Assembly (NCBI RefSeq): GCF_009388985.1
Contig: NZ_CP036422.1
Span: 3,548,501-3,612,500 of the forward strand
Length of the DNA: 64,000 bases
From: Halioglobus maricola
Lineage (GTDB): Bacteria; Pseudomonadota; Gammaproteobacteria; Pseudomonadales; Halieaceae
Direction: 5' to 3'
Shown one piece after another: positions 1-64,000 of this stretch. Made by a program: the position numbers and the translations under genes. Each line of letters opens with the position of its first letter. Position 1 is the first letter of the stretch. The notes below the pieces were generated by a model. It searched no databases. It saw only the letters and a program-made list of their open reading frames with translations, and was not told the DNA's origin.

Positions 1-251
1 ACTGTGTATGGACTCCCGGGGCCCTCCTCAAAAGCCGGATGATCAGATGCGCCCGAACCCCGCTGATCAAACGTGATAAACGTATTAGCTTGAGAAAACC
101 GATCTCGATGGCTGTCATACATCGTGTGATCGCTTCCCATGGCATGACAACAGACCAGTGCCGGGCCGCGACCGGAAACCTGGTAGGCAATGCGGACCCC
201 ATCAGGCGTTCTTGCAAATCCTTGCCTGACATTTACGCTGTAGATACTCAT
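1..251 (-). CDS. alpha/beta hydrolase, N-terminal part (gene runs off left edge)
   Basis: The minus strand reads an open frame from an ATG at 251 to the window edge, about 83 residues without a stop. It shows the N-terminal half of an alpha/beta hydrolase: a TPDGVRIAYQVSG strand, an oxyanion-type CCHAMGSDHTMYD turn, and FDQRGSGASDHP, which is the family's DQRG-x-G-x-S signature. The nucleophile, acid and His lie beyond the window, so the substrate cannot be guessed. The Shine-Dalgarno is weak. It has the same orientation as the integron cassettes, but I see no attC between it and the next gene, so it may be a host gene or a cassette with a decayed site. Confidence 0.75.
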   Translation of the reverse strand, partial: MSIYSVNVRQGFARTPDGVRIAYQVSGRGPALVCCHAMGSDHTMYDSHRDRFSQANTFITFDQRGSGASDHPAFEEGPGSPYT

Positions 252-324
252 ATTCAGAACCCGAGACTTGGGGCGGAGCACTGCTCACATCTTCCCGAAG
301 TGAAACGCTCTTGCTGGAACGTGA

Positions 325-666
325 TCATCTGAACCGCGCTTTCCAATTGCCATCATTCTCGATATCACAGTCTTCTTCGGTGTCAAAGCTTACTTGCCGC
401 CCTATGTCTTTGATCTGAACACCCAAGGCTCTAAGCTTTTCACCAATCAATGATCTTATAAATTCATCGTGGTGGTTCACTAGTGCCAATGATAAATCGC
501 TTTGTTTGTCGAACACACAAACAACCGACAATGAATCAGGGAAGGCATTGTAGTTCACAAAATGCGTTAACCACTTGAATCCTTCAACGTCTTTAAGGGC
601 GACATCACAAACCTCAGTAAGCGCCTCTCTGATACCGTTTTCAATTTTTCTGTCCGTTTTACGCAT
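325..666 (-). CDS. conserved hypothetical protein, 113 aa
   Basis: This is an intact 113-residue frame starting MRKTDRKIENGIREAL. It is soluble, with no signal peptide or membrane segment, and mixed alpha/beta in character, with a GFKWLTHFVNY segment and an acidic tail (DTEEDCDIENDGNW). I recall similar short proteins from Vibrio, Shewanella and other marine bacteria under vague names, sometimes as Fis-like regulators, but no DNA-binding motif is evident. No clear Shine-Dalgarno precedes the ATG. It lies at the distal end of the cassette array in the same orientation, and its own attC was not recognised. Function unknown. Confidence 0.65.
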   Translation of the reverse strand: MRKTDRKIENGIREALTEVCDVALKDVEGFKWLTHFVNYNAFPDSLSVVCVFDKQSDLSLALVNHHDEFIRSLIGEKLRALGVQIKDIGRQVSFDTEEDCDIENDGNWKARFR

Positions 667-764
667 TAACTATGGAGCCTACTGTTGCTCATATGTATTT
701 CAGAAAAATCGCAAAGCCAAGCTGAAATTCTGATACCGCCCATCCTGGATGAACGGCTGTCGGT

Positions 765-980
765 TTAAACTGAACTACCAATACATAGCCTAATTGCCCC
801 GTAACAGGCATAGACTTCCCCCCTCGTGATGTCCGCCTCTGGCGCTCCATACTCTGGGCCATCCTGTTGATACTGGGCCTGCTCATTGAAATGGAATAGA
901 TTCAATGCGCCTACTGGCTCGTCAGCAGGCATTGATTGCAATTTCGCTATCTGTTCTTCTGTGGGTACCGGTGCAGACAT
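765..980 (-). pseudogene. truncated DUF1330-like cassette gene
   Basis: The ATG at 980 follows a GGAG Shine-Dalgarno and gives 71 residues. The opening matches the DUF1330 pattern: PTEEQIAKLQ, then GALNLFHFNEQAQY, then GEVYACYGA. Family members normally continue about 60 residues past the YGA motif with a second alpha/beta half; here the frame drifts into unrelated sequence and stops. It resembles the intact DUF1330 gene at 3039-3512 in the same array. Either it is a truncated cassette or the 3' part was lost with its attC site. No recognisable attC lies between its stop and the next gene. Confidence 0.55.
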
Positions 981-1006
981 AGAAATCTCCACATTGTTTG
1001 TACCAG

Positions 1007-1085
1007 TGATAACGCAAACACCCACCGAGGCGCAGCCGTTTGCGCGCCCGGCCCCATAGGGACGAACTACCAGTGCTTGTTATGT
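1007..1085 (-). repeat. attC site 1 (of the kinase cassette)
   Basis: On the minus strand it starts ACATAACAAGC and ends GCGTTATCA, with a partly self-complementary middle. It overlaps the stop of the kinase gene. The first core extended (TGCACATAAC) complements the end of attC 2 (GTTATGTGCA), which is that cassette's 5' boundary. Confidence 0.8.
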
Positions 1086-1568
1086 GCAGACTTCATTGCC
1101 CGTAAACACCGTTTTCTTGCCCGAAAACCGCTCGAGCAGGCCCTGGTGTGCTGAACGCGAAAATGTGTCATTACGGCTTTCGTATTGCGATATCCATTCT
1201 ATAAGCATAGGCAAATTCTCGTCTTGCGCCTTCTTTGATTCATACTTATGCGATTCCCAAGGCCGTCTCTTTGCGTTTGCGATGCAGGCCTCTATAGGTA
1301 GATCCATATAGACTAATTCTGCGGCCTCAGATAGAACGAACTCTATCAGATCAGAGTAACAACCTTCGATTACCCAATTTGAATTGGATGCGACAAAGCC
1401 ATCGATTTCCATTCGAGACTCTGCGAGTGATCTTCGTTCTGGCGGCGAAACAGGCTTCCACGCAACAGTATCCAGATCAAAGTGCGCCAATTTTTCTGAT
1501 CTACAGAGATTCTTAGCGAGAGTCGATTTCCCAGAAGAGGAATTTCCAAAAATGACTATTTTCGTCAA
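1080..1568 (-). CDS. P-loop NTPase, adenylate/shikimate-kinase-like, cassette-borne
   Basis: The 162-residue protein opens with a Walker A loop (FGNSSSGKSTLAKNL, residues about 7-21), followed by HFDLDTVAWKP and WVIEGCYSDL. This order is seen in the adenylate-kinase-like AAA_18/topology-modulator (FlaR-like) ATPases, where a nucleoside or small-molecule kinase role is suspected. LVYMDLP is a plausible Walker B-like strand. The start is TTG at 1568, preceded by AGAGG at suitable spacing; no better start exists. The stop codon sits inside attC 1. Substrate unknown. Confidence 0.8.
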   Translation of the reverse strand: MTKIVIFGNSSSGKSTLAKNLCRSEKLAHFDLDTVAWKPVSPPERRSLAESRMEIDGFVASNSNWVIEGCYSDLIEFVLSEAAELVYMDLPIEACIANAKRRPWESHKYESKKAQDENLPMLIEWISQYESRNDTFSRSAHQGLLERFSGKKTVFTGNEVCT

Positions 1569-1586
1569 CTTGAGAACCTCTGGTGC

Positions 1587-1646
1587 ACATAACGCTTCAA
1601 GCAGGGACGCCGATTACTGCGCCCCCTTGGCATCGACTTGTTAGGT
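1587..1646 (-). repeat. attC site 2 (of the Trp-rich cassette)
   Basis: About 60 bp. The minus strand begins ACCTAACAAGTCG and ends TTGAAGCGTTATGT, with central complementary arms. It is the clearest attC in the array and separates the kinase and Trp-rich cassettes. Confidence 0.85.
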
Positions 1647-1667
1647 GCAAGATCCAATTTCTCGGGT

Positions 1668-1883
1668 CTATTTCCAACCATGCAGCCACCTACTATCATC
1701 TTCCAGCTCATGCCAGTCTATTCGAATAGATCGCTTTGACATCACTGCTTCAATGGAACACAGAACGACAACGTCCTCTTCGTCGAATTCAACTTCAGAT
1801 ACTATGAAGTGCTTTTCTTTCTTGGTCGGTTCTATGGCCGTCCATTTGCTATTGAGTAGCTTCTTCGGATTGATTCTATTCAT
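1668..1883 (-). CDS. small Trp-rich protein, TIGR02450 family
   Basis: This 71-residue protein begins MNRINPKKLLNSKWTAI and ends RWLHGWK. It has the family's conserved pattern: NPKKLL.SKWTA, then KEKHF, then an EAV..KR strand, and a W..L.D..RW..GW tail. The function of this family is unknown; members are common on the chromosomes and in the cassettes of marine gammaproteobacteria. The ATG at 1883 lies about 5 bases from attC 3 and has no Shine-Dalgarno, so it is probably translated from a short leader or from readthrough of upstream cassettes. Confidence 0.8.
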   Translation of the reverse strand: MNRINPKKLLNSKWTAIEPTKKEKHFIVSEVEFDEEDVVVLCSIEAVMSKRSIRIDWHELEDDSRWLHGWK

Positions 1884-1888
1884 TAGAC

Positions 1889-1951
1889 ACGTAACGCCTC
1901 AAACAGCGGTGAGCCAGCTTGCTGGCGATTCGATGCTTTGACTTGTTGAAT
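1889..1951 (-). repeat. attC site 3 (of the GFA cassette)
   Basis: The minus strand begins ATTCAACAAGTC and ends TGAGGCGTTACGT. The centre contains GCCAGCAAGCTGGC, a perfect hairpin. Core sequences are slightly diverged from the other sites. Confidence 0.75.
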
Positions 1952-1984
1952 GTGGTTTGTCGGTTTGAAGCCGACCTCATTGGT

Positions 1985-2449
1985 CTAAAGCCTGCCTAAC
2001 TTTGCTAAATCTTCTTTAATGGCTTCCAAGGATTCTCCTTGATTCTCATACTGGAACTCTTTTAGAGGTGCTGCCTGAATCCACTCTGGCATATCACGCG
2101 TCCAAACTGCCATTTCAGGCGCATCGAATTCCGGGTCAAAAAAGCATCCAACAGCTATTTGGATAACATCTACGTCGAAAAGCGCTAACCCCATAGGCGG
2201 CTCGACAAATAACGTAGTACCACAATTCGGGCAAAAGCCAGATCGTAAGTTGTTACCACTAAGTGCGGCTCGTTCAAATATCTTGTATTTTCCTGAGAGT
2301 TGCACTTCGCTTGCTTTGTACCAGACTTGGAAGCTTGAAGGTGTACCCGTACGCCGCTGACAATCTACACAAGAACACTGAACATGCATCAAGTATCCGT
2401 CTGGGCAAGAGGCTGTTAACTGACCGCATTGGCAGGATGCCTTTTTCAT
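1985..2449 (-). CDS. GFA family (CENP-V/GFA domain) zinc protein
   Basis: The 154-residue protein has the paired-cysteine zinc motifs of the GFA family: CQCGQL near the N-terminus, CSCVDCQRRTG around residues 26-36, and FCPNCGTTLF around residues 72-81. The family was named for glutathione-dependent formaldehyde-activating enzyme, but most members are uncharacterised Zn proteins. The ATG at 2449 is preceded by GGAGA. Cassette-borne GFA proteins are common. Substrate cannot be inferred. Confidence 0.85.
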   Translation of the reverse strand: MKKASCQCGQLTASCPDGYLMHVQCSCVDCQRRTGTPSSFQVWYKASEVQLSGKYKIFERAALSGNNLRSGFCPNCGTTLFVEPPMGLALFDVDVIQIAVGCFFDPEFDAPEMAVWTRDMPEWIQAAPLKEFQYENQGESLEAIKEDLAKLGRL

Positions 2450-2479
2450 CTAGATCTCCGATATATTCGCAGGATAGAC

Positions 2480-2551
2480 ATTTAGCGCCGCAAGCACCGA
2501 CGGCAAAACCGCGCAGCGGTTTTGACCTCCGAGTGCCTTACCTTGTTATGC
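2480..2551 (-). repeat. attC site 4 (of the thioesterase cassette)
   Basis: The minus strand begins GCATAACAAGG and ends GCGGCGCTAAAT. The central AAAACCGCTGCGCGGTTTT is a strong hairpin. The last core is GCTAAAT instead of GTTRRRY, so this end may be decayed. Confidence 0.7.
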
Positions 2552-2563
2552 AGCACCCATATC

Positions 2564-2980
2564 TTAGAAAGCAAACTCTAATGAAGCATGTGCCACCAAT
2601 TTTTCGGAGGATACGTACGTCACTTTGGTTTCCAAGAATGCCGTAGTCTTGCCGAACCGTAAAACCTGCGCCTCCACCCGTAGATTGTCTGAAAGTGCGG
2701 GGCGTAAGAAGTGAGTGTGCTGATAAACGGTGCCTTTTGACAAGCGATCGGTTGTTGCCACCGCTATTGATGCCACGGTGTCGATGGCAGACATAATGAT
2801 TTGGCCACAAATTGCGCCGTTAGAGAACTGCAACTTCTCGTTCTGGGGAAGTATTGCAACGGCTTGACCATGAGATACGTTAATATCTTGAAGCCCCATT
2901 TCTTTAACCCAGGGAGCAAATAACCAGTCATAGAACTCTAGTACATTTTCATTTGTTACAGGCAGTGCCACTTCACTCAC
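2564..2980 (-). CDS. PaaI-type hotdog-fold thioesterase, cassette-borne
   Basis: The 138-residue protein has hotdog-fold features of PaaI-like acyl-CoA thioesterases: a GLQDINVSHGQAVAILP strand pair, FSNGAICGQIIMSAIDTVASIA (helix with the typical G...D active-site region), then TVYQHTHFLRPA and VEAQVLRFGKTTAFLET. The start is GTG at 2980 with an excellent AGGAGG at 2986-2991. The acyl substrate is unknown. Confidence 0.8.
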   Translation of the reverse strand: MSEVALPVTNENVLEFYDWLFAPWVKEMGLQDINVSHGQAVAILPQNEKLQFSNGAICGQIIMSAIDTVASIAVATTDRLSKGTVYQHTHFLRPALSDNLRVEAQVLRFGKTTAFLETKVTYVSSEKLVAHASLEFAF

Positions 2981-2992
2981 TCGGAACCTCCT

Positions 2993-3026
2993 CGTGAAGC
3001 GCCTTCGTTGCCTTGACTTGTTATGT
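2993..3026 (-). repeat. attC site 5, truncated half-site
   Basis: The minus strand carries a clean first core (ACATAACAAGTCAAGG), but the second half is only about 18 nt and ends GGCGCTTCACG instead of GCGTTATGTG. At 34 nt it is shorter than a functional attC, so it appears to be a deletion derivative. This would lock the DUF1330 and thioesterase cassettes together. Confidence 0.6.
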
Positions 3027-3038
3027 GTCGAAGGACAT

Positions 3039-3512
3039 TCATCCGATAGGCTCTGTTATCAGGGGTCTTGTTACCAACACTTCAGTTGCCTCTAGACCAG
3101 ATTCTCGATGAACCAGAGCCGCCTGATACTCTGGATCCATGAGCATGTCGGTGAATGCTTCAATATTTCGATACTCCATTGTTGCGATTCGATGCCAATC
3201 TCTGGAATCTCCTACTACTTTTTTCTCAATGTTGTTCAGGGTTATAAGGCGTCCACCCCTTTTGGTAACTTGCGACAACGCTACCGCTCCGTACTTATCA
3301 TATGCGTCGGCACCGCTTAGTTGATGACTAGCCAGCTCATGGTCGGAGGGATAATCAGCAACCTCCTTAAAAACTAGCAGATTCACAAAATGAAAGGGGC
3401 CCTGCAGATTACCGCTCAACAGGTTACGAATTTGCTCCGCGCTAGGATCGATAGTGCCATGAGAAAGCTCAATTAGCTCGGTAATCAGGCTCTCGGTTTC
3501 CACTTCATTCAT
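3039..3512 (-). CDS. DUF1330-domain protein, cassette-borne
   Basis: This intact 157-residue protein has the DUF1330 layout: GPFHFVNLLVFKEVADY, SGADAYDKYGAVALSQV, GGRLITLNNIEKKVVGD, WHRIATMEYRNIEAFTDMLMDPEYQAALVHRESGL. This is a ferredoxin-like dimeric alpha/beta-barrel fold related to EthD/antibiotic monooxygenase domains, with unknown function. The ATG at 3512 follows GGAGAG. A truncated relative lies at 765-980 in the same array. Confidence 0.8.
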   Translation of the reverse strand: MNEVETESLITELIELSHGTIDPSAEQIRNLLSGNLQGPFHFVNLLVFKEVADYPSDHELASHQLSGADAYDKYGAVALSQVTKRGGRLITLNNIEKKVVGDSRDWHRIATMEYRNIEAFTDMLMDPEYQAALVHRESGLEATEVLVTRPLITEPIG

Positions 3513-3554
3513 TTACTCTCTCCAAATTGCCTTCAAGCATGTACGTGGAACAGC

Positions 3555-3611
3555 ACATAACTCTTCAGGCTGAGGCCGCTGTAAGCGGTCCTTAGCCCTG
3601 ACTTGTTATGT
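3555..3611 (-). repeat. attC site 6 (of the small membrane-protein cassette)
   Basis: 57 bp. The minus strand begins ACATAACAAGTCAGGGCTAA and ends CTGAAGAGTTATGT, with GACCGCTTACAGCGG in the centre. The first core extended complements the end of attC 7 over 12 bases (GGGCCACATAAC with GTTATGTGGCCC). Confidence 0.85.
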
Positions 3612-3627
3612 GGCCCGATCGGTACAT

Positions 3628-3798
3628 TCATGATCGAACCTTAGGACGAACCAGAAAAGCGAAAGGTATAGAGAATGGACCAAACACTTGGCCGATAACT
3701 GCCCAAAGTGGACCATTACCTTGCCGGTTGGTTGCCACCTTCCAGGCAATTCCTCCGCAGACAATCCAGAACAGAACAAATACGTATGGAGTGATCAT
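3628..3798 (-). CDS. small two-segment membrane protein, 56 aa
   Basis: Starting at ATG 3798 (AGGACG upstream), the protein is MITPYVFVLFWIVCGGIAWK followed by an RQGNGPLWAVIGQVFGP loop and a second hydrophobic stretch IPFAFLVRPKVRS. This is two short membrane helices joined by a loop with the G-x-GPLWAV...FGP pattern seen in many tiny cassette membrane proteins. An upstream in-frame start at 3846 would overlap attC 7 and was rejected. Function unknown. Confidence 0.65.
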   Translation of the reverse strand: MITPYVFVLFWIVCGGIAWKVATNRQGNGPLWAVIGQVFGPFSIPFAFLVRPKVRS

Positions 3799-3828
3799 AG
3801 AATTACGTCCTGACTTTGAATGAGGGCC

Positions 3829-3909
3829 ACATAACGCCGCTGGCACAGGCGAAGGACGCAGTGCTGAGTCCAGCCCGCTTGCGGGCGATTGTGCCCCGCC
3901 TTGTTATGT
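3829..3909 (-). repeat. attC site 7 (of the 114-aa membrane-protein cassette)
   Basis: The minus strand begins ACATAACAAGGCGGGGC and ends GCCAGCGGCGTTATGT, with CGCCCGCAAGCGGGC as a central hairpin. The first core extended (AAACATAAC) complements the end of attC 8 (GTTATGTTT). Confidence 0.85.
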
Positions 3910-4248
3910 TTCTTTACCTCTGGCCTCATAGTAGGAAATACTCATCTTTGAAATTTTCGACCATACCCATAGTGAGAACGCGCAAGGCAGCCAGAGCATA
4001 GCGGTAAAGAATGCTCCAAAAGCGACTATGAGTGGGTAAGACACTAACACAAACTTTGCTAGAGAAATCTGCTGTGCCACTGCATCTTCACCTTTTCCCT
4101 GATTGTAGTTCACCACAAAATCGCCGCTAAACAGATGAAAAAGAATGACAACTGTATCGATCAGAATCCAAGGAAAAACGGATGTGATCAACATGATCTT
4201 TAGTAGAGTGATCGATGACAGGCGCTCGATTCTAATCGTTTTCTTCAT
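3904..4248 (-). CDS. hypothetical two-TM membrane protein, cassette-borne
   Basis: The 114-residue protein has two hydrophobic segments: about residues 12-42 (ITLLKIMLITSVFPWILIDT) and about 70-97 (LVSYPLIVAFGAFFTAMLWL), joined by a polar loop and flanked by basic ends. No family recognised. The ATG at 4248 is near the end of attC 8 with only a weak Shine-Dalgarno, and the stop overlaps attC 7, as is usual for compact cassettes. Confidence 0.65.
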   Translation of the reverse strand: MKKTIRIERLSSITLLKIMLITSVFPWILIDTVVILFHLFSGDFVVNYNQGKGEDAVAQQISLAKFVLVSYPLIVAFGAFFTAMLWLPCAFSLWVWSKISKMSISYYEARGKET

Positions 4249-4258
4249 AGTCCAGGAA

Positions 4259-4352
4259 ACATAACGCCTTTAGCAGTCGCTGTTTTGGAGCGGCGAAGCC
4301 GCGGAAAAACTGTCCAGCCACGAAGTGGCGTCGCTGGCTAAACTTGTTATAT
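4259..4352 (-). repeat. attC site 8 (of the first, attI-proximal cassette)
   Basis: 94 bp. The minus strand begins ATATAACAAGTTTAGCCAGCG and ends GCTAAAGGCGTTATGT, with nested hairpins (GCGGCTTCGCCGC in the middle). Its unusual first core ATATAAC is complemented by GTTATAT at 4831-4837, which therefore marks the start of this cassette. Confidence 0.85.
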
Positions 4353-4811
4353 TTTTTGCTGGGTAAAAACGACATTTTCAGACACGGCGTTAGGCTCTAA
4401 CCTTGTGGAATGCATTTGTAAAATTAGCCACATACCATTCACTTTCTTGATAACCGCACTTTCCAGCCAAATCACATCTTCGCTGCTCTTCTTGTTGTCA
4501 AAGTTTGCTTTATTCCAGTAATTAACTAGAGCAATATCATTCATTGTTTCGATGTTGATAATGCTGAAAAAATTTGTTCTGGCGTATTCAGACGGGGAAA
4601 CAACACTAATTAGATCTTCAATAGTCCATACCTCACCATCCTCCAACAGAACAAAGGATTCCGTAACAGTGGCCCTCATATCCTGGTGCTTCACATTCGA
4701 TATAGCTGCGAACAATTTGTCAATCGGCTCGAATACTTCAACCTCCGTGCTCGCTTGACTATTGATTGAAACGACAAACTGTAAAAGTAGCGTAAGAAAA
4801 ATCCTATACAT
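4347..4811 (-). CDS. secreted NTF2-like (SnoaL/DUF4440-type) protein, first cassette
   Basis: Starting at ATG 4811, where AGGGA gives the best spacing, the 154-residue protein opens with a signal peptide (MYRIFLTLLLQFVVSINSQA). The mature part has the cone-shaped NTF2-like pattern: a PIDKLFAAISNVKHQDMRAT helix, LLEDGEVWTIEDLI, a long strand region with MNDIALVNYW, then SAVIKKVNGMWLILQMHSTR. This resembles DUF4440/SnoaL proteins, which bind or convert small molecules. Being the first cassette, it should be the best expressed from an integron Pc promoter. Substrate unknown. Confidence 0.65.
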   Translation of the reverse strand: MYRIFLTLLLQFVVSINSQASTEVEVFEPIDKLFAAISNVKHQDMRATVTESFVLLEDGEVWTIEDLISVVSPSEYARTNFFSIINIETMNDIALVNYWNKANFDNKKSSEDVIWLESAVIKKVNGMWLILQMHSTRLEPNAVSENVVFTQQKI

Positions 4812-4830
4812 AGACATATCCCTGATCGAA

Positions 4831-5004
4831 ATATAACAGCTACTTCTGTGGGCTTTGGCTGTGCGCGTGTATTGGTGTGATCGGGGCATTCACTTGCTCC
4901 TTACCTGGGAAAATCCATTTAAACCATCGCGTTGGGGAAGATGGTGTTGCGCTAAAAGCTTACACAATGAAAAGGGCATTGTGCACTGACTAATTTTTCG
5001 CCCT
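4831..5004 (-). other. probable attI / cassette-promoter region
   Basis: The GTTATAT boundary of the first cassette is at 4831-4837 (minus strand). The next ~165 bp up to the integrase remnant hold no gene and occupy the place where attI and the Pc/PintI promoters should lie. I cannot identify the integrase-binding DRs by eye. Confidence 0.45.
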
Positions 5005-5415
5005 TTGTTCAGGGAAAGCAGGCGTAGAAAATCCAACAGTATCAACAGTCTGGCGCTGGATTGTCAGGCATACGCGATCATCTCCCATGAACAACGGCCA
5101 ACGCATTGTAGCCGGGGTTATGCCTACCCTACCGAGCGCACCTATCTGCACTGGATCAGGCGCTACATCCACTTTCACAACAAGCGCCACCCGACAAAAA
5201 TGGGGAAGGCGGACATCTAGGCATTTCTCAATCACCTGGCGGCACATGCGCGCGTCTCGCCCGCTACCCAGCGCACCGCGTTCAATGCCCTGATGTACCT
5301 GTACACCAAGTTACTGGGGCACGAGGATGTGACCACCACCCAGATCTATACCCATGCTGTGGGGCGCGGTGCTCTCGGGGTAGTCAGCCGGCGGATAGCT
5401 GAACGTCAGGATTGA
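5005..5415 (+). pseudogene. intI: integron integrase (IntI) remnant
   Basis: Read in one frame the sequence gives RGYAYPTERTYLHWIRRYI, FHNKRHPTKMGKADI, an in-frame TAG at 5218-5220, then AFLNHLAAHARVSPATQR and NALMYLYTK. This is the SAM-like core-binding domain of IntI (family pattern: RT/TEQTYVHWIRRFIRFH.KRHP..MG..EVEAFL.HLA). The TAG replaces the Glu of the EVEAFL motif. The frame then jumps from LYTK directly into LLGHEDVTTTQIYTHAV, the extreme C-terminus with the conserved His and the catalytic Tyr. About 190 codons, including the catalytic Arg/Lys/His-x-x-Arg region and the IntI-specific insertion, are missing. The gene cannot encode a recombinase. It reads away from the cassettes, as intI normally does, and ends 12 bp before the dnaE2 LexA box. 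Confidence 0.85.
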
Positions 5416-5427
5416 CGAATCTCTTAA

Positions 5428-5447
5428 TACTGTATAAATATACAGTA
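5428..5447 (+). promoter_or_regulatory. LexA (SOS) box of dnaE2
   Basis: TACTGTATAAATATACAGTA is a near-perfect 20-bp palindrome containing CTG-N10-CAG, the gammaproteobacterial LexA consensus. It ends one base before the dnaE2 ATG (5449). A -35-like TTGACG is at 5412-5417 and TATAAA or TAAATA inside the box could serve as -10. LexA binding would cover the promoter, start point and start codon at once. Confidence 0.9.
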
Positions 5448-5448
5448 T

Positions 5449-8400
5449 ATGTCAATCTACGCCGAACTCCACTGCCTGTCCTGTTACAGCTTCCTGCGCG
5501 GCGCCTCCCATCCCCATGAACTGGTGGAGCGGGCGGCGCAGCTGGGCTACAGGGCGATAGCCGTTACCGATGAATGCTCGCTCGCAGGTATAGTGAAGGC
5601 TCACGTGGCGGCAAAAGAGGCGGGCATCCAACTGATTGTAGGCAGCGAATTCCGGCTGGAAGAAGGCTTCCGGCTGGTGGCGCTGGCACCAAGCCGGGCG
5701 GCCTACTCTGAACTCTCCGGGCTGATCAGCACCGCCCGCCGGCGCAGCCCCAAGGGGGAATACCAGGCCTCTCTGCGCGATGTGATCTTTCATCTCAAGC
5801 GCTGCCTGCTGATCTGGCTGCCGGAAGAAGACAGCGAACAGAGCCGGGCCTGGGGCAAGCAACTGGCGCGGCTGTGCAAAGAGCGGGTGTGGCTGGGTAT
5901 CAGCCATCTGCTGGGCAACAACGAGGTGGGCCGCCAGCAACAGCTGCTGGCTATGGCCCGGGCGCTGAACATACCCCCTGTGGCCTGCGGCGATGTGCGT
6001 ATGCACGCGGCAGCACGCAAGCCACTGCACGATGTCTTCACCGCACTGCATCACAACACCAGTATCGCCCAGTTAGGCATGCGCCGTCTGGGCAACAGCC
6101 AACAGCACCTGCGCTCAATGAAAAAAATCGCCCGGCTATACCACCCGCAACTGCTTGCGGAGACTGTTGCCATCGCCCGCCGCTGTCAGTTCACCCTGGA
6201 GGAGCTGCGCTACGAGTACCCGGAGGAAGTGGTGCCTGAGGGCCACAGTGCCAACAGCCACCTGCGTGCACTGGTCGCCGAGGGTAGTAAACGCCGCTGG
6301 CCCGCGGGCGTACCGGCTAAAGTCCAACAGCGTATCGAGCGGGAGCTGGCGCTGATTGAGGAGCTTGAGTACGAATACTACTTCCTCACGGTTTACGACA
6401 TCGTCGACTTCGCCCGCACCAGGGGCATCCTGTGCCAGGGCCGGGGCTCTGCCGCCAACTCGGTGGTCTGTTACTGCCTGGGCATCACCGAGATATCACC
6501 GGAACAGATCTCACTGCTGTTTGAGCGCTTCATTTCCAAGGAGCGGGACGAGCCGCCAGACATCGATGTGGACTTCGAGCACGAGCGTCGCGAAGAGGTC
6601 ATCCAATATATCTACCGTAAGTACAGCCGCAAGCGTGCAGCGCTGGCCGCCACTCTCATCACTTACCGCGCCCGCAGTGCCGTGCGCGATGTGGGCAAGG
6701 CACTGGGACTGGACCCAGCCTTCGTCGACGATCTGGCCCGCTCCATGGCCTGGTGGGACCGCACCGGGGATCTCAAACAGCGCTTCGAGGAACAGGGCGT
6801 GGCTGGCCACAATCACCAGGCGGAGCTGTTCTATTCGCTGGTCCAACAAATTCTCGGCTTCCCGCGCCACTTGTCGCAACACGTGGGCGGCTTTGTGATT
6901 ACCCGCAGTCCCATCTCCACACTGGTGCCCGTGGAAAACGCGAGCATGGCCGAGCGCACGGTAATTCAGTGGGACAAACAAGATATCGAGGCGCTGGGGC
7001 TGCTCAAGGTAGATGTACTGGCCCTGGGCATGCTTTCAGCTATTCGTAAAAGCTTGCAAATGCTGCACCGCTACAACCCCGCCATCAAAACCGTGAGCGA
7101 TATACCCAAGGAAGACAAAGCCACGTATCAGATGCTGCAGCAAGCCGACACCGTGGGCGTGTTCCAGATCGAATCCCGCGCCCAGATGTCGATGCTACCC
7201 CGACTCAAGCCGGCCTGCTTTTACGACCTGGTGATCGAGATCGCCATCGTCCGGCCAGGACCTATCCAGGGCGACATGGTACACCCCTATCTGCGGCGCA
7301 AGCAGGGGCTGGAGCCTGTCACCTACCCCTCAGAGGCGATCAAAGAAGTCCTTGAGAGCACTCTGGGGGTGCCCATCTTTCAGGAACAGGTCATCAAATT
7401 GGCCATGGTGGCAGCGGGCTTCTCCGGCGGTGAGGCGGATCAACTGCGTCGGGCCATTGCCAACTGGGGCCGCGATAGCAGGCTCGGAGAATTTGAACAG
7501 AAGCTGACCAAGGGCATGATCGAGCGCGGCTACGATGCAGACTTCGCCCGCCGGCTGTTCAACCAGATCAAGGGCTTTGCCGGTTACGGCTTTCCCGAAT
7601 CCCACTCCGCCAGCTTCGCCCTGCTGGCCTATGTCTCGTCCTGGCTGAAACGCCACCACCCGGCGGCGTTTTTCGCCGGCCTGCTCAACAGCCAGCCCAT
7701 GGGTTTCTACTCACCTTCACAGCTGGTACAAGACGCCCGTCGCCACGGCGTGGCCATGCTCCCCATCGACGTCAACCAGAGCCTGTGGGACCACGAACTG
7801 CTGGATGACCCGACGCACCCCGTGCGCCTGGGCCTACGACTGGTCAAAGGCCTCAGCCGCGAGGGCGCACAGCGCCTGGTAGAGGCTCGCCAGCAAGCGC
7901 CTTTTCGCCAGGTCAGCGACCTGCGCCGCAGGGCACAGCTGAATAAACGCGATATGGAAGCCCTGGCGGACGCCGACGCTCTTAACAGCTTGAGCGGCCA
8001 TCGTCACCAGAGTCAGTGGCAGATCATGGCACTGGAGGAGAGCCGCCCGTTGCTGCGCGACGAGGAATACCAGAGCGGCCGCTACTTCAATGACGAGGTG
8101 CTACTCCCAGCACCCGCAGTGGCCGAAGAAGTATTATCAGACTATCGCGCCACCGGCCTCACCTTGCGCGCCCACCCTATGAGCTTGCTGCGCGAGCGCG
8201 CGCCTTTCAATCGCTGCAAGCGTCACAGCGATCTTGCGACATTGGGCAATAAACGTTTTGTGCGGATTGCCGGCCTGGTCACCTGTCGCCAGCGCCCGGG
8301 GAGTGCCTCGGGTGTATTGTTTCTCACCCTGGAAGATGAAACCGGCAACAGCAATATCGTGGTGTGGCAGCGCACTCAGGAGCACTTTCGTCAGGCACTG

Positions 8401-8535
8401 ATGTCCGGGCAGCTGCTACTGGTCACCGGCATATTGGAAACAGTGGACAGCGTGATTCACGTGATCGCTGGCAAACTGGAAGACTACACCCATGAACTGG
8501 AGAGCCTGCGGTTAAAATCCCGCAACTTTCACTAA
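5449..8535 (+). CDS. dnaE2: error-prone DNA polymerase DnaE2 (ImuC)
   Basis: The 1028-residue C-family polymerase opens MSIYAELHCLSCYSFLRGAS, the usual DnaE2 N-terminus, then the PHP domain (to about 270). The polymerase core has the catalytic aspartates in PPDIDVDF (D371/D373/D375 region) and LKVDVLALG (D522), then the HhH region and a C-terminal OB fold (IAGLVTCRQRPGSASGV.FLTLEDE). DnaE2 performs SOS-induced translesion synthesis with ImuA and ImuB, which usually lie immediately upstream in one operon; neither is here, and the integrase remnant abuts instead. The SOS box is directly before the ATG and no Shine-Dalgarno is visible, so the mRNA is probably leaderless or nearly so. Length is normal and the frame is intact. 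Confidence 0.95.
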   Translation: MSIYAELHCLSCYSFLRGASHPHELVERAAQLGYRAIAVTDECSLAGIVKAHVAAKEAGIQLIVGSEFRLEEGFRLVALAPSRAAYSELSGLISTARRRSPKGEYQASLRDVIFHLKRCLLIWLPEEDSEQSRAWGKQLARLCKERVWLGISHLLGNNEVGRQQQLLAMARALNIPPVACGDVRMHAAARKPLHDVFTALHHNTSIAQLGMRRLGNSQQHLRSMKKIARLYHPQLLAETVAIARRCQFTLEELRYEYPEEVVPEGHSANSHLRALVAEGSKRRWPAGVPAKVQQRIERELALIEELEYEYYFLTVYDIVDFARTRGILCQGRGSAANSVVCYCLGITEISPEQISLLFERFISKERDEPPDIDVDFEHERREEVIQYIYRKYSRKRAALAATLITYRARSAVRDVGKALGLDPAFVDDLARSMAWWDRTGDLKQRFEEQGVAGHNHQAELFYSLVQQILGFPRHLSQHVGGFVITRSPISTLVPVENASMAERTVIQWDKQDIEALGLLKVDVLALGMLSAIRKSLQMLHRYNPAIKTVSDIPKEDKATYQMLQQADTVGVFQIESRAQMSMLPRLKPACFYDLVIEIAIVRPGPIQGDMVHPYLRRKQGLEPVTYPSEAIKEVLESTLGVPIFQEQVIKLAMVAAGFSGGEADQLRRAIANWGRDSRLGEFEQKLTKGMIERGYDADFARRLFNQIKGFAGYGFPESHSASFALLAYVSSWLKRHHPAAFFAGLLNSQPMGFYSPSQLVQDARRHGVAMLPIDVNQSLWDHELLDDPTHPVRLGLRLVKGLSREGAQRLVEARQQAPFRQVSDLRRRAQLNKRDMEALADADALNSLSGHRHQSQWQIMALEESRPLLRDEEYQSGRYFNDEVLLPAPAVAEEVLSDYRATGLTLRAHPMSLLRERAPFNRCKRHSDLATLGNKRFVRIAGLVTCRQRPGSASGVLFLTLEDETGNSNIVVWQRTQEHFRQALMSGQLLLVTGILETVDSVIHVIAGKLEDYTHELESLRLKSRNFH

Positions 8536-8540
8536 GCCTG

Positions 8541-8570
8541 TACAAAAAGGGCCGGCAGAATTGCCGGCCC
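8541..8570 (-). terminator. intrinsic terminator of the VOC gene, facing dnaE2
   Basis: GGGCCGGCA (8549-8557) and TGCCGGCCC (8562-8570) form a perfect 9-bp stem with a 4-nt loop. On the minus strand it is followed by TTTTT, so it terminates the minus-strand gene at 8602-8967. It may also stop dnaE2 transcripts from the other side. Confidence 0.85.
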
Positions 8571-8601
8571 GCAGCATCAGCTTCTGGCACATACAAAGCA
8601 C

Positions 8602-8967
8602 CTAGTACTCAATCAGCTCGATCTCATTGCCGTCCGGGTCGAAGAAATACAATCTGCTCCCTGGCTCATATTCCTCCACCTCGGTGGGCTCTACCCCCAG
8701 ATCACCGAGCAGAGTGCGAAAGTGATCCAGACTATCTACCTCAAAGCCCAGGTGGTTAAAGCCCACTTTTTCATAGCCTGCCGGAGCGCGCCCTTCAGAG
8801 TCGGCTTCAAAGAGTGACAGGTAAGTGTCCTCAACGCCCACGTGGGCAGCCCGATTGCCAGCACTGGTGGTACCCTGCCAGCGAATGTGGGCCCCAAACA
8901 GCTTCTGGTAGAAGGCCACACTGGCATTCACATTGGTTACGGTAATATTGGCATGTTCAATTCGCAT
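8602..8967 (-). CDS. VOC (glyoxalase/bleomycin resistance) family protein
   Basis: 121 residues with the two beta-alpha-beta-beta-beta modules of the VOC fold: MRIEHANITVTNVNASVAFYQKLFG, then FNHLGFEVDSLDHFRTLLGDLGV and LYFFDPDGNEIELIEY. The metal-ligand type positions (His5 near the N-terminus, His in NHLGF, Glu in GNEIELIEY) are present, so it may be a metal-dependent lyase or dioxygenase. Substrate unknown. It is divergent from the XRE-cupin regulator (about 108 bp between starts), which may control it. Confidence 0.85.
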   Translation of the reverse strand: MRIEHANITVTNVNASVAFYQKLFGAHIRWQGTTSAGNRAAHVGVEDTYLSLFEADSEGRAPAGYEKVGFNHLGFEVDSLDHFRTLLGDLGVEPTEVEEYEPGSRLYFFDPDGNEIELIEY

Positions 8968-9075
8968 GATACTTACTCCTGTGTTGTGTCAGCGACAGTT
9001 GAAGCATATCCTTGCTGGGCATTATTTTGTCTTTTTGGCTGATATATTGCCAACATGCTAATAGAGGAGCCGCCC

Positions 9076-9648
9076 GTGAGTGAACTCGAGAACGTATCAG
9101 CCTACCTGGCCGACAACATCATCGCCCTGCGTAAGCGCAGCGAACTGAGCCAGGGAAAACTAGCCGAGAAAGCGGGTATTCCCCGCTCGACCCTTACCCA
9201 TATGGAATCAGGTGCGGGCAACCCCTCACTCACCAATTTGTGCAAGCTGGCTGCCGCCCTGGGGGTAAATATCGAGGAACTGCTGTCGCGCCCGCGCAAC
9301 GAGTGCAGCCTGCTGAAGGCAGATCAGGTGCCGATACTCAAGCGCAGCGGTGGTAAGGTCCAGGTTCACAAGCTGATGCCAGACAAGGTGCGGGGGATCG
9401 AAATCGACCGGATGCAGTTCGTCCCGGGAAGCTCGATGGCGGGCAAGCCCCATCTGCAGGGCACTAAGGAATACCTTGTGACCTTACTCGGTAGCGTCGG
9501 TGTCGCAGTGGGCGGGCAGAGCTGGGAGGTCGAGGCCGGTGATGTGCTTGCGTTTCCTGGCGACCAGAAGCACGGCTATCGCAATCTCGGCAAAGGGAAT
9601 AGCGAAGCACTCAGTATCGTGCTGCCGCTACCCTACCCCGTGCCGTGA
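9076..9648 (+). CDS. XRE-family regulator with C-terminal cupin domain
   Basis: An N-terminal helix-turn-helix of the XRE type (IIALRKRSELSQGKLAEKAGIPRSTLTHMESGAGNPSL, about residues 15-55) is followed by a cupin_2 barrel (GTKEYLVTLLGSVGVAVGGQ, then WEVEAGDVLAFPGDQKHGYRN). This pairing is typical of repressors that sense small metabolites. I chose GTG 9076, which has GAGGAG 7 nt upstream; an ATG at 9055 would put that Shine-Dalgarno inside the gene. 190 residues, typical for the family. The divergent VOC gene is its likely target. Confidence 0.85.
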   Translation: MSELENVSAYLADNIIALRKRSELSQGKLAEKAGIPRSTLTHMESGAGNPSLTNLCKLAAALGVNIEELLSRPRNECSLLKADQVPILKRSGGKVQVHKLMPDKVRGIEIDRMQFVPGSSMAGKPHLQGTKEYLVTLLGSVGVAVGGQSWEVEAGDVLAFPGDQKHGYRNLGKGNSEALSIVLPLPYPVP

Positions 9649-9657
9649 ATAAGCGGG

Positions 9658-10629
9658 TCAAATAGAGGAGAAGAACGCCCAGATTAGTTCTGCGCCATCC
9701 GCCTGATGGCTGGTGGTACCCAGAATGCGCGGGCCGCTGTATACAGGATGCAAAAACTGGTGCCCCCCGCCGCGCACAGTCATCAGTTCCACAGGTGCTT
9801 TGTCCGCCTCATTCCATACCAGGCGCTCAAGGCTAGTGTCATCATCCGGATTACTCTGAGGCAAAGCCTCACGCACTCCAGCGCCGCTATATCCCGCCAG
9901 TTCGGCCCAGTAAGTCGCGCTGGCCTCTGCCGATAGCACTAGCGCCCGGCTGGCATCGCCGAACAGCTCCACCGTCCCGCCGCCATAGGGATTGATGCCG
10001 TCATCGGTACCATTGAGGATATACATCGGCACAGCCTCGCCACGCTGCTCACAATCCAGATTGTCCGGCACCGGCATATTCGCGACGACTGGCGCTGCGC
10101 CTGCAATCAGCTCTGGCGCTTCCATGGCCATGCGATAGGCCATATGGCCACCATTGGAAATGCCGGTGACATACACCCTTGTTTGGTCGATACCATGCCG
10201 CTCGGCCAAATCTGCCACCAGTTTCCGCAAGAAGCCAACATCATCAATATTGCGCTGGTTAGCGGCATAGTTGGCGTGCATCCGACAATCGTTCCAGTGC
10301 TGTTCAATTCCGTCTGGGTAGGCAACCACGAAACCCTCGCGCGCAGCCAGCACATCGAAGCTGTAGAACGTGCCCGAACGAGCGACAGTACCATCAGACA
10401 TCGATCCGTGAAGCACGAGTACCAGCGGCGGGTTTTCGCCGGCAGCGTCAGGCACATAGGCCAACCAATTGCGCTCCAGACCCTCGTGCTCGAGCGACCC
10501 TCCCTGCACCTGGCCGGGCAATTGCGGCGGTTCAATTTCATCCCAGCGCAAATACCAGGAAGCCGTGAGCGCCAGACCAACGATCACGAGGACCAGAGCG
10601 AGCGCCAGATATTTAAAAAACAGTTTCAT
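9658..10629 (-). CDS. secreted PHB-depolymerase/feruloyl-esterase-like alpha/beta hydrolase (LpqC type)
   Basis: Starting at ATG 10629 (GGAAGGAAG upstream) the protein has 323 residues. The N-terminus MKLFFKYLALALVLVIVGLA is a signal anchor or signal peptide. The body has NPPLVLVLHGSMSDG (oxyanion strand), FVVAYPDGIEQHWNDCR, RVYVTGISNGGHMAYRMAM (nucleophile in G-x-S-x-G), PMYILNGTDDGINPYGG (Asp) and VRGGGHQF (His). This matches the Esterase_PHB/LpqC family, which acts on short polyester or aromatic ester substrates. A start 62 codons further upstream would run through the argG terminal region and was rejected. It lies 28 bp after argG in the same direction, possibly cotranscribed. Confidence 0.85.
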   Translation of the reverse strand: MKLFFKYLALALVLVIVGLALTASWYLRWDEIEPPQLPGQVQGGSLEHEGLERNWLAYVPDAAGENPPLVLVLHGSMSDGTVARSGTFYSFDVLAAREGFVVAYPDGIEQHWNDCRMHANYAANQRNIDDVGFLRKLVADLAERHGIDQTRVYVTGISNGGHMAYRMAMEAPELIAGAAPVVANMPVPDNLDCEQRGEAVPMYILNGTDDGINPYGGGTVELFGDASRALVLSAEASATYWAELAGYSGAGVREALPQSNPDDDTSLERLVWNEADKAPVELMTVRGGGHQFLHPVYSGPRILGTTSHQADGAELIWAFFSSI

Positions 10630-10657
10630 AGGCTTCCTTCCAACCGGAGCTGCTGTT

Positions 10658-11878
<1,221 letters not shown>

Positions 11879-12047
11879 GTCTTGCTCCATTGAAGATTGC
11901 TCAAAAAGGCCGCGTATTCTACTGGAACCGGCGCGGGAATTCATTGCCCTGACGCAAGCGAGCGCCCAGCTATGTTATTGGCGAATAGCGGGGGTGATAT
12001 TCCTTTTGTGGTAGCATGCGCGTTTTCTCGCTATCTCGGCTGACAAC

Positions 12048-13082
12048 GTGAACGAAATTACCATCACCCGCCCCGACGACTGGCACGTCCACCTGCGAGA
12101 CGGTGCCGCTCTGGAACAGACCTGCGCTGATATGGCCCGCTATTTCGGCCGCGCCATCGTCATGCCAAACCTGACACCGCCGGTAACCAGTGTGGCCGAG
12201 GCCGCGACCTATCGCGACCGGATCCAGCGCGCCATGGCCGGCTTGCCGCGGCAATTCGATCCACTGATGACACTCTATCTGACAGACCAGACCGATGGAG
12301 CCGAGATTCAGCTGGCAGCCGCCTCGGATTTCGTCCACGCGGTGAAACTGTACCCCGCCGGCGCCACGACCAATTCCGATGCCGGTGTCGCCGAGTTGGA
12401 CGGCCTGTTCCCGGTACTCGCTGCCATGGAAGAAGCGGACCTTCCACTACTGATTCACGGCGAAGTCACCGAGAGCGAGATCGATATTTTCGACCGTGAA
12501 AAAGTCTTTATCGACCGCCATCTGGCCCCCATCGCCGCGCGTTTCCCAGGCTTGCGCATCGTGCTGGAGCACATCACAACCCGCGACGCCGTGCAGTTTG
12601 TGCGCGAGGCAGGCAACAATGTGGCGGCGACGATCACCGCGCATCACCTCATGTTCAACCGCAATGACATGCTGGTGGGTGGCATCCGCCCCCATTACTA
12701 CTGCCTGCCGATTCTCAAACGCAATATTCACCAGAATGAACTGATTGAGGCCGCCACCTCCGGCAACCCGAAGTTTTTCCTCGGTACTGATTCTGCACCT
12801 CACGCCCGCCATCGCAAAGAAACCGACTGCGGCTGCGCTGGGGTGTATACCGCCCACGCGGCCATCGAATTTTACGCGGCGGTGTTTGAGGAGTGCGACG
12901 CGCTGGACAAACTGGAGGGGTTCGCAAGCCACTTCGGCCCCGACTTCTATCGCCTGCCGCGCAACAGCGACACGATTACCCTGCGCAAACAGGCATGGCC
13001 GGTGCCCGCCGATATCCCACTCGGCGAAGACATCCTCAAACCCCTCTCCGCCGGCGAATCACTCAACTGGCAGGTGGCCTGA
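12048..13082 (+). CDS. pyrC: dihydroorotase
   Basis: 344 residues of the class II (E. coli PyrC-like) type. The metal-binding DWHVHLRDG opens the protein; [15 protein letters not shown] carries the lysine carboxylated in this family; [19 protein letters not shown] and GTDSAPH supply further His/Asp ligands. It converts carbamoyl-aspartate to dihydroorotate in pyrimidine synthesis. The start is GTG 12048, fitting the family N-terminus. rnt begins 4 bp after its stop, so the two are likely cotranscribed. Confidence 0.95.
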
Positions 13083-13086
13083 TAAC

Positions 13087-13719
13087 GTGGATAGTTCCCA
13101 ACATCGTATCTGTGACCGCTTTCGCGGCTTTCTGCCGGTTGTCATCGACGTGGAAACTGGCGGCTTCAATGCCGGCACAGATGCCATTCTGGAGATAGCT
13201 GCCACACTCGTGCGTATGGACGAAGACGGCATGATGGCTGTTCACCGCACCCTGGAATTCAATGTAAAACCCTTCGAGGGCGCCAATATCGAGCAGGCGG
13301 CTCTGGATTTCACCGGCATTGACCCTTACCACCCCTTCCGCGAAGCGGTGGATGAGGAGGAAGCCATGGGCGATATTTTCCGTGCCGTGCGCAAGGAGAT
13401 CAGGGAGCAGGGTTGCAGCCGGGCCATTCTGGTGGGCCACAACGCGCATTTTGACGCCGGGTTTATCAATGCGGCAGTAGAACGCTGCGCCATCAAGCGC
13501 AACCCTTTTCATCCGTTCTCCTTCTTCGACACCGCCACACTTTCAGGTCTTGCCTATGGCCAGACCGTACTCGCCAAGGCCTGTGGTGAAGCGGGGATCA
13601 GTTTCGACAACAGCGAAGCCCACTCAGCGGCGTATGACGCTGAACGAACCGCTGAATTGTTTTGCGATATTGTCAATCGCTGGAAGGAGTCCGGGGGCTG
13701 GCTCCCGGACTTCGGTTAA
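13087..13719 (+). CDS. rnt: ribonuclease T
   Basis: 210 residues from GTG 13087. The DEDDh exonuclease motifs are present: [21 protein letters not shown] (D and E), [12 protein letters not shown], and [16 protein letters not shown] (H and D). RNase T trims the 3' ends of tRNAs and other stable RNAs. An open frame extends upstream inside pyrC but carries no homology, so the short start is used. A GTCCGGG...CCCGGAC hairpin lies in the last codons (13689-13710). Confidence 0.95.
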
Positions 13720-13750
13720 AACGAAAGGAGGTGGGGTTACCCCCGGCTGC

Positions 13751-15058
13751 TTACTGCAGCCGGAAGTTAACCGGGATCATCAGCACGTAGTTTGTGCCGT
13801 CATCCGAGATGAATTCTTCCTGGGCCACCAGGCTCAGAGGGGGGAATGGAGCGCCTTCTTCCACGGCGGTAACCGCGGCGCGATCCAGCAGACCATGGCC
13901 TGAAGACTCCAGCACTTCAACCGAAAGTAGCTTACCCTCGAGGCTGATTTCCGCCAACATCTCAACCTTGCCCTCGAGTTCACGATTCACCGCACGGCGC
14001 GGATAACGCACCTCACGGAATACCATGCCAAGTACAGTCGCCAGGTATTCATTCAGTTGACGCTGGTACTCCCGGTCATCCATCTCCGCCAGCGCGTAGG
14101 CTGGATCGTCGGTGGCGGGCTGCGCTGGTTCAGGCTGCGCTTGCGCAGGTTCAGGTAAAGGTTCGGGCTCCGGCTCAGGCTGGGGCGCAGCAGCGACCGC
14201 AACCGGCTGTGGTTCGGGCTGAGGCTCCGGCTGAGCTGCCGCTGGCGCTGGCGCAGAAACGGGTGATGAGGCAGGTGTAGCTGCAGCAACAGTGGCTGCA
14301 GCGGCGGCCGCAGCAGCTGCAGCGGTATCCACTTCAGGCTCGGGCTCGGGTTCAGGCGCTGCCGCCACCACAGGCTCCGGTTCGGGTTCGGGCTCGGGCT
14401 CTGGCTCTGGCGCCGCGGCCACCTGCTCGGGTTCTTCAGCACCGTCTGCCCAGCCGGCGACAGTCTCTACCCGGTCATTGAGCGGGATCAGGCTCTCAAA
14501 GCGGTTCATCACTGTCTCATCCAGGTTGCCGGAGCTCAATGGCTCGCGCAGCAACGCGGAAGCAGAGGAACCCAGCCAACCCTGCAGAAGGAATCCGAAA
14601 GTCTCGCTGCCATCGACATCAAACAGACGTGTACCGTCGAGGTTAAAGACGGTATTACCGTTCTCGGTCAGGCCAATCTCAAACTGGTCGCCCATCAACA
14701 ATGAACCCTGCATGGTGCTTTTCAGTTCACTTAGAGCGTCGACAACCGCATCGGGAGCCCGCTGACCAGAGCCAAGCTCGGCCTGCAATAGCAAGGTACC
14801 GGAGAAACCCCGGGCACTGATTCGACGGGTAGTAATCCGATATTCCATGATCATGGGGCCCTGCAGGGCGCTCATATCGGGAACGGGTTGGCCATCGGAA
14901 GTACGCAAGCCCGCCACATAAATGTCGCGAGCGGTATCGGTGTAGATCGCCAGGCCAGCCAGATCCAGGCGACCCTGCGCCTGTGACTGGGCTACGACAG
15001 CCACCAGAAGAGTAATAACAGTCAGGTTGCGGATACCTGACCACATGGAATTCAGCAT
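13751..15058 (-). CDS. chalcone-isomerase-like domain fused to TonB C-terminal domain
   Basis: 435 residues. A signal peptide (about 1-28, ending near SQAQG) precedes a domain of about 165 residues that resembles the bacterial chalcone-isomerase-like fold: LDLAGLAIYTDTARDIYVAG, MIMEYRITTRRISARGFSG, GDQFEIGL, FLLQGWLGSSASALLREPL. Next comes a long periplasm-spanning linker with (Glu-Pro)n runs and an Ala10 tract (about 205-325), then a TonB C-terminal domain (VRYPRRAVNRELEGKVEMLAEI). Its place next to pilG recalls P. aeruginosa tonB3, which is needed for twitching motility. If the signal peptide is cleaved, this TonB would lack the inner-membrane anchor expected for ExbBD coupling. AGGGG precedes the ATG. 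Confidence 0.75.
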   Translation of the reverse strand: MLNSMWSGIRNLTVITLLVAVVAQSQAQGRLDLAGLAIYTDTARDIYVAGLRTSDGQPVPDMSALQGPMIMEYRITTRRISARGFSGTLLLQAELGSGQRAPDAVVDALSELKSTMQGSLLMGDQFEIGLTENGNTVFNLDGTRLFDVDGSETFGFLLQGWLGSSASALLREPLSSGNLDETVMNRFESLIPLNDRVETVAGWADGAEEPEQVAAAPEPEPEPEPEPEPVVAAAPEPEPEPEVDTAAAAAAAAAATVAAATPASSPVSAPAPAAAQPEPQPEPQPVAVAAAPQPEPEPEPLPEPAQAQPEPAQPATDDPAYALAEMDDREYQRQLNEYLATVLGMVFREVRYPRRAVNRELEGKVEMLAEISLEGKLLSVEVLESSGHGLLDRAAVTAVEEGAPFPPLSLVAQEEFISDDGTNYVLMIPVNFRLQ

Positions 15059-15355
15059 TTCTATGCCCCTAGGTCTTGAATAGTTCTTTTATAGACTGCT
15101 TATAAAGGTGCAATACCCTGCAGCGACTCTCAAGTGAAATACTGCAGAATTGTTAATCAAGTCGCGTTTTTTCTAGTCACTGCAAGTTATTTGCAGGCCA
15201 CTGCAGCTTACTTGCAAAACGCGGAACTCGATCACAAAAACAACACTTTTTGGTTTGCACCTTCACTTTCGCCCCCAATACTCCCAATTGTTCGAACAAA
15301 GAAACGTCCCGGCGGCCTACAGGCCTCCATCGGATTGACAGGAGAAATAACAACC
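15059..15355 (+). promoter_or_regulatory. tonB/pilG divergent control region
   Basis: 297 bp without a gene. It holds a 12-bp perfect palindrome, TTGTTCGAACAA (15288-15299), upstream of pilG, and a cluster of CTGCA/TTGCA words at 15115-15220 (CTGCAG twice, then TTGCAGG, CTGCAG, TTGCAAAAC). These could be operator sites for the divergent tonB and pil-chp promoters; no regulator is identified. No strong sigma-70 hexamers stand out. Confidence 0.35.
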
Positions 15356-15760
15356 ATGTCTCAGGAACAGAATAGCCAGAAGCGACGGGTACTTCTTGTC
15401 GATGATGACAAGATCATCAGGCTCAAGGCAACCAAGATGCTGGAACAGTGCGGCTGTGACGTAGCCACTGCGGAGAACGGCTGGGATGCCGTGACTCAGC
15501 TGGACGATGTCAAGCCAGACCTGATTCTACTCGATATCACCATGGAGCCGCTGGACGGTTTCAAGACCCTGACCCTGATCAGGGCCAGTAAAGGGGAGTT
15601 CAAGGACACCCCGGTGGTCATGCTGAGCTCCCACGACGACGTCTTCACCATGGGCAAATCCAAGGACCGCGGTTGCTCCGCCTACCTTGAGAAGCCTCTG
15701 GATATGGATGCGCTCAAGGCAGTGTTGCAGGAATTCCTGTCAATACAGGTAGCCGTGTAA
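15356..15760 (+). CDS. pilG: twitching-motility response regulator (PilG-like)
   Basis: A single CheY-like receiver of 134 residues: VLLVDDDKIIR (acidic pocket), LILLDITMEPLDG (phospho-acceptor Asp), VVMLSSHDDVFTMGKSKDRG (switch Ser) and YLEKPLD (Lys). The MLSS-x-D-x-x-F...K-x-R motif is close to PilG. It should be phosphorylated by ChpA and signal to the pilus motors. ATG 15356 has AGGAG; an upstream in-frame extension to 15134 is unrelated sequence. Pseudomonas has two receivers (PilG and PilH) here; only one is present. Confidence 0.85.
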   Translation: MSQEQNSQKRRVLLVDDDKIIRLKATKMLEQCGCDVATAENGWDAVTQLDDVKPDLILLDITMEPLDGFKTLTLIRASKGEFKDTPVVMLSSHDDVFTMGKSKDRGCSAYLEKPLDMDALKAVLQEFLSIQVAV

Positions 15761-16299
15761 TGAGCGGGGACGCCTTCCAGACGCTGCGCATATTGTCGCA
15801 GCAGGTTATCGACTATGCAGCGCCGGTACCCGCTACCCAGGAACTGATCCAGAACTGGCACGGTGCCGCGTTCGATCTGCTGGGTACGCGCTGTGTGATC
15901 AGCGCCGACGAGACCCGCATGATCGTAGACCTCGGGGACACGATCCCACTCCCCGGTGTCAAGCACTGGGTACGTGGTCTCGCCAACGTTGGCGGTCGCG
16001 TTGTGGCTATATCGGACCTGACTTCTTTCCTCTCCGGTGGCGCCAAGTCGTCCGGGGGCAAGCAGGCATTGATCGTCAACGGCCGCGGTATTCATACCGG
16101 CTTGATGATTGAGCACAGTTACGGCGGCGTGAGGCTCTCCACCGAGCAGTTGCGCACAGACATCGAGGTTGCAGACGAGCTGCGGCCCTATATCAGTGGC
16201 GTTTTTGCCACTAACGACGGGGAATACGCCCTGTTCGACACATCCAAATTACTGATAGACGCAGACTTCACTGAAGCCAGCGTCATAACAACTAGCTAG
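15760..16299 (+). CDS. pilI: CheW-like adaptor PilI
   Basis: 179 residues with a CheW-like fold: MIVDLGDTIPLPGVKHWVRG, LANVGGRVVAISDLTSFL, ALIVNGRGIHTGLMIEHSYGG. PilI couples the PilJ receptor to the ChpA kinase at the inner membrane. Its ATG shares a base with the pilG stop (taATG), indicating translational coupling. Length and order fit the pilG-pilI-pilJ-chpA operon. Confidence 0.85.
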   Translation: MSGDAFQTLRILSQQVIDYAAPVPATQELIQNWHGAAFDLLGTRCVISADETRMIVDLGDTIPLPGVKHWVRGLANVGGRVVAISDLTSFLSGGAKSSGGKQALIVNGRGIHTGLMIEHSYGGVRLSTEQLRTDIEVADELRPYISGVFATNDGEYALFDTSKLLIDADFTEASVITTS

Positions 16300-16314
16300 G
16301 GCAGGAGAAGAGCA

Positions 16315-18435
16315 ATGAGTTCTATTATTTCAAAACAAAGAGGGGCCACTGACTCCGTGCTGCTGCTTACCGGAGCGGCACTGGTAGCCACCGTCGCCGG
16401 CCTGGGCATCAATATGTATCAGATGTCAGCGGGCGCTGAGCAGGATGACCAGTATCGCAGCATCGCATCAGAACTGCGTGTACTGACTCAGGACATCAAC
16501 GTGGAGTCCAGGGAAGCCTTCGGCGGCCTCGCGACTGCCTATGATGAGCTGGCATTCTCTCGCAGCCAGTTCCCGGGCCAGCTGGATTCACTCCAGAACG
16601 GCAACGAGGAAGTGGACGCACCCGGCGAATCAATGACGCCTTACACGAATGCAATTGCCGAGCAATGGGGCACAGTCAGTGCTGACATCGACGCAATTCT
16701 GGGCGCCAAAGACCGAATCCTCTTCGTACGTGAAGTGTCTTCGAACCTGAACGCCAACATCAAAACGATCCAGGCGAACTATAAGGATCTAGTGGACATT
16801 CTCGGCGACAGCAGCGTTTCCAACGAAACCTTGCTGGCCGCGCAAGAGCAGCTGTTCCTCATTGAGCGTATTGGCCGAAACATCGACCGGATTCTCGAAG
16901 GTGGCAGCGACGCAGCGACAGCTGCGGAAGAATTCAAACAAGACGCCCTGGCCTTCCAACGCACCATGGAAGGTCTGCGTGACGGCGACCGCGCTCGCGG
17001 CATCGACCGCCTGCGAGGCGCCGATGCACTGGACGTGTTGAACGAAGCGGAAACGCTCTACGCCCAGATCTCCGGTTCTGTAAACGACATTTACGACTCT
17101 CACCAGGAGCTGATCCGCGCGGCACAGGCCGCCAACTCCATCGCTGACACCACCCCCACCCTGAGTGTGGCGGCTGGTAACGCCATGGTTCACGTCGACC
17201 AACTGGCCGAGAATCGCACCTGGTCCGGGACTACCGCCACATGGCTGGTACTGCTGGGAATCGGTCTTATGGCCGCCATCGGTATTCGCTTCAACGGCTC
17301 GCGCGCTCAAGAGCGCCAGCAACAGGAGCAGGCCCAGGCCACTGAAGCCGAGGTAGCACAGAAGGTACGCGAGATTGAGCCGCTGGCTGCAGGTAACCTG
17401 AGCCGGGACCTGACCGTAACCAAGGGTATTACCCAGCCGATTGCGGTGGCTGTAAACCAGCTGCTCGACTGGATGCGCTCGGTGGTAACCTCCGTGAACA
17501 ACTCTTCTGAGCAGGTTCGCGAAGCGGTAGAGGAATCTTCACAGGCATCCAGCGACGTAAAAGTGTCCCTGGGCGAAGTGGGTAGCATCGTGGCAGACAC
17601 GGCCTCCACCTCTGTAGAACTGCGTGAAATCTCCGGCCACATGTCCGAGCTCGCGGAAACCACCTCAAAAGCTTCGGAAGAAGCGGTATCCGCGGCACGC
17701 GAAGGTGACGTTGGTATTGAAACCCTGATGGTATCGGTAGAAGACATTCGCGAATCGCAGCAGACCGTTGCGAAAACATCGAAACGTCTGGGTGACGATA
17801 TCGAGATCGTAGCCGACCTGCTGTTCCGTATTCGAGAGGTTGCGAACGCGATTTCTACCCTCGCGATGAACACGCGTATTGAGGCTGCATCGCAGTCCGG
17901 TGAAGGTGGTCAGCGATTCGCGGGTATTGCCGACGAAACCGGTAAGCTGGCTAACCAGACCAACGAAATTGTACAGGAAGCTGACCGCGCGATTCGCTCG
18001 GTATCTAACCGTATGGCGGAATCTAACCGCAACATGGAAGGTGCCACGCAGTCACTCGTGAAGCTGACCGGTATTGCCGGCGATGTACGTAATCGCTTCG
18101 GCCACATTCTGTCCATGTCCGAGAACGCGCGGAACTACATGGTTGAGATGAGCGGCCAGATCGTTCAGTCAGGCGAATCTTCAAGCCGGGTGACCGAGTC
18201 GGTATCCGACATTTTGGAAAAGACCCTGCAAACGCAGCGTGCTGCGGACCGAATGGACTCCGCTACCAACGAACTGCGTCAGCTGTTCGACCGCCTCGCA
18301 GAAGACACCGCACGATTCAAGCTGGCTGAAGAAGCCGCTGCCAAATCGTCAGGTGCCGCTGTGACCAACGTTGCCGACGCTACTGGTAAGAAGTCAGTAG
18401 ATATGGGCGACAGCTTGGCCAAGAAAGCAAGCTAG
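16315..18435 (+). CDS. pilJ: methyl-accepting chemotaxis protein PilJ
   Basis: 706 residues. TM1 lies at about 15-37 (LLLTGAALVATVAGLGINMY), a periplasmic region follows to about 305, TM2 is TATWLVLLGIGLMAAIGIRF, then a HAMP-like segment (REIEPLAAGNLSRDLTVTKG) and a long cytoplasmic coiled coil. The hairpin tip reads AMNTRIEAASQSGEGGQRF followed by AGIADETGKLANQT. This departs from the usual (N)A.IEAARAGE.GRGFAVVADEV: the R after EAA is S, there is one extra residue before the F, and V-V-A-D-E-V is changed. It senses surface or pilus tension in Pseudomonas. An AGGAGAAG Shine-Dalgarno precedes the ATG. Confidence 0.9.
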   Translation: MSSIISKQRGATDSVLLLTGAALVATVAGLGINMYQMSAGAEQDDQYRSIASELRVLTQDINVESREAFGGLATAYDELAFSRSQFPGQLDSLQNGNEEVDAPGESMTPYTNAIAEQWGTVSADIDAILGAKDRILFVREVSSNLNANIKTIQANYKDLVDILGDSSVSNETLLAAQEQLFLIERIGRNIDRILEGGSDAATAAEEFKQDALAFQRTMEGLRDGDRARGIDRLRGADALDVLNEAETLYAQISGSVNDIYDSHQELIRAAQAANSIADTTPTLSVAAGNAMVHVDQLAENRTWSGTTATWLVLLGIGLMAAIGIRFNGSRAQERQQQEQAQATEAEVAQKVREIEPLAAGNLSRDLTVTKGITQPIAVAVNQLLDWMRSVVTSVNNSSEQVREAVEESSQASSDVKVSLGEVGSIVADTASTSVELREISGHMSELAETTSKASEEAVSAAREGDVGIETLMVSVEDIRESQQTVAKTSKRLGDDIEIVADLLFRIREVANAISTLAMNTRIEAASQSGEGGQRFAGIADETGKLANQTNEIVQEADRAIRSVSNRMAESNRNMEGATQSLVKLTGIAGDVRNRFGHILSMSENARNYMVEMSGQIVQSGESSSRVTESVSDILEKTLQTQRAADRMDSATNELRQLFDRLAEDTARFKLAEEAAAKSSGAAVTNVADATGKKSVDMGDSLAKKAS

Positions 18436-18494
18436 GCGTCACACGAGCAGCATCAGGGATTAAAGCTGGACTATAAGGTAAACGGACAACAGCT

Positions 18495-21400
18495 ATGACT
18501 CAATTTGTAGATTTTGTCGCACTGGGGTGGGTTGAAAAAAACCTGCGGGACGAAATGGAAGCGGCGCGCACATGCCTGCACCGTTACCAGCGCGAGCCTG
18601 ACACCACGGAGCACCTGCTTGAAGCAGAGCGCAACATCCATATGGCCGCAGGTGCACTCCGCCTGTGCGCCCTGGACCCCGCCGCCATCCTCGCTGAGGA
18701 GATAGAACGGGTACTGGGTGAACTGCGTGAAGGCAATATCGCAGGCGACAAGAGCAAGCTGGCCATGACTGAGCTGGTAGCCGCCATTGAGGCGCTACCC
18801 GCTTATCTGGCAAGCGTTCGCGCCAAACGCGAGGTCACACCTGGCAGCATCGCCACGGTGGTTAACGACCTGCGCGCCCTGGACCATCGCGCCAGCCTCC
18901 CTGAATCCCTGTTCTTCAATCCTCCTCTGCCCGATAGCGCCGGTATCAACCGCGATGTCCCTGTGGCGCTGGAAGACGAGATCAAATCCATGGCCAAACA
19001 GGCCATGAAATCAATGCATCAACACTCCGAGGCGGCGATCAAGAGCAGTAAAGAAGCTCTGTCGCAGCTGCGAACAGCAGGCGGCCTCGCCTGTCACGCG
19101 CTGGCGGGAACGCCCCTGGAGCCCTATTTCCGTTGCTTTACTGCGTATGCAGAAGCACTTGGCAAGGGAACAGCGCAGTCTGACGAAGTGACTCCGCAAT
19201 TGTTCCAGCACTGTTTCGATACCCTGCGTCTTCTTGAAGAGCGAGGCTACGACGCGCTGGATCGCGCCGGTGCTGCTGCCAACATCAAGAAGATGCTGTA
19301 CTACATCGGCAAGCAGAAGCGCCCCACCAAAGAACACAAGGCCCTGCTTAAAGCCTTCAGAATTGAAGACGTAGAACGCTACACCGCTGCAACCGAAGAC
19401 CACATGATCCAGGAAGATGACCTCCTGGACGCGTTGCAACAGACCCAGCAGCAGCTGGTGGAAGTCATGGGCTTCCTCGCCGGCGAGAACAACAATATCT
19501 GCACCGCCAACACTACCCTGTCGGCGCAGACACTGCCCAGCCTGCAGCAGGTTGGCCTGCAGTTACACGTTGTCGGACTGCCCGAACAGGCATCCGTTAT
19601 CAACGAACAATTCAAGGTCCTGCGCGGCTACGCAGAACAGGACCAGCCCGCCGATCCAGCAGACCTGGTGGACTTTGGCGGCGCGCTGAGCAATGTGCGC
19701 GATACTATCGAGTACAAGCTCAAGCACGGCCTGTCAGCAGAAGGCGACGCCGCTACCCTGGATCTGGAAGCGGCCATCACCGAGCAGGTCACACGCTGCC
19801 TGCGCGGCATGAAAGAACAAATTAACCGCGAGTTTTCCCGCCGTGACCTGATCGCACTGACCAGCACCGCACCGGAAGACCTGCAAGTGACTATCGGCGG
19901 CCTCCGCCCGCTGTTTCGCGCCGCGCGCCAGCTCGGCGAAACCGATCTGCTGGATGCGGTAGAACTGTGGGAACAGAATGGCTTCCCGACGGCGGTCACC
20001 CTGCTCACCATTGGCAGCAAGTTGCTACAGCAGTTTGGTGACGACGACTTCGTCGCCAGCGCCCGCTCCGAACTGGAGCAGGTTCTCTCTGTCTTGGGCA
20101 TGCTGGCAGAGAAAGAACAGGAAACCGCTGTTCTCGCCAGCTGCGCAAACTACCTTGAGCGCGCGGTAGAGATGGGCGGACTCATCAACGACGATTCCAT
20201 GCAGTGCTTTGCCTCAAGCATCGCCGCACTAGAGCAGTACATGGAGTCGCGCCTGATCGACCCCAAAGGCAACCCTGCGCAACATCTGCGCCGCGCCCAG
20301 TCACTGTCACAGGAACTCGAAGCTTATACCTCGCGCCGCGCCAACATGCAGAATCCCGAGGGCAACATTGTCGAGTTTGCGACCAAGCCTTCTCTGGAAT
20401 CGGAAATACTCGACGGCACCGACGACGCCAGCATTGTAGACCTGATCTCAGGCGAAGCCGTTGTGGAAGATCCCGACGCGCTGGCAGAGGAACTCCTCGC
20501 AATGGAGGTCGAAGAGGCCGAAGAAGCGCCTGCCACAGCTGTGGCCTCTGCCGGCGGCGAAGCGCCCTGGCGCGACGGCATGGCCCACTGGGCCGGCGCC
20601 GCTATCGCACGCGCCCCGGAACCGCTCCAGGATGGTCCTGAAGGCGAAATAGACCAGGAACTGCGCGAGTGCTTTGTCGAAGAGTGCGAAGACTATGTCA
20701 AACGCCTGGATGCAGCCCTTCCGGGCTTCCAGGCCGATCCGACGGACAAGAAGGCCATCGGTGAAATCCGCGTTGTATTCCACACCATGAAGGGCAGCGC
20801 CAAGACTATTGAACTGCACGCCTATGGCGAGTTCATGCATGATCTGGAGATCATCTTTAACTCCCTGCGTGACGGCTACATCACCGGCACAGTGGAGATC
20901 GCTGAGTTTGTCGGCATCGTCGCAGGCAAACTGGCGACGTTCTCCGAACTGATTGCCCAGCGCATCCCGCTGGAAGAGGAAGACTTCGCCATACCGCACA
21001 GCATTGCGGCGGCCATGGCCGACAAGTCCTTCACTGACGCATTTACCGTCACCCTGCCGGAAACCGGTGCGGCAGACGACACGACTACCGACGCCGCCGA
21101 GGTGGAGGAAGTCGAAGAAGCAGTGGAAGAGGCAAGCCTGCCCTACGCCGCAGAGCTTTGGACAGACAATTCGTCGACCCAGTTGCTCACGTCGATCACA
21201 GCCGTGCTGGAAGAGGCCGCTGCCAGCGAGAACCGCGCCGCTATCGAACAGGCGGAAGAACTCATTGCCGCTGCGGTGCCCGCGCTGGTCGAATTGCGCG
21301 ACGCTGCCGACCTGACCCTGAGCACCGAGAACGTGGCTTACCTGTTCGGCCTCAGTCGCCTTGAGCATATCGCCAGCGGTGCTGTATACGGTCTGGTAGA

Positions 21401-23900
21401 GTCCTCTGAAGGCCAGAGCCGCATTGAACTGTCGACCAGGGCCAGCGACAAGCTGTACGCCTACCTGGATCTGATCAACGATACCGAAGCGCTCATTCCG
21501 GTGCACAATGCGGCGATTCGCCTGCTCTGCACCCATCTGTCCCTCACCCCACCAGAGGAAGAGGACACGGCGCCAGCAGCACCAATGCAAGCGGCCCCGG
21601 ACAACGTCGTGGTGCTGCGCAAGCAGGCCATCGAAACACAGCCAGCCGAAGAATCGGACATCGATACGGAACTGCTGGATCTGTTCATCGAGACGCTGGA
21701 CGAGTACACCGAGTCCATCGATTCGGCCCTGACCGCGCTAACCGGGGGCGACGACGCTGCCCTGCGCGATTTGAAGAACACTTTGCACACAGTGAAAGGG
21801 GCTGCCAATTCCATTGGCCTGACCACGCTCGGTGCCATGGTGCACGACTTTGAAACCCAGCTGGGCGAACTCGAATACAAGGGTGAGATCAGCTCCAAGG
21901 AAGCTCGCGCAAGCATCGAAGGTCTGGCCTCAGAGTTCCACGATGCCACCCGCTTTGTGCGCGTCAACAAGACAGACTGGAACCCCAACCTCGCCAGTGG
22001 CGATGCCAGCGAGGAGGCACTGGAACAAGCTGCCATCGAGCAGGCAGCAGATCGCGGCGATGCCGACGAGCGCCGCACCGACACACTCCGTGTCGACACT
22101 CCGCGAATCGACAAGCTGCTGGATATGGGCCTCGAGATCAGCATGAGCAACGTGCGGACGCGCCAGGCGCTGGACGCGGCAGGTGCAGACCGCAACGAAG
22201 TACAGAGCCTCTCGCGCCGCGTACTGACGCTGGTGGATCAGCTGTCACTGCAACTGGACACCGAAATCCAGGCGAAGTCCGAACTGACCGAATCCGAGCA
22301 CTTCGACCCGCTCGAGATGGATCGCCTGACGGAGAAACAAGGTCTCGCGGCGATTCTGCGCGAGGCAGCGTACGACTTGCAGGAAGAGTCCCGCGAAATG
22401 GGCATGCATCTGGACGACGCTCAGCGCGAAGCCCAGAGTTCCAGCCGCCTGCTCCAGACCAACCAGTCAGAATTGCGCCAGCTACGCCTGGTAGAATTCT
22501 CCCGTCTCGGCCCCGGCCTGCGCCGCCTGGTTCACCAGGTCAGCCGCCAGCTCGGCAAAGAGATCGACTTTATCTTTGACTGTGGCAAGGGTGGCCTCGA
22601 CATTCGGGTCTTCGAACAGATCCGGGTTGCACTGGAGCATATGCTGCGCAACGCCATCGACCACGGTGTCGGCACGCCCAATGAGCGTCAGGCCCAGGGC
22701 AAGGTAGAGCACGGCAACGTCAAACTGAGCATCTCCCGCTCCGGTTCAGAATTCCTGATCCGCCTGGTAGACGACGGCAACGGTATTGACCCCGACGCCA
22801 TGATCAAGAAAGCGATCGGCCTGGGCCTCATCAGCAAAGACGAGAATATTTCCGACGCTGATGCCCTGCGCCTGATTTTCCGCTCCGGCTTTACCACTGC
22901 CAAGCAGGTGACCGACGTCTCCGGCCGCGGTGTGGGCATGGACGCGGTATACCAGGCCATCAGCCAGGCCGGCGGCTCTGTCGACATCCAGTCCAAGCCA
23001 GGCTTCTACACCCAGTTCGATGTGCGCGTACCTGCCAGCATCATGGTAAACGAGGCACTCCTGGCAACTGTTGGCGAAGAAGAGATTGCGATCCCGCTGA
23101 CGTCCCTCAAGGGCTCCGAGTTCCATCGCCGCGACGACATCCACAAGGTGGCTACCGAGACCGACGGCCGCATTTCCTTCCGCGGCGAGCAATACGAGGT
23201 ACGCTATCTCGGCGTAGTGCGAGGCACTGCGCCTCAGCCCACGCTGGAGGCTATGCCCGACTTCGTGCCGGTGCTCTTCGCCCAGCACAACCGTCGCCGC
23301 GTGGCCTTCTACGCAGACGGCCTGAGCACTGCTGAGGACATGGTGATCCGGACCTTGGGCGTTCAGTACACCAACGTTCCCGGCATTGCGGGCGGTGCGG
23401 TGAAATCAGACGGCCAGCCGGTACTCGCACTGGACCTGAACGAATTCATCCTGCAGGTAGAACACGCCGACACAGTGTCTGCATCCGACAGCCACGAGCA
23501 GGAATCCAGCACCTTGGTACTCTGTGTGGACGACTCGGTAATGATGCGCCGCACTTACGAGAAACGTCTGGCCAGCCTGGGCTACAAAGTGGTCACAGCG
23601 GTAGACGGTGCAGACGCACTCGACTACCTGTCACAGGCCACCCAGATCCCGGACTTCATCTTCACTGACCTGGAGATGCCGAATATGAACGGATTCGACT
23701 TCATCGCTAACCTGCGCCGTGCGCCGGACCTGACGCACATCCCCTGCATCATGGTGTCTTCACGGGATGCCGACAAGCACCGGGCAGAAGCGGAACGTGT
23801 CGGTGCCAATGGCTTCCTGGCCAAGGGTGCCAACACCGCCGAGGGTATGCAGGCAGTGATCAACCGCCACCTGCAACAAGATACAGCGATGGTCAGCTGA
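18495..23900 (+). CDS. chpA: hybrid chemotaxis kinase ChpA
   Basis: 1801 residues. A large helical N-terminal region (1 to about 650) resembles the FimL/ChpA_N type. Two Hpt domains carry phospho-acceptor histidines in FHTMKGSAKT (His763) and LHTVKGAANS (His1098). A dimerisation region follows, then a CheA-type ATPase (HMLRNAIDHG, VDDGNGIDPDA, GRGVGMDAV), a CheW-like P5, and a C-terminal receiver (VLCVDDSVMMRR; FTDLEMPNMNGFDF with Asp1725). P. aeruginosa ChpA is larger, about 2470 residues with six Hpt plus SPt/TPt domains, so this is a reduced form. It phosphorylates PilG to control type IV pilus extension. Confidence 0.92.
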   Translation: MTQFVDFVALGWVEKNLRDEMEAARTCLHRYQREPDTTEHLLEAERNIHMAAGALRLCALDPAAILAEEIERVLGELREGNIAGDKSKLAMTELVAAIEALPAYLASVRAKREVTPGSIATVVNDLRALDHRASLPESLFFNPPLPDSAGINRDVPVALEDEIKSMAKQAMKSMHQHSEAAIKSSKEALSQLRTAGGLACHALAGTPLEPYFRCFTAYAEALGKGTAQSDEVTPQLFQHCFDTLRLLEERGYDALDRAGAAANIKKMLYYIGKQKRPTKEHKALLKAFRIEDVERYTAATEDHMIQEDDLLDALQQTQQQLVEVMGFLAGENNNICTANTTLSAQTLPSLQQVGLQLHVVGLPEQASVINEQFKVLRGYAEQDQPADPADLVDFGGALSNVRDTIEYKLKHGLSAEGDAATLDLEAAITEQVTRCLRGMKEQINREFSRRDLIALTSTAPEDLQVTIGGLRPLFRAARQLGETDLLDAVELWEQNGFPTAVTLLTIGSKLLQQFGDDDFVASARSELEQVLSVLGMLAEKEQETAVLASCANYLERAVEMGGLINDDSMQCFASSIAALEQYMESRLIDPKGNPAQHLRRAQSLSQELEAYTSRRANMQNPEGNIVEFATKPSLESEILDGTDDASIVDLISGEAVVEDPDALAEELLAMEVEEAEEAPATAVASAGGEAPWRDGMAHWAGAAIARAPEPLQDGPEGEIDQELRECFVEECEDYVKRLDAALPGFQADPTDKKAIGEIRVVFHTMKGSAKTIELHAYGEFMHDLEIIFNSLRDGYITGTVEIAEFVGIVAGKLATFSELIAQRIPLEEEDFAIPHSIAAAMADKSFTDAFTVTLPETGAADDTTTDAAEVEEVEEAVEEASLPYAAELWTDNSSTQLLTSITAVLEEAAASENRAAIEQAEELIAAAVPALVELRDAADLTLSTENVAYLFGLSRLEHIASGAVYGLVESSEGQSRIELSTRASDKLYAYLDLINDTEALIPVHNAAIRLLCTHLSLTPPEEEDTAPAAPMQAAPDNVVVLRKQAIETQPAEESDIDTELLDLFIETLDEYTESIDSALTALTGGDDAALRDLKNTLHTVKGAANSIGLTTLGAMVHDFETQLGELEYKGEISSKEARASIEGLASEFHDATRFVRVNKTDWNPNLASGDASEEALEQAAIEQAADRGDADERRTDTLRVDTPRIDKLLDMGLEISMSNVRTRQALDAAGADRNEVQSLSRRVLTLVDQLSLQLDTEIQAKSELTESEHFDPLEMDRLTEKQGLAAILREAAYDLQEESREMGMHLDDAQREAQSSSRLLQTNQSELRQLRLVEFSRLGPGLRRLVHQVSRQLGKEIDFIFDCGKGGLDIRVFEQIRVALEHMLRNAIDHGVGTPNERQAQGKVEHGNVKLSISRSGSEFLIRLVDDGNGIDPDAMIKKAIGLGLISKDENISDADALRLIFRSGFTTAKQVTDVSGRGVGMDAVYQAISQAGGSVDIQSKPGFYTQFDVRVPASIMVNEALLATVGEEEIAIPLTSLKGSEFHRRDDIHKVATETDGRISFRGEQYEVRYLGVVRGTAPQPTLEAMPDFVPVLFAQHNRRRVAFYADGLSTAEDMVIRTLGVQYTNVPGIAGGAVKSDGQPVLALDLNEFILQVEHADTVSASDSHEQESSTLVLCVDDSVMMRRTYEKRLASLGYKVVTAVDGADALDYLSQATQIPDFIFTDLEMPNMNGFDFIANLRRAPDLTHIPCIMVSSRDADKHRAEAERVGANGFLAKGANTAEGMQAVINRHLQQDTAMVS

Positions 23901-23911
23901 GGAATTAGAGA

Positions 23912-24355
23912 ATGTCTGAATATATCAACGAAACTCTGGATCTCGCGGCCCTGCCTCTGGCAGACGGCCGCCAGGTACTCCTGCCCCTGCTGACGCTCGC
24001 CGAGGTACAGCAGGTCAAGTTTGAGAAGGGAGATGCCGGCGACATGGGCACCCTGAGCTGGCGTGGACACGAGGTTGAAGTGACCTCACTCGAGGCATTT
24101 TGTGGCCTCGAAGCGGCGCCACGCGAGCAGCACACCACGGTAGGGATTTTCCGTGCGAACAAAGATGCCAAACAACCGTATCACGCACTCGCTTTCTGCG
24201 GACTGGCCGCTCACATGAACGTCAGTGCGGAAGATGTCCAGAGCGAGGAGCTACCTGAGGAAGGCTCTTTTGCTTCAGCTGCGACGATCGAGGGGGAAAC
24301 GTACCTGGTAGCCAACCTGGAGGCGCTGGGCTACAAAGAAGGCACCGTGCACTAA
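23912..24355 (+). CDS. chpC: CheW-like protein ChpC
   Basis: 147 residues. The sequence LPLADGRQVLLPLLTLAEVQ, LSWRGHEVEVTSLEAFCGLE, VGIFRANKDAKQPYHALAFCG and TYLVANLEALG fits a divergent CheW-like domain in the position of chpC. It would act as a second adaptor between receptors and ChpA. It lies 11 bp after chpA with GAGGAATTAGAG upstream. The end overlaps the convergent HTH gene by 4 bp. No chpB (methylesterase) or pilK (methyltransferase) is found in the cluster. Confidence 0.7.
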   Translation: MSEYINETLDLAALPLADGRQVLLPLLTLAEVQQVKFEKGDAGDMGTLSWRGHEVEVTSLEAFCGLEAAPREQHTTVGIFRANKDAKQPYHALAFCGLAAHMNVSAEDVQSEELPEEGSFASAATIEGETYLVANLEALGYKEGTVH

Positions 24356-24783
24356 CCGGCGATATTGAACTCTGACTCGTCACCCGACCAGAGCTGCTGC
24401 TCATCGGCTGCGCCGGACTTCTCGCGAAGATCCTGAATATACGCGAAACGATTGGGGTAGAGCTTGCGCATCATTTCGACAACCTTGGGTAAATCCAGCA
24501 CCCCGGTCTCGATAACGAAATAGCGCTTGGCATTGCGATCGTGGTTAAACACGACGCCGTCCTGGTCCCGGAGCCGATTTTTGACATAGTGAAGCGTGCG
24601 CTCACTGCAATCAGCAGCCTCGCAAAGCAAGTCAGGGTCATCCGAGTGCACCATATGAAGCGCGACCAACACCAGATATTTACGGTGTGGGCTCTTGGCA
24701 GGAACCGGTTCAAGGCTCGGTGCCTGCATTTCATGGTAAGTGACCGGATTGTCAGATATTTGTTTTTTGTTCTGTCTGGTCAT
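24352..24783 (-). CDS. small protein with putative helix-turn-helix, 143 aa
   Basis: No family recognised. The central part, HRKYLVLVALHMVHSDDPDL followed by LLCEAADCSERTLHYVKNRL, reads like a winged or tri-helical HTH (helix, turn with DCSERT, recognition helix LHYVKNRL), then a beta hairpin VVFNHDRNAKRYFVIETG. The N-terminal about 30 residues are polar and Pro-rich, probably disordered. Cytoplasmic. Its position convergent with the pil-chp operon, and two inverted repeats upstream, suggest an autoregulated transcription factor. Target unknown. Confidence 0.6.
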   Translation of the reverse strand: MTRQNKKQISDNPVTYHEMQAPSLEPVPAKSPHRKYLVLVALHMVHSDDPDLLCEAADCSERTLHYVKNRLRDQDGVVFNHDRNAKRYFVIETGVLDLPKVVEMMRKLYPNRFAYIQDLREKSGAADEQQLWSGDESEFNIAG

Positions 24784-24865
24784 GGCTATCAGCGGGTCCG
24801 TTTCTCTAGATACTCCCTACCCTTTTCCTACGATCGTCAATTCAGCTAGGCTTACTAACATATAT

Positions 24866-24921
24866 TTGCACAGAAAATGTGCAAGCACTAACAACAATTT
24901 TCTCTACTTTTCTGCAGAAAA
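24866..24921 (-). promoter_or_regulatory. two inverted repeats upstream of the HTH gene
   Basis: TTGCAC-agaaaat-GTGCAA at 24866-24884 and the perfect 14-bp palindrome TTTTCTGCAGAAAA at 24908-24921 share the half TGCA and AGAAAA words. They lie in the 158-bp gap between the HTH gene start (24783) and the Lon-domain gene, so they could be operators for the HTH gene. Confidence 0.35.
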
Positions 24922-24941
24922 TACGCGTTTTTGCCAACTTT

Positions 24942-25529
24942 TCATGCTTCCCCGCTGATCTCATTCAGAGTCTTATCCAGGGCGTTCATCAGCTCGTCGA
25001 TGTCGCTAAAACCCAACATCTCGTACTTGGCGTACTCTTCTAACGGCAGAAGTTGTGCCAGGGCCCAACCGACCTGCCACGCGTCGTCAAAATCCGGTGT
25101 TAAATTCAGCCGCTGGACGTGAGGGTGCGCCTCGAGGCTCTTGAGCACGTCCAACAGGGACTGCCAGCGGGCCTCCATAGCGACGGGCTGCGGGTGCGAA
25201 CGCGACGACACTTCCCCCACCACCAGCCCGTTGGCCCGGGTTTCAGTCGTGTGTAAATCGAAGCGCTCACCGCCCTCGATCGTGATACCGAGCAGGCCGT
25301 TGGGCAACTGGTCCCAATCGACAATATGCGCGCTGCACCCAACATCCCCAAGGTCTGGCGATGCCTTGCCCCGTTGTGACACCTCGGCGCCGCGCCGAAT
25401 CCACACAACGCCAAATGGCTGCCCGGATTTCATACAATCCCGCACCAGGTCCAAATAGCGCTGTTCGAAAATCTGCAGCGGCACCCGCCCGCCCGGGAGC
25501 AAAACACCAGACAGGGGAAACAGCGACAT
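24942..25529 (-). CDS. Lon-type N-terminal substrate-binding domain protein
   Basis: About 195 residues, consisting only of a Lon N-terminal (LAN, PUA-like) domain: MSLFPLSGVLLPGGRVPLQIFEQRYLDLV, then a GVVWIRRG strand, ITIEGGERFDL, and a helical tail. No AAA+ or protease domain is present; such stand-alone proteins are widespread and of unknown role. ATG 25529 has GGAAG at good spacing; an in-frame ATG at 25544 is possible. Last gene of the mpl-MMPL-ykgJ operon. Confidence 0.85.
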   Translation of the reverse strand: MSLFPLSGVLLPGGRVPLQIFEQRYLDLVRDCMKSGQPFGVVWIRRGAEVSQRGKASPDLGDVGCSAHIVDWDQLPNGLLGITIEGGERFDLHTTETRANGLVVGEVSSRSHPQPVAMEARWQSLLDVLKSLEAHPHVQRLNLTPDFDDAWQVGWALAQLLPLEEYAKYEMLGFSDIDELMNALDKTLNEISGEA

Positions 25530-25533
25530 CGTG

Positions 25534-25803
25534 CTAACTTCCATGGGGGTTACTCGCGTGTTCAAGGGCATAAATATTCACCAGTGCCTGATCGCGATCG
25601 CCGCCGCAGATACCAGGCTCAGCAGCAAACGCGTTGCACAGTGCCGGCCGGCTGGGGTCACCAAACAGTGCGCACCTGAACTCGCAGTCGAGGTGGATAC
25701 AGCGCTCGCCTGCCGCCTTGCCTTGTGGCATTCCCGGCAGCGGCCCGGTAATGGAAGGCGCAATACAGCAGGCACCGCAAGCAACACGACACTCCACGCT
25801 CAC
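25534..25803 (-). CDS. YkgJ family zinc/iron-binding cysteine-cluster protein
   Basis: 89 residues with the YkgJ cysteine pattern: CRVACGACCIAPSI, HLDCEFRCALFGDPSRPALCNAF, GICGGDRDQAL. The cluster of eight cysteines is thought to bind Zn or an Fe-S centre. GTG 25803 overlaps the MMPL stop by 4 bp (GTGA), and its stop is 5 bp inside the region before the Lon-domain start, so the three are translationally coupled. Function unknown. Confidence 0.85.
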   Translation of the reverse strand: MSVECRVACGACCIAPSITGPLPGMPQGKAAGERCIHLDCEFRCALFGDPSRPALCNAFAAEPGICGGDRDQALVNIYALEHASNPHGS

Positions 25804-28370
25804 TCGCCCTCGGGGCCGAGCGGCTTGAACATGATAATCAGCTGTGGCAACAGCAACAACGCTCCAAGCACGGCAGTAATCATGGCCAGCACAGTGAGCA
25901 GGCCAAAGTAGATGCTGGGATTGAAATTGGACAGGGTCAGCATGCTGAAACCCACCACTACTGTGAGCGTCGTATAGTACATCGCGCGCCCGATACTGCC
26001 GTGGCAGCGATGCATCGCTGCCCGGTAATCCCGGTCGACCCGGAATTCACGCATATAGCGGTGCACATAGTGAATACAGTCATCGACACCGATTCCCACC
26101 ACGATCGCCGCAATAGTGATCGTCATGATATCCAGCGGAATTCCCAGCAGCCCCATCACCCCCAGGACCAATCCCGCGGCCAGGACATTGGGCGCAAGGG
26201 CAATCAAGGCCAGGCTCAGCGAGCGGAACAAGAGCAGGAACATAATCAGGATGGCCGTAAACACCGCCCCTAGGGTAAGGATCTGGGAGCGGAAAAGACT
26301 CTGCAGTACGTTGTTATACAGCACCAGCATGCCTGTGAACTGCACCTGCTCTTCGGCAATGCCCATGTCATTCACGAGGTGGCTGTGTAAGTTCTTCAGG
26401 AACTGATCCCGGCGCAAATTCTCACTCGTTTCCTTGACCCGTACCGACAACCGAGCCTGCTCGTTATCCACCGAGAAGTATGGGTCCACCATCATTCCCT
26501 TGATGTCCTCCGGCAGACTCTTCTGCACCAGCGCCAACTCGACGCTGCCGACATCCTCACCCAGCAAGCTTTTTACCACAGCAAAAACGGTGGACAGCGA
26601 AAGCACCTTGCCCGTCTCCGGCAGCGAGTCGACATAGGCGTGTACCGCGTCCAATTCCCGCATACCTTCCAGACTAAACCAGTAACTGGGCTGGAAATCG
26701 TCATCAGCAGTGGCAAAATCGTCGAAACCACTGTCGAAATCGTCACCCCATTCATCTTCGAACCCACCCTCGAATTCGTCGTCGACCGGCACTGACGGTG
26801 CCACGTCCGCAGCCGGTGTGCTCGCCGCGAGGCCTGGCAAATCTGCATTGAGGTCAGGTGCGTCGAGCAGGATGTCCAATGGGATCGTGCCGCCGAGCTT
26901 GGAGTCGAGCAATTCCATACCCTGATAAATTTCGGTCGATTTGGCGAAGTAATCAATAAAGCGGTTTTCCACTATCAGCCGACTGCACCCCACTCCGATG
27001 AGCACCATCAGCATCAGGGTTATGCCGATAATGGTCCCGCCACGCTTGTCGGTCAGCCGGGCAAACCAGGCCGTGAGTGCGGGATCAGCGCCGGTGTGCA
27101 CGTGAGGTTTGCCCTCGGGCCAGACCAGCATGAGACAGGGTACGAGCACAAACGACATCAGCAAACCGACCGCGATGCCAACAGTCATCATCCAACCGAA
27201 ATCAATCACCGGCTGGAGACCTGACACCACCAGCGAAACAAACGCCACGATGGTCGTGATGCCGGTATAAAAACAGGGCACTGCCATCAGGCGGACAGTC
27301 TCTGCCACGCGCGGTAGCAATTCGCCGTCGGGGTCCAGCGCATGTAGCTCGCGATACCGCACAATCAAATGAATACAGATGGCGAGGGTGATAATGAGCA
27401 GCACCGCCACAAAGTTGGAAGAGATGACCGTCATACGCCAGTCCAGCGCACCGAGCAATCCCAGCATCACGATCACCGTTGAACTGCAGGTAACGAGGGG
27501 AATCACGACCCAGCGCACGCGCCGGAAAACCAGCGCCAACACAACGAGCATGACACCGAGTATGGCACTGCCAAACGTGACCAGGTCGCTGCGAACAAAA
27601 CTGACCATGTCCACCGCTATCATCGGCACACCGCCCACAAAGAGCGTGGCATCGCCGGTGTAACGGGCAGCTATATCGCGCACCGATTGCACCAACTCGC
27701 CGCCCTGTTCCAGGCTCTGTGCCGTATGCGCCTTGAACTCACGCTCAGCCTCTCGCAGGCGCTTGTGTCCAGCGTTATCGAGCGCGCCCTCTTCGCGTTC
27801 AGCGCGGAGGCGGTCACGAGCATTCAGCAACTCGAAGTATTTGTCATCCCGGGCCAGATTGATCTGCACCGCAGTGAGATCGCCATCGCGACTGGCCAAC
27901 AGATCGGCATAGATGGGGCTCGTGGTGAGCTCTTGCAACACCAGATCCAGATCGATATCAGGATCAGTCAGGCTGGGCAGGGGATCGGCTGAGGTAATAT
28001 CGGAAAGCGTGACTGGAGGGCTCTGTAACAGCGGCACATCCCACACCGTAACCACCGAGGACACGCCGCGAACCTGGCGCAACTCGTCCGCCATTGCACG
28101 CAGCGGCTGCAGTGATTCAGGAGCGAGTAGCGGCCCTTCCGGCTGCCAGGTAATAAGCACAAAGTCTTCTGATGAGTAACGCGCACCTACTTCACGGAAC
28201 ACTTCTAGCGACGGGTCACCATGCAGCATCAGGGAGTCCGCCGAGGCATCGAGCTTTATCTTCGGCATCTGCGATGCCGCAGCGCCCACCAGTACAGCCA
28301 TCACCAGCAGCCACAACCACGGGCGACGCAGGACCAGTGTTTCATAGCTGCCGGCGAGGAAAGAACTCAC
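25800..28370 (-). CDS. RND superfamily MMPL (HAE3-type) exporter
   Basis: 856 residues. TM1 is near residues 14-34 (RPWLWLLVMAVLVGAAAS), followed by a periplasmic domain, five TM segments (about 240-430, e.g. VTFGSAILGVMLVVLALVF and TVGIAVGLLMSFVLVPCLM), a second periplasmic domain, and a final TM bundle with GIGVDDCIHYVHRYMREF, the RND signature. This is the MMPL/HAE3 (lipid or hydrophobe transport) branch. The second periplasmic domain contains a strongly acidic aromatic stretch (about 525-560) with repeated F-x-x-G/D-F patterns. It overlaps mpl by 4 bp (GTGA). The cargo is unknown; related proteins move lipids such as hopanoids. Confidence 0.88.
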   Translation of the reverse strand: MSSFLAGSYETLVLRRPWLWLLVMAVLVGAAASQMPKIKLDASADSLMLHGDPSLEVFREVGARYSSEDFVLITWQPEGPLLAPESLQPLRAMADELRQVRGVSSVVTVWDVPLLQSPPVTLSDITSADPLPSLTDPDIDLDLVLQELTTSPIYADLLASRDGDLTAVQINLARDDKYFELLNARDRLRAEREEGALDNAGHKRLREAEREFKAHTAQSLEQGGELVQSVRDIAARYTGDATLFVGGVPMIAVDMVSFVRSDLVTFGSAILGVMLVVLALVFRRVRWVVIPLVTCSSTVIVMLGLLGALDWRMTVISSNFVAVLLIITLAICIHLIVRYRELHALDPDGELLPRVAETVRLMAVPCFYTGITTIVAFVSLVVSGLQPVIDFGWMMTVGIAVGLLMSFVLVPCLMLVWPEGKPHVHTGADPALTAWFARLTDKRGGTIIGITLMLMVLIGVGCSRLIVENRFIDYFAKSTEIYQGMELLDSKLGGTIPLDILLDAPDLNADLPGLAASTPAADVAPSVPVDDEFEGGFEDEWGDDFDSGFDDFATADDDFQPSYWFSLEGMRELDAVHAYVDSLPETGKVLSLSTVFAVVKSLLGEDVGSVELALVQKSLPEDIKGMMVDPYFSVDNEQARLSVRVKETSENLRRDQFLKNLHSHLVNDMGIAEEQVQFTGMLVLYNNVLQSLFRSQILTLGAVFTAILIMFLLLFRSLSLALIALAPNVLAAGLVLGVMGLLGIPLDIMTITIAAIVVGIGVDDCIHYVHRYMREFRVDRDYRAAMHRCHGSIGRAMYYTTLTVVVGFSMLTLSNFNPSIYFGLLTVLAMITAVLGALLLLPQLIIMFKPLGPEGE

Positions 28371-29734
28371 GCCCGAACCTCCAGCGCCGCCAACAATTTG
28401 CCATGAATCCCGCCAAAACCACCGTTACTCATCACCACCACACTATCTCCAGGTTGACTCTGGGCAACCACCTCGGCCACCAGGTCATCAATATCCCGAC
28501 TGAGACTGGCATTGCCAGAGGCGTCAATCACATCCTGCATATCCCAATCCACACCGGGCCCCTGATACCAGAACACACGATCTGCTTCTGCCGAACTCGG
28601 CGCCAATTTCGTGCGGTGTTCGCCCATACGCATGGTATTGGAACGCGGCTCGATAAGTGCTATCAGCCGTCCACTACCCGGCCTTGCGCGCATCCCGGCT
28701 AGCGTAGTCGCAATCGCTGTCGGATGATGGGCAAAATCATCATACACGGCAACATCGGCCACCGTACCCAGGTGCTCAAGGCGGCGCTTGATACCTTTGA
28801 ACTGGGCGAGCGCGGCCGCTGCTATCTCGGGCAGTACGCCGACATGCTCTGCCGCTGCCATGGCAGCCATGGCATTTTCAACATTGTGCATTCCACAGTG
28901 TGTCCATCTCACTTCCACCTTGTCCGAGTGGGGGCTACTGACCAGGAACGCCGAGCCATCGGCCTCGAGCAACTCCGCTGACCAGTCTCCCGCGCCCGCC
29001 GCATTGAAGCTCACGCGCGGCGTCCAGCAGCCCATGTCCAGGGTACTGGCGACCGCGTCGCTATCGGCGGGGTGAACAATCCGGCCCAGGGCCGGGACGC
29101 AGCGCACCACGTGATGGAACTGGCGCTGGATAGCGGCCAGATCGGGAAAGATATCTGCATGGTCGAATTCGAGATTGTTGATCACCAGCGTCCGCGGGCG
29201 GTAGTGGATGAATTTCGAGCGCTTATCGAAGAAAGCGGTGTCATATTCGTCGGCTTCCACGACGAAAAAGTCGGTACCTCCCAGGCGGGCCGAAATACCG
29301 AAATCAGCCGGCACACCACCAATCAAAAAGCCCGGCGACATCCCTGCATACTCGAGAATCCACGCCAGCATACTACTGGTACTGGTCTTGCCATGGGTAC
29401 CGGAGGCTGCCAGCACCCAGCGCCCCTGCAACAGGTTTTCGGCCAGCCACTGTGGCCCCGAGGTATAGGCAAGGCCCTGATCGAGCATGTATTCCACCGC
29501 AGGATTACCGCGGCTCATGGCGTTGCCCACTACGACACAATCCGGTGCCGGCTGCAGGTGCTCCGCTTCATAGCCTGTCATCAGATCTATGCCGGCAGCT
29601 TCCAACTGGGTGCTCATAGGAGGGTAGACATTGGCGTCGGAACCGGTGACCCGGTAGCCAAGCTCCCGGGCAAGCAGTGCGATGCCGCCCATGAACGTTC
29701 CGCAAATGCCCAGAATATGAATATGGCCTTTCAA
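28367..29734 (-). CDS. mpl: UDP-N-acetylmuramate:tripeptide ligase
   Basis: 455 residues from TTG 29734, which has AAGGAG 7 nt upstream and gives the family N-terminus KGHIHILGICGTFMGGIALL. The Mur ligase motifs follow: ASGTHGKTSTSSMLAW (ATP loop), FVVEADEYDTAFFDKRSKF, NNLEFDHADIF, and VYDDFAHHPTAI. Mpl reattaches recycled L-Ala-gamma-D-Glu-mDAP to UDP-MurNAc. Upstream in-frame codons (to 29911) carry no homology. First gene of a four-gene minus-strand operon. Confidence 0.93.
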   Translation of the reverse strand: MKGHIHILGICGTFMGGIALLARELGYRVTGSDANVYPPMSTQLEAAGIDLMTGYEAEHLQPAPDCVVVGNAMSRGNPAVEYMLDQGLAYTSGPQWLAENLLQGRWVLAASGTHGKTSTSSMLAWILEYAGMSPGFLIGGVPADFGISARLGGTDFFVVEADEYDTAFFDKRSKFIHYRPRTLVINNLEFDHADIFPDLAAIQRQFHHVVRCVPALGRIVHPADSDAVASTLDMGCWTPRVSFNAAGAGDWSAELLEADGSAFLVSSPHSDKVEVRWTHCGMHNVENAMAAMAAAEHVGVLPEIAAAALAQFKGIKRRLEHLGTVADVAVYDDFAHHPTAIATTLAGMRARPGSGRLIALIEPRSNTMRMGEHRTKLAPSSAEADRVFWYQGPGVDWDMQDVIDASGNASLSRDIDDLVAEVVAQSQPGDSVVVMSNGGFGGIHGKLLAALEVRA

Positions 29735-29909
29735 AAAGCTTCTCCTTAAATCAGCGCGCAATGGTATCACGGAGTGCCCTACATTGACCCAAATCAGCGC
29801 CTGAACGTGCAAGCATACGGGTATTTGCCGTATCATTGCCTGACACCCAAAACCCGTTGGCGCAATGGCCGCGTCACCACCAGGGACACCCCACAAGGGA
29901 TACCGCTCC

Positions 29910-31172
29910 ATGCCAAAGAAAAACGCTTTCTACGCCCAGTCGGGCGGGGTGACTGCTGTCATCAACGCCTCAGCCTGCGGCACCATCGAAACCGCGCGCA
30001 AACACAAAGACAAGATCGGCAAAGTCTACGCCGGCCGCAACGGCATCATCGGCGCCTTGCGAGAAGAGCTCATCGACACCAGCAAAGAGAGCCGCGCTGC
30101 CATTCACGGCCTGCTGACAACACCGTCCGGCGCATTCGGCTCCTGTCGTCACAAAATGAAGAGCATCGAAGAGAATCGTGCTGAGTACGAGCGGCTGATC
30201 GAGGTATTCAAGGCGCACAATATCGGCTACTTCTTCTACAACGGCGGCGGCGATTCTGCCGACACCTGCCTCAAGGTTTCCCAGCTGAGCGAGGCCATGG
30301 GTTACCCACTGCAGGCGATCCACATACCCAAGACCATCGACAACGATCTGCCCCTCACAGACAACTGCCCCGGCTTCGGCTCGGTGGCCAAGTACATCGC
30401 CATCTCCACCCGGGAGGCCGCCCTGGACGTGGCCTCCATGTGTGAATCCTCAACCAAGGTTTTCATCCTCGAGGTCATGGGCCGTCACGCCGGCTGGATT
30501 GCCGCGGCCGGCGGTCTGGCCGCAGAACAGGAAGGCGACGCGCCACACATCATCCTGTTCCCGGAAATTGCCTTCAACCGGGAAAAATTCCTGGCCAAAG
30601 TAAAACGCACGGTGAAGAAACACGGTTTCTGCGTCATCGTGGCGTCAGAGGGAGCCCAGTACAAGGACGGCACCTTCCTGGCCGAATCGGGCCTCAAGGA
30701 CGCCTTCGGCCATAGCCAACTGGGCGGTCTGGCCCCCAATCTGGCGCAAATGGTCAAGGACGAGCTGGGCTATAAGTACCACTGGGCCGTGGCCGACTAC
30801 TTACAGCGTAGCGCCCGCCACATCGCTTCCCAAACCGATGTCGACCAGGCCTATGCTGTTGGCGAAGCGGCCGTCGAGATGGCTCTCGCTGGCAAAAACG
30901 CGGTGATGCCCGCGATCGTCCGCGGCAAAGGCAAGCGCTATCGCTGGTCCATTGGCGAGGTGCCCCTCGCCGACGTCGCCAACGTTGAAAAAATGATGCC
31001 GCGAAATTTCATCACTCGCGACGGGTTCAATATCACCGACGCCGCCCGCGACTACCTGGAACCCCTGATTCAGGGCGAAGCCTACCCCGACTACAAGCGC
31101 GGCATGCCCAAATACGTTCGCCTCAAGAATGAGATGGTGCCCAAGAAACTCAAGAAGTCGTTCAAGATTTAG
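29910..31172 (+). CDS. pfp: pyrophosphate-dependent 6-phosphofructokinase
   Basis: 420 residues from ATG 29910. The phosphofructokinase motifs are AQSGGVTAVINASACG, FYNGGGDSADTCLKV, the catalytic PKTIDNDLPLTDNCPGFGS and EVMGRHAGWIAAAGG. The acidic GGGDS in place of the ATP-type GGDGS and the PKTIDND form point to the PPi-dependent class. The reaction Fru-6-P + PPi = Fru-1,6-P2 + Pi is reversible. Inorganic pyrophosphatase is the next gene, which competes for the same phosphoryl donor. Confidence 0.88.
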   Translation: MPKKNAFYAQSGGVTAVINASACGTIETARKHKDKIGKVYAGRNGIIGALREELIDTSKESRAAIHGLLTTPSGAFGSCRHKMKSIEENRAEYERLIEVFKAHNIGYFFYNGGGDSADTCLKVSQLSEAMGYPLQAIHIPKTIDNDLPLTDNCPGFGSVAKYIAISTREAALDVASMCESSTKVFILEVMGRHAGWIAAAGGLAAEQEGDAPHIILFPEIAFNREKFLAKVKRTVKKHGFCVIVASEGAQYKDGTFLAESGLKDAFGHSQLGGLAPNLAQMVKDELGYKYHWAVADYLQRSARHIASQTDVDQAYAVGEAAVEMALAGKNAVMPAIVRGKGKRYRWSIGEVPLADVANVEKMMPRNFITRDGFNITDAARDYLEPLIQGEAYPDYKRGMPKYVRLKNEMVPKKLKKSFKI

Positions 31173-31342
31173 GACACGCTGACCCGGCAGGTCCGGGAGC
31201 AGGCACAGGGGCCTCGGCAGGCCCTGAGCCTGGTTCACAGGCAGCAACCTGAGAAATCGACCAAGGTAGAGCGGATTTTACCGGTCAATCCCTGTACAAT
31301 TCGCGCCGTCCATATTGAAGCAACCCATTAAAGGAAACGATT

Positions 31343-31993
31343 ATGTACAGCAATCGCGATTTCAACCGCTGGCGCCGGCACCCCTGGCACGGCCTCCACA
31401 TCAAGGCCGATGATGCTCCTGAAGATATCTACCAGGTGTACATCGAGATGACCGCTGACGACGTGGTCAAGTATGAACTGGACAAGGCTTCCGGCTTCCT
31501 GATGGTCGACCGCCCCCAGCGCACCACTTCCAGCCCCCCCGCCCTTTACGGCTTCCTCCCTCGCACACACTGCGCCGAGGAAGTGGCCAACCTGTGCCCC
31601 GATGTCGACGTTGCCGACGGTGACCCGCTGGACGTTTGCGTATTCTCCGAACGTCACATCACCCGCGCTGACATTATTCTGAATGCGCGCGTCATTGGCG
31701 GCATCCAGATGATTGACGGCGGCGAAGCCGACGACAAAATCATCGCAGTACTGGAAGGTGACAACATCTGGGGTGACGTGCACGACATCGCTGACCTGCC
31801 CAAGATCAAGGTCGAGCGCCTGCAGCACTACTTCTCCACCTATAAGCTGGTGCCGGGGAAGGATGTGAACATCAAAGTGGACCATGTCTACGGTCGCGAC
31901 GAGGCCCTGCGTGTCATTGCAGCTGCCGAGAAAGACTACTGGAATCACTTTGGTCACCTGCACGAAGCGGCCAAGCGAGAAGAGAACGCCTAA
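31343..31993 (+). CDS. ppa: inorganic pyrophosphatase family protein
   Basis: 216 residues with the family I pyrophosphatase core: YIEMTADDVVKYELDKASGF, LYGFLPRTHC, DGDPLDVCVFSE (acidic metal site, D-x-D-P-x-D), NARVIGGIQMID, DDKIIAVL, YFSTYK. It is longer than E. coli Ppa (about 175 aa) and uses variant residues at several positions (e.g. YGFLPRTHC for YG-x-I-P-x-T), so it belongs to a divergent subgroup; activity is likely but not certain. AAAGGA precedes the ATG. A promoter with TACAAT at 31295-31300 may serve it. Confidence 0.85.
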   Translation: MYSNRDFNRWRRHPWHGLHIKADDAPEDIYQVYIEMTADDVVKYELDKASGFLMVDRPQRTTSSPPALYGFLPRTHCAEEVANLCPDVDVADGDPLDVCVFSERHITRADIILNARVIGGIQMIDGGEADDKIIAVLEGDNIWGDVHDIADLPKIKVERLQHYFSTYKLVPGKDVNIKVDHVYGRDEALRVIAAAEKDYWNHFGHLHEAAKREENA

Positions 31994-32002
31994 GCTGTGT
32001 TT

Positions 32003-32027
32003 GCCCGGTGCGCCTCGCGCGCCGGGC
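32003..32027. terminator. hairpin between convergent ppa and carboxypeptidase genes
   Basis: GCCCGG (32003-32008) and CCGGGC (32022-32027) with GCGC/GCGC inside form a GC-rich stem. No uridine tract follows on either strand, so it is a possible bidirectional or Rho-assisted stop. Confidence 0.4.
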
Positions 32028-32035
32028 ACCCTACC

Positions 32036-32743
32036 CTAACCCGCTGATGCCGCAGGACACCAACCAATCGGCACGCTGACATAGCGGGCAAATATTGCCG
32101 CCAGCTCCCGCTCTACCTCTTCACGTAAACCGAGCTCTATACCTACCCAACTCGCTTGCAATACGGCCGGCGTAAGCGCGCCTTCACAGCCGCTGGCCAG
32201 CGGTGCATAGCTCAAATGCCAGCGCTCCGGCGCCACCCCTCCGCGGTCTTCGCCATAGGGCCGGAAGAAACCGTGAGACTCGCCTTGCTCCATGCGCGCA
32301 TCCAACCAACAATGCATAGCGTCGAACATGCCGCCAGGGGCGACTTCCTCAGGGCTCAGATGCAGGTGATACCCCTGCGGCATTGCATTCGCATCGTAGA
32401 CATCGAGATCCGTACCCCAGTGATGACGCGACGCGCCAGGCAAGGCCGAAAAACGCAGAATAGCGTGAAGCCGCTCCACGGGCGTGAGCGAAAGAGCATC
32501 CAGCACACGCCCCCCGTCATCGTGGACAGGCCGCTCACCGGCGGCCTTACCATTAAATATCGCCAACTGGCGCTCGAACGAGCGGAAACAACTGGCAGTT
32601 GCGAGCTCAAAGCCAGCTGCCCGCGCATCATCCTGCAGTCGAGCAAACGCAGCCACCACCTCCGGACAAAGCCTGACGCTGTCTCCGGCGGCCACCAGAT
32701 GCGACTCATCGCGACCTAGCAATTGCTCAGTTGTTAAGCTCAT
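32036..32743 (-). CDS. M15-family D-alanyl-D-alanine carboxypeptidase
   Basis: 235 residues of the VanY/M15 type. The zinc site motifs are SRHHWGTDLDVYDANAM (H-x6-D) and APERWHLSYAPLA (E-x-x-H). It trims D-Ala from peptidoglycan stems. There is no evident signal peptide, so location is uncertain; several family members of this size appear cytoplasmic by sequence. ATG 32743 overlaps the sfsA stop by 4 bp (ATGA). Confidence 0.82.
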   Translation of the reverse strand: MSLTTEQLLGRDESHLVAAGDSVRLCPEVVAAFARLQDDARAAGFELATASCFRSFERQLAIFNGKAAGERPVHDDGGRVLDALSLTPVERLHAILRFSALPGASRHHWGTDLDVYDANAMPQGYHLHLSPEEVAPGGMFDAMHCWLDARMEQGESHGFFRPYGEDRGGVAPERWHLSYAPLASGCEGALTPAVLQASWVGIELGLREEVERELAAIFARYVSVPIGWCPAASAG

Positions 32744-33450
32744 AACGGATCCACGCTAAAACCGAGAGGGCGCTCAACGCGCATCTCTTCCGGGCTGATC
32801 TTTGCACCCCAGGCTAACACCTCTACACCTGCCGCCACGACCTCTGCCAGCGTGTCTCGGTACCGAGGGTCGATCTCGCCGGCGGCACTGACGTGATCAA
32901 CACCCTCATGCAGAGCGCAGAAAAACATCACTGCTCTTGTATCGGGAGCCAGCACATTACGCAGTTCCCGCAGATGCTTACGGCCCCGGTCGCTGACCGC
33001 ATCAGGGAACAGCCCCTGACCGCCAGCCGGGCACAACGTTACCGACTTGACCTCCACAAACACCTTGCCGGGATCGCCTTCGAGCACCAAGTCGGCCCGG
33101 CTGCCCTCGCCGTACTTCACCTCGGTGCGTATCTCGGGGTAGTCGCTGAAACCCGGAATCCTGCCCACTGCAAAGGCCTCTTTCACGAGCTTGTTCGCGC
33201 GCGCCGAATGGATACAGGCCATACCTGTGTCGGTCTCAACCAACTCCCATGTGTGGGGATACTTGCGGGTTTTCGAATCGGAGCGGCTCAGCCATACTTT
33301 CCAGCCCGGCTCCGCACAGCCAGTCATAGCACCGGTATTGGGGCAGTGGACGGTAATCACTTCACCGCTGGACAGCTGTACATCTGCGAGGAAGCGCTTG
33401 TAACGCTTGATTAACACGCCCTCGATCAGGCCACTCGCATCAGTGCTCAC
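32740..33450 (-). CDS. sfsA: SfsA, sugar fermentation stimulation protein
   Basis: 236 residues, full length for SfsA. Conserved stretches are GVLIKRYKRFLADVQL, HCPNTGAMTGCAEPG, VEVKSVTLC (PD-D/E-x-K-type nuclease-like core with the GDPGKVFVEVKS strand) and FFCALHEGVDHVSAAGEIDPRY. It has been described as DNA-binding and more recently grouped with nucleases; its role is unsettled. The GTG start overlaps the aminotransferase stop. Confidence 0.92.
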   Translation of the reverse strand: MSTDASGLIEGVLIKRYKRFLADVQLSSGEVITVHCPNTGAMTGCAEPGWKVWLSRSDSKTRKYPHTWELVETDTGMACIHSARANKLVKEAFAVGRIPGFSDYPEIRTEVKYGEGSRADLVLEGDPGKVFVEVKSVTLCPAGGQGLFPDAVSDRGRKHLRELRNVLAPDTRAVMFFCALHEGVDHVSAAGEIDPRYRDTLAEVVAAGVEVLAWGAKISPEEMRVERPLGFSVDPL

Positions 33451-34622
33451 TTCAACACTCCTGCCAACCGCTCCACAGCCTGTTCGAGACGTTCCATGGA
33501 TGTCGTGTAGGAAAATCGTAAATGCTCCGCGGCACGATGATGGCCGAAGTCCAGGCCCGGCGTCAGGGCAACGCCATGCTCCTCCAGCAACCGCATGCAG
33601 AACGCCTGGCTGTCGTCGGTAAACCGGGAGGCATTGGCGTAAATATAAAACGCGCCCTCCGGCTTGCAGCCCACGTCAAAGCCCAGGTCCTGCACCGCAG
33701 GGTAGAGAAAATCGCGGCGCTGGCGAAACGTATCCCGCCGCGCGTTCAGTTGCTCGCGGGCCGCTGGCTCAAAACCCGCGAGCGCAGCGTGCTGGGCCAT
33801 GGTAGACATGGAAATAAACAGATTCTGGGCCAGCTTCTCCATCTCGGCCACCGCTGCTTCCGGGGCCACCAGCCAACCCAGGCGCCAGCCGGTCATGCCG
33901 AAATATTTTGAAAAACTATTGATGACAAAGGCGTCCTGATCCACCTCGAGAACACTGGGCGCCGGCGCGTCATATCCCAGGCCATGATAGATTTCATCCA
34001 CCACAAGATGCCCCTGACGAGCTTTCACTGCCGCCGCCATGCCAGCGAGTTCCTCTCTTGATAAAGCAGTGCCGGTGGGATTGGCAGGCGAGGCAACCAT
34101 GGCGCCCACGGTGTTCTCTCGCCAGTGTTCGGCCACTCGCTCAGGCGTCAACTGATAGCGCGAGGCCGCATCGACGGCCACCAACTGCCCCTCACCTTCC
34201 ACCAGACGCAGGAAATGACGGTTACAGGGATAGCCCGGGTCTGCCATCAACATGCCCTCGCCCGGATTCACCAACAGAGCAGCGACCAGCAGCAGAGCAC
34301 CGGAGGCGCCCGGTGTAATCATGATGCGCTGCGGCGCGATGTCCAGACCGTACTCCGATTCATAAAAGGCTGATAGTGCCTCGCGCAGCTGGGGAATTCC
34401 CGCAGCTTCAGAATAGTGCGTGGCGCCATCGGCCAGTGCCTTGCGACCCGCTTCAACGATAGGCGCAATGGTGGCGAAATCCGGCTCACCCGCGGCGAGA
34501 TGAACAACATCCCTCCCCTGCGCCTCAAGCTCCCTGGCACGGGTCAATACTTCCACCACCCGAAAAGGCTCGATGTCCTGCAGACGCCGGGCAAAACCGC
34601 CGGCGCCGTAATGTTTGTTCAT
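33447..34622 (-). CDS. class I/II pyridoxal-phosphate aminotransferase
   Basis: 391 residues of fold type I. Motifs: HLAAGEPDFATIAPIVEAGRK, ASPANPTGTALSREEL (N-P-T-G), LVVDEIYHGLGYD (D and Y contacting PLP), VINSFSKYFGMTGWRLGW (Schiff-base Lys in SFSKYFG) and FSYTTSMERL (Arg variant region near the C-terminus). It is close to the aspartate/valine-pyruvate aminotransferase group; the substrate cannot be fixed from sequence. First gene of an aminotransferase-sfsA-carboxypeptidase operon with overlapping stops and starts. Confidence 0.88.
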   Translation of the reverse strand: MNKHYGAGGFARRLQDIEPFRVVEVLTRARELEAQGRDVVHLAAGEPDFATIAPIVEAGRKALADGATHYSEAAGIPQLREALSAFYESEYGLDIAPQRIMITPGASGALLLVAALLVNPGEGMLMADPGYPCNRHFLRLVEGEGQLVAVDAASRYQLTPERVAEHWRENTVGAMVASPANPTGTALSREELAGMAAAVKARQGHLVVDEIYHGLGYDAPAPSVLEVDQDAFVINSFSKYFGMTGWRLGWLVAPEAAVAEMEKLAQNLFISMSTMAQHAALAGFEPAAREQLNARRDTFRQRRDFLYPAVQDLGFDVGCKPEGAFYIYANASRFTDDSQAFCMRLLEEHGVALTPGLDFGHHRAAEHLRFSYTTSMERLEQAVERLAGVLK

Positions 34623-34783
34623 ATATCCCCCGCATCAGTGCACGCCATTCTAACAACAGACTAAAAAGCTGGCACGCCGGCAATGAATCTGGTAGTTTCT
34701 CCGCCCTTGGTCGAGACGGGTTTGCCGAAACGACCATTCTGTGAGTATTGTGTCGTCAATGTTTTTAGTTATGGAAAGCAGCC

Positions 34784-35242
34784 ATGCCTAGAGCAGCAGC
34801 TAAAAAGCCCGCCAAAAAAGCAGCCTCCGTCGAGTTCAAGAACTTCGTCCCGTATAAGCCAAAGCGCGGCGAAGAGTACATGAACGAGAAGCAGCGCGAG
34901 CACTTTAAATCCATTCTTCTCAGCTGGAAAGCCGAGCTGATGGAAGAAGTAGATCGCACTGTGACGCATATGAAAGATGAGGCCGCTAATTTTCCCGATC
35001 CGGCGGATCGTGCCACCCAGGAAGAAGAGTTCAGCCTCGAGCTGCGCACCCGCGATCGCGAGCGGAAGCTGATCAAGAAGATCGACTCCACTATGGAGCG
35101 TATCGAGCAGGATGACTACGGTTTCTGCGACGCCTGCGGCGTCGAGATCGGCATCAAGCGCCTCGAAGCGCGCCCCACCGCCAACCTCTGCATCGATTGC
35201 AAAACGCTCGATGAGATCAAGGAGAAGCAGGAGATGGGCTGA
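34784..35242 (+). CDS. dksA: DksA, RNA polymerase-binding transcription factor
   Basis: 152 residues. The N-terminus is basic ([12 protein letters not shown]), then the coiled-coil region ([21 protein letters not shown]), the [11 protein letters not shown] tip with the acidic residues that enter the secondary channel, and a C-terminal C4 zinc finger CDACG...CIDC. It works with ppGpp in the stringent response and in rRNA promoter control. It is first in the conserved dksA-gluQRS-cbrAB-pcnB series. Confidence 0.95.
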
Positions 35243-35247
35243 GCGAC

Positions 35248-36147
35248 TTGTCGCCTGTCTCCACTGCCTATCGGGGGCGCTTCGCCCCCTCGCCCACCGG
35301 GCCACTCCACCTCGGCTCGCTAATCGCAGCACTCGCCAGCTACCTGGATGCCCGCGCTTGCAATGGCACCTGGCTGGTGCGTATGGAAGACCTCGACCCA
35401 CCGCGAGAACAGCCCGGCGCAGCGACAGCGATCCTGCAAAGCCTCGAAGATCACGCCCTGACCTGGGACGAAAGCGTACTGTGGCAAAGTGACCGCCACA
35501 CGGCCTACGCCGATGCGCTGGCGGATCTTGATCGCTCCGGACACCTGTTCAACTGCGACTGCACCCGCGCCATACTAGGTCCGAACGGCGCATGCGGCGA
35601 TCGCTGCCCGCCACGACAGGGCGAACTCGAGCCTCCCGCCGCCACCCGTATTACAGTGCCCGCAACAACTGAAGTTAGCTTCATCGACGCCATTCAAGGT
35701 CAACAGCGTTGCCCTCTCGGCAGTGAGCTCCCTGATTTCACTCTCAGGCGCAAAGATAAACTCTATGCCTACCAGCTCGCCGTGGTCGTGGACGATGGAT
35801 TCCAGGACATCAACCGCATTGTGCGCGGCTCCGACTTGCTTGACTCAACTCCCAGGCAGCACTATCTCCAGCAATGCCTCGGCTTACCTCATCCTGTGTA
35901 TGCCCACTTTCCAGTAATTACCAATGCGCTAGGGCAAAAATTCAGCAAGCAGAATCACGCGCCAGCCATCACCTCGGCACAGGCAGCCAGCAATCTGCGC
36001 AACGCCCTGGCGTTCCTGCAGCAGGAAGCACCACCACAGGATATGGACCAGCCACCGGACATTCTCGCCTTCGCCACGGCCCACTGGGACTTGCAGCGAG
36101 TACCAGGGGGAACGGCTATTGCCGCCGAACCGCCAGGCGAGGGCTGA
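35248..36147 (+). CDS. gluQRS: glutamyl-Q tRNA(Asp) synthetase
   Basis: 299 residues, a truncated GluRS without the anticodon-binding domain. It has RGRFAPSPTGPLHLGSL (HIGH-type motif), the zinc cysteines CDCTRAILGPNGACGDRC, and KFSKQNHAP (KMSKS equivalent). It attaches glutamate to queuosine at position 34 of tRNA-Asp. Start TTG at 35248, 5 bp after the dksA stop; no ATG fits. Confidence 0.92.
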   Translation: MSPVSTAYRGRFAPSPTGPLHLGSLIAALASYLDARACNGTWLVRMEDLDPPREQPGAATAILQSLEDHALTWDESVLWQSDRHTAYADALADLDRSGHLFNCDCTRAILGPNGACGDRCPPRQGELEPPAATRITVPATTEVSFIDAIQGQQRCPLGSELPDFTLRRKDKLYAYQLAVVVDDGFQDINRIVRGSDLLDSTPRQHYLQQCLGLPHPVYAHFPVITNALGQKFSKQNHAPAITSAQAASNLRNALAFLQQEAPPQDMDQPPDILAFATAHWDLQRVPGGTAIAAEPPGEG

Positions 36148-36224
36148 ACTTTACCGCTCCGCCGCGCACGCGTAGTATCGCCGGAGACTCGCCCAGACCG
36201 TTATCACGGGGAATTGCCCACACC

Positions 36225-36401
36225 ATGTACATCCAACGCACCCTGCTACTGACCCTGGTCGTTCTGCTCGTGTGCTTCCCGTTTATCGCCGACTGGCTAA
36301 CCAGTGACTTTAGTGCCTGGCATCGCCCTTATCTGGTGTGGAGCTTCATTATTTTTATCGCCTGGCTCAGCCAGCGTTCTCGGCACAGCGATGAGCTTTA
36401 G
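36225..36401 (+). CDS. small two-TM protein upstream of cbrA (PA4724.1-like)
   Basis: 58 residues: MYIQRTLLLTLVVLLVCFPF (TM1), IADWLTSDFSAWHRPY, LVWSFIIFIAWLSQ (TM2), RSRHSDEL. A comparably placed small ORF sits between gluQRS and cbrA in Pseudomonas (CbrX). GGGGAATTGCC precedes the ATG. Its last 11 bases overlap the cbrA start, so cbrA translation is likely coupled to it. Confidence 0.8.
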   Translation: MYIQRTLLLTLVVLLVCFPFIADWLTSDFSAWHRPYLVWSFIIFIAWLSQRSRHSDEL

Positions 36402-39345
36402 TCTTACCCAGATCCTGCTGCTGGTCGCGTGCTACCTCTCGGTATTGTTCGCCATAGCACACCTGGCGGAACGCGAGATCATTCCTCGAGCCATCAGTAG
36501 CCACCCACTGACATATGTTCTCTCGCTCGGGGTTTTTGCCGGCGCCATGGCCAGCAACGCGGTCATCGATGTAGCCTATCGCTACGGCTACAACTTTTTA
36601 CTCTACTACTGCGGCATTGGCCTGGTGTTCCTGCTCGGCGCCCTGATACTGATCCCGGTGCTACGCCTGTCCAGGGTCTACCAGCTGGCGTCGCTCGCCG
36701 ACATGCTGGCTTTTCGCTTCCGCAGCCCCCGCGTCGGAGCAGCCATCACGATCACCATGTGCATTGCCCTGCTGCCACTGCTGGCCCTGCAGATTCAGGC
36801 CATCGGCGACAGTGTCCACTACCTCTCCGGGCACAACATCTCAGAGACTCACTCCGACGTTCACCACGACTCAGTAGCGCTGGTCGTATGCCTGGTGATC
36901 ATTGTCTTCGCGATCCTGTTTGGCACCGGTCACGCCTCTTCGCGTAAGCGCAATACAGGCCTTGTGACTGCGATGGCTTTCGAATCACTGGTCAAGCTCG
37001 CCGCCCTGATTGGCCTGATGATCGCCGTGGTCTACCAGGTATTCGAGGGGCCCGAACACATGGCCCAGTGGCTGCGAGACTACCCGCCAGTAAGGCAACA
37101 ACTGACCACCCAGCTAAGCTTCGAGAACGCCCATACCCTACTGCTGGTTTTCTTCGCCGGGGCGGTGTGCATGCCCCACATATTTCACATGATGTTTGCA
37201 GAGAACGCCGAGAGCGAGCACCTACATGCCGCGTCCTGGGGCATTCCTCTCTATCTGATGCTCCTGAGCCTGCCGATACTGCCACTGGCATGGGCAGGTA
37301 TGGTGCTTGAACACCCCATGCCCATGGCTTACTCGGGGCTCGCGGTGGGCCAACACCTCAACTCGCCTCTCGTGTCGGTGATGGCTTTTGTCGCCACACT
37401 GTCCGCCGCCAGCGCCACTATTGTGGTCACCACCCTCGCACTCGCCAATATGTGCCTCAACCACCTGGTGTTGCCATCTGGCCTATTGAGGCTCGCCGAA
37501 GAAACCGACATCTACCGCCCGCTCCGGCACATTCGCAGGCTTCTGATTGCTGTCCTTATTCTCTCGGGCTACGCGTTCTACTTCACCCTGGCCGATAGCC
37601 AGAGCCTGACGGCACTGGCCCTGGTCGCATTTGCCGGTACCCTCCAGTTCTTACCCGGTGTGATCGCCACGCCCCACTGGCCACGCGCTAATCGCCGGGG
37701 CCTGCTCGCCGGTCTCACCGGCGGCCTGGCCACCTGGTTTACGCTAATCATGCTGCCGGCTACGCAGGGCCAGGCCCAGCTACTGGGCTATCTGTTTTCG
37801 TCTCTCGCGGCAGACCAGTTGAGTATTTGGGCCATGGCAACCATGCTGTCACTAGGCGTAAACGTGGCGCTCTTTGCATTGGTTTCACTGACCTCCGAGT
37901 CGACACCGGATGAGCGCATTGCCGCTGAGATCTGCTCGATGGACGAGCTCTCGCGGCCGACGCGACAAATCCTGCCACTCACCTCCGCCGCACAATTTGC
38001 CGAGCAACTCGCCCCTGCACTGGGCCATACCGCCGCCGCAGGCGAAGTTGAACGCGCACTCGACGAGCTGCGCTTTCAGCCAGATGAGAGCCGGCCGTAT
38101 GCCCTGCGTCGCCTCCGCCGCAGGATCGAAGCCAATCTTTCGGGCTTGTTGGGCCCCGCGATTGCCCACAGCATCATTGAGCGGGCCATCCCGTTCCGCG
38201 ATAGCGGCACTGAGGACATCAACCTGATTGAACGAAATCTGGATTCTGGCCAGGTGCAGTTTACCGGCCTGGCCGCGGATCTCGACAATCTGCGCCGCCG
38301 CTATAGAGAAACCCTGGAACAGCTCCCCATCGGCGTTTGCTCCATGGGTACCGACGGCGAGATGCTGATGTGGAATGACGCCATGGAAGCGATCACCGGT
38401 GTCGCCGCGAGCGAGGTACAAGGCTCACTCCTCTCCACACTGCCTGCCCCATGGCAGCAGTTGCTGGCCGACTTCCAACAAAGCAAAGACAACGCAGTGC
38501 TCAAAACCGACGTGACGACGGATCCCGCCGAGCCCAGCTGGGTCAGCCTGCATAAATCCGGTGCGGCAGGTGGCGACACCATCATTCTGGTGGAAGATAT
38601 CACGGCCTACGAACTCCTCGAGGCGGAGCTGTTACACAACGAACGCCTCGCTTCAATAGGCCGCCTGGCCGCCGGGGTTGCACACGAGATCGGCAATCCC
38701 GTCACTGGTATCGCCTGCCTGGCGCAAAACCTGGAGTACGCCGACGACCCGGAAGAGATAGCCCTCACTGCGCAGGACATCCTTAAACAAACCGGCAGGG
38801 TAACCAAGATCGTCGAGTCCCTGGTGAACTTCTCCCACGCCGGCTCCAATAGTGAATCAATCGAGCTCGGACCCTGCAATCTCGCGGACTGTATCGACGA
38901 AGCCATTCATCTGCTGACGCTGGATCGGGACGCACAACTGGTGACTTACAGCAATCACTGCGACCGTGAACTGGTAGTGCTCGGTGACAGCCAGCGCCTG
39001 CTACAGGTGTTCGTAAACCTGATCGGCAACGCCCGGGATGCCTGTGATGATAGGGGACATGTGCAGATCCAGGCCTATCCCAAAGACGACGTGGTGCTCG
39101 TCGACGTAGATGACAATGGCAGCGGCATTCCAGTGGAATTACAACACCAGGTGTTTGAGCCGTTTTTTACGACCAAAGATCCCGGATCGGGTACCGGCCT
39201 CGGTCTGGCCCTGGTCTACAGCATCATGGACGACATGGGCGGCTCGGTGCAGCTAACCAGCCCACTGCAGGAGGGACCTCGCCCCGGCACCCGCTTCACC
39301 CTGACACTTGCTACCAGTAGTTACGGTATTGAGTTTGAAGTGTAA
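36391..39345 (+). CDS. cbrA: CbrA sensor histidine kinase with sodium/solute-symporter domain
   Basis: 984 residues, essentially the length of Pseudomonas CbrA. Residues 1 to about 490 form a multi-TM SSS (SLC5-like) transporter domain, beginning [21 protein letters not shown] linker (about 525-640), a PAS domain ([21 protein letters not shown]) and a kinase core follow: H box [18 protein letters not shown] (His765), N box [12 protein letters not shown] boxes [11 protein letters not shown] and [14 protein letters not shown]. With CbrB it senses carbon/nitrogen balance, histidine in pseudomonads. ATG 36391 overlaps the preceding small ORF; upstream in-frame start 36304 is not conserved. Confidence 0.95.
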
Positions 39346-39432
39346 CGAGGGTCTACACTTTCAACCCCCAAACTGGAAAGTTAACGTGTCTAGGAGTATG
39401 TTGTTTCAGTTGTACACAACAGGTAACAATCC

Positions 39433-40866
39433 ATGCAGCAAATTCTCGTTGTTGAAGACGAAACCGTCATTCGCACTGCCCTGCGTCGTCTACTCGAGCG
39501 CAGCAGCTATGAAGTGAGTGAGGCCGGCTCCGTGCAACAAGCGGAAGCCGAATTCAGCTTTGGGGATTTCGACCTGATTATCAGTGACTTACGTCTACCT
39601 GGGGCACCGGGCACCGACCTGATCAAAAAGGCTGGCGACGTTCCTGTCCTGATCATGACCAGCTACGCAAGCCTACGCTCCGCCGTAGATTCAATGCGTA
39701 TGGGCGCTGTAGATTACATCGCCAAGCCCTTCGACCACGCCGACATGCTCAGCGCGGTAGAACGCATTATCGCCGACCATCCGACCGCCCGCGCAGAACA
39801 GCAGAAAGAGAGCCAGCGCAAAGCGCTCGATGCTGGCAACGGCGCCGGCATCGTCGGCAAATGCCCCGCCATGCTGGACCTGTTTGAACATATCGGCCGT
39901 TTCGCGCCGACCGAGTCGACCGTTCTCGTGCTCGGCGAAACCGGCACCGGCAAGGAGTTAGTTGCCCGCAGTGTTCACCAGCGCAGCAGCAGGGCGGAGA
40001 AAACGCTTATATCCGTCAACTGCGCGGCGATTCCTGACACCCTGATCGAATCAGAACTGTTCGGCTACGAAAAAGGGGCCTTCACCGGCGCCAATACCAG
40101 CCGTATGGGCCTGATCGAGGCCGCCGACGGCGGCACGCTGTTCCTCGACGAAATTGGCGAACTGCCGATGGAAGCCCAGGCACGCTTGCTGCGCTTTATT
40201 CAGGAAGGCGAGATCCGTCGCATTGGGTCAGTTCACTCGCGCAAGGTCAACGTTCGCCTGATCTGCGCCACCCACAGGAACCTGCAACAACTCTCCGCCG
40301 AGGGCCAATTCCGCCAGGATCTGTACTACCGTATCAACGTGCTGCGCCTGTCTTTGCCGCCCCTGCGCGAACGCGGCAAGGACATCCTGCACCTGGCCGA
40401 GAAGATGGTGGAGTCCCAGTCCCATAAACTGGGACGCCAGGGAATGCAGTTGGCGCCCAAGGCCATCCAGGCCATCACTACCTACCAATGGCCCGGCAAT
40501 GTCCGCGAGCTGGAACACGCGATCGAGCGCGCTGTGGTCCTGACCAGTGGCACTGAGATCGACAATGAAAGCCTGGGCATTGATCTGGAGCTGGTAAACA
40601 TTAACCGCATCCGCGGCCAGGATGGTATCGCAGCCACACCCATGCAGCGCACAAGTACCGCCAGCGAGCCGCAGGAAGACCTCTCCCTGGAAGACTACTT
40701 CCAGCGTTTCGTGCTGGAACACCAGGACTCCATGAGCGAGACCGAACTGGCCCAGAAACTCGGTGTCAGCCGCAAGTGCCTGTGGGAGCGGCGCCAGCGC
40801 TTTGGCATCCCCCGCAGCAAGGGCGGCGGTACGACAAGGCGGCGAAAAACCGCAAACGAGGGCTGA
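39433..40866 (+). CDS. cbrB: CbrB, NtrC-family sigma-54 response regulator
   Basis: 477 residues. The receiver has EDE near residue 8-10 and phospho-acceptor Asp52 (LIISDLRLPG). The AAA+ domain has GETGTGKELVARSVH (Walker A), EKGAFTGANTS (sigma-54 contact loop), DGGTLFLDEIGELP (Walker B) and PGNVRELEHAIERA. The C-terminus has a Fis-type helix (MSETELAQKLGVSRKCLWERRQRF). It activates the CrcZ-type sRNA promoter that follows. A short inverted repeat, GTTGTacACAAC, lies just upstream in the 87-bp cbrA-cbrB gap. Confidence 0.95.
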   Translation: MQQILVVEDETVIRTALRRLLERSSYEVSEAGSVQQAEAEFSFGDFDLIISDLRLPGAPGTDLIKKAGDVPVLIMTSYASLRSAVDSMRMGAVDYIAKPFDHADMLSAVERIIADHPTARAEQQKESQRKALDAGNGAGIVGKCPAMLDLFEHIGRFAPTESTVLVLGETGTGKELVARSVHQRSSRAEKTLISVNCAAIPDTLIESELFGYEKGAFTGANTSRMGLIEAADGGTLFLDEIGELPMEAQARLLRFIQEGEIRRIGSVHSRKVNVRLICATHRNLQQLSAEGQFRQDLYYRINVLRLSLPPLRERGKDILHLAEKMVESQSHKLGRQGMQLAPKAIQAITTYQWPGNVRELEHAIERAVVLTSGTEIDNESLGIDLELVNINRIRGQDGIAATPMQRTSTASEPQEDLSLEDYFQRFVLEHQDSMSETELAQKLGVSRKCLWERRQRFGIPRSKGGGTTRRRKTANEG

Positions 40867-40868
40867 AA

Positions 40869-40921
40869 GTAACGTTACCCTACCCCCGCGCAGTTACGAA
40901 ACACGGGGTAGGATGGTAACA
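40869..40921 (+). promoter_or_regulatory. candidate CbrB enhancer region (GTAAC/GTTAC repeats)
   Basis: A 10-bp palindrome GTAACGTTAC (40869-40878) is followed by GTTACGAAACAC-N10-GGTAACA (40893-40921). The outer arms GTTACCCTACCCC and GGGGTAGGatGGTAAC also pair. It lies about 75-130 bp upstream of the sigma-54 promoter, a normal enhancer distance. It resembles the TGTTAC...GTAACA pattern I recall for CbrB sites in Pseudomonas, though with 18 bp between half-sites. Confidence 0.6.
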
Positions 40922-40996
40922 ATACTGCTATTTCAGCATATTCTAGCAATCGCTAAAAACACTTATCTCATTGTTTTTTATAGATATTTCTAATAT

Positions 40997-41013
40997 TGGC
41001 ACAACACCTGCTA
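40997..41013 (+). promoter_or_regulatory. sigma-54 promoter of the CrcZ-like sRNA
   Basis: TGGCAC-AACAC-CTGCTA has the GG at -25/-24 (40998-40999) and GC at -13/-12 (41010-41011) separated by exactly 10 bp, differing from consensus TGGCAC-N5-TTGC at one base. Predicted start point near 41023. Confidence 0.8.
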
Positions 41014-41022
41014 TTCTACGCC

Positions 41023-41316
41023 CGCATCACAAATAAAAATAACAGATGCGCTAATAAAAATAATACTCTTCACTATGGACCTGGATGGGGAAGTACTGCT
41101 TCCCCCTCAATTTCATAACAATAATTTCCCCACAGGTAGGGTTTGGCTAACGATGATGTAGGCCATTGCCCTGTTTGTAACTTATTAACAGTTATGAGCA
41201 ATAGGGCATTTAACAAAACTATGTTTTGATAAGTGTCTATAAAAATAATAGCACCTGAGAAATAATAATAACTCTCGATGTGAGACCTGGATGGGGAAAA
41301 CTTTGTTTTCCCCATT
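41023..41316 (+). ncRNA. crcZ: CrcZ-like Hfq/Crc-sequestering sRNA (two modules)
   Basis: The position (cbrB-pcnB gap, downstream of a sigma-54 promoter) is that of CrcZ. The predicted RNA starts with a CGCATC...GATGCG hairpin enclosing an A-rich loop with AAATAAAAATAAC. Further A-rich words fit the Hfq/Crc AAYAAYAA motif exactly or nearly: AACAATAA (41117-41124), AATAATAATAA (41261-41271), AATAAAAATAA (about 41053). A 15-nt sequence GACCTGGATGGGGAA occurs at 41078-41092 and 41284-41298, each preceded by an A-rich tract and leading into a hairpin: GGGGAAG/CTTCCCC (41087-41105) and GGGGAAAAC/GTTTTCCCC (41293-41313). The second is the likely terminator. It may be one transcript with two modules or two tandem sRNAs. 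Ends are inferred. Confidence 0.75.
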
Positions 41317-41323
41317 ATTCATT
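41293..41323 (+). terminator. probable terminator of the CrcZ-like sRNA
   Basis: GGGGAAAAC, a 3-nt TTT loop, and GTTTTCCCC form a perfect 9-bp stem, followed by ATTATTCATT. The weak U-rich tail suggests partial termination; readthrough would enter pcnB. Confidence 0.6.
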
Positions 41324-41396
41324 CCACTACCCTAAACCGCGCCGCCCAAGCTCAGCGCCAGACGTTTGTGTTAGACTGCGCGCCTGCTATTGCCCC

Positions 41397-42710
41397 GTGA
41401 CACAGGCTGATCATTCCTTGAACGTAATCCCCCGGGACCAACATTGTATTTCGCGCAAAAACATCAGTGACAGTGCGCTGAAGGTTATGTCGCGTCTGCG
41501 CAGCGCTGGCCACCAGTCTTACCTGGTGGGAGGCGCCGTGCGCGACCTCTTGCTGGGAGGCCACCCCAAAGACTTTGACATTGCCACTGATGCCACGCCG
41601 GAAGAAGTCCACCAACTGTTTCGCAACTCACGCATCATCGGCCGCCGCTTCCGAATTGTGCACGTCCGCTTCGGCCGCGAGATCATCGAAGTCACGACGT
41701 TCCGCGGTCATCATGAGAACGGCGAGGACAGCGCCCGCGCCAACAGCGGCAATCACTCACGCCAGTCCGCCAGCGGGCTACTCCTGCGCGATAACGTATA
41801 CGGGACCCTGGAAGAAGACGCGGTGCGCCGCGACCTGACAGTCAACGCCCTTTACTACGACTCTGGCACCTTCGAAGTGTACGACCATGTACACGGGCTT
41901 GAGGACCTCGAGAACAGGCAGATCTGCATCATCGGCGAACCAGATGTTCGTTTCCGCGAAGACCCCGTAAGAATGCTGCGTGTCGTGCGCTTCGCCGCCA
42001 AGCTGGACTTTGGCATCGATGACGCTACGGCACAGGCCATACCGGAGTGCGCCCACCTGCTGCGCGAAATACCTTCGGCGCGCCTGTTCGACGAGTTCCT
42101 CAAACTGTTTCTGTCGGGATACGCTGCCGCGACCCTGGAGCAGCTGTTGCGCCACGACCTGCTCAAGTACCTGTTCCCCGAGACCAGCGCACTATTACTG
42201 GAAGACGAACATTACCTCGCCCTGATGCGCGCAGCGATGGCCAACACTGACCAGCGCATTGCTGAAGACAAGCCAGTGACGCCGGCCTTTTTGCTCGCCG
42301 CCCTGCTCTGGCCTGTAGCCAGCCGGCTGGCCGCGCAACTAGAGGCCCAGGGCACACCCCCCATCCCCGCCATGCATGACGCCGCACAACAAACAATTGC
42401 TGAGGCGGTGCAATTCATCTCCATCCCGCGCCGCTTTAGCCAGCCCATGCGAGAGATCTGGGAATTTCAACTGCGCCTGAAGAAACGCCAGGGCAAGAAA
42501 GCCGCCGACCTGGTCGAGCAGCGCCGCTTCCGCGCGGCTTACGACTTTCTTCTGCTCCGTGAGCAGGCGGGCGAGGAAACTGATGGCCTGGGCGAATTCT
42601 GGACCCAGTTCCAACACCTCGCACCCAGCGACAGACAACAACAAACAGAAAGCGACGGCCCACGCCGCCGCCGGCGCCCGCGCAGGCGACGCAATAACAA
42701 GAGCACATGA
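41397..42710 (+). CDS. pcnB: poly(A) polymerase I
   Basis: About 437 residues. The nucleotidyltransferase motif YLVGGAVRDLLLGGHPKDFDIATDATPEEV is followed by GRRFRIVHVRFGREIIEVTTF, EDAVRRDLTVNALYYD, EDPVRMLRVVRFAAKLDF, and an Arg-rich tail (RRRRRPRRRRNNKST) that binds RNA. It adds 3' poly(A) tails that promote RNA decay, including of sRNAs. The start is uncertain: GTG 41397 is chosen, but no Shine-Dalgarno stands out and TTG 41418 is possible. The frame is open upstream through the sRNA terminator without homology. Confidence 0.92.
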   Translation: MTQADHSLNVIPRDQHCISRKNISDSALKVMSRLRSAGHQSYLVGGAVRDLLLGGHPKDFDIATDATPEEVHQLFRNSRIIGRRFRIVHVRFGREIIEVTTFRGHHENGEDSARANSGNHSRQSASGLLLRDNVYGTLEEDAVRRDLTVNALYYDSGTFEVYDHVHGLEDLENRQICIIGEPDVRFREDPVRMLRVVRFAAKLDFGIDDATAQAIPECAHLLREIPSARLFDEFLKLFLSGYAAATLEQLLRHDLLKYLFPETSALLLEDEHYLALMRAAMANTDQRIAEDKPVTPAFLLAALLWPVASRLAAQLEAQGTPPIPAMHDAAQQTIAEAVQFISIPRRFSQPMREIWEFQLRLKKRQGKKAADLVEQRRFRAAYDFLLLREQAGEETDGLGEFWTQFQHLAPSDRQQQTESDGPRRRRRPRRRRNNKST

Positions 42711-43249
42711 CTCGAGCCTATATCGCTCTGGGCAGCAATCTCGCTGAACCACTCACGCAGTTGCGCCGCGCAGCCATTGCCCTGGCCGACCTGGCCCAAA
42801 CTCGCCTTGTCGCGATCTCACCCGCCTACCGCAGCGCTGCGGTGGGCCCCGGCGACCAACCCGACTACCTGAATGCCGCCGCCAGCCTTGAGACAACACT
42901 GGCACCAATAGTGTTGCTGGATGCCCTCCAGGCGATCGAAAACCAGCAGGGGCGCGAACGCGAGGTCCGCTGGGCTGCGCGAACGCTGGACCTGGACATC
43001 CTGCTCTATGGTGATCGGGACATCGATGAACCGCGTTTGCGCGTGCCTCACCCGCGGTTGACTGAGCGCGATTTCGTCCTGCTGCCGCTGGCAGATATCG
43101 CGTCGGAAAATTTGATGCTGCCGGACGGCCGCGATCTTGATACATTAGTAACCCGCTGCCCGAGAGGTGAGCTGGTTCGCACTGAACTGGACCTCGCTCC
43201 CATCGACCAAGGCCCTGACTGGGAGACCCGGCCATCAAGATCGACCTGA
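42707..43249 (+). CDS. folK: 6-hydroxymethyl-dihydropterin pyrophosphokinase
   Basis: 180 residues with HPPK motifs: ALGSNLAEPLTQLRRA, YRSAAVGPGDQPDYLNAA, REREVRWAARTLDLDILLYGD and LRVPHPRLTERDFVLLPLADI. It transfers pyrophosphate from ATP to the folate precursor. The ATG overlaps the pcnB stop by 4 bp (ATGA). Confidence 0.95.
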   Translation: MTRAYIALGSNLAEPLTQLRRAAIALADLAQTRLVAISPAYRSAAVGPGDQPDYLNAAASLETTLAPIVLLDALQAIENQQGREREVRWAARTLDLDILLYGDRDIDEPRLRVPHPRLTERDFVLLPLADIASENLMLPDGRDLDTLVTRCPRGELVRTELDLAPIDQGPDWETRPSRST

Positions 43250-43896
43250 AAGGACGCACACCGCCCGCCTATATCGCCGTGGAAGGCCCCATCGGAGTCG
43301 GTAAGACGACCCTGACCAAGCGCCTCGCGACGACATTCAATTACCAGACTCTGCTCGAGGAAGCGGAACAGAACCCATTCCTCGACAAGTTCTACCGCAA
43401 CCGCCAACAAGCCGCGCTCGCGACCCAACTGTTCTTTCTGTTCCAGCGCGCACAGAAAATTCAGGACCTGCGTCAGGCAGACATCTTTGAACCCGTGCGC
43501 GTGGCCGATTTCCTGATAGAAAAAGATCCACTGTTCGCACGTATCAATCTCGACCGGGAAGAATTCCAGCTTTACGAAAAGGTCTATCAACAGCTCACCA
43601 TCGATGCCCCACGACCCGATCTGGTGATCTATCTACAAGCCTCTACAGACGTCCTTCAGTCGCGCATCGATCAGCGCGGAATCGCCTCGGAGCAGGCCAT
43701 AGACAGGGACTATTTGGAGCGCCTGAACGAAGTGTACAGTGAGTTCTTTCTATATTACGATGGCGCCCCTCTGCTGATCGTCAACGCCAGTGAAATTGAT
43801 CTGGCCAGCGGCAACAGGGACTACGAACACCTGGTGGACTACTTGCTGGACATTCGCAGCGGCCGCCACTATTTCAACCCGACTTTTTTTGGATAG
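43234..43896 (+). CDS. deoxynucleoside kinase family protein, atypical start
   Basis: The protein has the dNK/dGK fold: YIAVEGPIGVGKTTLTKRLA (P-loop), LLEEAEQNPFLDKFYRN, QLFFLFQRAQKIQDLRQ, VADFLIEKDPLFARINL, PDLVIYLQASTDVLQSRI (lid and specificity region) and HYFNPTFFG. It phosphorylates deoxynucleosides for salvage. The first canonical start in frame (GTG 43279) would remove the beta-strand before the P-loop. A GGGAG at 43221-43225 sits 8 nt before an ATC codon (43234), and CTG 43246 is another option, so a non-canonical start is likely. I annotate ATC 43234 (220 aa). It overlaps the folK end by 16 bp. Confidence 0.85.
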   Translation: MKIDLKGRTPPAYIAVEGPIGVGKTTLTKRLATTFNYQTLLEEAEQNPFLDKFYRNRQQAALATQLFFLFQRAQKIQDLRQADIFEPVRVADFLIEKDPLFARINLDREEFQLYEKVYQQLTIDAPRPDLVIYLQASTDVLQSRIDQRGIASEQAIDRDYLERLNEVYSEFFLYYDGAPLLIVNASEIDLASGNRDYEHLVDYLLDIRSGRHYFNPTFFG

Positions 43897-43908
43897 AGCG
43901 CGACCGCC

Positions 43909-44700
43909 ATGGCCAAGGTAACCACCAGCACCCTGGACAAGATGAAGGCAGCTGGCGAAAAGTTTGTCTGCATCACTGCCTATGACGCCACCTTCGCTCG
44001 CCTTGTGAGCGAGGCGGGTGCCGAAACTATCCTCGTCGGCGACTCCCTGGGCATGGTCCTGCAGGGTCACGACAGTACGATTCCGGTCACGGTCGACGAT
44101 ATGGCCTACCACACTGAATGTGTGTGCCGGGCCCAGCCAGACTCCCTGGTCATCGCCGACATGCCGTTCATGAGCTACACCACAGCCGAACAGACCATGG
44201 CCAACGCCACTGCCCTGATGCAGGCTGGCGCCCAAATGGTCAAGATGGAAGGTGGCACCTGGCTGTCCGACAGCATCAGTATGCTGGTTGAACGCGGCAT
44301 TCCCGTGTGCGCACACCTCGGTCTTACCCCGCAATCAGTCAACCAGTTCGGTGGTTTCAAGGTGCAGGGGCGCACCCCGAAGGAAGCAAAGTCGATTCTC
44401 GCCGATGCCGTTGAAATTCAGGACGCCGGCGCCAGCCTGCTGGTACTGGAATGTATCCCCTCACACCTGGCCACGGACATCAGCGCCAAACTCGACATTC
44501 CCGTCATCGGGATCGGCGCAGGTGCGGGCACAGACGCCCAGGTTCTGGTTATGCACGACTTACTCGGACTGTCTGAACACACCGCCCGTTTCGTGGAAAA
44601 TTTCATGGACGGCCAGGCGACTATCCAGAGTGCACTCAAGGCTTTTGTGGAAGCCGTCAAGGCCGGCACCTACCCCCGCGAAGAGCACAGTTACCGCTAG
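43909..44700 (+). CDS. panB: ketopantoate hydroxymethyltransferase
   Basis: 263 residues. PanB motifs: KFVCITAYDATFARLVSEAGAE, VGDSLGMVLQGHDSTIPVTVDDM (Asp metal ligands), MVKMEGG, LTPQSVNQFGGFKVQGR, LLVLECIPSHLA and IGIGAGAGTDAQVLVMHDLLG. It makes ketopantoate from ketoisovalerate and methylene-THF in pantothenate synthesis. It lies 12 bp after the kinase gene. Confidence 0.95.
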   Translation: MAKVTTSTLDKMKAAGEKFVCITAYDATFARLVSEAGAETILVGDSLGMVLQGHDSTIPVTVDDMAYHTECVCRAQPDSLVIADMPFMSYTTAEQTMANATALMQAGAQMVKMEGGTWLSDSISMLVERGIPVCAHLGLTPQSVNQFGGFKVQGRTPKEAKSILADAVEIQDAGASLLVLECIPSHLATDISAKLDIPVIGIGAGAGTDAQVLVMHDLLGLSEHTARFVENFMDGQATIQSALKAFVEAVKAGTYPREEHSYR

Positions 44701-44713
44701 TTTGGAACCTCTT

Positions 44714-44734
44714 GTTGCACCACATTGGTGCAAC
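44714..44734 (+). terminator. hairpin after panB
   Basis: GTTGCACCA and TGGTGCAAC form a perfect 9-bp stem with a CAT loop, 13 bp after the panB stop. The following CCCCTCTCTT is pyrimidine-rich but not a strong uridine tract, so it may attenuate rather than end transcription. Confidence 0.45.
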
Positions 44735-44781
44735 CCCCTCTCTTCACGCAAGCCATTGATTTGTAGAAGATATTCCCATTT

Positions 44782-44810
44782 GTTACGAAACACCGCTTCC
44801 TAAGGTAACA
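44782..44810 (+). promoter_or_regulatory. second copy of GTTACGAAACAC-N10-GGTAACA, upstream of panC
   Basis: GTTACGAAACAC (44782-44793), ten unrelated bases, then GGTAACA (44804-44810). The fixed bases and spacing are identical to 40893-40921 upstream of the sRNA promoter, while the ten central bases differ. It lies in the 262-bp panB-panC gap, which otherwise holds only the hairpin above. No well-spaced sigma-54 promoter follows, though GGGGCATACTTGC at about 44869 is one base short. Confidence 0.55.
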
Positions 44811-44962
44811 AACAGCGTGAATTTTTCATAAATCCCCATTGCCCGACTCTGGGGCATGGGGCATACTTGCCTGCCCTGAAAAGCCGCACGGTCATTCAGG
44901 GATCCAACGAGTGTCATTTGCTGGTTTAGCGTCACCACCCACCGCGTGGGAAAGGGGTAGAT

Positions 44963-45847
44963 ATGCGAACTTACAACAACGCCGCACAGTTGCAGGCCGC
45001 CCTGGGCAAGTTCCGCCTCGAGGGCCTTTCGATTGCCTTCGTGCCCACCATGGGCAACTTGCATGAAGGTCATCTCGATCTCGTGCGCAAGGCGCATACC
45101 CTCTGCGATATCGTCGTTGTCAGTATTTTTGTCAACCCGCTCCAGTTCGGCGCCAACGAAGACCTCGATGCCTACCCCCGCACCATGGCCGCAGACAAGG
45201 AAAAGCTGTTTAGCGAAGGCGTAGACGCACTCTATGCACCCGGTGCCGAAGATATTTACCCCGAAGGCATGGCCGCCCAAACTGCGGTACAGGTACCCGA
45301 TCTCGGTGACACGCTCTGTGGTAGCAGCCGCCCCGGTCACTTCGATGGGGTCACCACGGTCGTCAACAAACTGTTCAATATCGTCCAGCCTGACGTGGCC
45401 GCGTTTGGCGAGAAAGATTTCCAGCAACTATCGATCGTGCGCAAAATGGTGCGCGATCTGTGCATGCCGGTCAAAGTCATTGGCGTGCGCACCCGCCGCG
45501 ATGAAGACGGCCTGGCCATGAGTTCGCGCAACGGCTACCTCAATGCCGAGGAGCGCGAGATCGCTCCCCTCCTGCACGAAACACTGAATAATTGCCGCGA
45601 GGCGATCGCCTGCGGGTTCGACAATTTCCTACAGCTGGAATCTCACGCCCGCATGAAGTTGTTGCAGGCCGGGTTCGAACCGGATTACTTCGCGATTCGT
45701 GACGCCCGCACGCTGCGAGCGGTGACTGAAAACAGCGAAGAGATCGCCATTCTGGCGGCGGCCCGCCTGGGCAATACCCGCCTGATCGACAACGTGAGAC
45801 TCTCACTGAACCCGGTATCTGACTGGGGCATGCTGGCGGACGGCTAG
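44963..45847 (+). CDS. panC: pantothenate synthetase
   Basis: 294 residues. Motifs: FVPTMGNLHEGHLDLVRKA (HIGH-type), SIFVNPLQFGANEDLDAYPR, VTTVVNKLFNIVQPDVAAFGEKDFQQL, MSSRNGYL (KMSKS-type). It condenses pantoate and beta-alanine. Start ATG 44963 has GGGGTAGAT upstream. Its own upstream region with the GTTAC/GTAAC element suggests expression separate from panB. Confidence 0.95.
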   Translation: MRTYNNAAQLQAALGKFRLEGLSIAFVPTMGNLHEGHLDLVRKAHTLCDIVVVSIFVNPLQFGANEDLDAYPRTMAADKEKLFSEGVDALYAPGAEDIYPEGMAAQTAVQVPDLGDTLCGSSRPGHFDGVTTVVNKLFNIVQPDVAAFGEKDFQQLSIVRKMVRDLCMPVKVIGVRTRRDEDGLAMSSRNGYLNAEEREIAPLLHETLNNCREAIACGFDNFLQLESHARMKLLQAGFEPDYFAIRDARTLRAVTENSEEIAILAAARLGNTRLIDNVRLSLNPVSDWGMLADG

Positions 45848-45860
45848 GCAGCCAATCGGA

Positions 45861-46982
45861 TCAGGCGATAACCAGGTTATCGCGATGAACCAGCTCTTCG
45901 TCACCGACATAACCGAGAATACCTTCTATTTCACTGGATGCTGAACCCATGATCCGGCGGGTTTCGGCTGCGCTGTAGTTCACCAGCCCACGGGCAACTT
46001 CCCGGCCCTCGCTATCTCGGCATGACACCATGTCGCCACGCTGAAACTCGCCATGAACACCGCGGACCCCGACGGCCAGCAAGCTGCGGCCCGAGTCGCG
46101 CAGCACCCGCACGGCGCCGTCATCCAACTCGAGACTCCCGCGTATCTGGACCATGGAAGCCAACCATTGCTTACGCGCATTCTGTGGCTGCTTGCCGGTG
46201 CGCAGCCAGGTGCCAATGTTCTCGCCCGCGGTTACCCGTGCGATGACATCGTCCACTCGCCCTCCGGCAATAACGGTCTCGCTGCCAGAACGGGCTGCCA
46301 CACGAGCTGCCCGCAGCTTGGTCACCATGCCGCCACGACCCAGGGCACCGCCCTCACCCGCCATAGCGTCCAGCTCGGGCGCGTTTACTTCACTGCTCTG
46401 GACGAGTTCGGCGTCAGGATTCTGGCGCGGATCTTCGCGATACAGACCCTGTTGATCGGTGAGCAGGAGCAGCGCATCCGCATCGATCAGATTTGCTACA
46501 AGAGCACCTAGCGTGTCGTTGTCACCGAAGCGAATTTCATCAGTCACCACCGTGTCATTTTCATTTACGACCGGCACCACCCCCAGGCCCAATAGCGTAT
46601 TCAGCGTGCCTCTGGCATTGAGATAGCGGTCACGGGCAATAATATCGTCGTGGCCCAGCAACACCTGGGCGGAAATAAGATTGTGAGCGGCGAAGGCATT
46701 TTCATAAGCCTGCACCAGCACCGACTGCCCCGCCGCTGCCGCTGCCTGCAGTTCGTGTAACAGGTGCGGCCGGGCGCTCATCCCGAGGCGCACAACGCCT
46801 GCCGCAACCGCGCCACTGGACACCAGCACCACTTCACAGCCACGGGCACGCAGCCGCGCGAGCTGTTCAACCAGCGTGCTGATCATCTTCTGGTCCAGGC
46901 CGCGCCCATCATCCGTCAGCAGTGCACTGCCAACTTTGACCACCCAGCGTTTGCCGGCGGCAATTTCAGCTCGCTTAGTCAT
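45861..46982 (-). CDS. proB: glutamate 5-kinase with PUA domain
   Basis: 373 residues. The amino acid kinase domain has [64 protein letters not shown] and [17 protein letters not shown]-terminal PUA domain follows (about 280-360: [20 protein letters not shown]). First enzyme of proline synthesis, feedback-inhibited by proline. The ATG directly follows the obgE stop. Confidence 0.95.
45865..45883. terminator. palindrome at the panC/proB convergence
   Basis: GCGATAACC-A-GGTTATCGC is a perfect 9-bp inverted repeat with a single central base, overlapping the last proB codons. It lacks a U tract; it may act as a bidirectional stop or simply be chance within the coding end. Confidence 0.35.
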
Positions 46983-48194
<1,212 letters not shown>

Positions 48195-48265
48195 TTAGAG
48201 ATACCGCAGACTCTACCTCATAGTAGGAGATGATTCCCAACCACGCCCGGTGCATCCAAAGACAT

Positions 48266-48300
48266 AAAAAAAGCCCCGTCCGTTATGGACGAGGCTTTTC
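48266..48300 (-). terminator. terminator after rplU-rpmA
   Basis: GCCCCGTCC (48273-48281) and GGACGAGGC (48287-48295) pair with one G-U position. On the minus strand the stem is followed by seven T's, a strong intrinsic terminator between rpmA and obgE. Confidence 0.88.
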
Positions 48301-48323
48301 GATACGAATCGCTGTCAGTGCGA

Positions 48324-48581
48324 TCAGGCGCCCACCACCTGAACGAACTTGCGGTTCTTTGGACCGCGGGTAACAAACTCTACCTTGCCGCCGGCGAGGG
48401 CGAACAGAGTGTGGTCTTTGCCCATGCCTACGTTGTCACCTGCGTGGAACTTGGTTCCGCGCTGACGAACGAGGATATTGCCTGCCAGAACTTCCTGACC
48501 GCCGTAGCGCTTGACGCCAAGGCGTTTACTCTCGGAATCGCGTCCGTTACGGGTACTACCACCAGCTTTTTTATGAGCCAT
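48324..48581 (-). CDS. rpmA: 50S ribosomal protein L27
   Basis: 85 residues, standard length: [20 protein letters not shown], then [20 protein letters not shown] and [14 protein letters not shown]. The N-terminal arm reaches the peptidyl-transferase centre. It lies 17 bp after rplU with AGGAGG upstream. Confidence 0.97.
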
Positions 48582-48598
48582 TCTTCAAACCCTCCTGT

Positions 48599-48910
48599 TT
48601 ACGCCGAAATTCCAGTGATCTTCACTTCGGTAAACCACTGGCGATGGCCAGTTTCTTTCCGATGGTGCTTACGACGGTTGAACTTAACAATTTTGACTTT
48701 CTTGTGGCGGCCATGGGCAACCACTTCTGCGGTGACTTTGGCGCCGTCAACAACGGGGGTGCCAATCTTTACTTCTTCACCGGCGCCTGCCAGCAGGACC
48801 TTGTCAAACTCGACGGTCTCACCAGTAGCGGCTTCAATTTTTTCCAGCTTGAGGGTCTCGCCCTCAACTACGCGGTGTTGCTTACCACCGGCTTCGATTA
48901 CTGCGTACAT
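48599..48910 (-). CDS. rplU: 50S ribosomal protein L21
   Basis: 103 residues, standard length: [20 protein letters not shown], then [20 protein letters not shown] and [20 protein letters not shown]. Binds 23S rRNA. Divergent from ispB across a 283-bp region. Confidence 0.97.
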
Positions 48911-49135
48911 GTTGTACTCCGTTTAATTAGCCTGCTCGCATTCTCAAAAAACCCTTATAAATCAAGGGGGCAGAGCCAGGCACAAACAGTTGATTGATTC
49001 TTCCGCCACTGCCGCGACGGGCGCAGCAGGGGTCAGAGGGCGGCGATTTTACTGAAATACCTCGACCCTCGCAAGCGTTAATTGTTCGCTAAAAACAATA
49101 ACTTGCGCAGGCCACGGACAGGGGGCCGGGCGCGC

Positions 49136-49164
49136 TTGACAGGGGGTAGGGCTGGCCATAGCAT
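49136..49164 (+). promoter_or_regulatory. sigma-70 promoter of ispB
   Basis: TTGACA (49136-49141), a 17-bp spacer and TAGCAT (49159-49164). The predicted start point is about 25 bp before the ispB ATG at 49194. Confidence 0.55.
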
Positions 49165-49193
49165 GCGGGGCACTTTCTTGCTCCCTCTTCTAT

Positions 49194-50156
49194 ATGCACA
49201 ACATACGCGCCACCGTGGCCTCCGAATTCGAGCAGGTCAACGAACTGATTGTCGACCAGCTCCATTCTGACGTTGATATGGTCGAAAACATCGGCCACTA
49301 CATTGTTGACGCCGGCGGCAAACGCCTGCGTCCGCTCCTGGTACTGCTCAGCGCAGCCGCCCTTGGCAAGTGCGGGCCAACCCACATCAAGTTCGCCGCA
49401 GTGATCGAATTCATCCACACGGCAACGCTGCTGCACGACGACGTGGTCGACATCTCCAGCCTGCGCCGCGGCCGCCCCACTGCAAACGCGGAGTTTGGCA
49501 ACGCGCCCTCGGTGCTGGTGGGCGACTTTCTGTACACCCGCGCCTTTCAGCTGATGGTGCAGTTGGCAGATATGGATATTCTGCGCCACATGGCCGACAC
49601 CACCAATACCATTGCCGAAGGCGAAGTGCTGCAATTGGTGCGCGCCGGCAATGCCGAGACCACAGAGCAGGAATATCTGGACGTTATCACCCGCAAAACA
49701 GCCATCCTGTTCGCGGCAGGCTGCCGCGGAGCCGCGGTATTAAGCGGTTGCGATGAAGCCCGAAGTCAGGCCATGCACGACTTTGGCCTCAATCTCGGCA
49801 TCGCGTTCCAGATGATCGATGACGTACTCGACTACGAGGGCGATCCAGCCACAATGGGCAAAAACGTCGGCGACGACCTCACCGAAGGCAAACCGACGCT
49901 ACCCCTGATTTACACTCTGGCCAACGGCACAGCCGACGAGCAGGCGCTTGTGCGCAAGGCTATCGTGGAGAAAACCGCCGAGGATATCGATCAAGTACTG
50001 GCTGCAGTGCAGCGCAGCGGCGCCCTGGCCTATACTCGGGCACAAGCGCAGCACTACCACGACCTGGCACTGGCCAACCTCGAAGGCCTGGACGCCAGCC
50101 CCGCCCGCAGCGCTCTGGAGGCGGTCACGGCGCTTTCAATTGATCGCGACCACTGA
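49194..50156 (+). CDS. ispB: octaprenyl (polyprenyl) diphosphate synthase
   Basis: 320 residues of the trans-isoprenyl synthase family. First Asp-rich motif in LLHDDVVDISSLRRGRPT, second in QMIDDVLDYEGD, and VGDFLYTRAFQLM between them. It makes the ubiquinone side chain. Divergent from rplU, the common gammaproteobacterial arrangement. Confidence 0.95.
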   Translation: MHNIRATVASEFEQVNELIVDQLHSDVDMVENIGHYIVDAGGKRLRPLLVLLSAAALGKCGPTHIKFAAVIEFIHTATLLHDDVVDISSLRRGRPTANAEFGNAPSVLVGDFLYTRAFQLMVQLADMDILRHMADTTNTIAEGEVLQLVRAGNAETTEQEYLDVITRKTAILFAAGCRGAAVLSGCDEARSQAMHDFGLNLGIAFQMIDDVLDYEGDPATMGKNVGDDLTEGKPTLPLIYTLANGTADEQALVRKAIVEKTAEDIDQVLAAVQRSGALAYTRAQAQHYHDLALANLEGLDASPARSALEAVTALSIDRDH

Positions 50157-50297
50157 TTAGCGATTGCGCCGTCAGGCGGCTGTTTCTATACTCAACCGAA
50201 CTAACGGCGCTTCAACAATGGGGCGCCACTCTGCAGCATTCCTAAAATCACAAAGCTGCCAAACCCCACCGCCGCATAAACTACAAGGACGACGGCA

Positions 50298-51935
50298 ATG
50301 GCTGCTACTTCTCTTCTCTCCCAACTTCACGGTTTCGGGACACTTTCTGATATGGCCCTGGCAATGAGCGAAAGCTCGGTCCCGGCCCTGTTTGAAGACG
50401 ACCCCGCGCGAGCTGAGGATTTCACCCTGGAGGCCGCCGGCCTCAAACTCGACTACAGCAAGCAATTGCTGGATCGTGAAGCACTGGCTGCACTTATGGC
50501 GCTCGCTCGGGATGCCAAGCTGGATAAGGCAGCGACCGCACTGCTCAGCGGCACCGAAGTCAACAACACGGAGGGCCGCCCCGCCCTGCACAGCCTGCTG
50601 CGCGCCACCAACGCACCCGGACTGGAAGACAAACTGGCGGAAGTAGAAAGCAGCCGCGCCAGAATGCGCGAATGGGCCGACCGCCTGAACACTGGCAAGC
50701 ACCTCGGCTTCAGTGATGCCGTCATCACTGACGTGGTCAACATCGGCATCGGCGGCTCTGATCTCGGGCCACGCCTGGTGACCGAGGCGCTACGCCCTTT
50801 TCAAGGTAGCGTTGCCTGCCACTATGTCGCCAACGTCGACCCGGCGGATATACAGGACACGCTACTGGGACTGAACCCGGAAACCACACTGTTTATTGTC
50901 TGCTCCAAGTCCTTCCGCACTGAAGAGACGCTGACCAACAGCCTGGTCGCAAGGGAATGGATGCTCAATGCCGGCGCCACCGAAGCCGACCTGGCCAAAC
51001 ATTTTCTGGCCATCACTACCAACCTGGAAGCAGCCACCGAATTCGGCATCGACGCCGCAAACTGCCTGCCGATGTGGGACTGGGTGGGTGGCCGCTACTC
51101 CGTGTGGTCAGCTGTGGGCCTGTCCTGCGCTATCGCAGTGGGCTGGGACAATTTCGAGCAGTTCCTGGCCGGTGGCGCGGCCATGGATCAACACTTTGCC
51201 GAGGCCCCGCTGGAACAGAACATGCCAGTACTGCTGAGCCTGCTGGAAGTGTGGTACTGCAACTTTTTCGGCGCCGGAAATCACGTCATTCTACCCTACG
51301 ACAATGCGCTGCAGCGTTTCCCGGATTTCCTGCAGCAACTGACCATGGAGAGCAATGGCAAGGGGGTTGGCAAATCGGGCCAGCCAGTAGACTACGCCAC
51401 CGGCCCGGTCCTGTGGGGCTCCGCCGGCACCATGGGCCAACACTCCTTCCACCAACTCCTCCACCAGGGCACCGAACTCTGCCCCACCGACTTCATCCTG
51501 CCGCTCACCACGCACACCGGCATGACGGAGCAACACCGCCGCCTGGTGGCCAACTGCCTGGCCCAGAGCCGGACAATGCTGGTTGGCCGCACTCTGGAAG
51601 ACGCTCACGCGTCTCTGCTAAACCGGGGTGTGGATGAAGCCAGAGCCGAGGAACTGGCCCCTCACCTGGCAATGCCGGGCAACCGGCCCAACAGTGTTAT
51701 CACCATGCAGGCGCTCACGCCTGCCACCCTCGGCGCACTGATCGCCCTCTACGAGCACCGCACATACTGCAGTGGCGTTATGTGGGGTATCAACCCGTTC
51801 GATCAGTGGGGCGTGGAACTGGGCAAGGAAATTGGCGTGCAGATTCTCGGCATTATGTCGGGGGAGGATACCGATAGCGCTACCGATCCGGCCACGGATC
51901 GGCTCATTCGCGAATGGGCGCTAGCTCAGGAGTAG
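50298..51935 (+). CDS. pgi: glucose-6-phosphate isomerase
   Basis: 545 residues. Signature motifs: IGIGGSDLGPRLVTEAL, CSKSFRTEETLTNS, WVGGRYSVWSAVGLS, STMESNGKG-type LTMESNGKGV and INPFDQWGVELGK. It interconverts glucose-6-P and fructose-6-P, supplying the mannose and glucose nucleotide genes next door. An intrinsic terminator follows. Confidence 0.96.
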   Translation: MAATSLLSQLHGFGTLSDMALAMSESSVPALFEDDPARAEDFTLEAAGLKLDYSKQLLDREALAALMALARDAKLDKAATALLSGTEVNNTEGRPALHSLLRATNAPGLEDKLAEVESSRARMREWADRLNTGKHLGFSDAVITDVVNIGIGGSDLGPRLVTEALRPFQGSVACHYVANVDPADIQDTLLGLNPETTLFIVCSKSFRTEETLTNSLVAREWMLNAGATEADLAKHFLAITTNLEAATEFGIDAANCLPMWDWVGGRYSVWSAVGLSCAIAVGWDNFEQFLAGGAAMDQHFAEAPLEQNMPVLLSLLEVWYCNFFGAGNHVILPYDNALQRFPDFLQQLTMESNGKGVGKSGQPVDYATGPVLWGSAGTMGQHSFHQLLHQGTELCPTDFILPLTTHTGMTEQHRRLVANCLAQSRTMLVGRTLEDAHASLLNRGVDEARAEELAPHLAMPGNRPNSVITMQALTPATLGALIALYEHRTYCSGVMWGINPFDQWGVELGKEIGVQILGIMSGEDTDSATDPATDRLIREWALAQE

Positions 51936-51952
51936 CGTCATATTTGTCAAGC

Positions 51953-51990
51953 GGATCAGGCGCGGCTCAAACCGTTCCTGATCCTCTTTT
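51953..51990 (+). terminator. terminator of pgi
   Basis: GGATCAGG (51953-51960) and CCTGATCC (51977-51984) form an 8-bp stem with a 16-nt loop, followed by TCTTTT. It sits 18 bp after the pgi stop. Confidence 0.75.
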
Positions 51991-52010
51991 CCAGTGCTAC
52001 TTTGAGTGGT

Positions 52011-53357
52011 CTAACTCTCGATCAAAGCCAACAGCTCTGCCGTCTTCGCTTCCATCAAGGAAGCATCACCCTTGGACTCCACATTGAGCCTGACAACCGG
52101 CTCGGTATTGGACATCCGCAGATTAAATCGCCAGCTACCACAATCAACGCTCACACCGTCGGTGTGATCGATTTCGCCCTGGTCGGCATAGGCCGCTTCG
52201 GCTTTCGCCAGCACCGCTCCAGCGTCATCGACTGAGCGGTTGATCTCACCGGAACAAGGATATGCCGCCATACGCTCTGCCACCATGGCGCTCAGTGGTT
52301 TGCCGGAGGCGATGATCAGGTCGGCCACCAGCAGCCAGGGAATCATGCCGCTGTCGCAGTAGGCAAAGTCGCGAAAATAGTGATGGGCACTCATCTCGCC
52401 GCCGTAAGCGGCATTCTCAGAGCGCATGCGCTCCTTGATGAAAGCGTGGCCACATTTGGTGAGCACGGGCTGGCCGCCCGAGGCTTCGACCTGATCGATG
52501 GTGTTCCAGGTGAGGCGCGGGTCGTGGACGATCTTGGCGCCGGGCTCCAGCTTGAGAAACGCCTCTGCCAGCAGGCCAACCACATAGTAGCCCTCGATGA
52601 ATTCCGCATTCTCATCGTAGAAGAAGCAGCGGTCGAAATCACCGTCCCAGCCTATACCCAGATCGGCATTGTGCGCTCGCACGGCTTCTATCGTGGCCGC
52701 GCGGTTCTCCGGCAGCAGGGGGTTGGGAATGCCGTTAGGGAAATGACCATCGGGTTCGTGGTGCAACTTGATAAATTCGAAAGGGAGATGCGGTTCCAGC
52801 AAGTCAACGACTCGGCCTGCGCCACCGTTGCCAGCGTCGACCACGATCTTCAGCGGCTTGAGCTTGCTAACGTCAACGTAGGACAGGAGATGCTCAATGT
52901 AAGCAGCAGCGGTGTCCAGTGCTTTCATCTGGCCACGCTCGGCCGCTGGGCTGAAAGTGTTTCGCTCTGCCAGGGCCCTGATCTCTCCGAGACCACTATC
53001 CGCAGAAATCGGCTTGGATTCTTCGCGCACGAACTTGATGCCGTTGTAATCCTTGGGGTTGTGACTGGCCGTCACTACAATGCCACCGTCCATATTGGCA
53101 TGGGAGGTCGCGAAATAGATTTCTTCGGTACCACACATACCGATGTCGTAGACATCGACTCCCTGCTCCATCAAACCCTCACTGAGGGCAGCCTTGATGG
53201 ATTCACTGGAGAGACGAATATCGTGACCGACTACTACTTTCTTCGGCTTGATGACCTCCGCATAGGCGCGGCCTATGCGACGGGCGATATCTTCATTTAA
53301 CTGATCGGGAACGCGCCCGCGTACATCATAGGCCTTGAAACAGGTTATCTCACTCAC
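52011..53357 (-). CDS. manB: phosphomannomutase
   Basis: 448 residues from GTG 53357 (TGAGG upstream). It is close to E. coli Cps[38 protein letters not shown] (phospho-Ser), [20 protein letters not shown] (Mg loop), [20 protein letters not shown] (sugar loop) and [13 protein letters not shown]. It converts mannose-6-P to mannose-1-P for ManC. Upstream in-frame starts run into galU and have no homology. Confidence 0.93.
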
Positions 53358-53367
53358 AGTGCCAGCC

Positions 53368-54198
53368 TCAGTCTTTACCGTAATAATTTTCATACACGTG
53401 GTTGGTCGCCTCGACAAAACCAGGCACTGAGCCACAGTCGAAACGTTTGCCTTCAAACTTGTAAGCCATAACGCAACCGCGCTTGGCCTGGGTCTGGAGT
53501 GCATCCGTAAGTTGTATCTCGCCATTGGCACCCGGCTCGGTCTCTTCAATAATTTCGAAGATATCCGGGGTCAGGATGTAGCGGCCAATGATGGCCAAAT
53601 TGGAAGGAGCGTCCTCCTGAGAGGGTTTCTCAACCATATCATCGACACGATAGATGCCATCTTTCAGGCTCTCACCCTTGATCACACCGTACTTGTGGAC
53701 CTCCTCCATGGGGACTTCCTGAATGGCGACAATAGAGCAGCGAAACTGGTTGTACAGCTCGGCCATCTGGGCCAAGACACTCGCACCCTCAGCATTGAGG
53801 CAGAGGTCGTCCGACAGAAGCACGCCGAAAGGCTCGTTACCAATCAGCGAACGACCGGTGAGAATCGCGTGCCCCAGGCCTTTCATTTCACGCTGACGCA
53901 CCATAGTGAACACGCCTTCTTCCAGCACACCGCGGATACTATCGAGATAGGCCTCCTTGCCGGTGCCGGAAATCTGGTGCTCGAGTTCGTAGCTGATATC
54001 AAAGTGATCGGCGATGGATCGCTTGCCGCGGCCCGTCACGAATGCACAGGTGGTCATACCTGCTTCTATAGCCTCCTCAACCCCATATTGCACCAGCGGC
54101 TTGTTCACGATGGGCAGCATTTCCTTCGGCATGCTCTTGGTCGCAGGCAGGAAGCGAGTGCCGTATCCCGCCACGGGGAAAAGACATTTCTTAATCAT
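53368..54198 (-). CDS. galU: UTP-glucose-1-phosphate uridylyltransferase
   Basis: 276 residues. Motifs: [57 protein letters not shown], and FDCGSVPGF. It makes UDP-glucose for envelope polysaccharides. It lies between manB and manC, spaced 10 and 21 bp, so one operon. Confidence 0.95.
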
Positions 54199-54219
54199 GA
54201 GTACTCTCCTTGTACCGGC

Positions 54220-55629
54220 CTACTTACTGCGGCCGTATTGGTCGTCAAATCGGATGATGTCGTCCTCGCCCAGATAGGATCCGGACTGCACCTCTATCAA
54301 TTCCAGTGGAATGCGCCCCGGGTTGGCCAAGCGATGCTTGTGGCCCAGGGGAATGTAGGTAGATTCATCCTCCCCCAGCATGAAGACCTTGTCTTCACAG
54401 GTAACTTCCGCCGTGCCGCTCACAACAATCCAATGCTCCGCGCGATGATGGTGAAGCTGCAAGGACAGTCGCTCCCCGGGATTTACAGTAATGCGCTTAA
54501 CCTGAAAGCGATCGGCAACAATCAGGCTCTCGTAGCAGCCCCAGGGGCGGTATACGCAGCTGTGCAGGCTGTGCTCGGGGCGGTCGGCAGCCTTGAGCAT
54601 GGCCACGATATTCTTAACGTCCTGAACTTTATCCCGCTCAGCAACGAGCACAGCGTCAGCGGTTTCAACCACCACCAGGTTATCTACACCGGTGGCGGCG
54701 AGCAGCCGCGATTCGCTGCGGAAATAACTGTTGTCGCAGTTGTCGAGGATAACGTCACCCTTTACAACATTGCCCCGGTCATCGCGGGGATGCACGTCCC
54801 ACAGAGCAGACCAGGCACCAACATCACTCCAGCCACAATCGAGCGAGACCACAGCGCCGAGTTCCGTTTTTTCCATCACTGCGTAGTCGATACTGTCGCT
54901 TGGGCAGGCATCAAACGCGACCGCGTCAGGGCGCACAAAATCCATATCTGCCTGAGCACCCGCCATGGCTGCTTCACACGCTGACAACATCTCGGCATGG
55001 TGCCGGCCCAGTTCGGTGAGATAGCTATCGGCGCGTAGCAGGAACATCCCGCTGTTCCACAAAAAATTGCCGCTCTCGACATAGGCCTGGGCAGTATCCA
55101 GGTCGGGCTTTTCAACAAAACGCTCGAGATCGTACTGCTCGTCACCCAGTGCCGCGCCGCACTTGATATAACCGTAGCCCGTCTCAGGGCTGACGGGCAC
55201 AACACCGAACGTCACGAGCCGGCCCTGCTGGGCCAGCGGGATCGCTCTGGACACCGCCTCGGTAAAGGCCGCCACATCCTGAATAACGTGATCTGCGGGC
55301 AGCACCAGAAGCAGGGCCTCCGGGTCGTCCTGCTGCGCCTGTAATGCAGCGAGAGCTACCGCAGGCGCGGTGTTGCGGCCGGCAGGTTCGAGGATCAGGG
55401 CGCTGGCCTTGAGCTCAACCTGGCGCAGTTGCTCGGCCACCATGAAGCGGTGCTCCTCGTTACACACAACCAGCGGAGCGGACTCCTCAATACCGGAAGT
55501 GCGCCTCAGGGTTTCCTGGAGCATCGAAAGTTCTCCAGCCAGCGGCTGGAATTGTTTGGGATGAGCCTCTCGCGACACGGGCCATAAACGGCTGCCCACG
55601 CCACCTGAGAGGAGAACAGGTGTCAACAT
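54220..55629 (-). CDS. manC: bifunctional mannose-1-P guanylyltransferase / mannose-6-P isomerase
   Basis: 469 residues. The N-terminal nucleotidyltransferase has PVLLSGGVGSRLWPVSREAHPKQFQPL, LVLPADHVIQD, FVEKPDLDTAQAYV and DYAVMEKTE. The C-terminal cupin isomerase has RPWGCYESLIVADRFQVKRI, PGERLSLQLHHHRAEHWIVVSGTA and YIPLGHKHRLANPG. The AlgA/ManC type produces GDP-mannose for exopolysaccharide. First gene of manC-galU-manB; divergent from fabA. Confidence 0.95.
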   Translation of the reverse strand: MLTPVLLSGGVGSRLWPVSREAHPKQFQPLAGELSMLQETLRRTSGIEESAPLVVCNEEHRFMVAEQLRQVELKASALILEPAGRNTAPAVALAALQAQQDDPEALLLVLPADHVIQDVAAFTEAVSRAIPLAQQGRLVTFGVVPVSPETGYGYIKCGAALGDEQYDLERFVEKPDLDTAQAYVESGNFLWNSGMFLLRADSYLTELGRHHAEMLSACEAAMAGAQADMDFVRPDAVAFDACPSDSIDYAVMEKTELGAVVSLDCGWSDVGAWSALWDVHPRDDRGNVVKGDVILDNCDNSYFRSESRLLAATGVDNLVVVETADAVLVAERDKVQDVKNIVAMLKAADRPEHSLHSCVYRPWGCYESLIVADRFQVKRITVNPGERLSLQLHHHRAEHWIVVSGTAEVTCEDKVFMLGEDESTYIPLGHKHRLANPGRIPLELIEVQSGSYLGEDDIIRFDDQYGRSK

Positions 55630-55838
55630 TTTAGTCCTTGAGTATCAGACGAAGATTCAGGCCTATCTTTGTAAGCTTAAGTGCTATCTGGCGGGAAAAA
55701 CAATGATTCATCTTAACCAAAGGTGCTCCTATAGGCTACTGCCCGCAACAGCCGCGCTGGACTTGTGCCCTGCAACTATTAGAATGGGCACGCTTCATCG
55801 CTCCCTAAGGGCTACTGACCTAATTATCTGGAAAGAAA

Positions 55839-56354
55839 ATGACAGGAAAAAGCGCGTATACCAAGGAAGAACTGATTGCTTGCGGCCACGGCGAACTCTT
55901 CGGCGAGGGCAATGCCCGCCTGCCCGTGGACAATATGCTCATGCTAGACCGCATCGCCAACATCAGCTCTGAGGGCGGCGAGCACGGCAAGGGCGAGATT
56001 GTCGCCGAACTGGACATCCACCCCGACCTCTGGTTTTTCGACTGCCACTTCCCCTCAGACCCGGTGATGCCTGGCTGCTTGGGGCTGGACGCCATGTGGC
56101 AACTGGTAGGCTTCTTTCTCGGCTGGCGCGGAAACCCCGGTCGCGGCCGTGCACTGGGCTGCGGCGAGGTGAAGTTCACAGGCCAGATTCTCCCCAGCGC
56201 TAAGAAAGTGGTCTATAACATCAATATGAAGCGTGTCATCGAGCGCAAACTCGTAATGGGCATTGCCGACGGCAGTGTGTCCGTCGATGGACGCGAAATT
56301 TATACAGCCTCCGACCTGCGGGTCGGCCTGTTCCAATCCACGGAGTCTTTCTGA
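55839..56354 (+). CDS. fabA: 3-hydroxydecanoyl-ACP dehydratase/isomerase
   Basis: 171 residues. The catalytic His is in [22 protein letters not shown], with the Asp in the LGLDAMWQL helix. It introduces the cis double bond in anaerobic unsaturated fatty acid synthesis. It lies 4 bp before fabB. Confidence 0.96.
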
Positions 56355-56358
56355 ACCG

Positions 56359-57585
56359 ATGAGCAGACGCGTAGTAGTCACCGGCCTGGGAATCGTTTCC
56401 TGCCTGGGCAATGATGCCGAGACAGTCGCGCAAGCGCTGTATGAGGGCAAGTCAGGCATTAGTACCCGCCAGGAACACATTGACATGGGCATGCGCTCAC
56501 ATGTGGCCGGTACACCCGAGATCGATTTCAAGGAACTGATCGACCGCAAGCAACTTCGCTTTATGGGCGATGCCGCCGCCTATTCCTTCATTGCCATGCA
56601 ACAGGCCATCGAAGACGCCGGCCTGGAGGAGCAGCATGTCTCCAATGTCCGCACTGGCATTATTGCAGGCTCAGGTGGCGCCTCTGCCTCCAGCCAGACC
56701 GAGGCGGCAGATATCCTGCGCGAGCGCGGTCTGCGTCGTGTCGGCCCCTATCGCGTTACCCAGACCATGGGCAGCACGGTATCCGCCTGCCTGGCAACGC
56801 CGTTCAAAATCAAGGGCGTAAACTATTCCATCTCCTCCGCATGCTCTACCAGTGCCCACTGTATCGGTAACGCAATGGAGCAGATCCAGCTGAACAAGCA
56901 AGACATTGTCTTTGCCGGCGGCGGCGAGGAGCTGCACTGGACCCAGAGCAGCCTGTTTGACGCGATGGGCGCACTTTCGACCAAGTACAACGACACGCCG
57001 GCAAAGGCGTCCCGTGCCTATGATGCCGATCGCGATGGCTTCGTGATTGCTGGTGGTGGCGGCATGCTGGTACTGGAAGAACTGGAACACGCCCTGGCGC
57101 GCGGCGCGAAGATTTACGCCGAGCTGGTGGGTTACGGCGCCACCTCCGACGGCTACGACATGGTAGCTCCCTCCGGGGAAGGCGCAGTTCGCTGCATGCA
57201 GCAGGCGCTATCCACTGTTGAAGGGCCCGTGGATTACATCAACGCTCACGGCACTTCCACGCCGGCAGGCGATATTCAGGAACTCAAGGCGGTTAAGGAA
57301 GCTTATGCGGACGCCGACAGCATTCCCATTGTAGGTTCTACCAAATCGCTCTCTGGCCACTCGCTAGGCGCGGCCGGCGTGCAGGAAGCCATCTACAGTC
57401 TGTTGATGCAGCAGCGCGGCTTTGTCGCTGCGTCCGCCAATATTGATAACCTGGACCCTGAAGCAGAAGGGTTGCCCATCGCCACCGAACGCCGCGATAA
57501 CGTCGATCTGGTTCGGGTGATGTCCAATAGCTTCGGTTTTGGCGGCACTAACGCGTCACTGGTTTTCCAGAAATACGCCGACTAA
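56359..57585 (+). CDS. fabB: 3-oxoacyl-ACP synthase I
   Basis: 408 residues from ATG 56359. The Cys-His-His triad is in [29 protein letters not shown] and [15 protein letters not shown]. It elongates the unsaturated intermediates made by FabA. The longer frame upstream overlaps fabA and has no homology. Confidence 0.96.
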
Positions 57586-57593
57586 CATTTCGC

Positions 57594-57618
57594 TCAGGCC
57601 TGGCTCGATCAGGCCTGA
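57594..57618. terminator. hairpin between convergent fabB and hemY
   Basis: TCAGGCCTG (57594-57602) and CAGGCCTGA (57610-57618) form a perfect 9-bp stem with a 7-nt loop. It overlaps the last hemY codons. No clear U tract, but it may serve both directions. Confidence 0.5.
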
Positions 57619-58844
57619 CGCCTAGTGGCCTCTGGCAGCGGTATGTCAGGCAGATTGTCACTCTGGCTCATTTGCAGGCCTTCGCGGTGGTACGCTGCGG
57701 CGACTTTGGGTTCACCGAGTGCTAGCAACAGGCGGCCCAGTTCTGCACAGACTTCCGGCGTGCGCTCCAGCCGATAACTGCTTTCAAAATAGTCCCTGGC
57801 CTTACCCCAGAGCTTATCTCGGGCGCTGAGCCTGCCCAGGCAGAGCAAGAGCTGCGCATCCTCGGGATAACTCGCCAACCAACTCTCCGCTTGTGTCAGT
57901 TGCCGAGCGGGCTGCTCGCTATTTATGTAACCATAGTGACGCACCAGTGAGGAATCCCACTGCTGCTTCAGCGCACGCACAATGACCTTCTCCGCCGCAG
58001 CGGTGTGCCCACCGCTCACCAGCACTGATACATAACCGTCGAGTATTTCCGCATCCTGCTTGAGTGGTGCCGGCATCTTTTGCCACAGCTGACGCAGCTG
58101 GTCGCCACCGTTCTCTCCGTTGGCGCTGACTTTCAGCAGCTCGCTGTAGACCTGGCGCTCCAGCGCAGTGACAGCGGTATCGTCCAGCACTTTGTACTTG
58201 CGCAGTTCCGGCAGCAGTTCGGCCAACTGGCCCCAATCTTTCAGGCCAAAGTAGGCGCGATGGAGAAGGTCGAGCACATAGGGATGACGGCTGGCGTTGC
58301 GTCGTGCACGCACCAGAGTCGCCAGAGCCTGCTCGTATTGACCGGCGTCCAGCTTCATCTCAGCCTGGGTCAGCTCAACCGCGATACCGGCTTCGGCTTC
58401 AGCCTCTTCCGCCGCCCCCAGATACTCGCGCATCTGATCCGGCTCATTCAGACGATAGCTCGCCCGGGCCGCCATCAGGTAGTTGATCAGTGGCGCTTCA
58501 CTATTTTTCGCTCCGCGCAGCAGCTGCCGTCGAGCTCGCTGCCAGTTGCCCTCGATATAACTGATCATACCCTTGGTGGTAAACCGGGAAGATGCACGCG
58601 AGCGGCGCCCGCCCAGCCAGGTCGACAGTGAGTTCTGTCCGCCAACCAGGCGGCGAAACAGGCGCACAATGAGATAGATTACCAGCGTAAAGAGGGCCAG
58701 GATCAGCAAGCCTACCCAGAGACTCGTCTCCACGGTGTAGTTGCCGTAGGCCACCAGGACGTATCCCGGGTCGGTCTCGATAACGGCAACAATGCCAACA
58801 CCGAGCAAAAGCGCTATCAACGCCAACAGGAAGAGCTTGCGCAT
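57609..58844 (-). CDS. hemY: HemY, TPR membrane protein of heme operon
   Basis: 411 residues. Two N-terminal TM segments (LFLLALIALLLGVGIVAVIE and WVGLLILALFTLVIYLIVRL) precede a TPR-rich cytoplasmic part (e.g. AEMKLDAGQYEQALATLVRARR). Despite its name this is not protoporphyrinogen oxidase; its role with HemX in the hemCDXY operon is unclear. It begins 3 bp after hemX. Confidence 0.9.
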   Translation of the reverse strand: MRKLFLLALIALLLGVGIVAVIETDPGYVLVAYGNYTVETSLWVGLLILALFTLVIYLIVRLFRRLVGGQNSLSTWLGGRRSRASSRFTTKGMISYIEGNWQRARRQLLRGAKNSEAPLINYLMAARASYRLNEPDQMREYLGAAEEAEAEAGIAVELTQAEMKLDAGQYEQALATLVRARRNASRHPYVLDLLHRAYFGLKDWGQLAELLPELRKYKVLDDTAVTALERQVYSELLKVSANGENGGDQLRQLWQKMPAPLKQDAEILDGYVSVLVSGGHTAAAEKVIVRALKQQWDSSLVRHYGYINSEQPARQLTQAESWLASYPEDAQLLLCLGRLSARDKLWGKARDYFESSYRLERTPEVCAELGRLLLALGEPKVAAAYHREGLQMSQSDNLPDIPLPEATRRQA

Positions 58845-58847
58845 GAC

Positions 58848-60062
58848 TTACTCCAAGCCCCCTTGCTGTATTGCCGTTTTCATCGCTTTATCCAGAGCCT
58901 TCAGTGAGCGAGTCAGGTCCGGCATAATCACCTGCACGGTGCGCCGTTCCAGCTGGCGAATTTCCCGCGCCATGGCGCTAGCGCCTACTTCATCAGAGTC
59001 GGAAAACTGCTCGACCCAGTGCAGCGAGCGCTGCAGGCTCTCGGTGTACAGCGTCTGGTTACCCGACAGCAGAGCTACCTGCGCCTGCTCCAGCAACATC
59101 CTGAGATTCTGGCGAACCAAGCCCTCCCACTGGGGGTCCATCAGGGCGCGCATGGGCACGTCACGACGGCGAATAACAATGTAGTCCGAGAGTTTCTGGG
59201 TTGCTTCTTCATAGCCACGCTCCAGTCGGTTCTGCCAGTCGTCAGCGGGCGCCTGCTCAGGCTGTGCTTCCGGCTCCAGCATCTGGAATATCACCAGGGC
59301 GTCGGCCTGCTCGATCAGCGCCGAGAGGCTGAGGTAGATACCCTCCACATCCACCTTGGGCACCGCTCGCAGGGCTGCCTGCTCAGAGGCGACAGCCGCT
59401 CGCACCTCATACAGCGAGGGGTCACCCAATTCTTCGAGAATACTGTCGGCGCTGCCAAGCAGAGCCTGCGCAGAGACCACGTCGCGCGCCATAATCAGGC
59501 GCTGGTTAGCCAGACGCAGCAAATATTGCGCCTCTGCCCGCAGCCAGGCTTCATGGTCGTTGGCACTGAAACTGGCGAGGCGCTCCTGCTGATCGCGGAT
59601 CTGGCCGCGTAGCTCAGCCAGTTCGGCGTTCTGCTGGGTAATCGCGGCGCTCGATGCTTCCATACCCCGATCAATCTGCTGGCGCAGCTTGCGCTCGAAG
59701 CCATCCAGATCGATATCTTCACCGGCCAGTTCCTCGCTCATTGCATCCATGCGCTGTTGCAGCGCCGCTTCTCGCTGCATGCCCTGCTGCACCGTCCAGG
59801 CGGCGGCGGCACCGAGAATCAACACCAGCAGCAAGGCCAGCCAGGCGATAAAGGATGAACCCTTGCGCGGTGTGGCAGAAGATGTTGTAGAAGGCGCAAC
59901 TGGAGCTACCGGCGCGTCGGTTTTGCTCGACCCCTTATCCACCAGGGGGCTCCCCGATCGTGGCGGCGACTCGGCAGACTTGCCCTGATCAGGCTTGGAC
60001 TCTTCGGTGACGGCCGGCTTTTCTTTTTCTTCACCGACCTGCTTTTGCTCTTCGTCGCTCAC
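58848..60062 (-). CDS. hemX: HemX, uroporphyrinogen-operon membrane protein
   Basis: 404 residues. A polar, Lys/Glu/Ser-rich N-terminus (about 1-65) is followed by one TM segment (SSFIAWLALLLVLILGAAAAW) and a long periplasmic coiled-coil part (QMDAMSEELAGEDIDLDGF), ending in the HemX domain. Once annotated as uroporphyrinogen methyltransferase, it lacks the SAM-binding motifs. GTG start. Confidence 0.9.
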   Translation of the reverse strand: MSDEEQKQVGEEKEKPAVTEESKPDQGKSAESPPRSGSPLVDKGSSKTDAPVAPVAPSTTSSATPRKGSSFIAWLALLLVLILGAAAAWTVQQGMQREAALQQRMDAMSEELAGEDIDLDGFERKLRQQIDRGMEASSAAITQQNAELAELRGQIRDQQERLASFSANDHEAWLRAEAQYLLRLANQRLIMARDVVSAQALLGSADSILEELGDPSLYEVRAAVASEQAALRAVPKVDVEGIYLSLSALIEQADALVIFQMLEPEAQPEQAPADDWQNRLERGYEEATQKLSDYIVIRRRDVPMRALMDPQWEGLVRQNLRMLLEQAQVALLSGNQTLYTESLQRSLHWVEQFSDSDEVGASAMAREIRQLERRTVQVIMPDLTRSLKALDKAMKTAIQQGGLE

Positions 60063-60086
60063 TCGCTTTTCTCCGGATTAGCGCTG

Positions 60087-60836
60087 TTACAGGGCAGCCA
60101 GCATGGCCTCATCTGAGGCGTTAGCGGCTGTTTTCACCTGCGTAAAACCTGCCTCGCGCGCCTGCTTCTCCACCCGGGGAGACGGCACAACGAGGCGAAT
60201 ATCCCTAAACTTAGTGCTTTCTTCCTCGCTAAGCAATGTCAGCATATTCTGCAGACCTTCGCCGCTGGATATCAGCACTGTTTCAATCTGCTCTCGGCTT
60301 AACAGTTCGCCAAGCTCACCCGCCGGCAGGACTGGGCAGCGCCGGGTATAACAGGCCAATTCATCGACTCTGGCACCGCGCGCATCCAGCTCCCTGCGCA
60401 AGGTATCGCGACCGCCCTGACCTTTTACGATTAGCACCCTGGCCCCCGCGACATCCTGCAAGGATTCGACCGCCAACAAGCCTTCACTGCTCATCTCGGC
60501 GCCTGGCTCTATAACATCCAGGCCGCGCTCGGCCAGTAGCCCAGCGGTGATGCCGCCAATGGCGTACCAACCAAGCCCCGCTGGCAGCTGTGGCCAGTAG
60601 TCGTCGATAAGGGAGAATCCAAAGCGCACGGCATTGGCGCTGATAAAGATAACGTGCTCATAGAGGTCCAGATCCAACAGGAGCTGGCGCTGCTGTGGAG
60701 AAACTTCCTCCAGCGCTGTGAGCTCCAGCATCGGCTGGTGTAGAGGCCGATAACCCAATTGCCGCAGCCGTCCCTTCAGGCTGTCGCCCTGCCCGGATGG
60801 CCGCGTCACCAGCACCGCGGGCAACTCAGTTGCCAT
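60087..60836 (-). CDS. hemD: uroporphyrinogen-III synthase
   Basis: 249 residues from ATG 60836. Conserved HemD elements: [60 protein letters not shown] and [11 protein letters not shown]. It closes and isomerises hydroxymethylbilane to uroporphyrinogen III. It overlaps hemC by 11 bp. Confidence 0.93.
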
Positions 60837-61752
60837 AGACCTCGGCGAGGATTTCGCCCGCACCCTGACCCAACAAATCCTGGGCCACAGCCTGCCCCAG
60901 CGCGTCCGCTTCTGCGGCGGGCGCCTGTGCCTCTGCACGCAGAATTTCGCTGCCATCTGGCCGGCCCACCAGGCCACGCAGCCATAACTCCCCGTCACGA
61001 TAGTCCGCGTAACAAGCGATCGGCACCTGGCAGCCGCCCTGCAGCGCCCGGTTCACAGCGCGCTCGGCGATCACCCTGCGAGCAGTGGGCTCGTGGTGAA
61101 CCGCCTGTAGCAGTTCCAGGGTATCGCTGTCATCTGTGCGCAGCTCAATGCCTACCGCACCCTGTCCGCCCGCGGGCAGTGAATCCTCCACGCTGATGGT
61201 AGCTGCGATTCGCTCGCCAAAACCCAGCCGGATCAATCCGGCGCTGGCGAGAATAATGGCATCGTATTCACCGTCGTCGAGTTTGCGCAGGCGGGTGTTC
61301 ACATTGCCACGCAGGAATTTGACCTCAAGATCGGGCCGCTGCGCACGCAGTTGGCACTCGCGACGAAGGCTGGACGTACCGACAACACTGCCCGCAGGTA
61401 ACGCATCGAGGCTTGGATAGCTGTTGCTGACAAATGCGTCGGTAGGATCTTCACGCTCACAGATCACCCCCAGGGCCAGTCCGTCGGGAAACTCCATCGG
61501 CACATCTTTCATGGAGTGCACCGCGATATCGGCACTGCCGTCGAGCAGCGCAGTTTCCAACTCCTTCACGAACAGGCCCTTGCCCCCCACCTTCGCCAGC
61601 GGCACGTCGAGCAACTGGTCACCGCGCGACGTCATTCCCAGCAATTCAACCTCGAGCCCTGGATGGGCCTCCTCGAGGGCGCTGCGAACGTACTCGGCCT
61701 GCCACAGGGCGAGCGGACTCTCGCGGGTGGCGATGGTCAATTTGCGGGACAT
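60826..61752 (-). CDS. hemC: porphobilinogen deaminase (hydroxymethylbilane synthase)
   Basis: 308 residues from ATG 61752. Motifs: [36 protein letters not shown] (catalytic Asp region), [33 protein letters not shown] and [11 protein letters not shown] (dipyrromethane Cys). First gene of hemCDXY; divergent from argH. Confidence 0.95.
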
Positions 61753-61883
61753 CTGTCTTTCCTTGGCTCTTGCATCGGGTGATAACGGAAGTGCGCATGA
61801 TACCACTGTACAGGCGCCGAAGCTGGTATACTTCGCGGCCTCAAAAACAGCAAAAATTGATTTAAACCCAGTGGGAGAGGGCA

Positions 61884-63281
61884 ATGAGCAAGGATAAAGA
61901 CACCAGTAAACTGTGGGGTGGCAGGTTCAATGAACCCACCGACAGCTTCGTGCAGCGCTATACCGCATCGGTCACATTTGACCAGCGCATGGCCGCCGAG
62001 GACATCGCTGGATCGCGCGCTCACGCAAGCATGCTCGCCAGCGTGGGTGTCCTGACCCAGGCTGAGCTAGAGCAGATTCTGGACGGCCTCGACCAGGTTG
62101 CCGCTGAGATTGAAGCCGGCGAGTTCAACTGGTCGATCGAACTGGAAGACGTGCACATGAATATTGAAGCGCGCCTGACCGAACTCATTGGCATTACTGG
62201 CAAGAAGCTGCACACCGGCCGCTCGCGCAACGACCAGGTTGCGACCGACATCCGCTTGTACCTGCGCAGCGCGATTGATCGCATCGCCGAGGAACTCACT
62301 CGCCTGCAGCGCGGCACCATCGGTCTCGCGGCAGACAACACCGCCACCATCATGCCGGGATTCACCCACTTGCAGACTGCACAGCCCGTCTCCTTCGGCC
62401 ATCACCTGCTCGCCTGGAACGAGATGCTCGAGCGTGACCACGGCCGCCTGATGGACTGCCGTACGCGCATGAACCAGTCGCCACTGGGCGCTGCAGCACT
62501 CGCAGGAACGACCTACCCGATCGAGCGGGAACACACCGCGGCAGCACTCGGTTTCGACAAACCCACCGAAAACTCACTGGATTCCGTATCCGATCGCGAT
62601 TTCGCGATTGAATTCTGCTCCTTCGCCTCGCTGCTGATGACCCATCTGTCGCGCATGTCAGAGGAACTGGTGATCTGGGCATCGGCCCAGTTCAACTTCA
62701 TCGAACTCCCCGACCGTTTCTGCACGGGTTCTTCCATCATGCCGCAGAAGAAAAACCCGGACGTACCGGAATTGGTTCGCGGCAAGGTTGGCAGGGTTAA
62801 CGGCCACCTGATCTCCCTACTGACCCTGATGAAGAGCCAACCGTTGGCCTACAACAAGGACAACCAGGAAGATAAGGAGCCGCTGTTCGATACCGTCGAC
62901 ACAGTGCTGGACTCGCTGCGCGCGTTCGCCGACATGGTTCCCGCAATCAAACCCCGCGTGGAAAACATGCGCGAAGCTGCTCGCTCAGGTTTCTCGACTG
63001 CTACCGATCTCGCCGACTACCTGGTCGGGCTCGGGCTGCCGTTTCGGGATGCACATGAAGTTGTGGGCACCGCGGTAGCGCACGGCGTTGAGACCGGCCT
63101 CGATCTGGCTGAGATGGAACTGGCAACCCTGCAGGGGTTCTGCGCGGACATCCGCGAAGACGTATTCGATGTTCTGACACTTGAGGGATCCATCGGTGCT
63201 CGCGATCATCTTGGCGGCACAGCTCCCAATCAGGTGGCGGCGGCCGCCGGGCGGGCATTGGCGTTGGTTGAGTCTCGGTAG
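61884..63281 (+). CDS. argH: argininosuccinate lyase
   Basis: 465 residues. Fumarase/aspartase superfamily signature [19 protein letters not shown], with [20 protein letters not shown] and [20 protein letters not shown]. It releases arginine and fumarate, completing the pathway with ArgG. GGGAGAGGGC precedes the ATG. It is divergent from hemC, a common gammaproteobacterial neighbourhood. Confidence 0.96.
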
Positions 63282-63346
63282 CTTCTTTCCGGGGATGCAG
63301 TTTCGAGAGCGGCGGAGATCCGCTTTCCAGCTGTTCCCCCATGGTG

Positions 63347-64000
63347 CTATGGGCGATATCTCAGGCTTCCCTGGAAAATCACATCCGGTGCAGTTTCGAC
63401 TTGAATGTCTTCGACGATGGACAAGTCCACGGCCCACCCCGGGCTGAATCGCCATCTTGCACCTGCGGTTAGCATCACCGCCTCATCACCCAGCGCCGTG
63501 ACTTCGCTACTCATCGGCGCAGCGTGAGCGTCAATCTGGCCGATCAACGACCAGCGCTCGCTCAGGACCCAATCCATACTGAGCCCAGCGAACCACAAGT
63601 CCTGCTCCTGGGCTGCTCCCAATAAATCGGATTCACCCGCGTAGAGATAGCCCAGCTGGCCGTGCCAGCGCAGAGGGATTTCGTCGTTGCGATGGTCTCC
63701 GGAGAAACGGGCTACAAGATAGGCATCGTCTTCGCCGCTGCCCAGGAAGTCATTCTCGTTACCGGTGCCGAACTTGTAGCCCGCCGAGACACTGGCTGCA
63801 AAAATCTCATCGCGCGCAAACTGCCAGGTGAGAGAAAGGCTTGTGTCGCCGATGCCGGAAGCGTCGTCATCAAAGCCAAACTCTGCGCTGGGGCCAGCGT
63901 AGCTGAAGTCCAGCAGATCCTGGTCCACGGCCGAACGACCGCCATCCGACATGCCCCACAAGTCGTGCCAGTTATCGATCAGCGAATCGAGATTGCCGCC
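63347..64000 (-). CDS. DUF3187-like outer-membrane protein, C-terminal part (runs off right edge)
   Basis: The frame is open to the window edge (about 217 residues); the 5' end is outside. It begins GGNLDSLIDNWHDLWGMSDG-GR, which recalls the DUF3187 motif (D.LID..H...G..DGGR), then alternating amphipathic strands: TSLSLTWQFARDEIFAASVSAG, LRWHGQLGYLYAGE, DLWFAGLSMDWVLSERWSLI, and ends GSLRYRP. This fits an outer-membrane beta-barrel. Function unknown. Confidence 0.7.
   Translation of the reverse strand, partial: GGNLDSLIDNWHDLWGMSDGGRSAVDQDLLDFSYAGPSAEFGFDDDASGIGDTSLSLTWQFARDEIFAASVSAGYKFGTGNENDFLGSGEDDAYLVARFSGDHRNDEIPLRWHGQLGYLYAGESDLLGAAQEQDLWFAGLSMDWVLSERWSLIGQIDAHAAPMSSEVTALGDEAVMLTAGARWRFSPGWAVDLSIVEDIQVETAPDVIFQGSLRYRP

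Follow-up and report, generated by a model that had tools for sequence, protein, structure and literature searches.

Decoy RNAs of the CsrB/RsmZ type, the decoys of CsrA/RsmA, carry a repeated motif. CrcZ of Pseudomonas aeruginosa is likened to decoys of this type in the passages of PMC4063720 used here, where it is a 407-nt RNA with six A-R-N repeats that sequesters Hfq. Additional Crc RNAs such as CrcY are mentioned for P. putida and A. vinelandii in excerpts of a review (PMC8871633), and CbrAB is stated to be exclusive to Pseudomonas and Azotobacter in excerpts of that 2022 review and of a 2018 paper (PMC6296734). Among the matches listed in a search of open-licence literature (titles and abstract openings), there was no report of CrcZ or CbrB in the other genera tried. 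Here, we describe a locus in a 64,000-nucleotide stretch of DNA (the window) from Halioglobus maricola, a member of the Halieaceae whose genome is a single contig of 4.3 Mb. Positions 41023 to about 41325 of the window probably encode a CrcZ-like decoy noncoding RNA, driven by CbrB and sigma-54 and composed of two modules, the second of which would derive from a promoterless tandem copy reached by read-through. Relatives of this locus suggest that the combination of cbrB, a sigma-54 promoter and a CA-motif RNA is more widely spread than the excerpted statements on Pseudomonas and Azotobacter imply, and they make carbon catabolite control by an Hfq/Crc decoy a question that can be tested in marine bacteria, Halieaceae among them.

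The locus begins with a cbrA-like sensor kinase gene (36304-39345, + strand; exact start uncertain), whose product has an N-terminal stretch without a Pfam match followed by PAS, HisKA and HATPase_c domains. It is followed by cbrB (39433-40866, + strand), encoding an NtrC-type sigma-54 activator with receiver and Sigma54_activat domains, by a gap of 530 bp, and by pcnB (41397-42710, + strand; TIGR01942, 527 bits) and folK. The start of pcnB is uncertain; its open frame extends back to a GTG at 41280, and the TIGR01942 match starts at residue 10 of the protein read from 41397. The putative RNA gene occupies the crcZ position, directly 3' of cbrB and 5' of pcnB; a mechanically called ORF of 80 codons on the minus strand (41073-41315) overlaps this region. 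Three CbrB-type sites with a spacing of about 20 bp lie upstream on the + strand (GTTAC, 40874-40878; GTTAC, 40893-40897; GTAACA, 40916-40921). Behind them, and behind the cbrB stop codon that ends at 40866, lies the well-spaced sigma-54 promoter that a first-pass annotation of this DNA had reported, TGGCACAACACCTGC (GG-N10-GC; 40997-41011, + strand), from which transcription is predicted to start near 41023. Thus, at the level of predicted sites, the locus has the sigma-54 promoter with CbrB sites (TGTTAC/GTAACA, about 20-25 bp apart) expected of a CrcZ-type gene. The middle site is in the forward orientation, which differs from the F-R-R order described for P. putida CbrB sites in the excerpted PMC6296734.

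A 15-mer, GACCTGGATGGGGAA, occurs at 41078-41092 and again 206 bp away at 41284-41298. No third copy with at most one mismatch was found in the 64-kb window, and 100 dinucleotide shuffles gave 0 matches. Its first 14 bases, GACCTGGATGGGGA, have exactly two copies in the genome, both at this locus; among the genome matches listed, none has one mismatch, and all the remaining ones have two. Both 15-mers continue into the 5' arm of a GGGGA hairpin. The A-rich words around them proved to be (A-R-N)n tracts with n of at least 4, of which four were observed in 41022-41325 against 0.22 expected from base-shuffled copies. As in CrcZ, several A-R-N (CA) motifs are thereby predicted to bind the distal face of Hfq. 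The first-pass annotation had noted the A-rich words, the 15-mer pair with its 206-bp distance and a GGGGAA-type hairpin after each copy, all of which hold; its span ended at 41316, which is the last position of the second hairpin stem.

The repeated unit is a module of about 100 nt consisting of two CA motifs, then GACCUG, then a GGGGA hairpin. Module 1 (all features on the + strand) opens with a small hairpin at 41023-41050, in which 41023-41028 pair with 41045-41050 and CA motif 1 (tract 41032-41046) lies mainly in the loop. CA motif 2, AATAAAAATAAT, follows at 41053-41064, and the module continues at 41078-41108 with the conserved GACCTG (41078-41083) and the hairpin GATGGGGAAGT/ACT/GCTTCCCCCTC (41084-41108). 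A less conserved spacer (41120-41231), which folds into hairpins in the predicted structure of the window RNA, leads to module 2. There, CA motif 3 (41234-41255; tract 41241-41252) lies between GTGT and GCAC, CA motif 4 (41256-41277; tract 41258-41272) is in the loop of TGAGA/TCTCG in the window-RNA fold, and GACCTG (41284-41289) with the hairpin GATGGGGAAAAC/TTT/GTTTTCCCCATT (41290-41316) occupies 41284-41316. Across Halieaceae, module 1 has the order CA-loop hairpin, second CA motif, GACCTG, GATGGGGAA-initiated hairpin and pyrimidine-rich tail, and module 2 has the same order of elements. GACCTG is strongly conserved among the families carrying the module. In an alignment of 12 sequences, conservation was highest at the upstream sites and promoter, in the CA motifs and in the two 14-mers, whereas much of the spacer was poorly conserved.

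The locus shares with CrcZ the position between cbrB and pcnB, CbrB-type sites, a sigma-54 promoter, A-R-N tracts and a terminal G-rich hairpin. It differs in size, the window RNA being about 300 nt and built of two modules of about 100 nt (single-module relatives are about 100 nt), whereas CrcZ has 407 nt in the excerpted PMC4063720. It also differs in its number of A-R-N tracts, which is four (two per module) in the window RNA, on average 2.0 in single-module and 3.3 in two-module Halieaceae, and five to six in Pseudomonas-type CrcZ gaps. GACCUG is present in the window RNA and absent from the four Pseudomonas-type loci read. Those four loci match the Rfam CrcZ family (RF01675) with 307-334 bits at the same position, whereas the window locus scores 19.2 bits, below the gathering score of 95; because it falls short of this threshold, we file it as CrcZ-like and not as RF01675. 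Among 13 loci that are not of the Pseudomonas type, seven gave sub-threshold CrcZ matches (19-31 bits) and six gave none. In three of the loci (L102, L054 and L045), the module 1 stretch matches the 3' third of CrcZ (model positions 281-372, 271-380 and 278-377) with 24-31 bits. The RF01675 model also weakly matches Escherichia coli and Thermotoga, and it was dropped as a genome-wide probe for its poor specificity. The systems with CrcY resemble this one in having more than one CbrB-driven decoy RNA, as predicted here; unlike CrcY, the second copy in compact Halieaceae loci lacks its own promoter and seems to be part of a single fused transcript.

By analogy, the RNA would also resemble CsrB/RsmZ in that a motif is repeated, frequently within hairpin loops, and serves to titrate a global RNA-binding regulator. 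Unlike in CsrB/RsmZ, the motif of the window RNA is A-R-N, for Hfq. A CsrA/RsmA site within the 15-mer was considered since CUGGAUG resembles one. Many relatives lack GGA there (GGGTG, GGTTG and CTCCA forms), so the repeated element has no conserved GGA of the kind expected of a CsrA/RsmA decoy, and binding of CsrA is not supported.

The genome encodes the proteins on which a decoy of this kind would act. The best PDB match of its Hfq is 1u1s, which we take to be P. aeruginosa Hfq. Five proteins of the genome match Exo_endo_phos, and one of them is Crc-like (L080, 1453-2217), its closest PDB entry being Crc (4jg3, 213.5 bits), followed by an entry named exodeoxyribonuclease III (206.5 bits) and then by one at 167.7 bits. 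Its gene neighbours a gene read as rph from sequence. For the XthA-like paralogue L076, an exodeoxyribonuclease is closest in the PDB (324.3 bits versus 268.7 for Crc). The residues QE, AD and SDH of L076, presumably catalytic sites, correspond to QD, GN and SSH in L080. Thus, of the two conditions that the first-pass annotation had named as refuting its reading, the lack of Hfq or Crc does not apply, though NCBIfam calls L080 exodeoxyribonuclease III, above its cut-off. Compared with the P. aeruginosa Crc contact residues taken from the consulted part of eLife 43158, L080 conserves R140, R141, E142 and E193 and lacks the RNA- or interface-contact residues K155, M156, R196, R229, R230 and R233. 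Since several contact residues are not conserved, contact and assembly of Hfq, Crc and RNA may differ from those of P. aeruginosa. Crc-like proteins are also present in Halieaceae genomes without a CbrB match at the threshold used.

To place the module among relatives, one genome per species from 84,980 species was searched with a pattern that fixes 21 bases (GACCTGGATGGGGAA, 3-13 bases, TTCCCC). The pattern matched 67 stretches, 28 of which contain two exact copies. Of the 67, 65 are flanked by a CbrB C-terminus upstream and/or a PcnB N-terminus downstream, and the other two (L226 and L240) bear the titles of unrelated taxa. Among the named carriers are Halioglobus, Haliea, Seongchinamella, Parahaliea, Kineobactrum, Luminiphilus, Litorivivens and Dasania. 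Cultured relatives with two modules include Halioglobus pacificus, Seongchinamella and Pseudohalioglobus, and in Haliea alexandrii the spacing of the copies is 95 bp. One stretch titled Verrucomicrobiaceae (L201) has the cbrB-pcnB locus, and its title is probably a wrong assignment.

Of 145 genomes sampled from the order, 124 have a CbrB match at E <= 1e-100; of 120 sampled from the family Halieaceae, 88 have one at E <= 1e-150, the weakest matches of both draws not necessarily being orthologues. Gaps were read in 73 of the 88 Halieaceae genomes; five of the 124 in the order draw are Halieaceae, and 85 gaps were read from the other 119, with 84 long enough to score. Contig ends cut six gaps (L097, L101, L106, L131, L145 and L164). 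A sigma-54 site with at least two CA motifs in the 420 bp behind it was present in 71 of the 73 Halieaceae gaps and in 71 of the 84 gaps from the rest of the order, compared with 0 and 0 on the reverse strand and means of 0.025 and 0.15, respectively, in shuffles; the RNA pattern is missing from 13 of the 84. Upstream, CbrB-type sites occur as pairs in 61 of these 71 Halieaceae gaps and 65 of the 71 other ones, and one shuffle of each gave 0. As a useful negative control, 18 CbrB-like matches outside the order (L289-L306; E <= 1e-125, 52-61% identical; 229 genomes) were examined over the 0.9-1.5 kb fetched downstream, and pcnB or the RNA pattern was found in 0 of 18. A covariance model of the module, whose 21 training rows match by construction, found 92 of 390 genomes of the order at E <= 0.01, of which 69 also reach E <= 1e-4. 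In a class-wide draw, it found 12 of 274 at E <= 0.01; of the 11 besides the own genome, the best had an E value of 2.2e-4, and seven match in the hairpin part only.

The Halieaceae gaps, whose search the first-pass annotation had proposed, contain two modules in 44 of 73 cases, one in 24 and none in five by the module pattern. In six of the 24 one-module gaps (L006, L044, L064, L090, L093 and L097), a degenerate second copy was recognized by eye. Four of the five pattern-negative gaps (L091, L095, L098 and L099) carry a GAACCTGG variant of module 1, and the fifth (L101) is truncated where its contig stops. In other families, the module was identified by pattern and stem in 20 of 85 gaps, once in 16 (including L021, L025 and L031, with GACCTCCAGAGGGG) and twice, with two promoters, in four; it was not found in the remaining 65, those of the Pseudomonas type included. 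The duplicated 3' module of the first-pass annotation is thus a real unit, single in 16 of 20 other-family carriers, but it extends beyond the 3' end and takes in the CA motifs as well.

The spacing of the copies and the sites between them bear on how the second module arose. In the two-module Halieaceae gaps, the copies are 95-301 bp apart in 41 gaps and 607-681 bp apart in three (L107, L108 and L121), which belong to one genus. These three retain CbrB-type sites before the second unit, and the second unit of L108 has a promoter-like TTGGCAT without the GC element (all by eye). We read the L108 sequence as a sigma-54 promoter that decayed after tandem duplication, and the three gaps as a snapshot of promoter loss. 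In the four other-family gaps with two modules (L008, L011, L014 and L030), each unit is complete, with CbrB-type sites and a sigma-54 promoter. We infer a history in which the whole gene was duplicated in tandem, the second promoter was lost and the spacer shortened, leaving what would be one read-through RNA. In a PcnB tree of 76 rows, the two-module state needs at least three changes, with several deep forks open; the tree excluded five rows in which pcnB was not found (L097, L101, L106, L107 and L110) and three that were too short (L041, L108 and L121), and its label "two" includes copies judged degenerate by eye. Module losses are suggested by this tree because the single-module L091, L095, L098 and L099 fall inside its two-module part. 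L100 (two modules) and L109 (one) group with other families.

The first-pass annotation had left the choice between tandem sRNAs and one RNA with two decoy modules, and the sequences favor the latter, because the second copy lacks a conserved promoter and that of one relative has decayed (by eye). We regard as unlikely that hairpin 1 fully terminates a first RNA and that a second RNA starts from its own promoter, missed by consensus scans. The complete tandem units with CbrB-type sites and sigma-54 promoter in L008, L011, L014, L030 and L123 would fit two such sRNAs, as would hairpin 1, where the RNAs of single-module relatives probably end. However, the 41 compact gaps have no credible second promoter; the only sigma-54-like sites that the promoter pattern detected between their modules are the TGGCAG-TTGC of L058, L060 and L065, rejected as a second promoter because we read them by eye as one arm of a TGGCAG/CTGCCA stem also found in L051 and L092. 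In addition, no sigma-70-like site was found in 40800-41500, and in six genomes the copies are 95 bp apart, too short for upstream sites, promoter and RNA. Neither hairpin is followed by a strong U-run, which makes the 3' ends uncertain. In the 12 positions after hairpin 1, the mean T count is 7.25 in single-module and 5.74 in two-module Halieaceae, an excess that is suggestive only.

For the single RNA with two modules, the proposed mechanism follows P. aeruginosa by analogy. When good carbon sources are exhausted, CbrB would turn on the RNA, whose A-R-N (CA) motifs would bind the Hfq distal face together with Crc, so that catabolic mRNAs would be released from repression. Module 2, a tandem copy of the whole gene, would be made by read-through past the first hairpin because its promoter was lost, and the products would be an RNA of about 100 nt together with one of about 300 nt, or mainly the latter. 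On the simplest reading, the number of modules would set the decoy capacity, and modular duplication may be a way in which decoy RNAs grow.

The fold has a z of -6.28, the spacer fold being weak (mean z of -1.3 over 19 species). On the Halieaceae alignment, the CA-hairpin stem of module 1 has five pairs with 73% of cells paired, and changes on both sides were seen in all five. Over the whole named structure of module 1, both-side changes occurred in 59 cells, compared with 28.0 in shuffled alignments (as high in 0 of 500) and with 14-37 after sliding; for module 2, the counts were 30 cells, 13.8 shuffled (0 of 500) and 11-17 slid. Relatedness among sequences can, however, lift such counts above those of shuffles even where there is no structure. 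The number of pairs with both-side changes showed no excess over shuffles (7 versus 7.2 in module 1, 407 of 500; 7 versus 5.6 in module 2, 76 of 500), nor did further pair types (37 of 500 and 221 of 500, respectively). In module 2, 51% of cells are paired in the CA stem (GTGT/GCAC) and 95% in the terminal hairpin; the minimum-energy fold of the window RNA does not contain the GTGT/GCAC stem. The CA-hairpin stems were chosen by hand and then counted, which biases towards them, and RNAalifold on two alignments (A2 and A3) recovered the terminal hairpins only.

GACCTG lies outside the conserved hairpin, yet some of its bases pair in the minimum-energy fold of the window RNA, the GA of copy 1 sitting in TATGGA/TTCATA and the ACCTG of copy 2 pairing with CAGGT at 41133-41137. 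The CAGGT/ACCTG pairing was rejected as a family feature since it is not enriched (5 of 32 versus 8.8 expected). An outer stem around GACCUG was supported by a permutation test in Halieaceae module 2 only (2 of 2,000), and not in module 1 (545 of 2,000) or other families (1,489 of 2,000); it is therefore not claimed in general. Going by conservation, GACCUG is not a CsrA site; it is also unlikely to be coding sequence, and its pairing within the RNA is not generally conserved. Its conservation hints at a role beyond Hfq titration. We tentatively consider, as a possibility and not as the expected outcome, that GACCUG with its hairpin is a second functional site that docks a protein or an RNA, that these are two-headed RNAs whose modules are copied and fused, and that CbrAB-CrcZ-Crc extends across most of the order. 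If so, the CA motifs would titrate Hfq/Crc in Halieaceae and neighbouring families while GACCUG recruits another partner.

That the conserved GACCUGG is instead the seed of a base-pairing sRNA acting on mRNAs, with Hfq only as its chaperone, is quite improbable. The strong conservation of GACCTG and its presence in units on other contigs of one genome (G045) would suit a seed, but arrays of CA motifs under CbrB control are typical of decoy RNAs, and Pseudomonas-type CrcZ occupies the same position without the GACCUG element. The G045 units also bear on a cis-acting pcnB leader or terminator in place of a trans-acting RNA. The RNA does lie upstream of pcnB in the gaps where both are visible. 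However, beyond its cbrB locus, G045 carries two more complete units on other contigs (L286, 391-454, - strand; L287, 877-939). Both units have CA motifs, GACCTGGATGGGGA, a sigma-54 site and three CbrB-type sites, and they disfavor a role tied to pcnB, although the assembly they come from has a completeness of 83% and a contamination of 4%. Length and copy number also vary freely, and control by CbrB and sigma-54 fits crcZ, which leaves a cis element with very little probability. Least credible is a small protein starting MDLDGE, encoded in module 1 by a short mechanical ORF (41075-41161; ATG GAC CTG GAT): ATG or GTG does stand just before GAC in 52 of 68 Halieaceae first modules, but this ORF was rejected because a Shine-Dalgarno-like 4-mer precedes none of the 52 starts, the frames run from 10 to 111 codons with no shared end (two do not end within the gap), 13 copies carry ACG, a start codon is missing there from 43 of 44 second modules and all 24 other-family modules, and one-base hairpin insertions disrupt the frame.

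Two further observations concern other RNAs. The additional units of G045 (L286 and L287) are possible analogues of CrcY/CrcX. In three of the four Pseudomonas-type loci, a match to the Pseudomonas sRNA P36 of Rfam (46-63 bits) lies upstream of the crcZ match (L122, 141-201; L023, 1389-1451; L028, 2945-3005).
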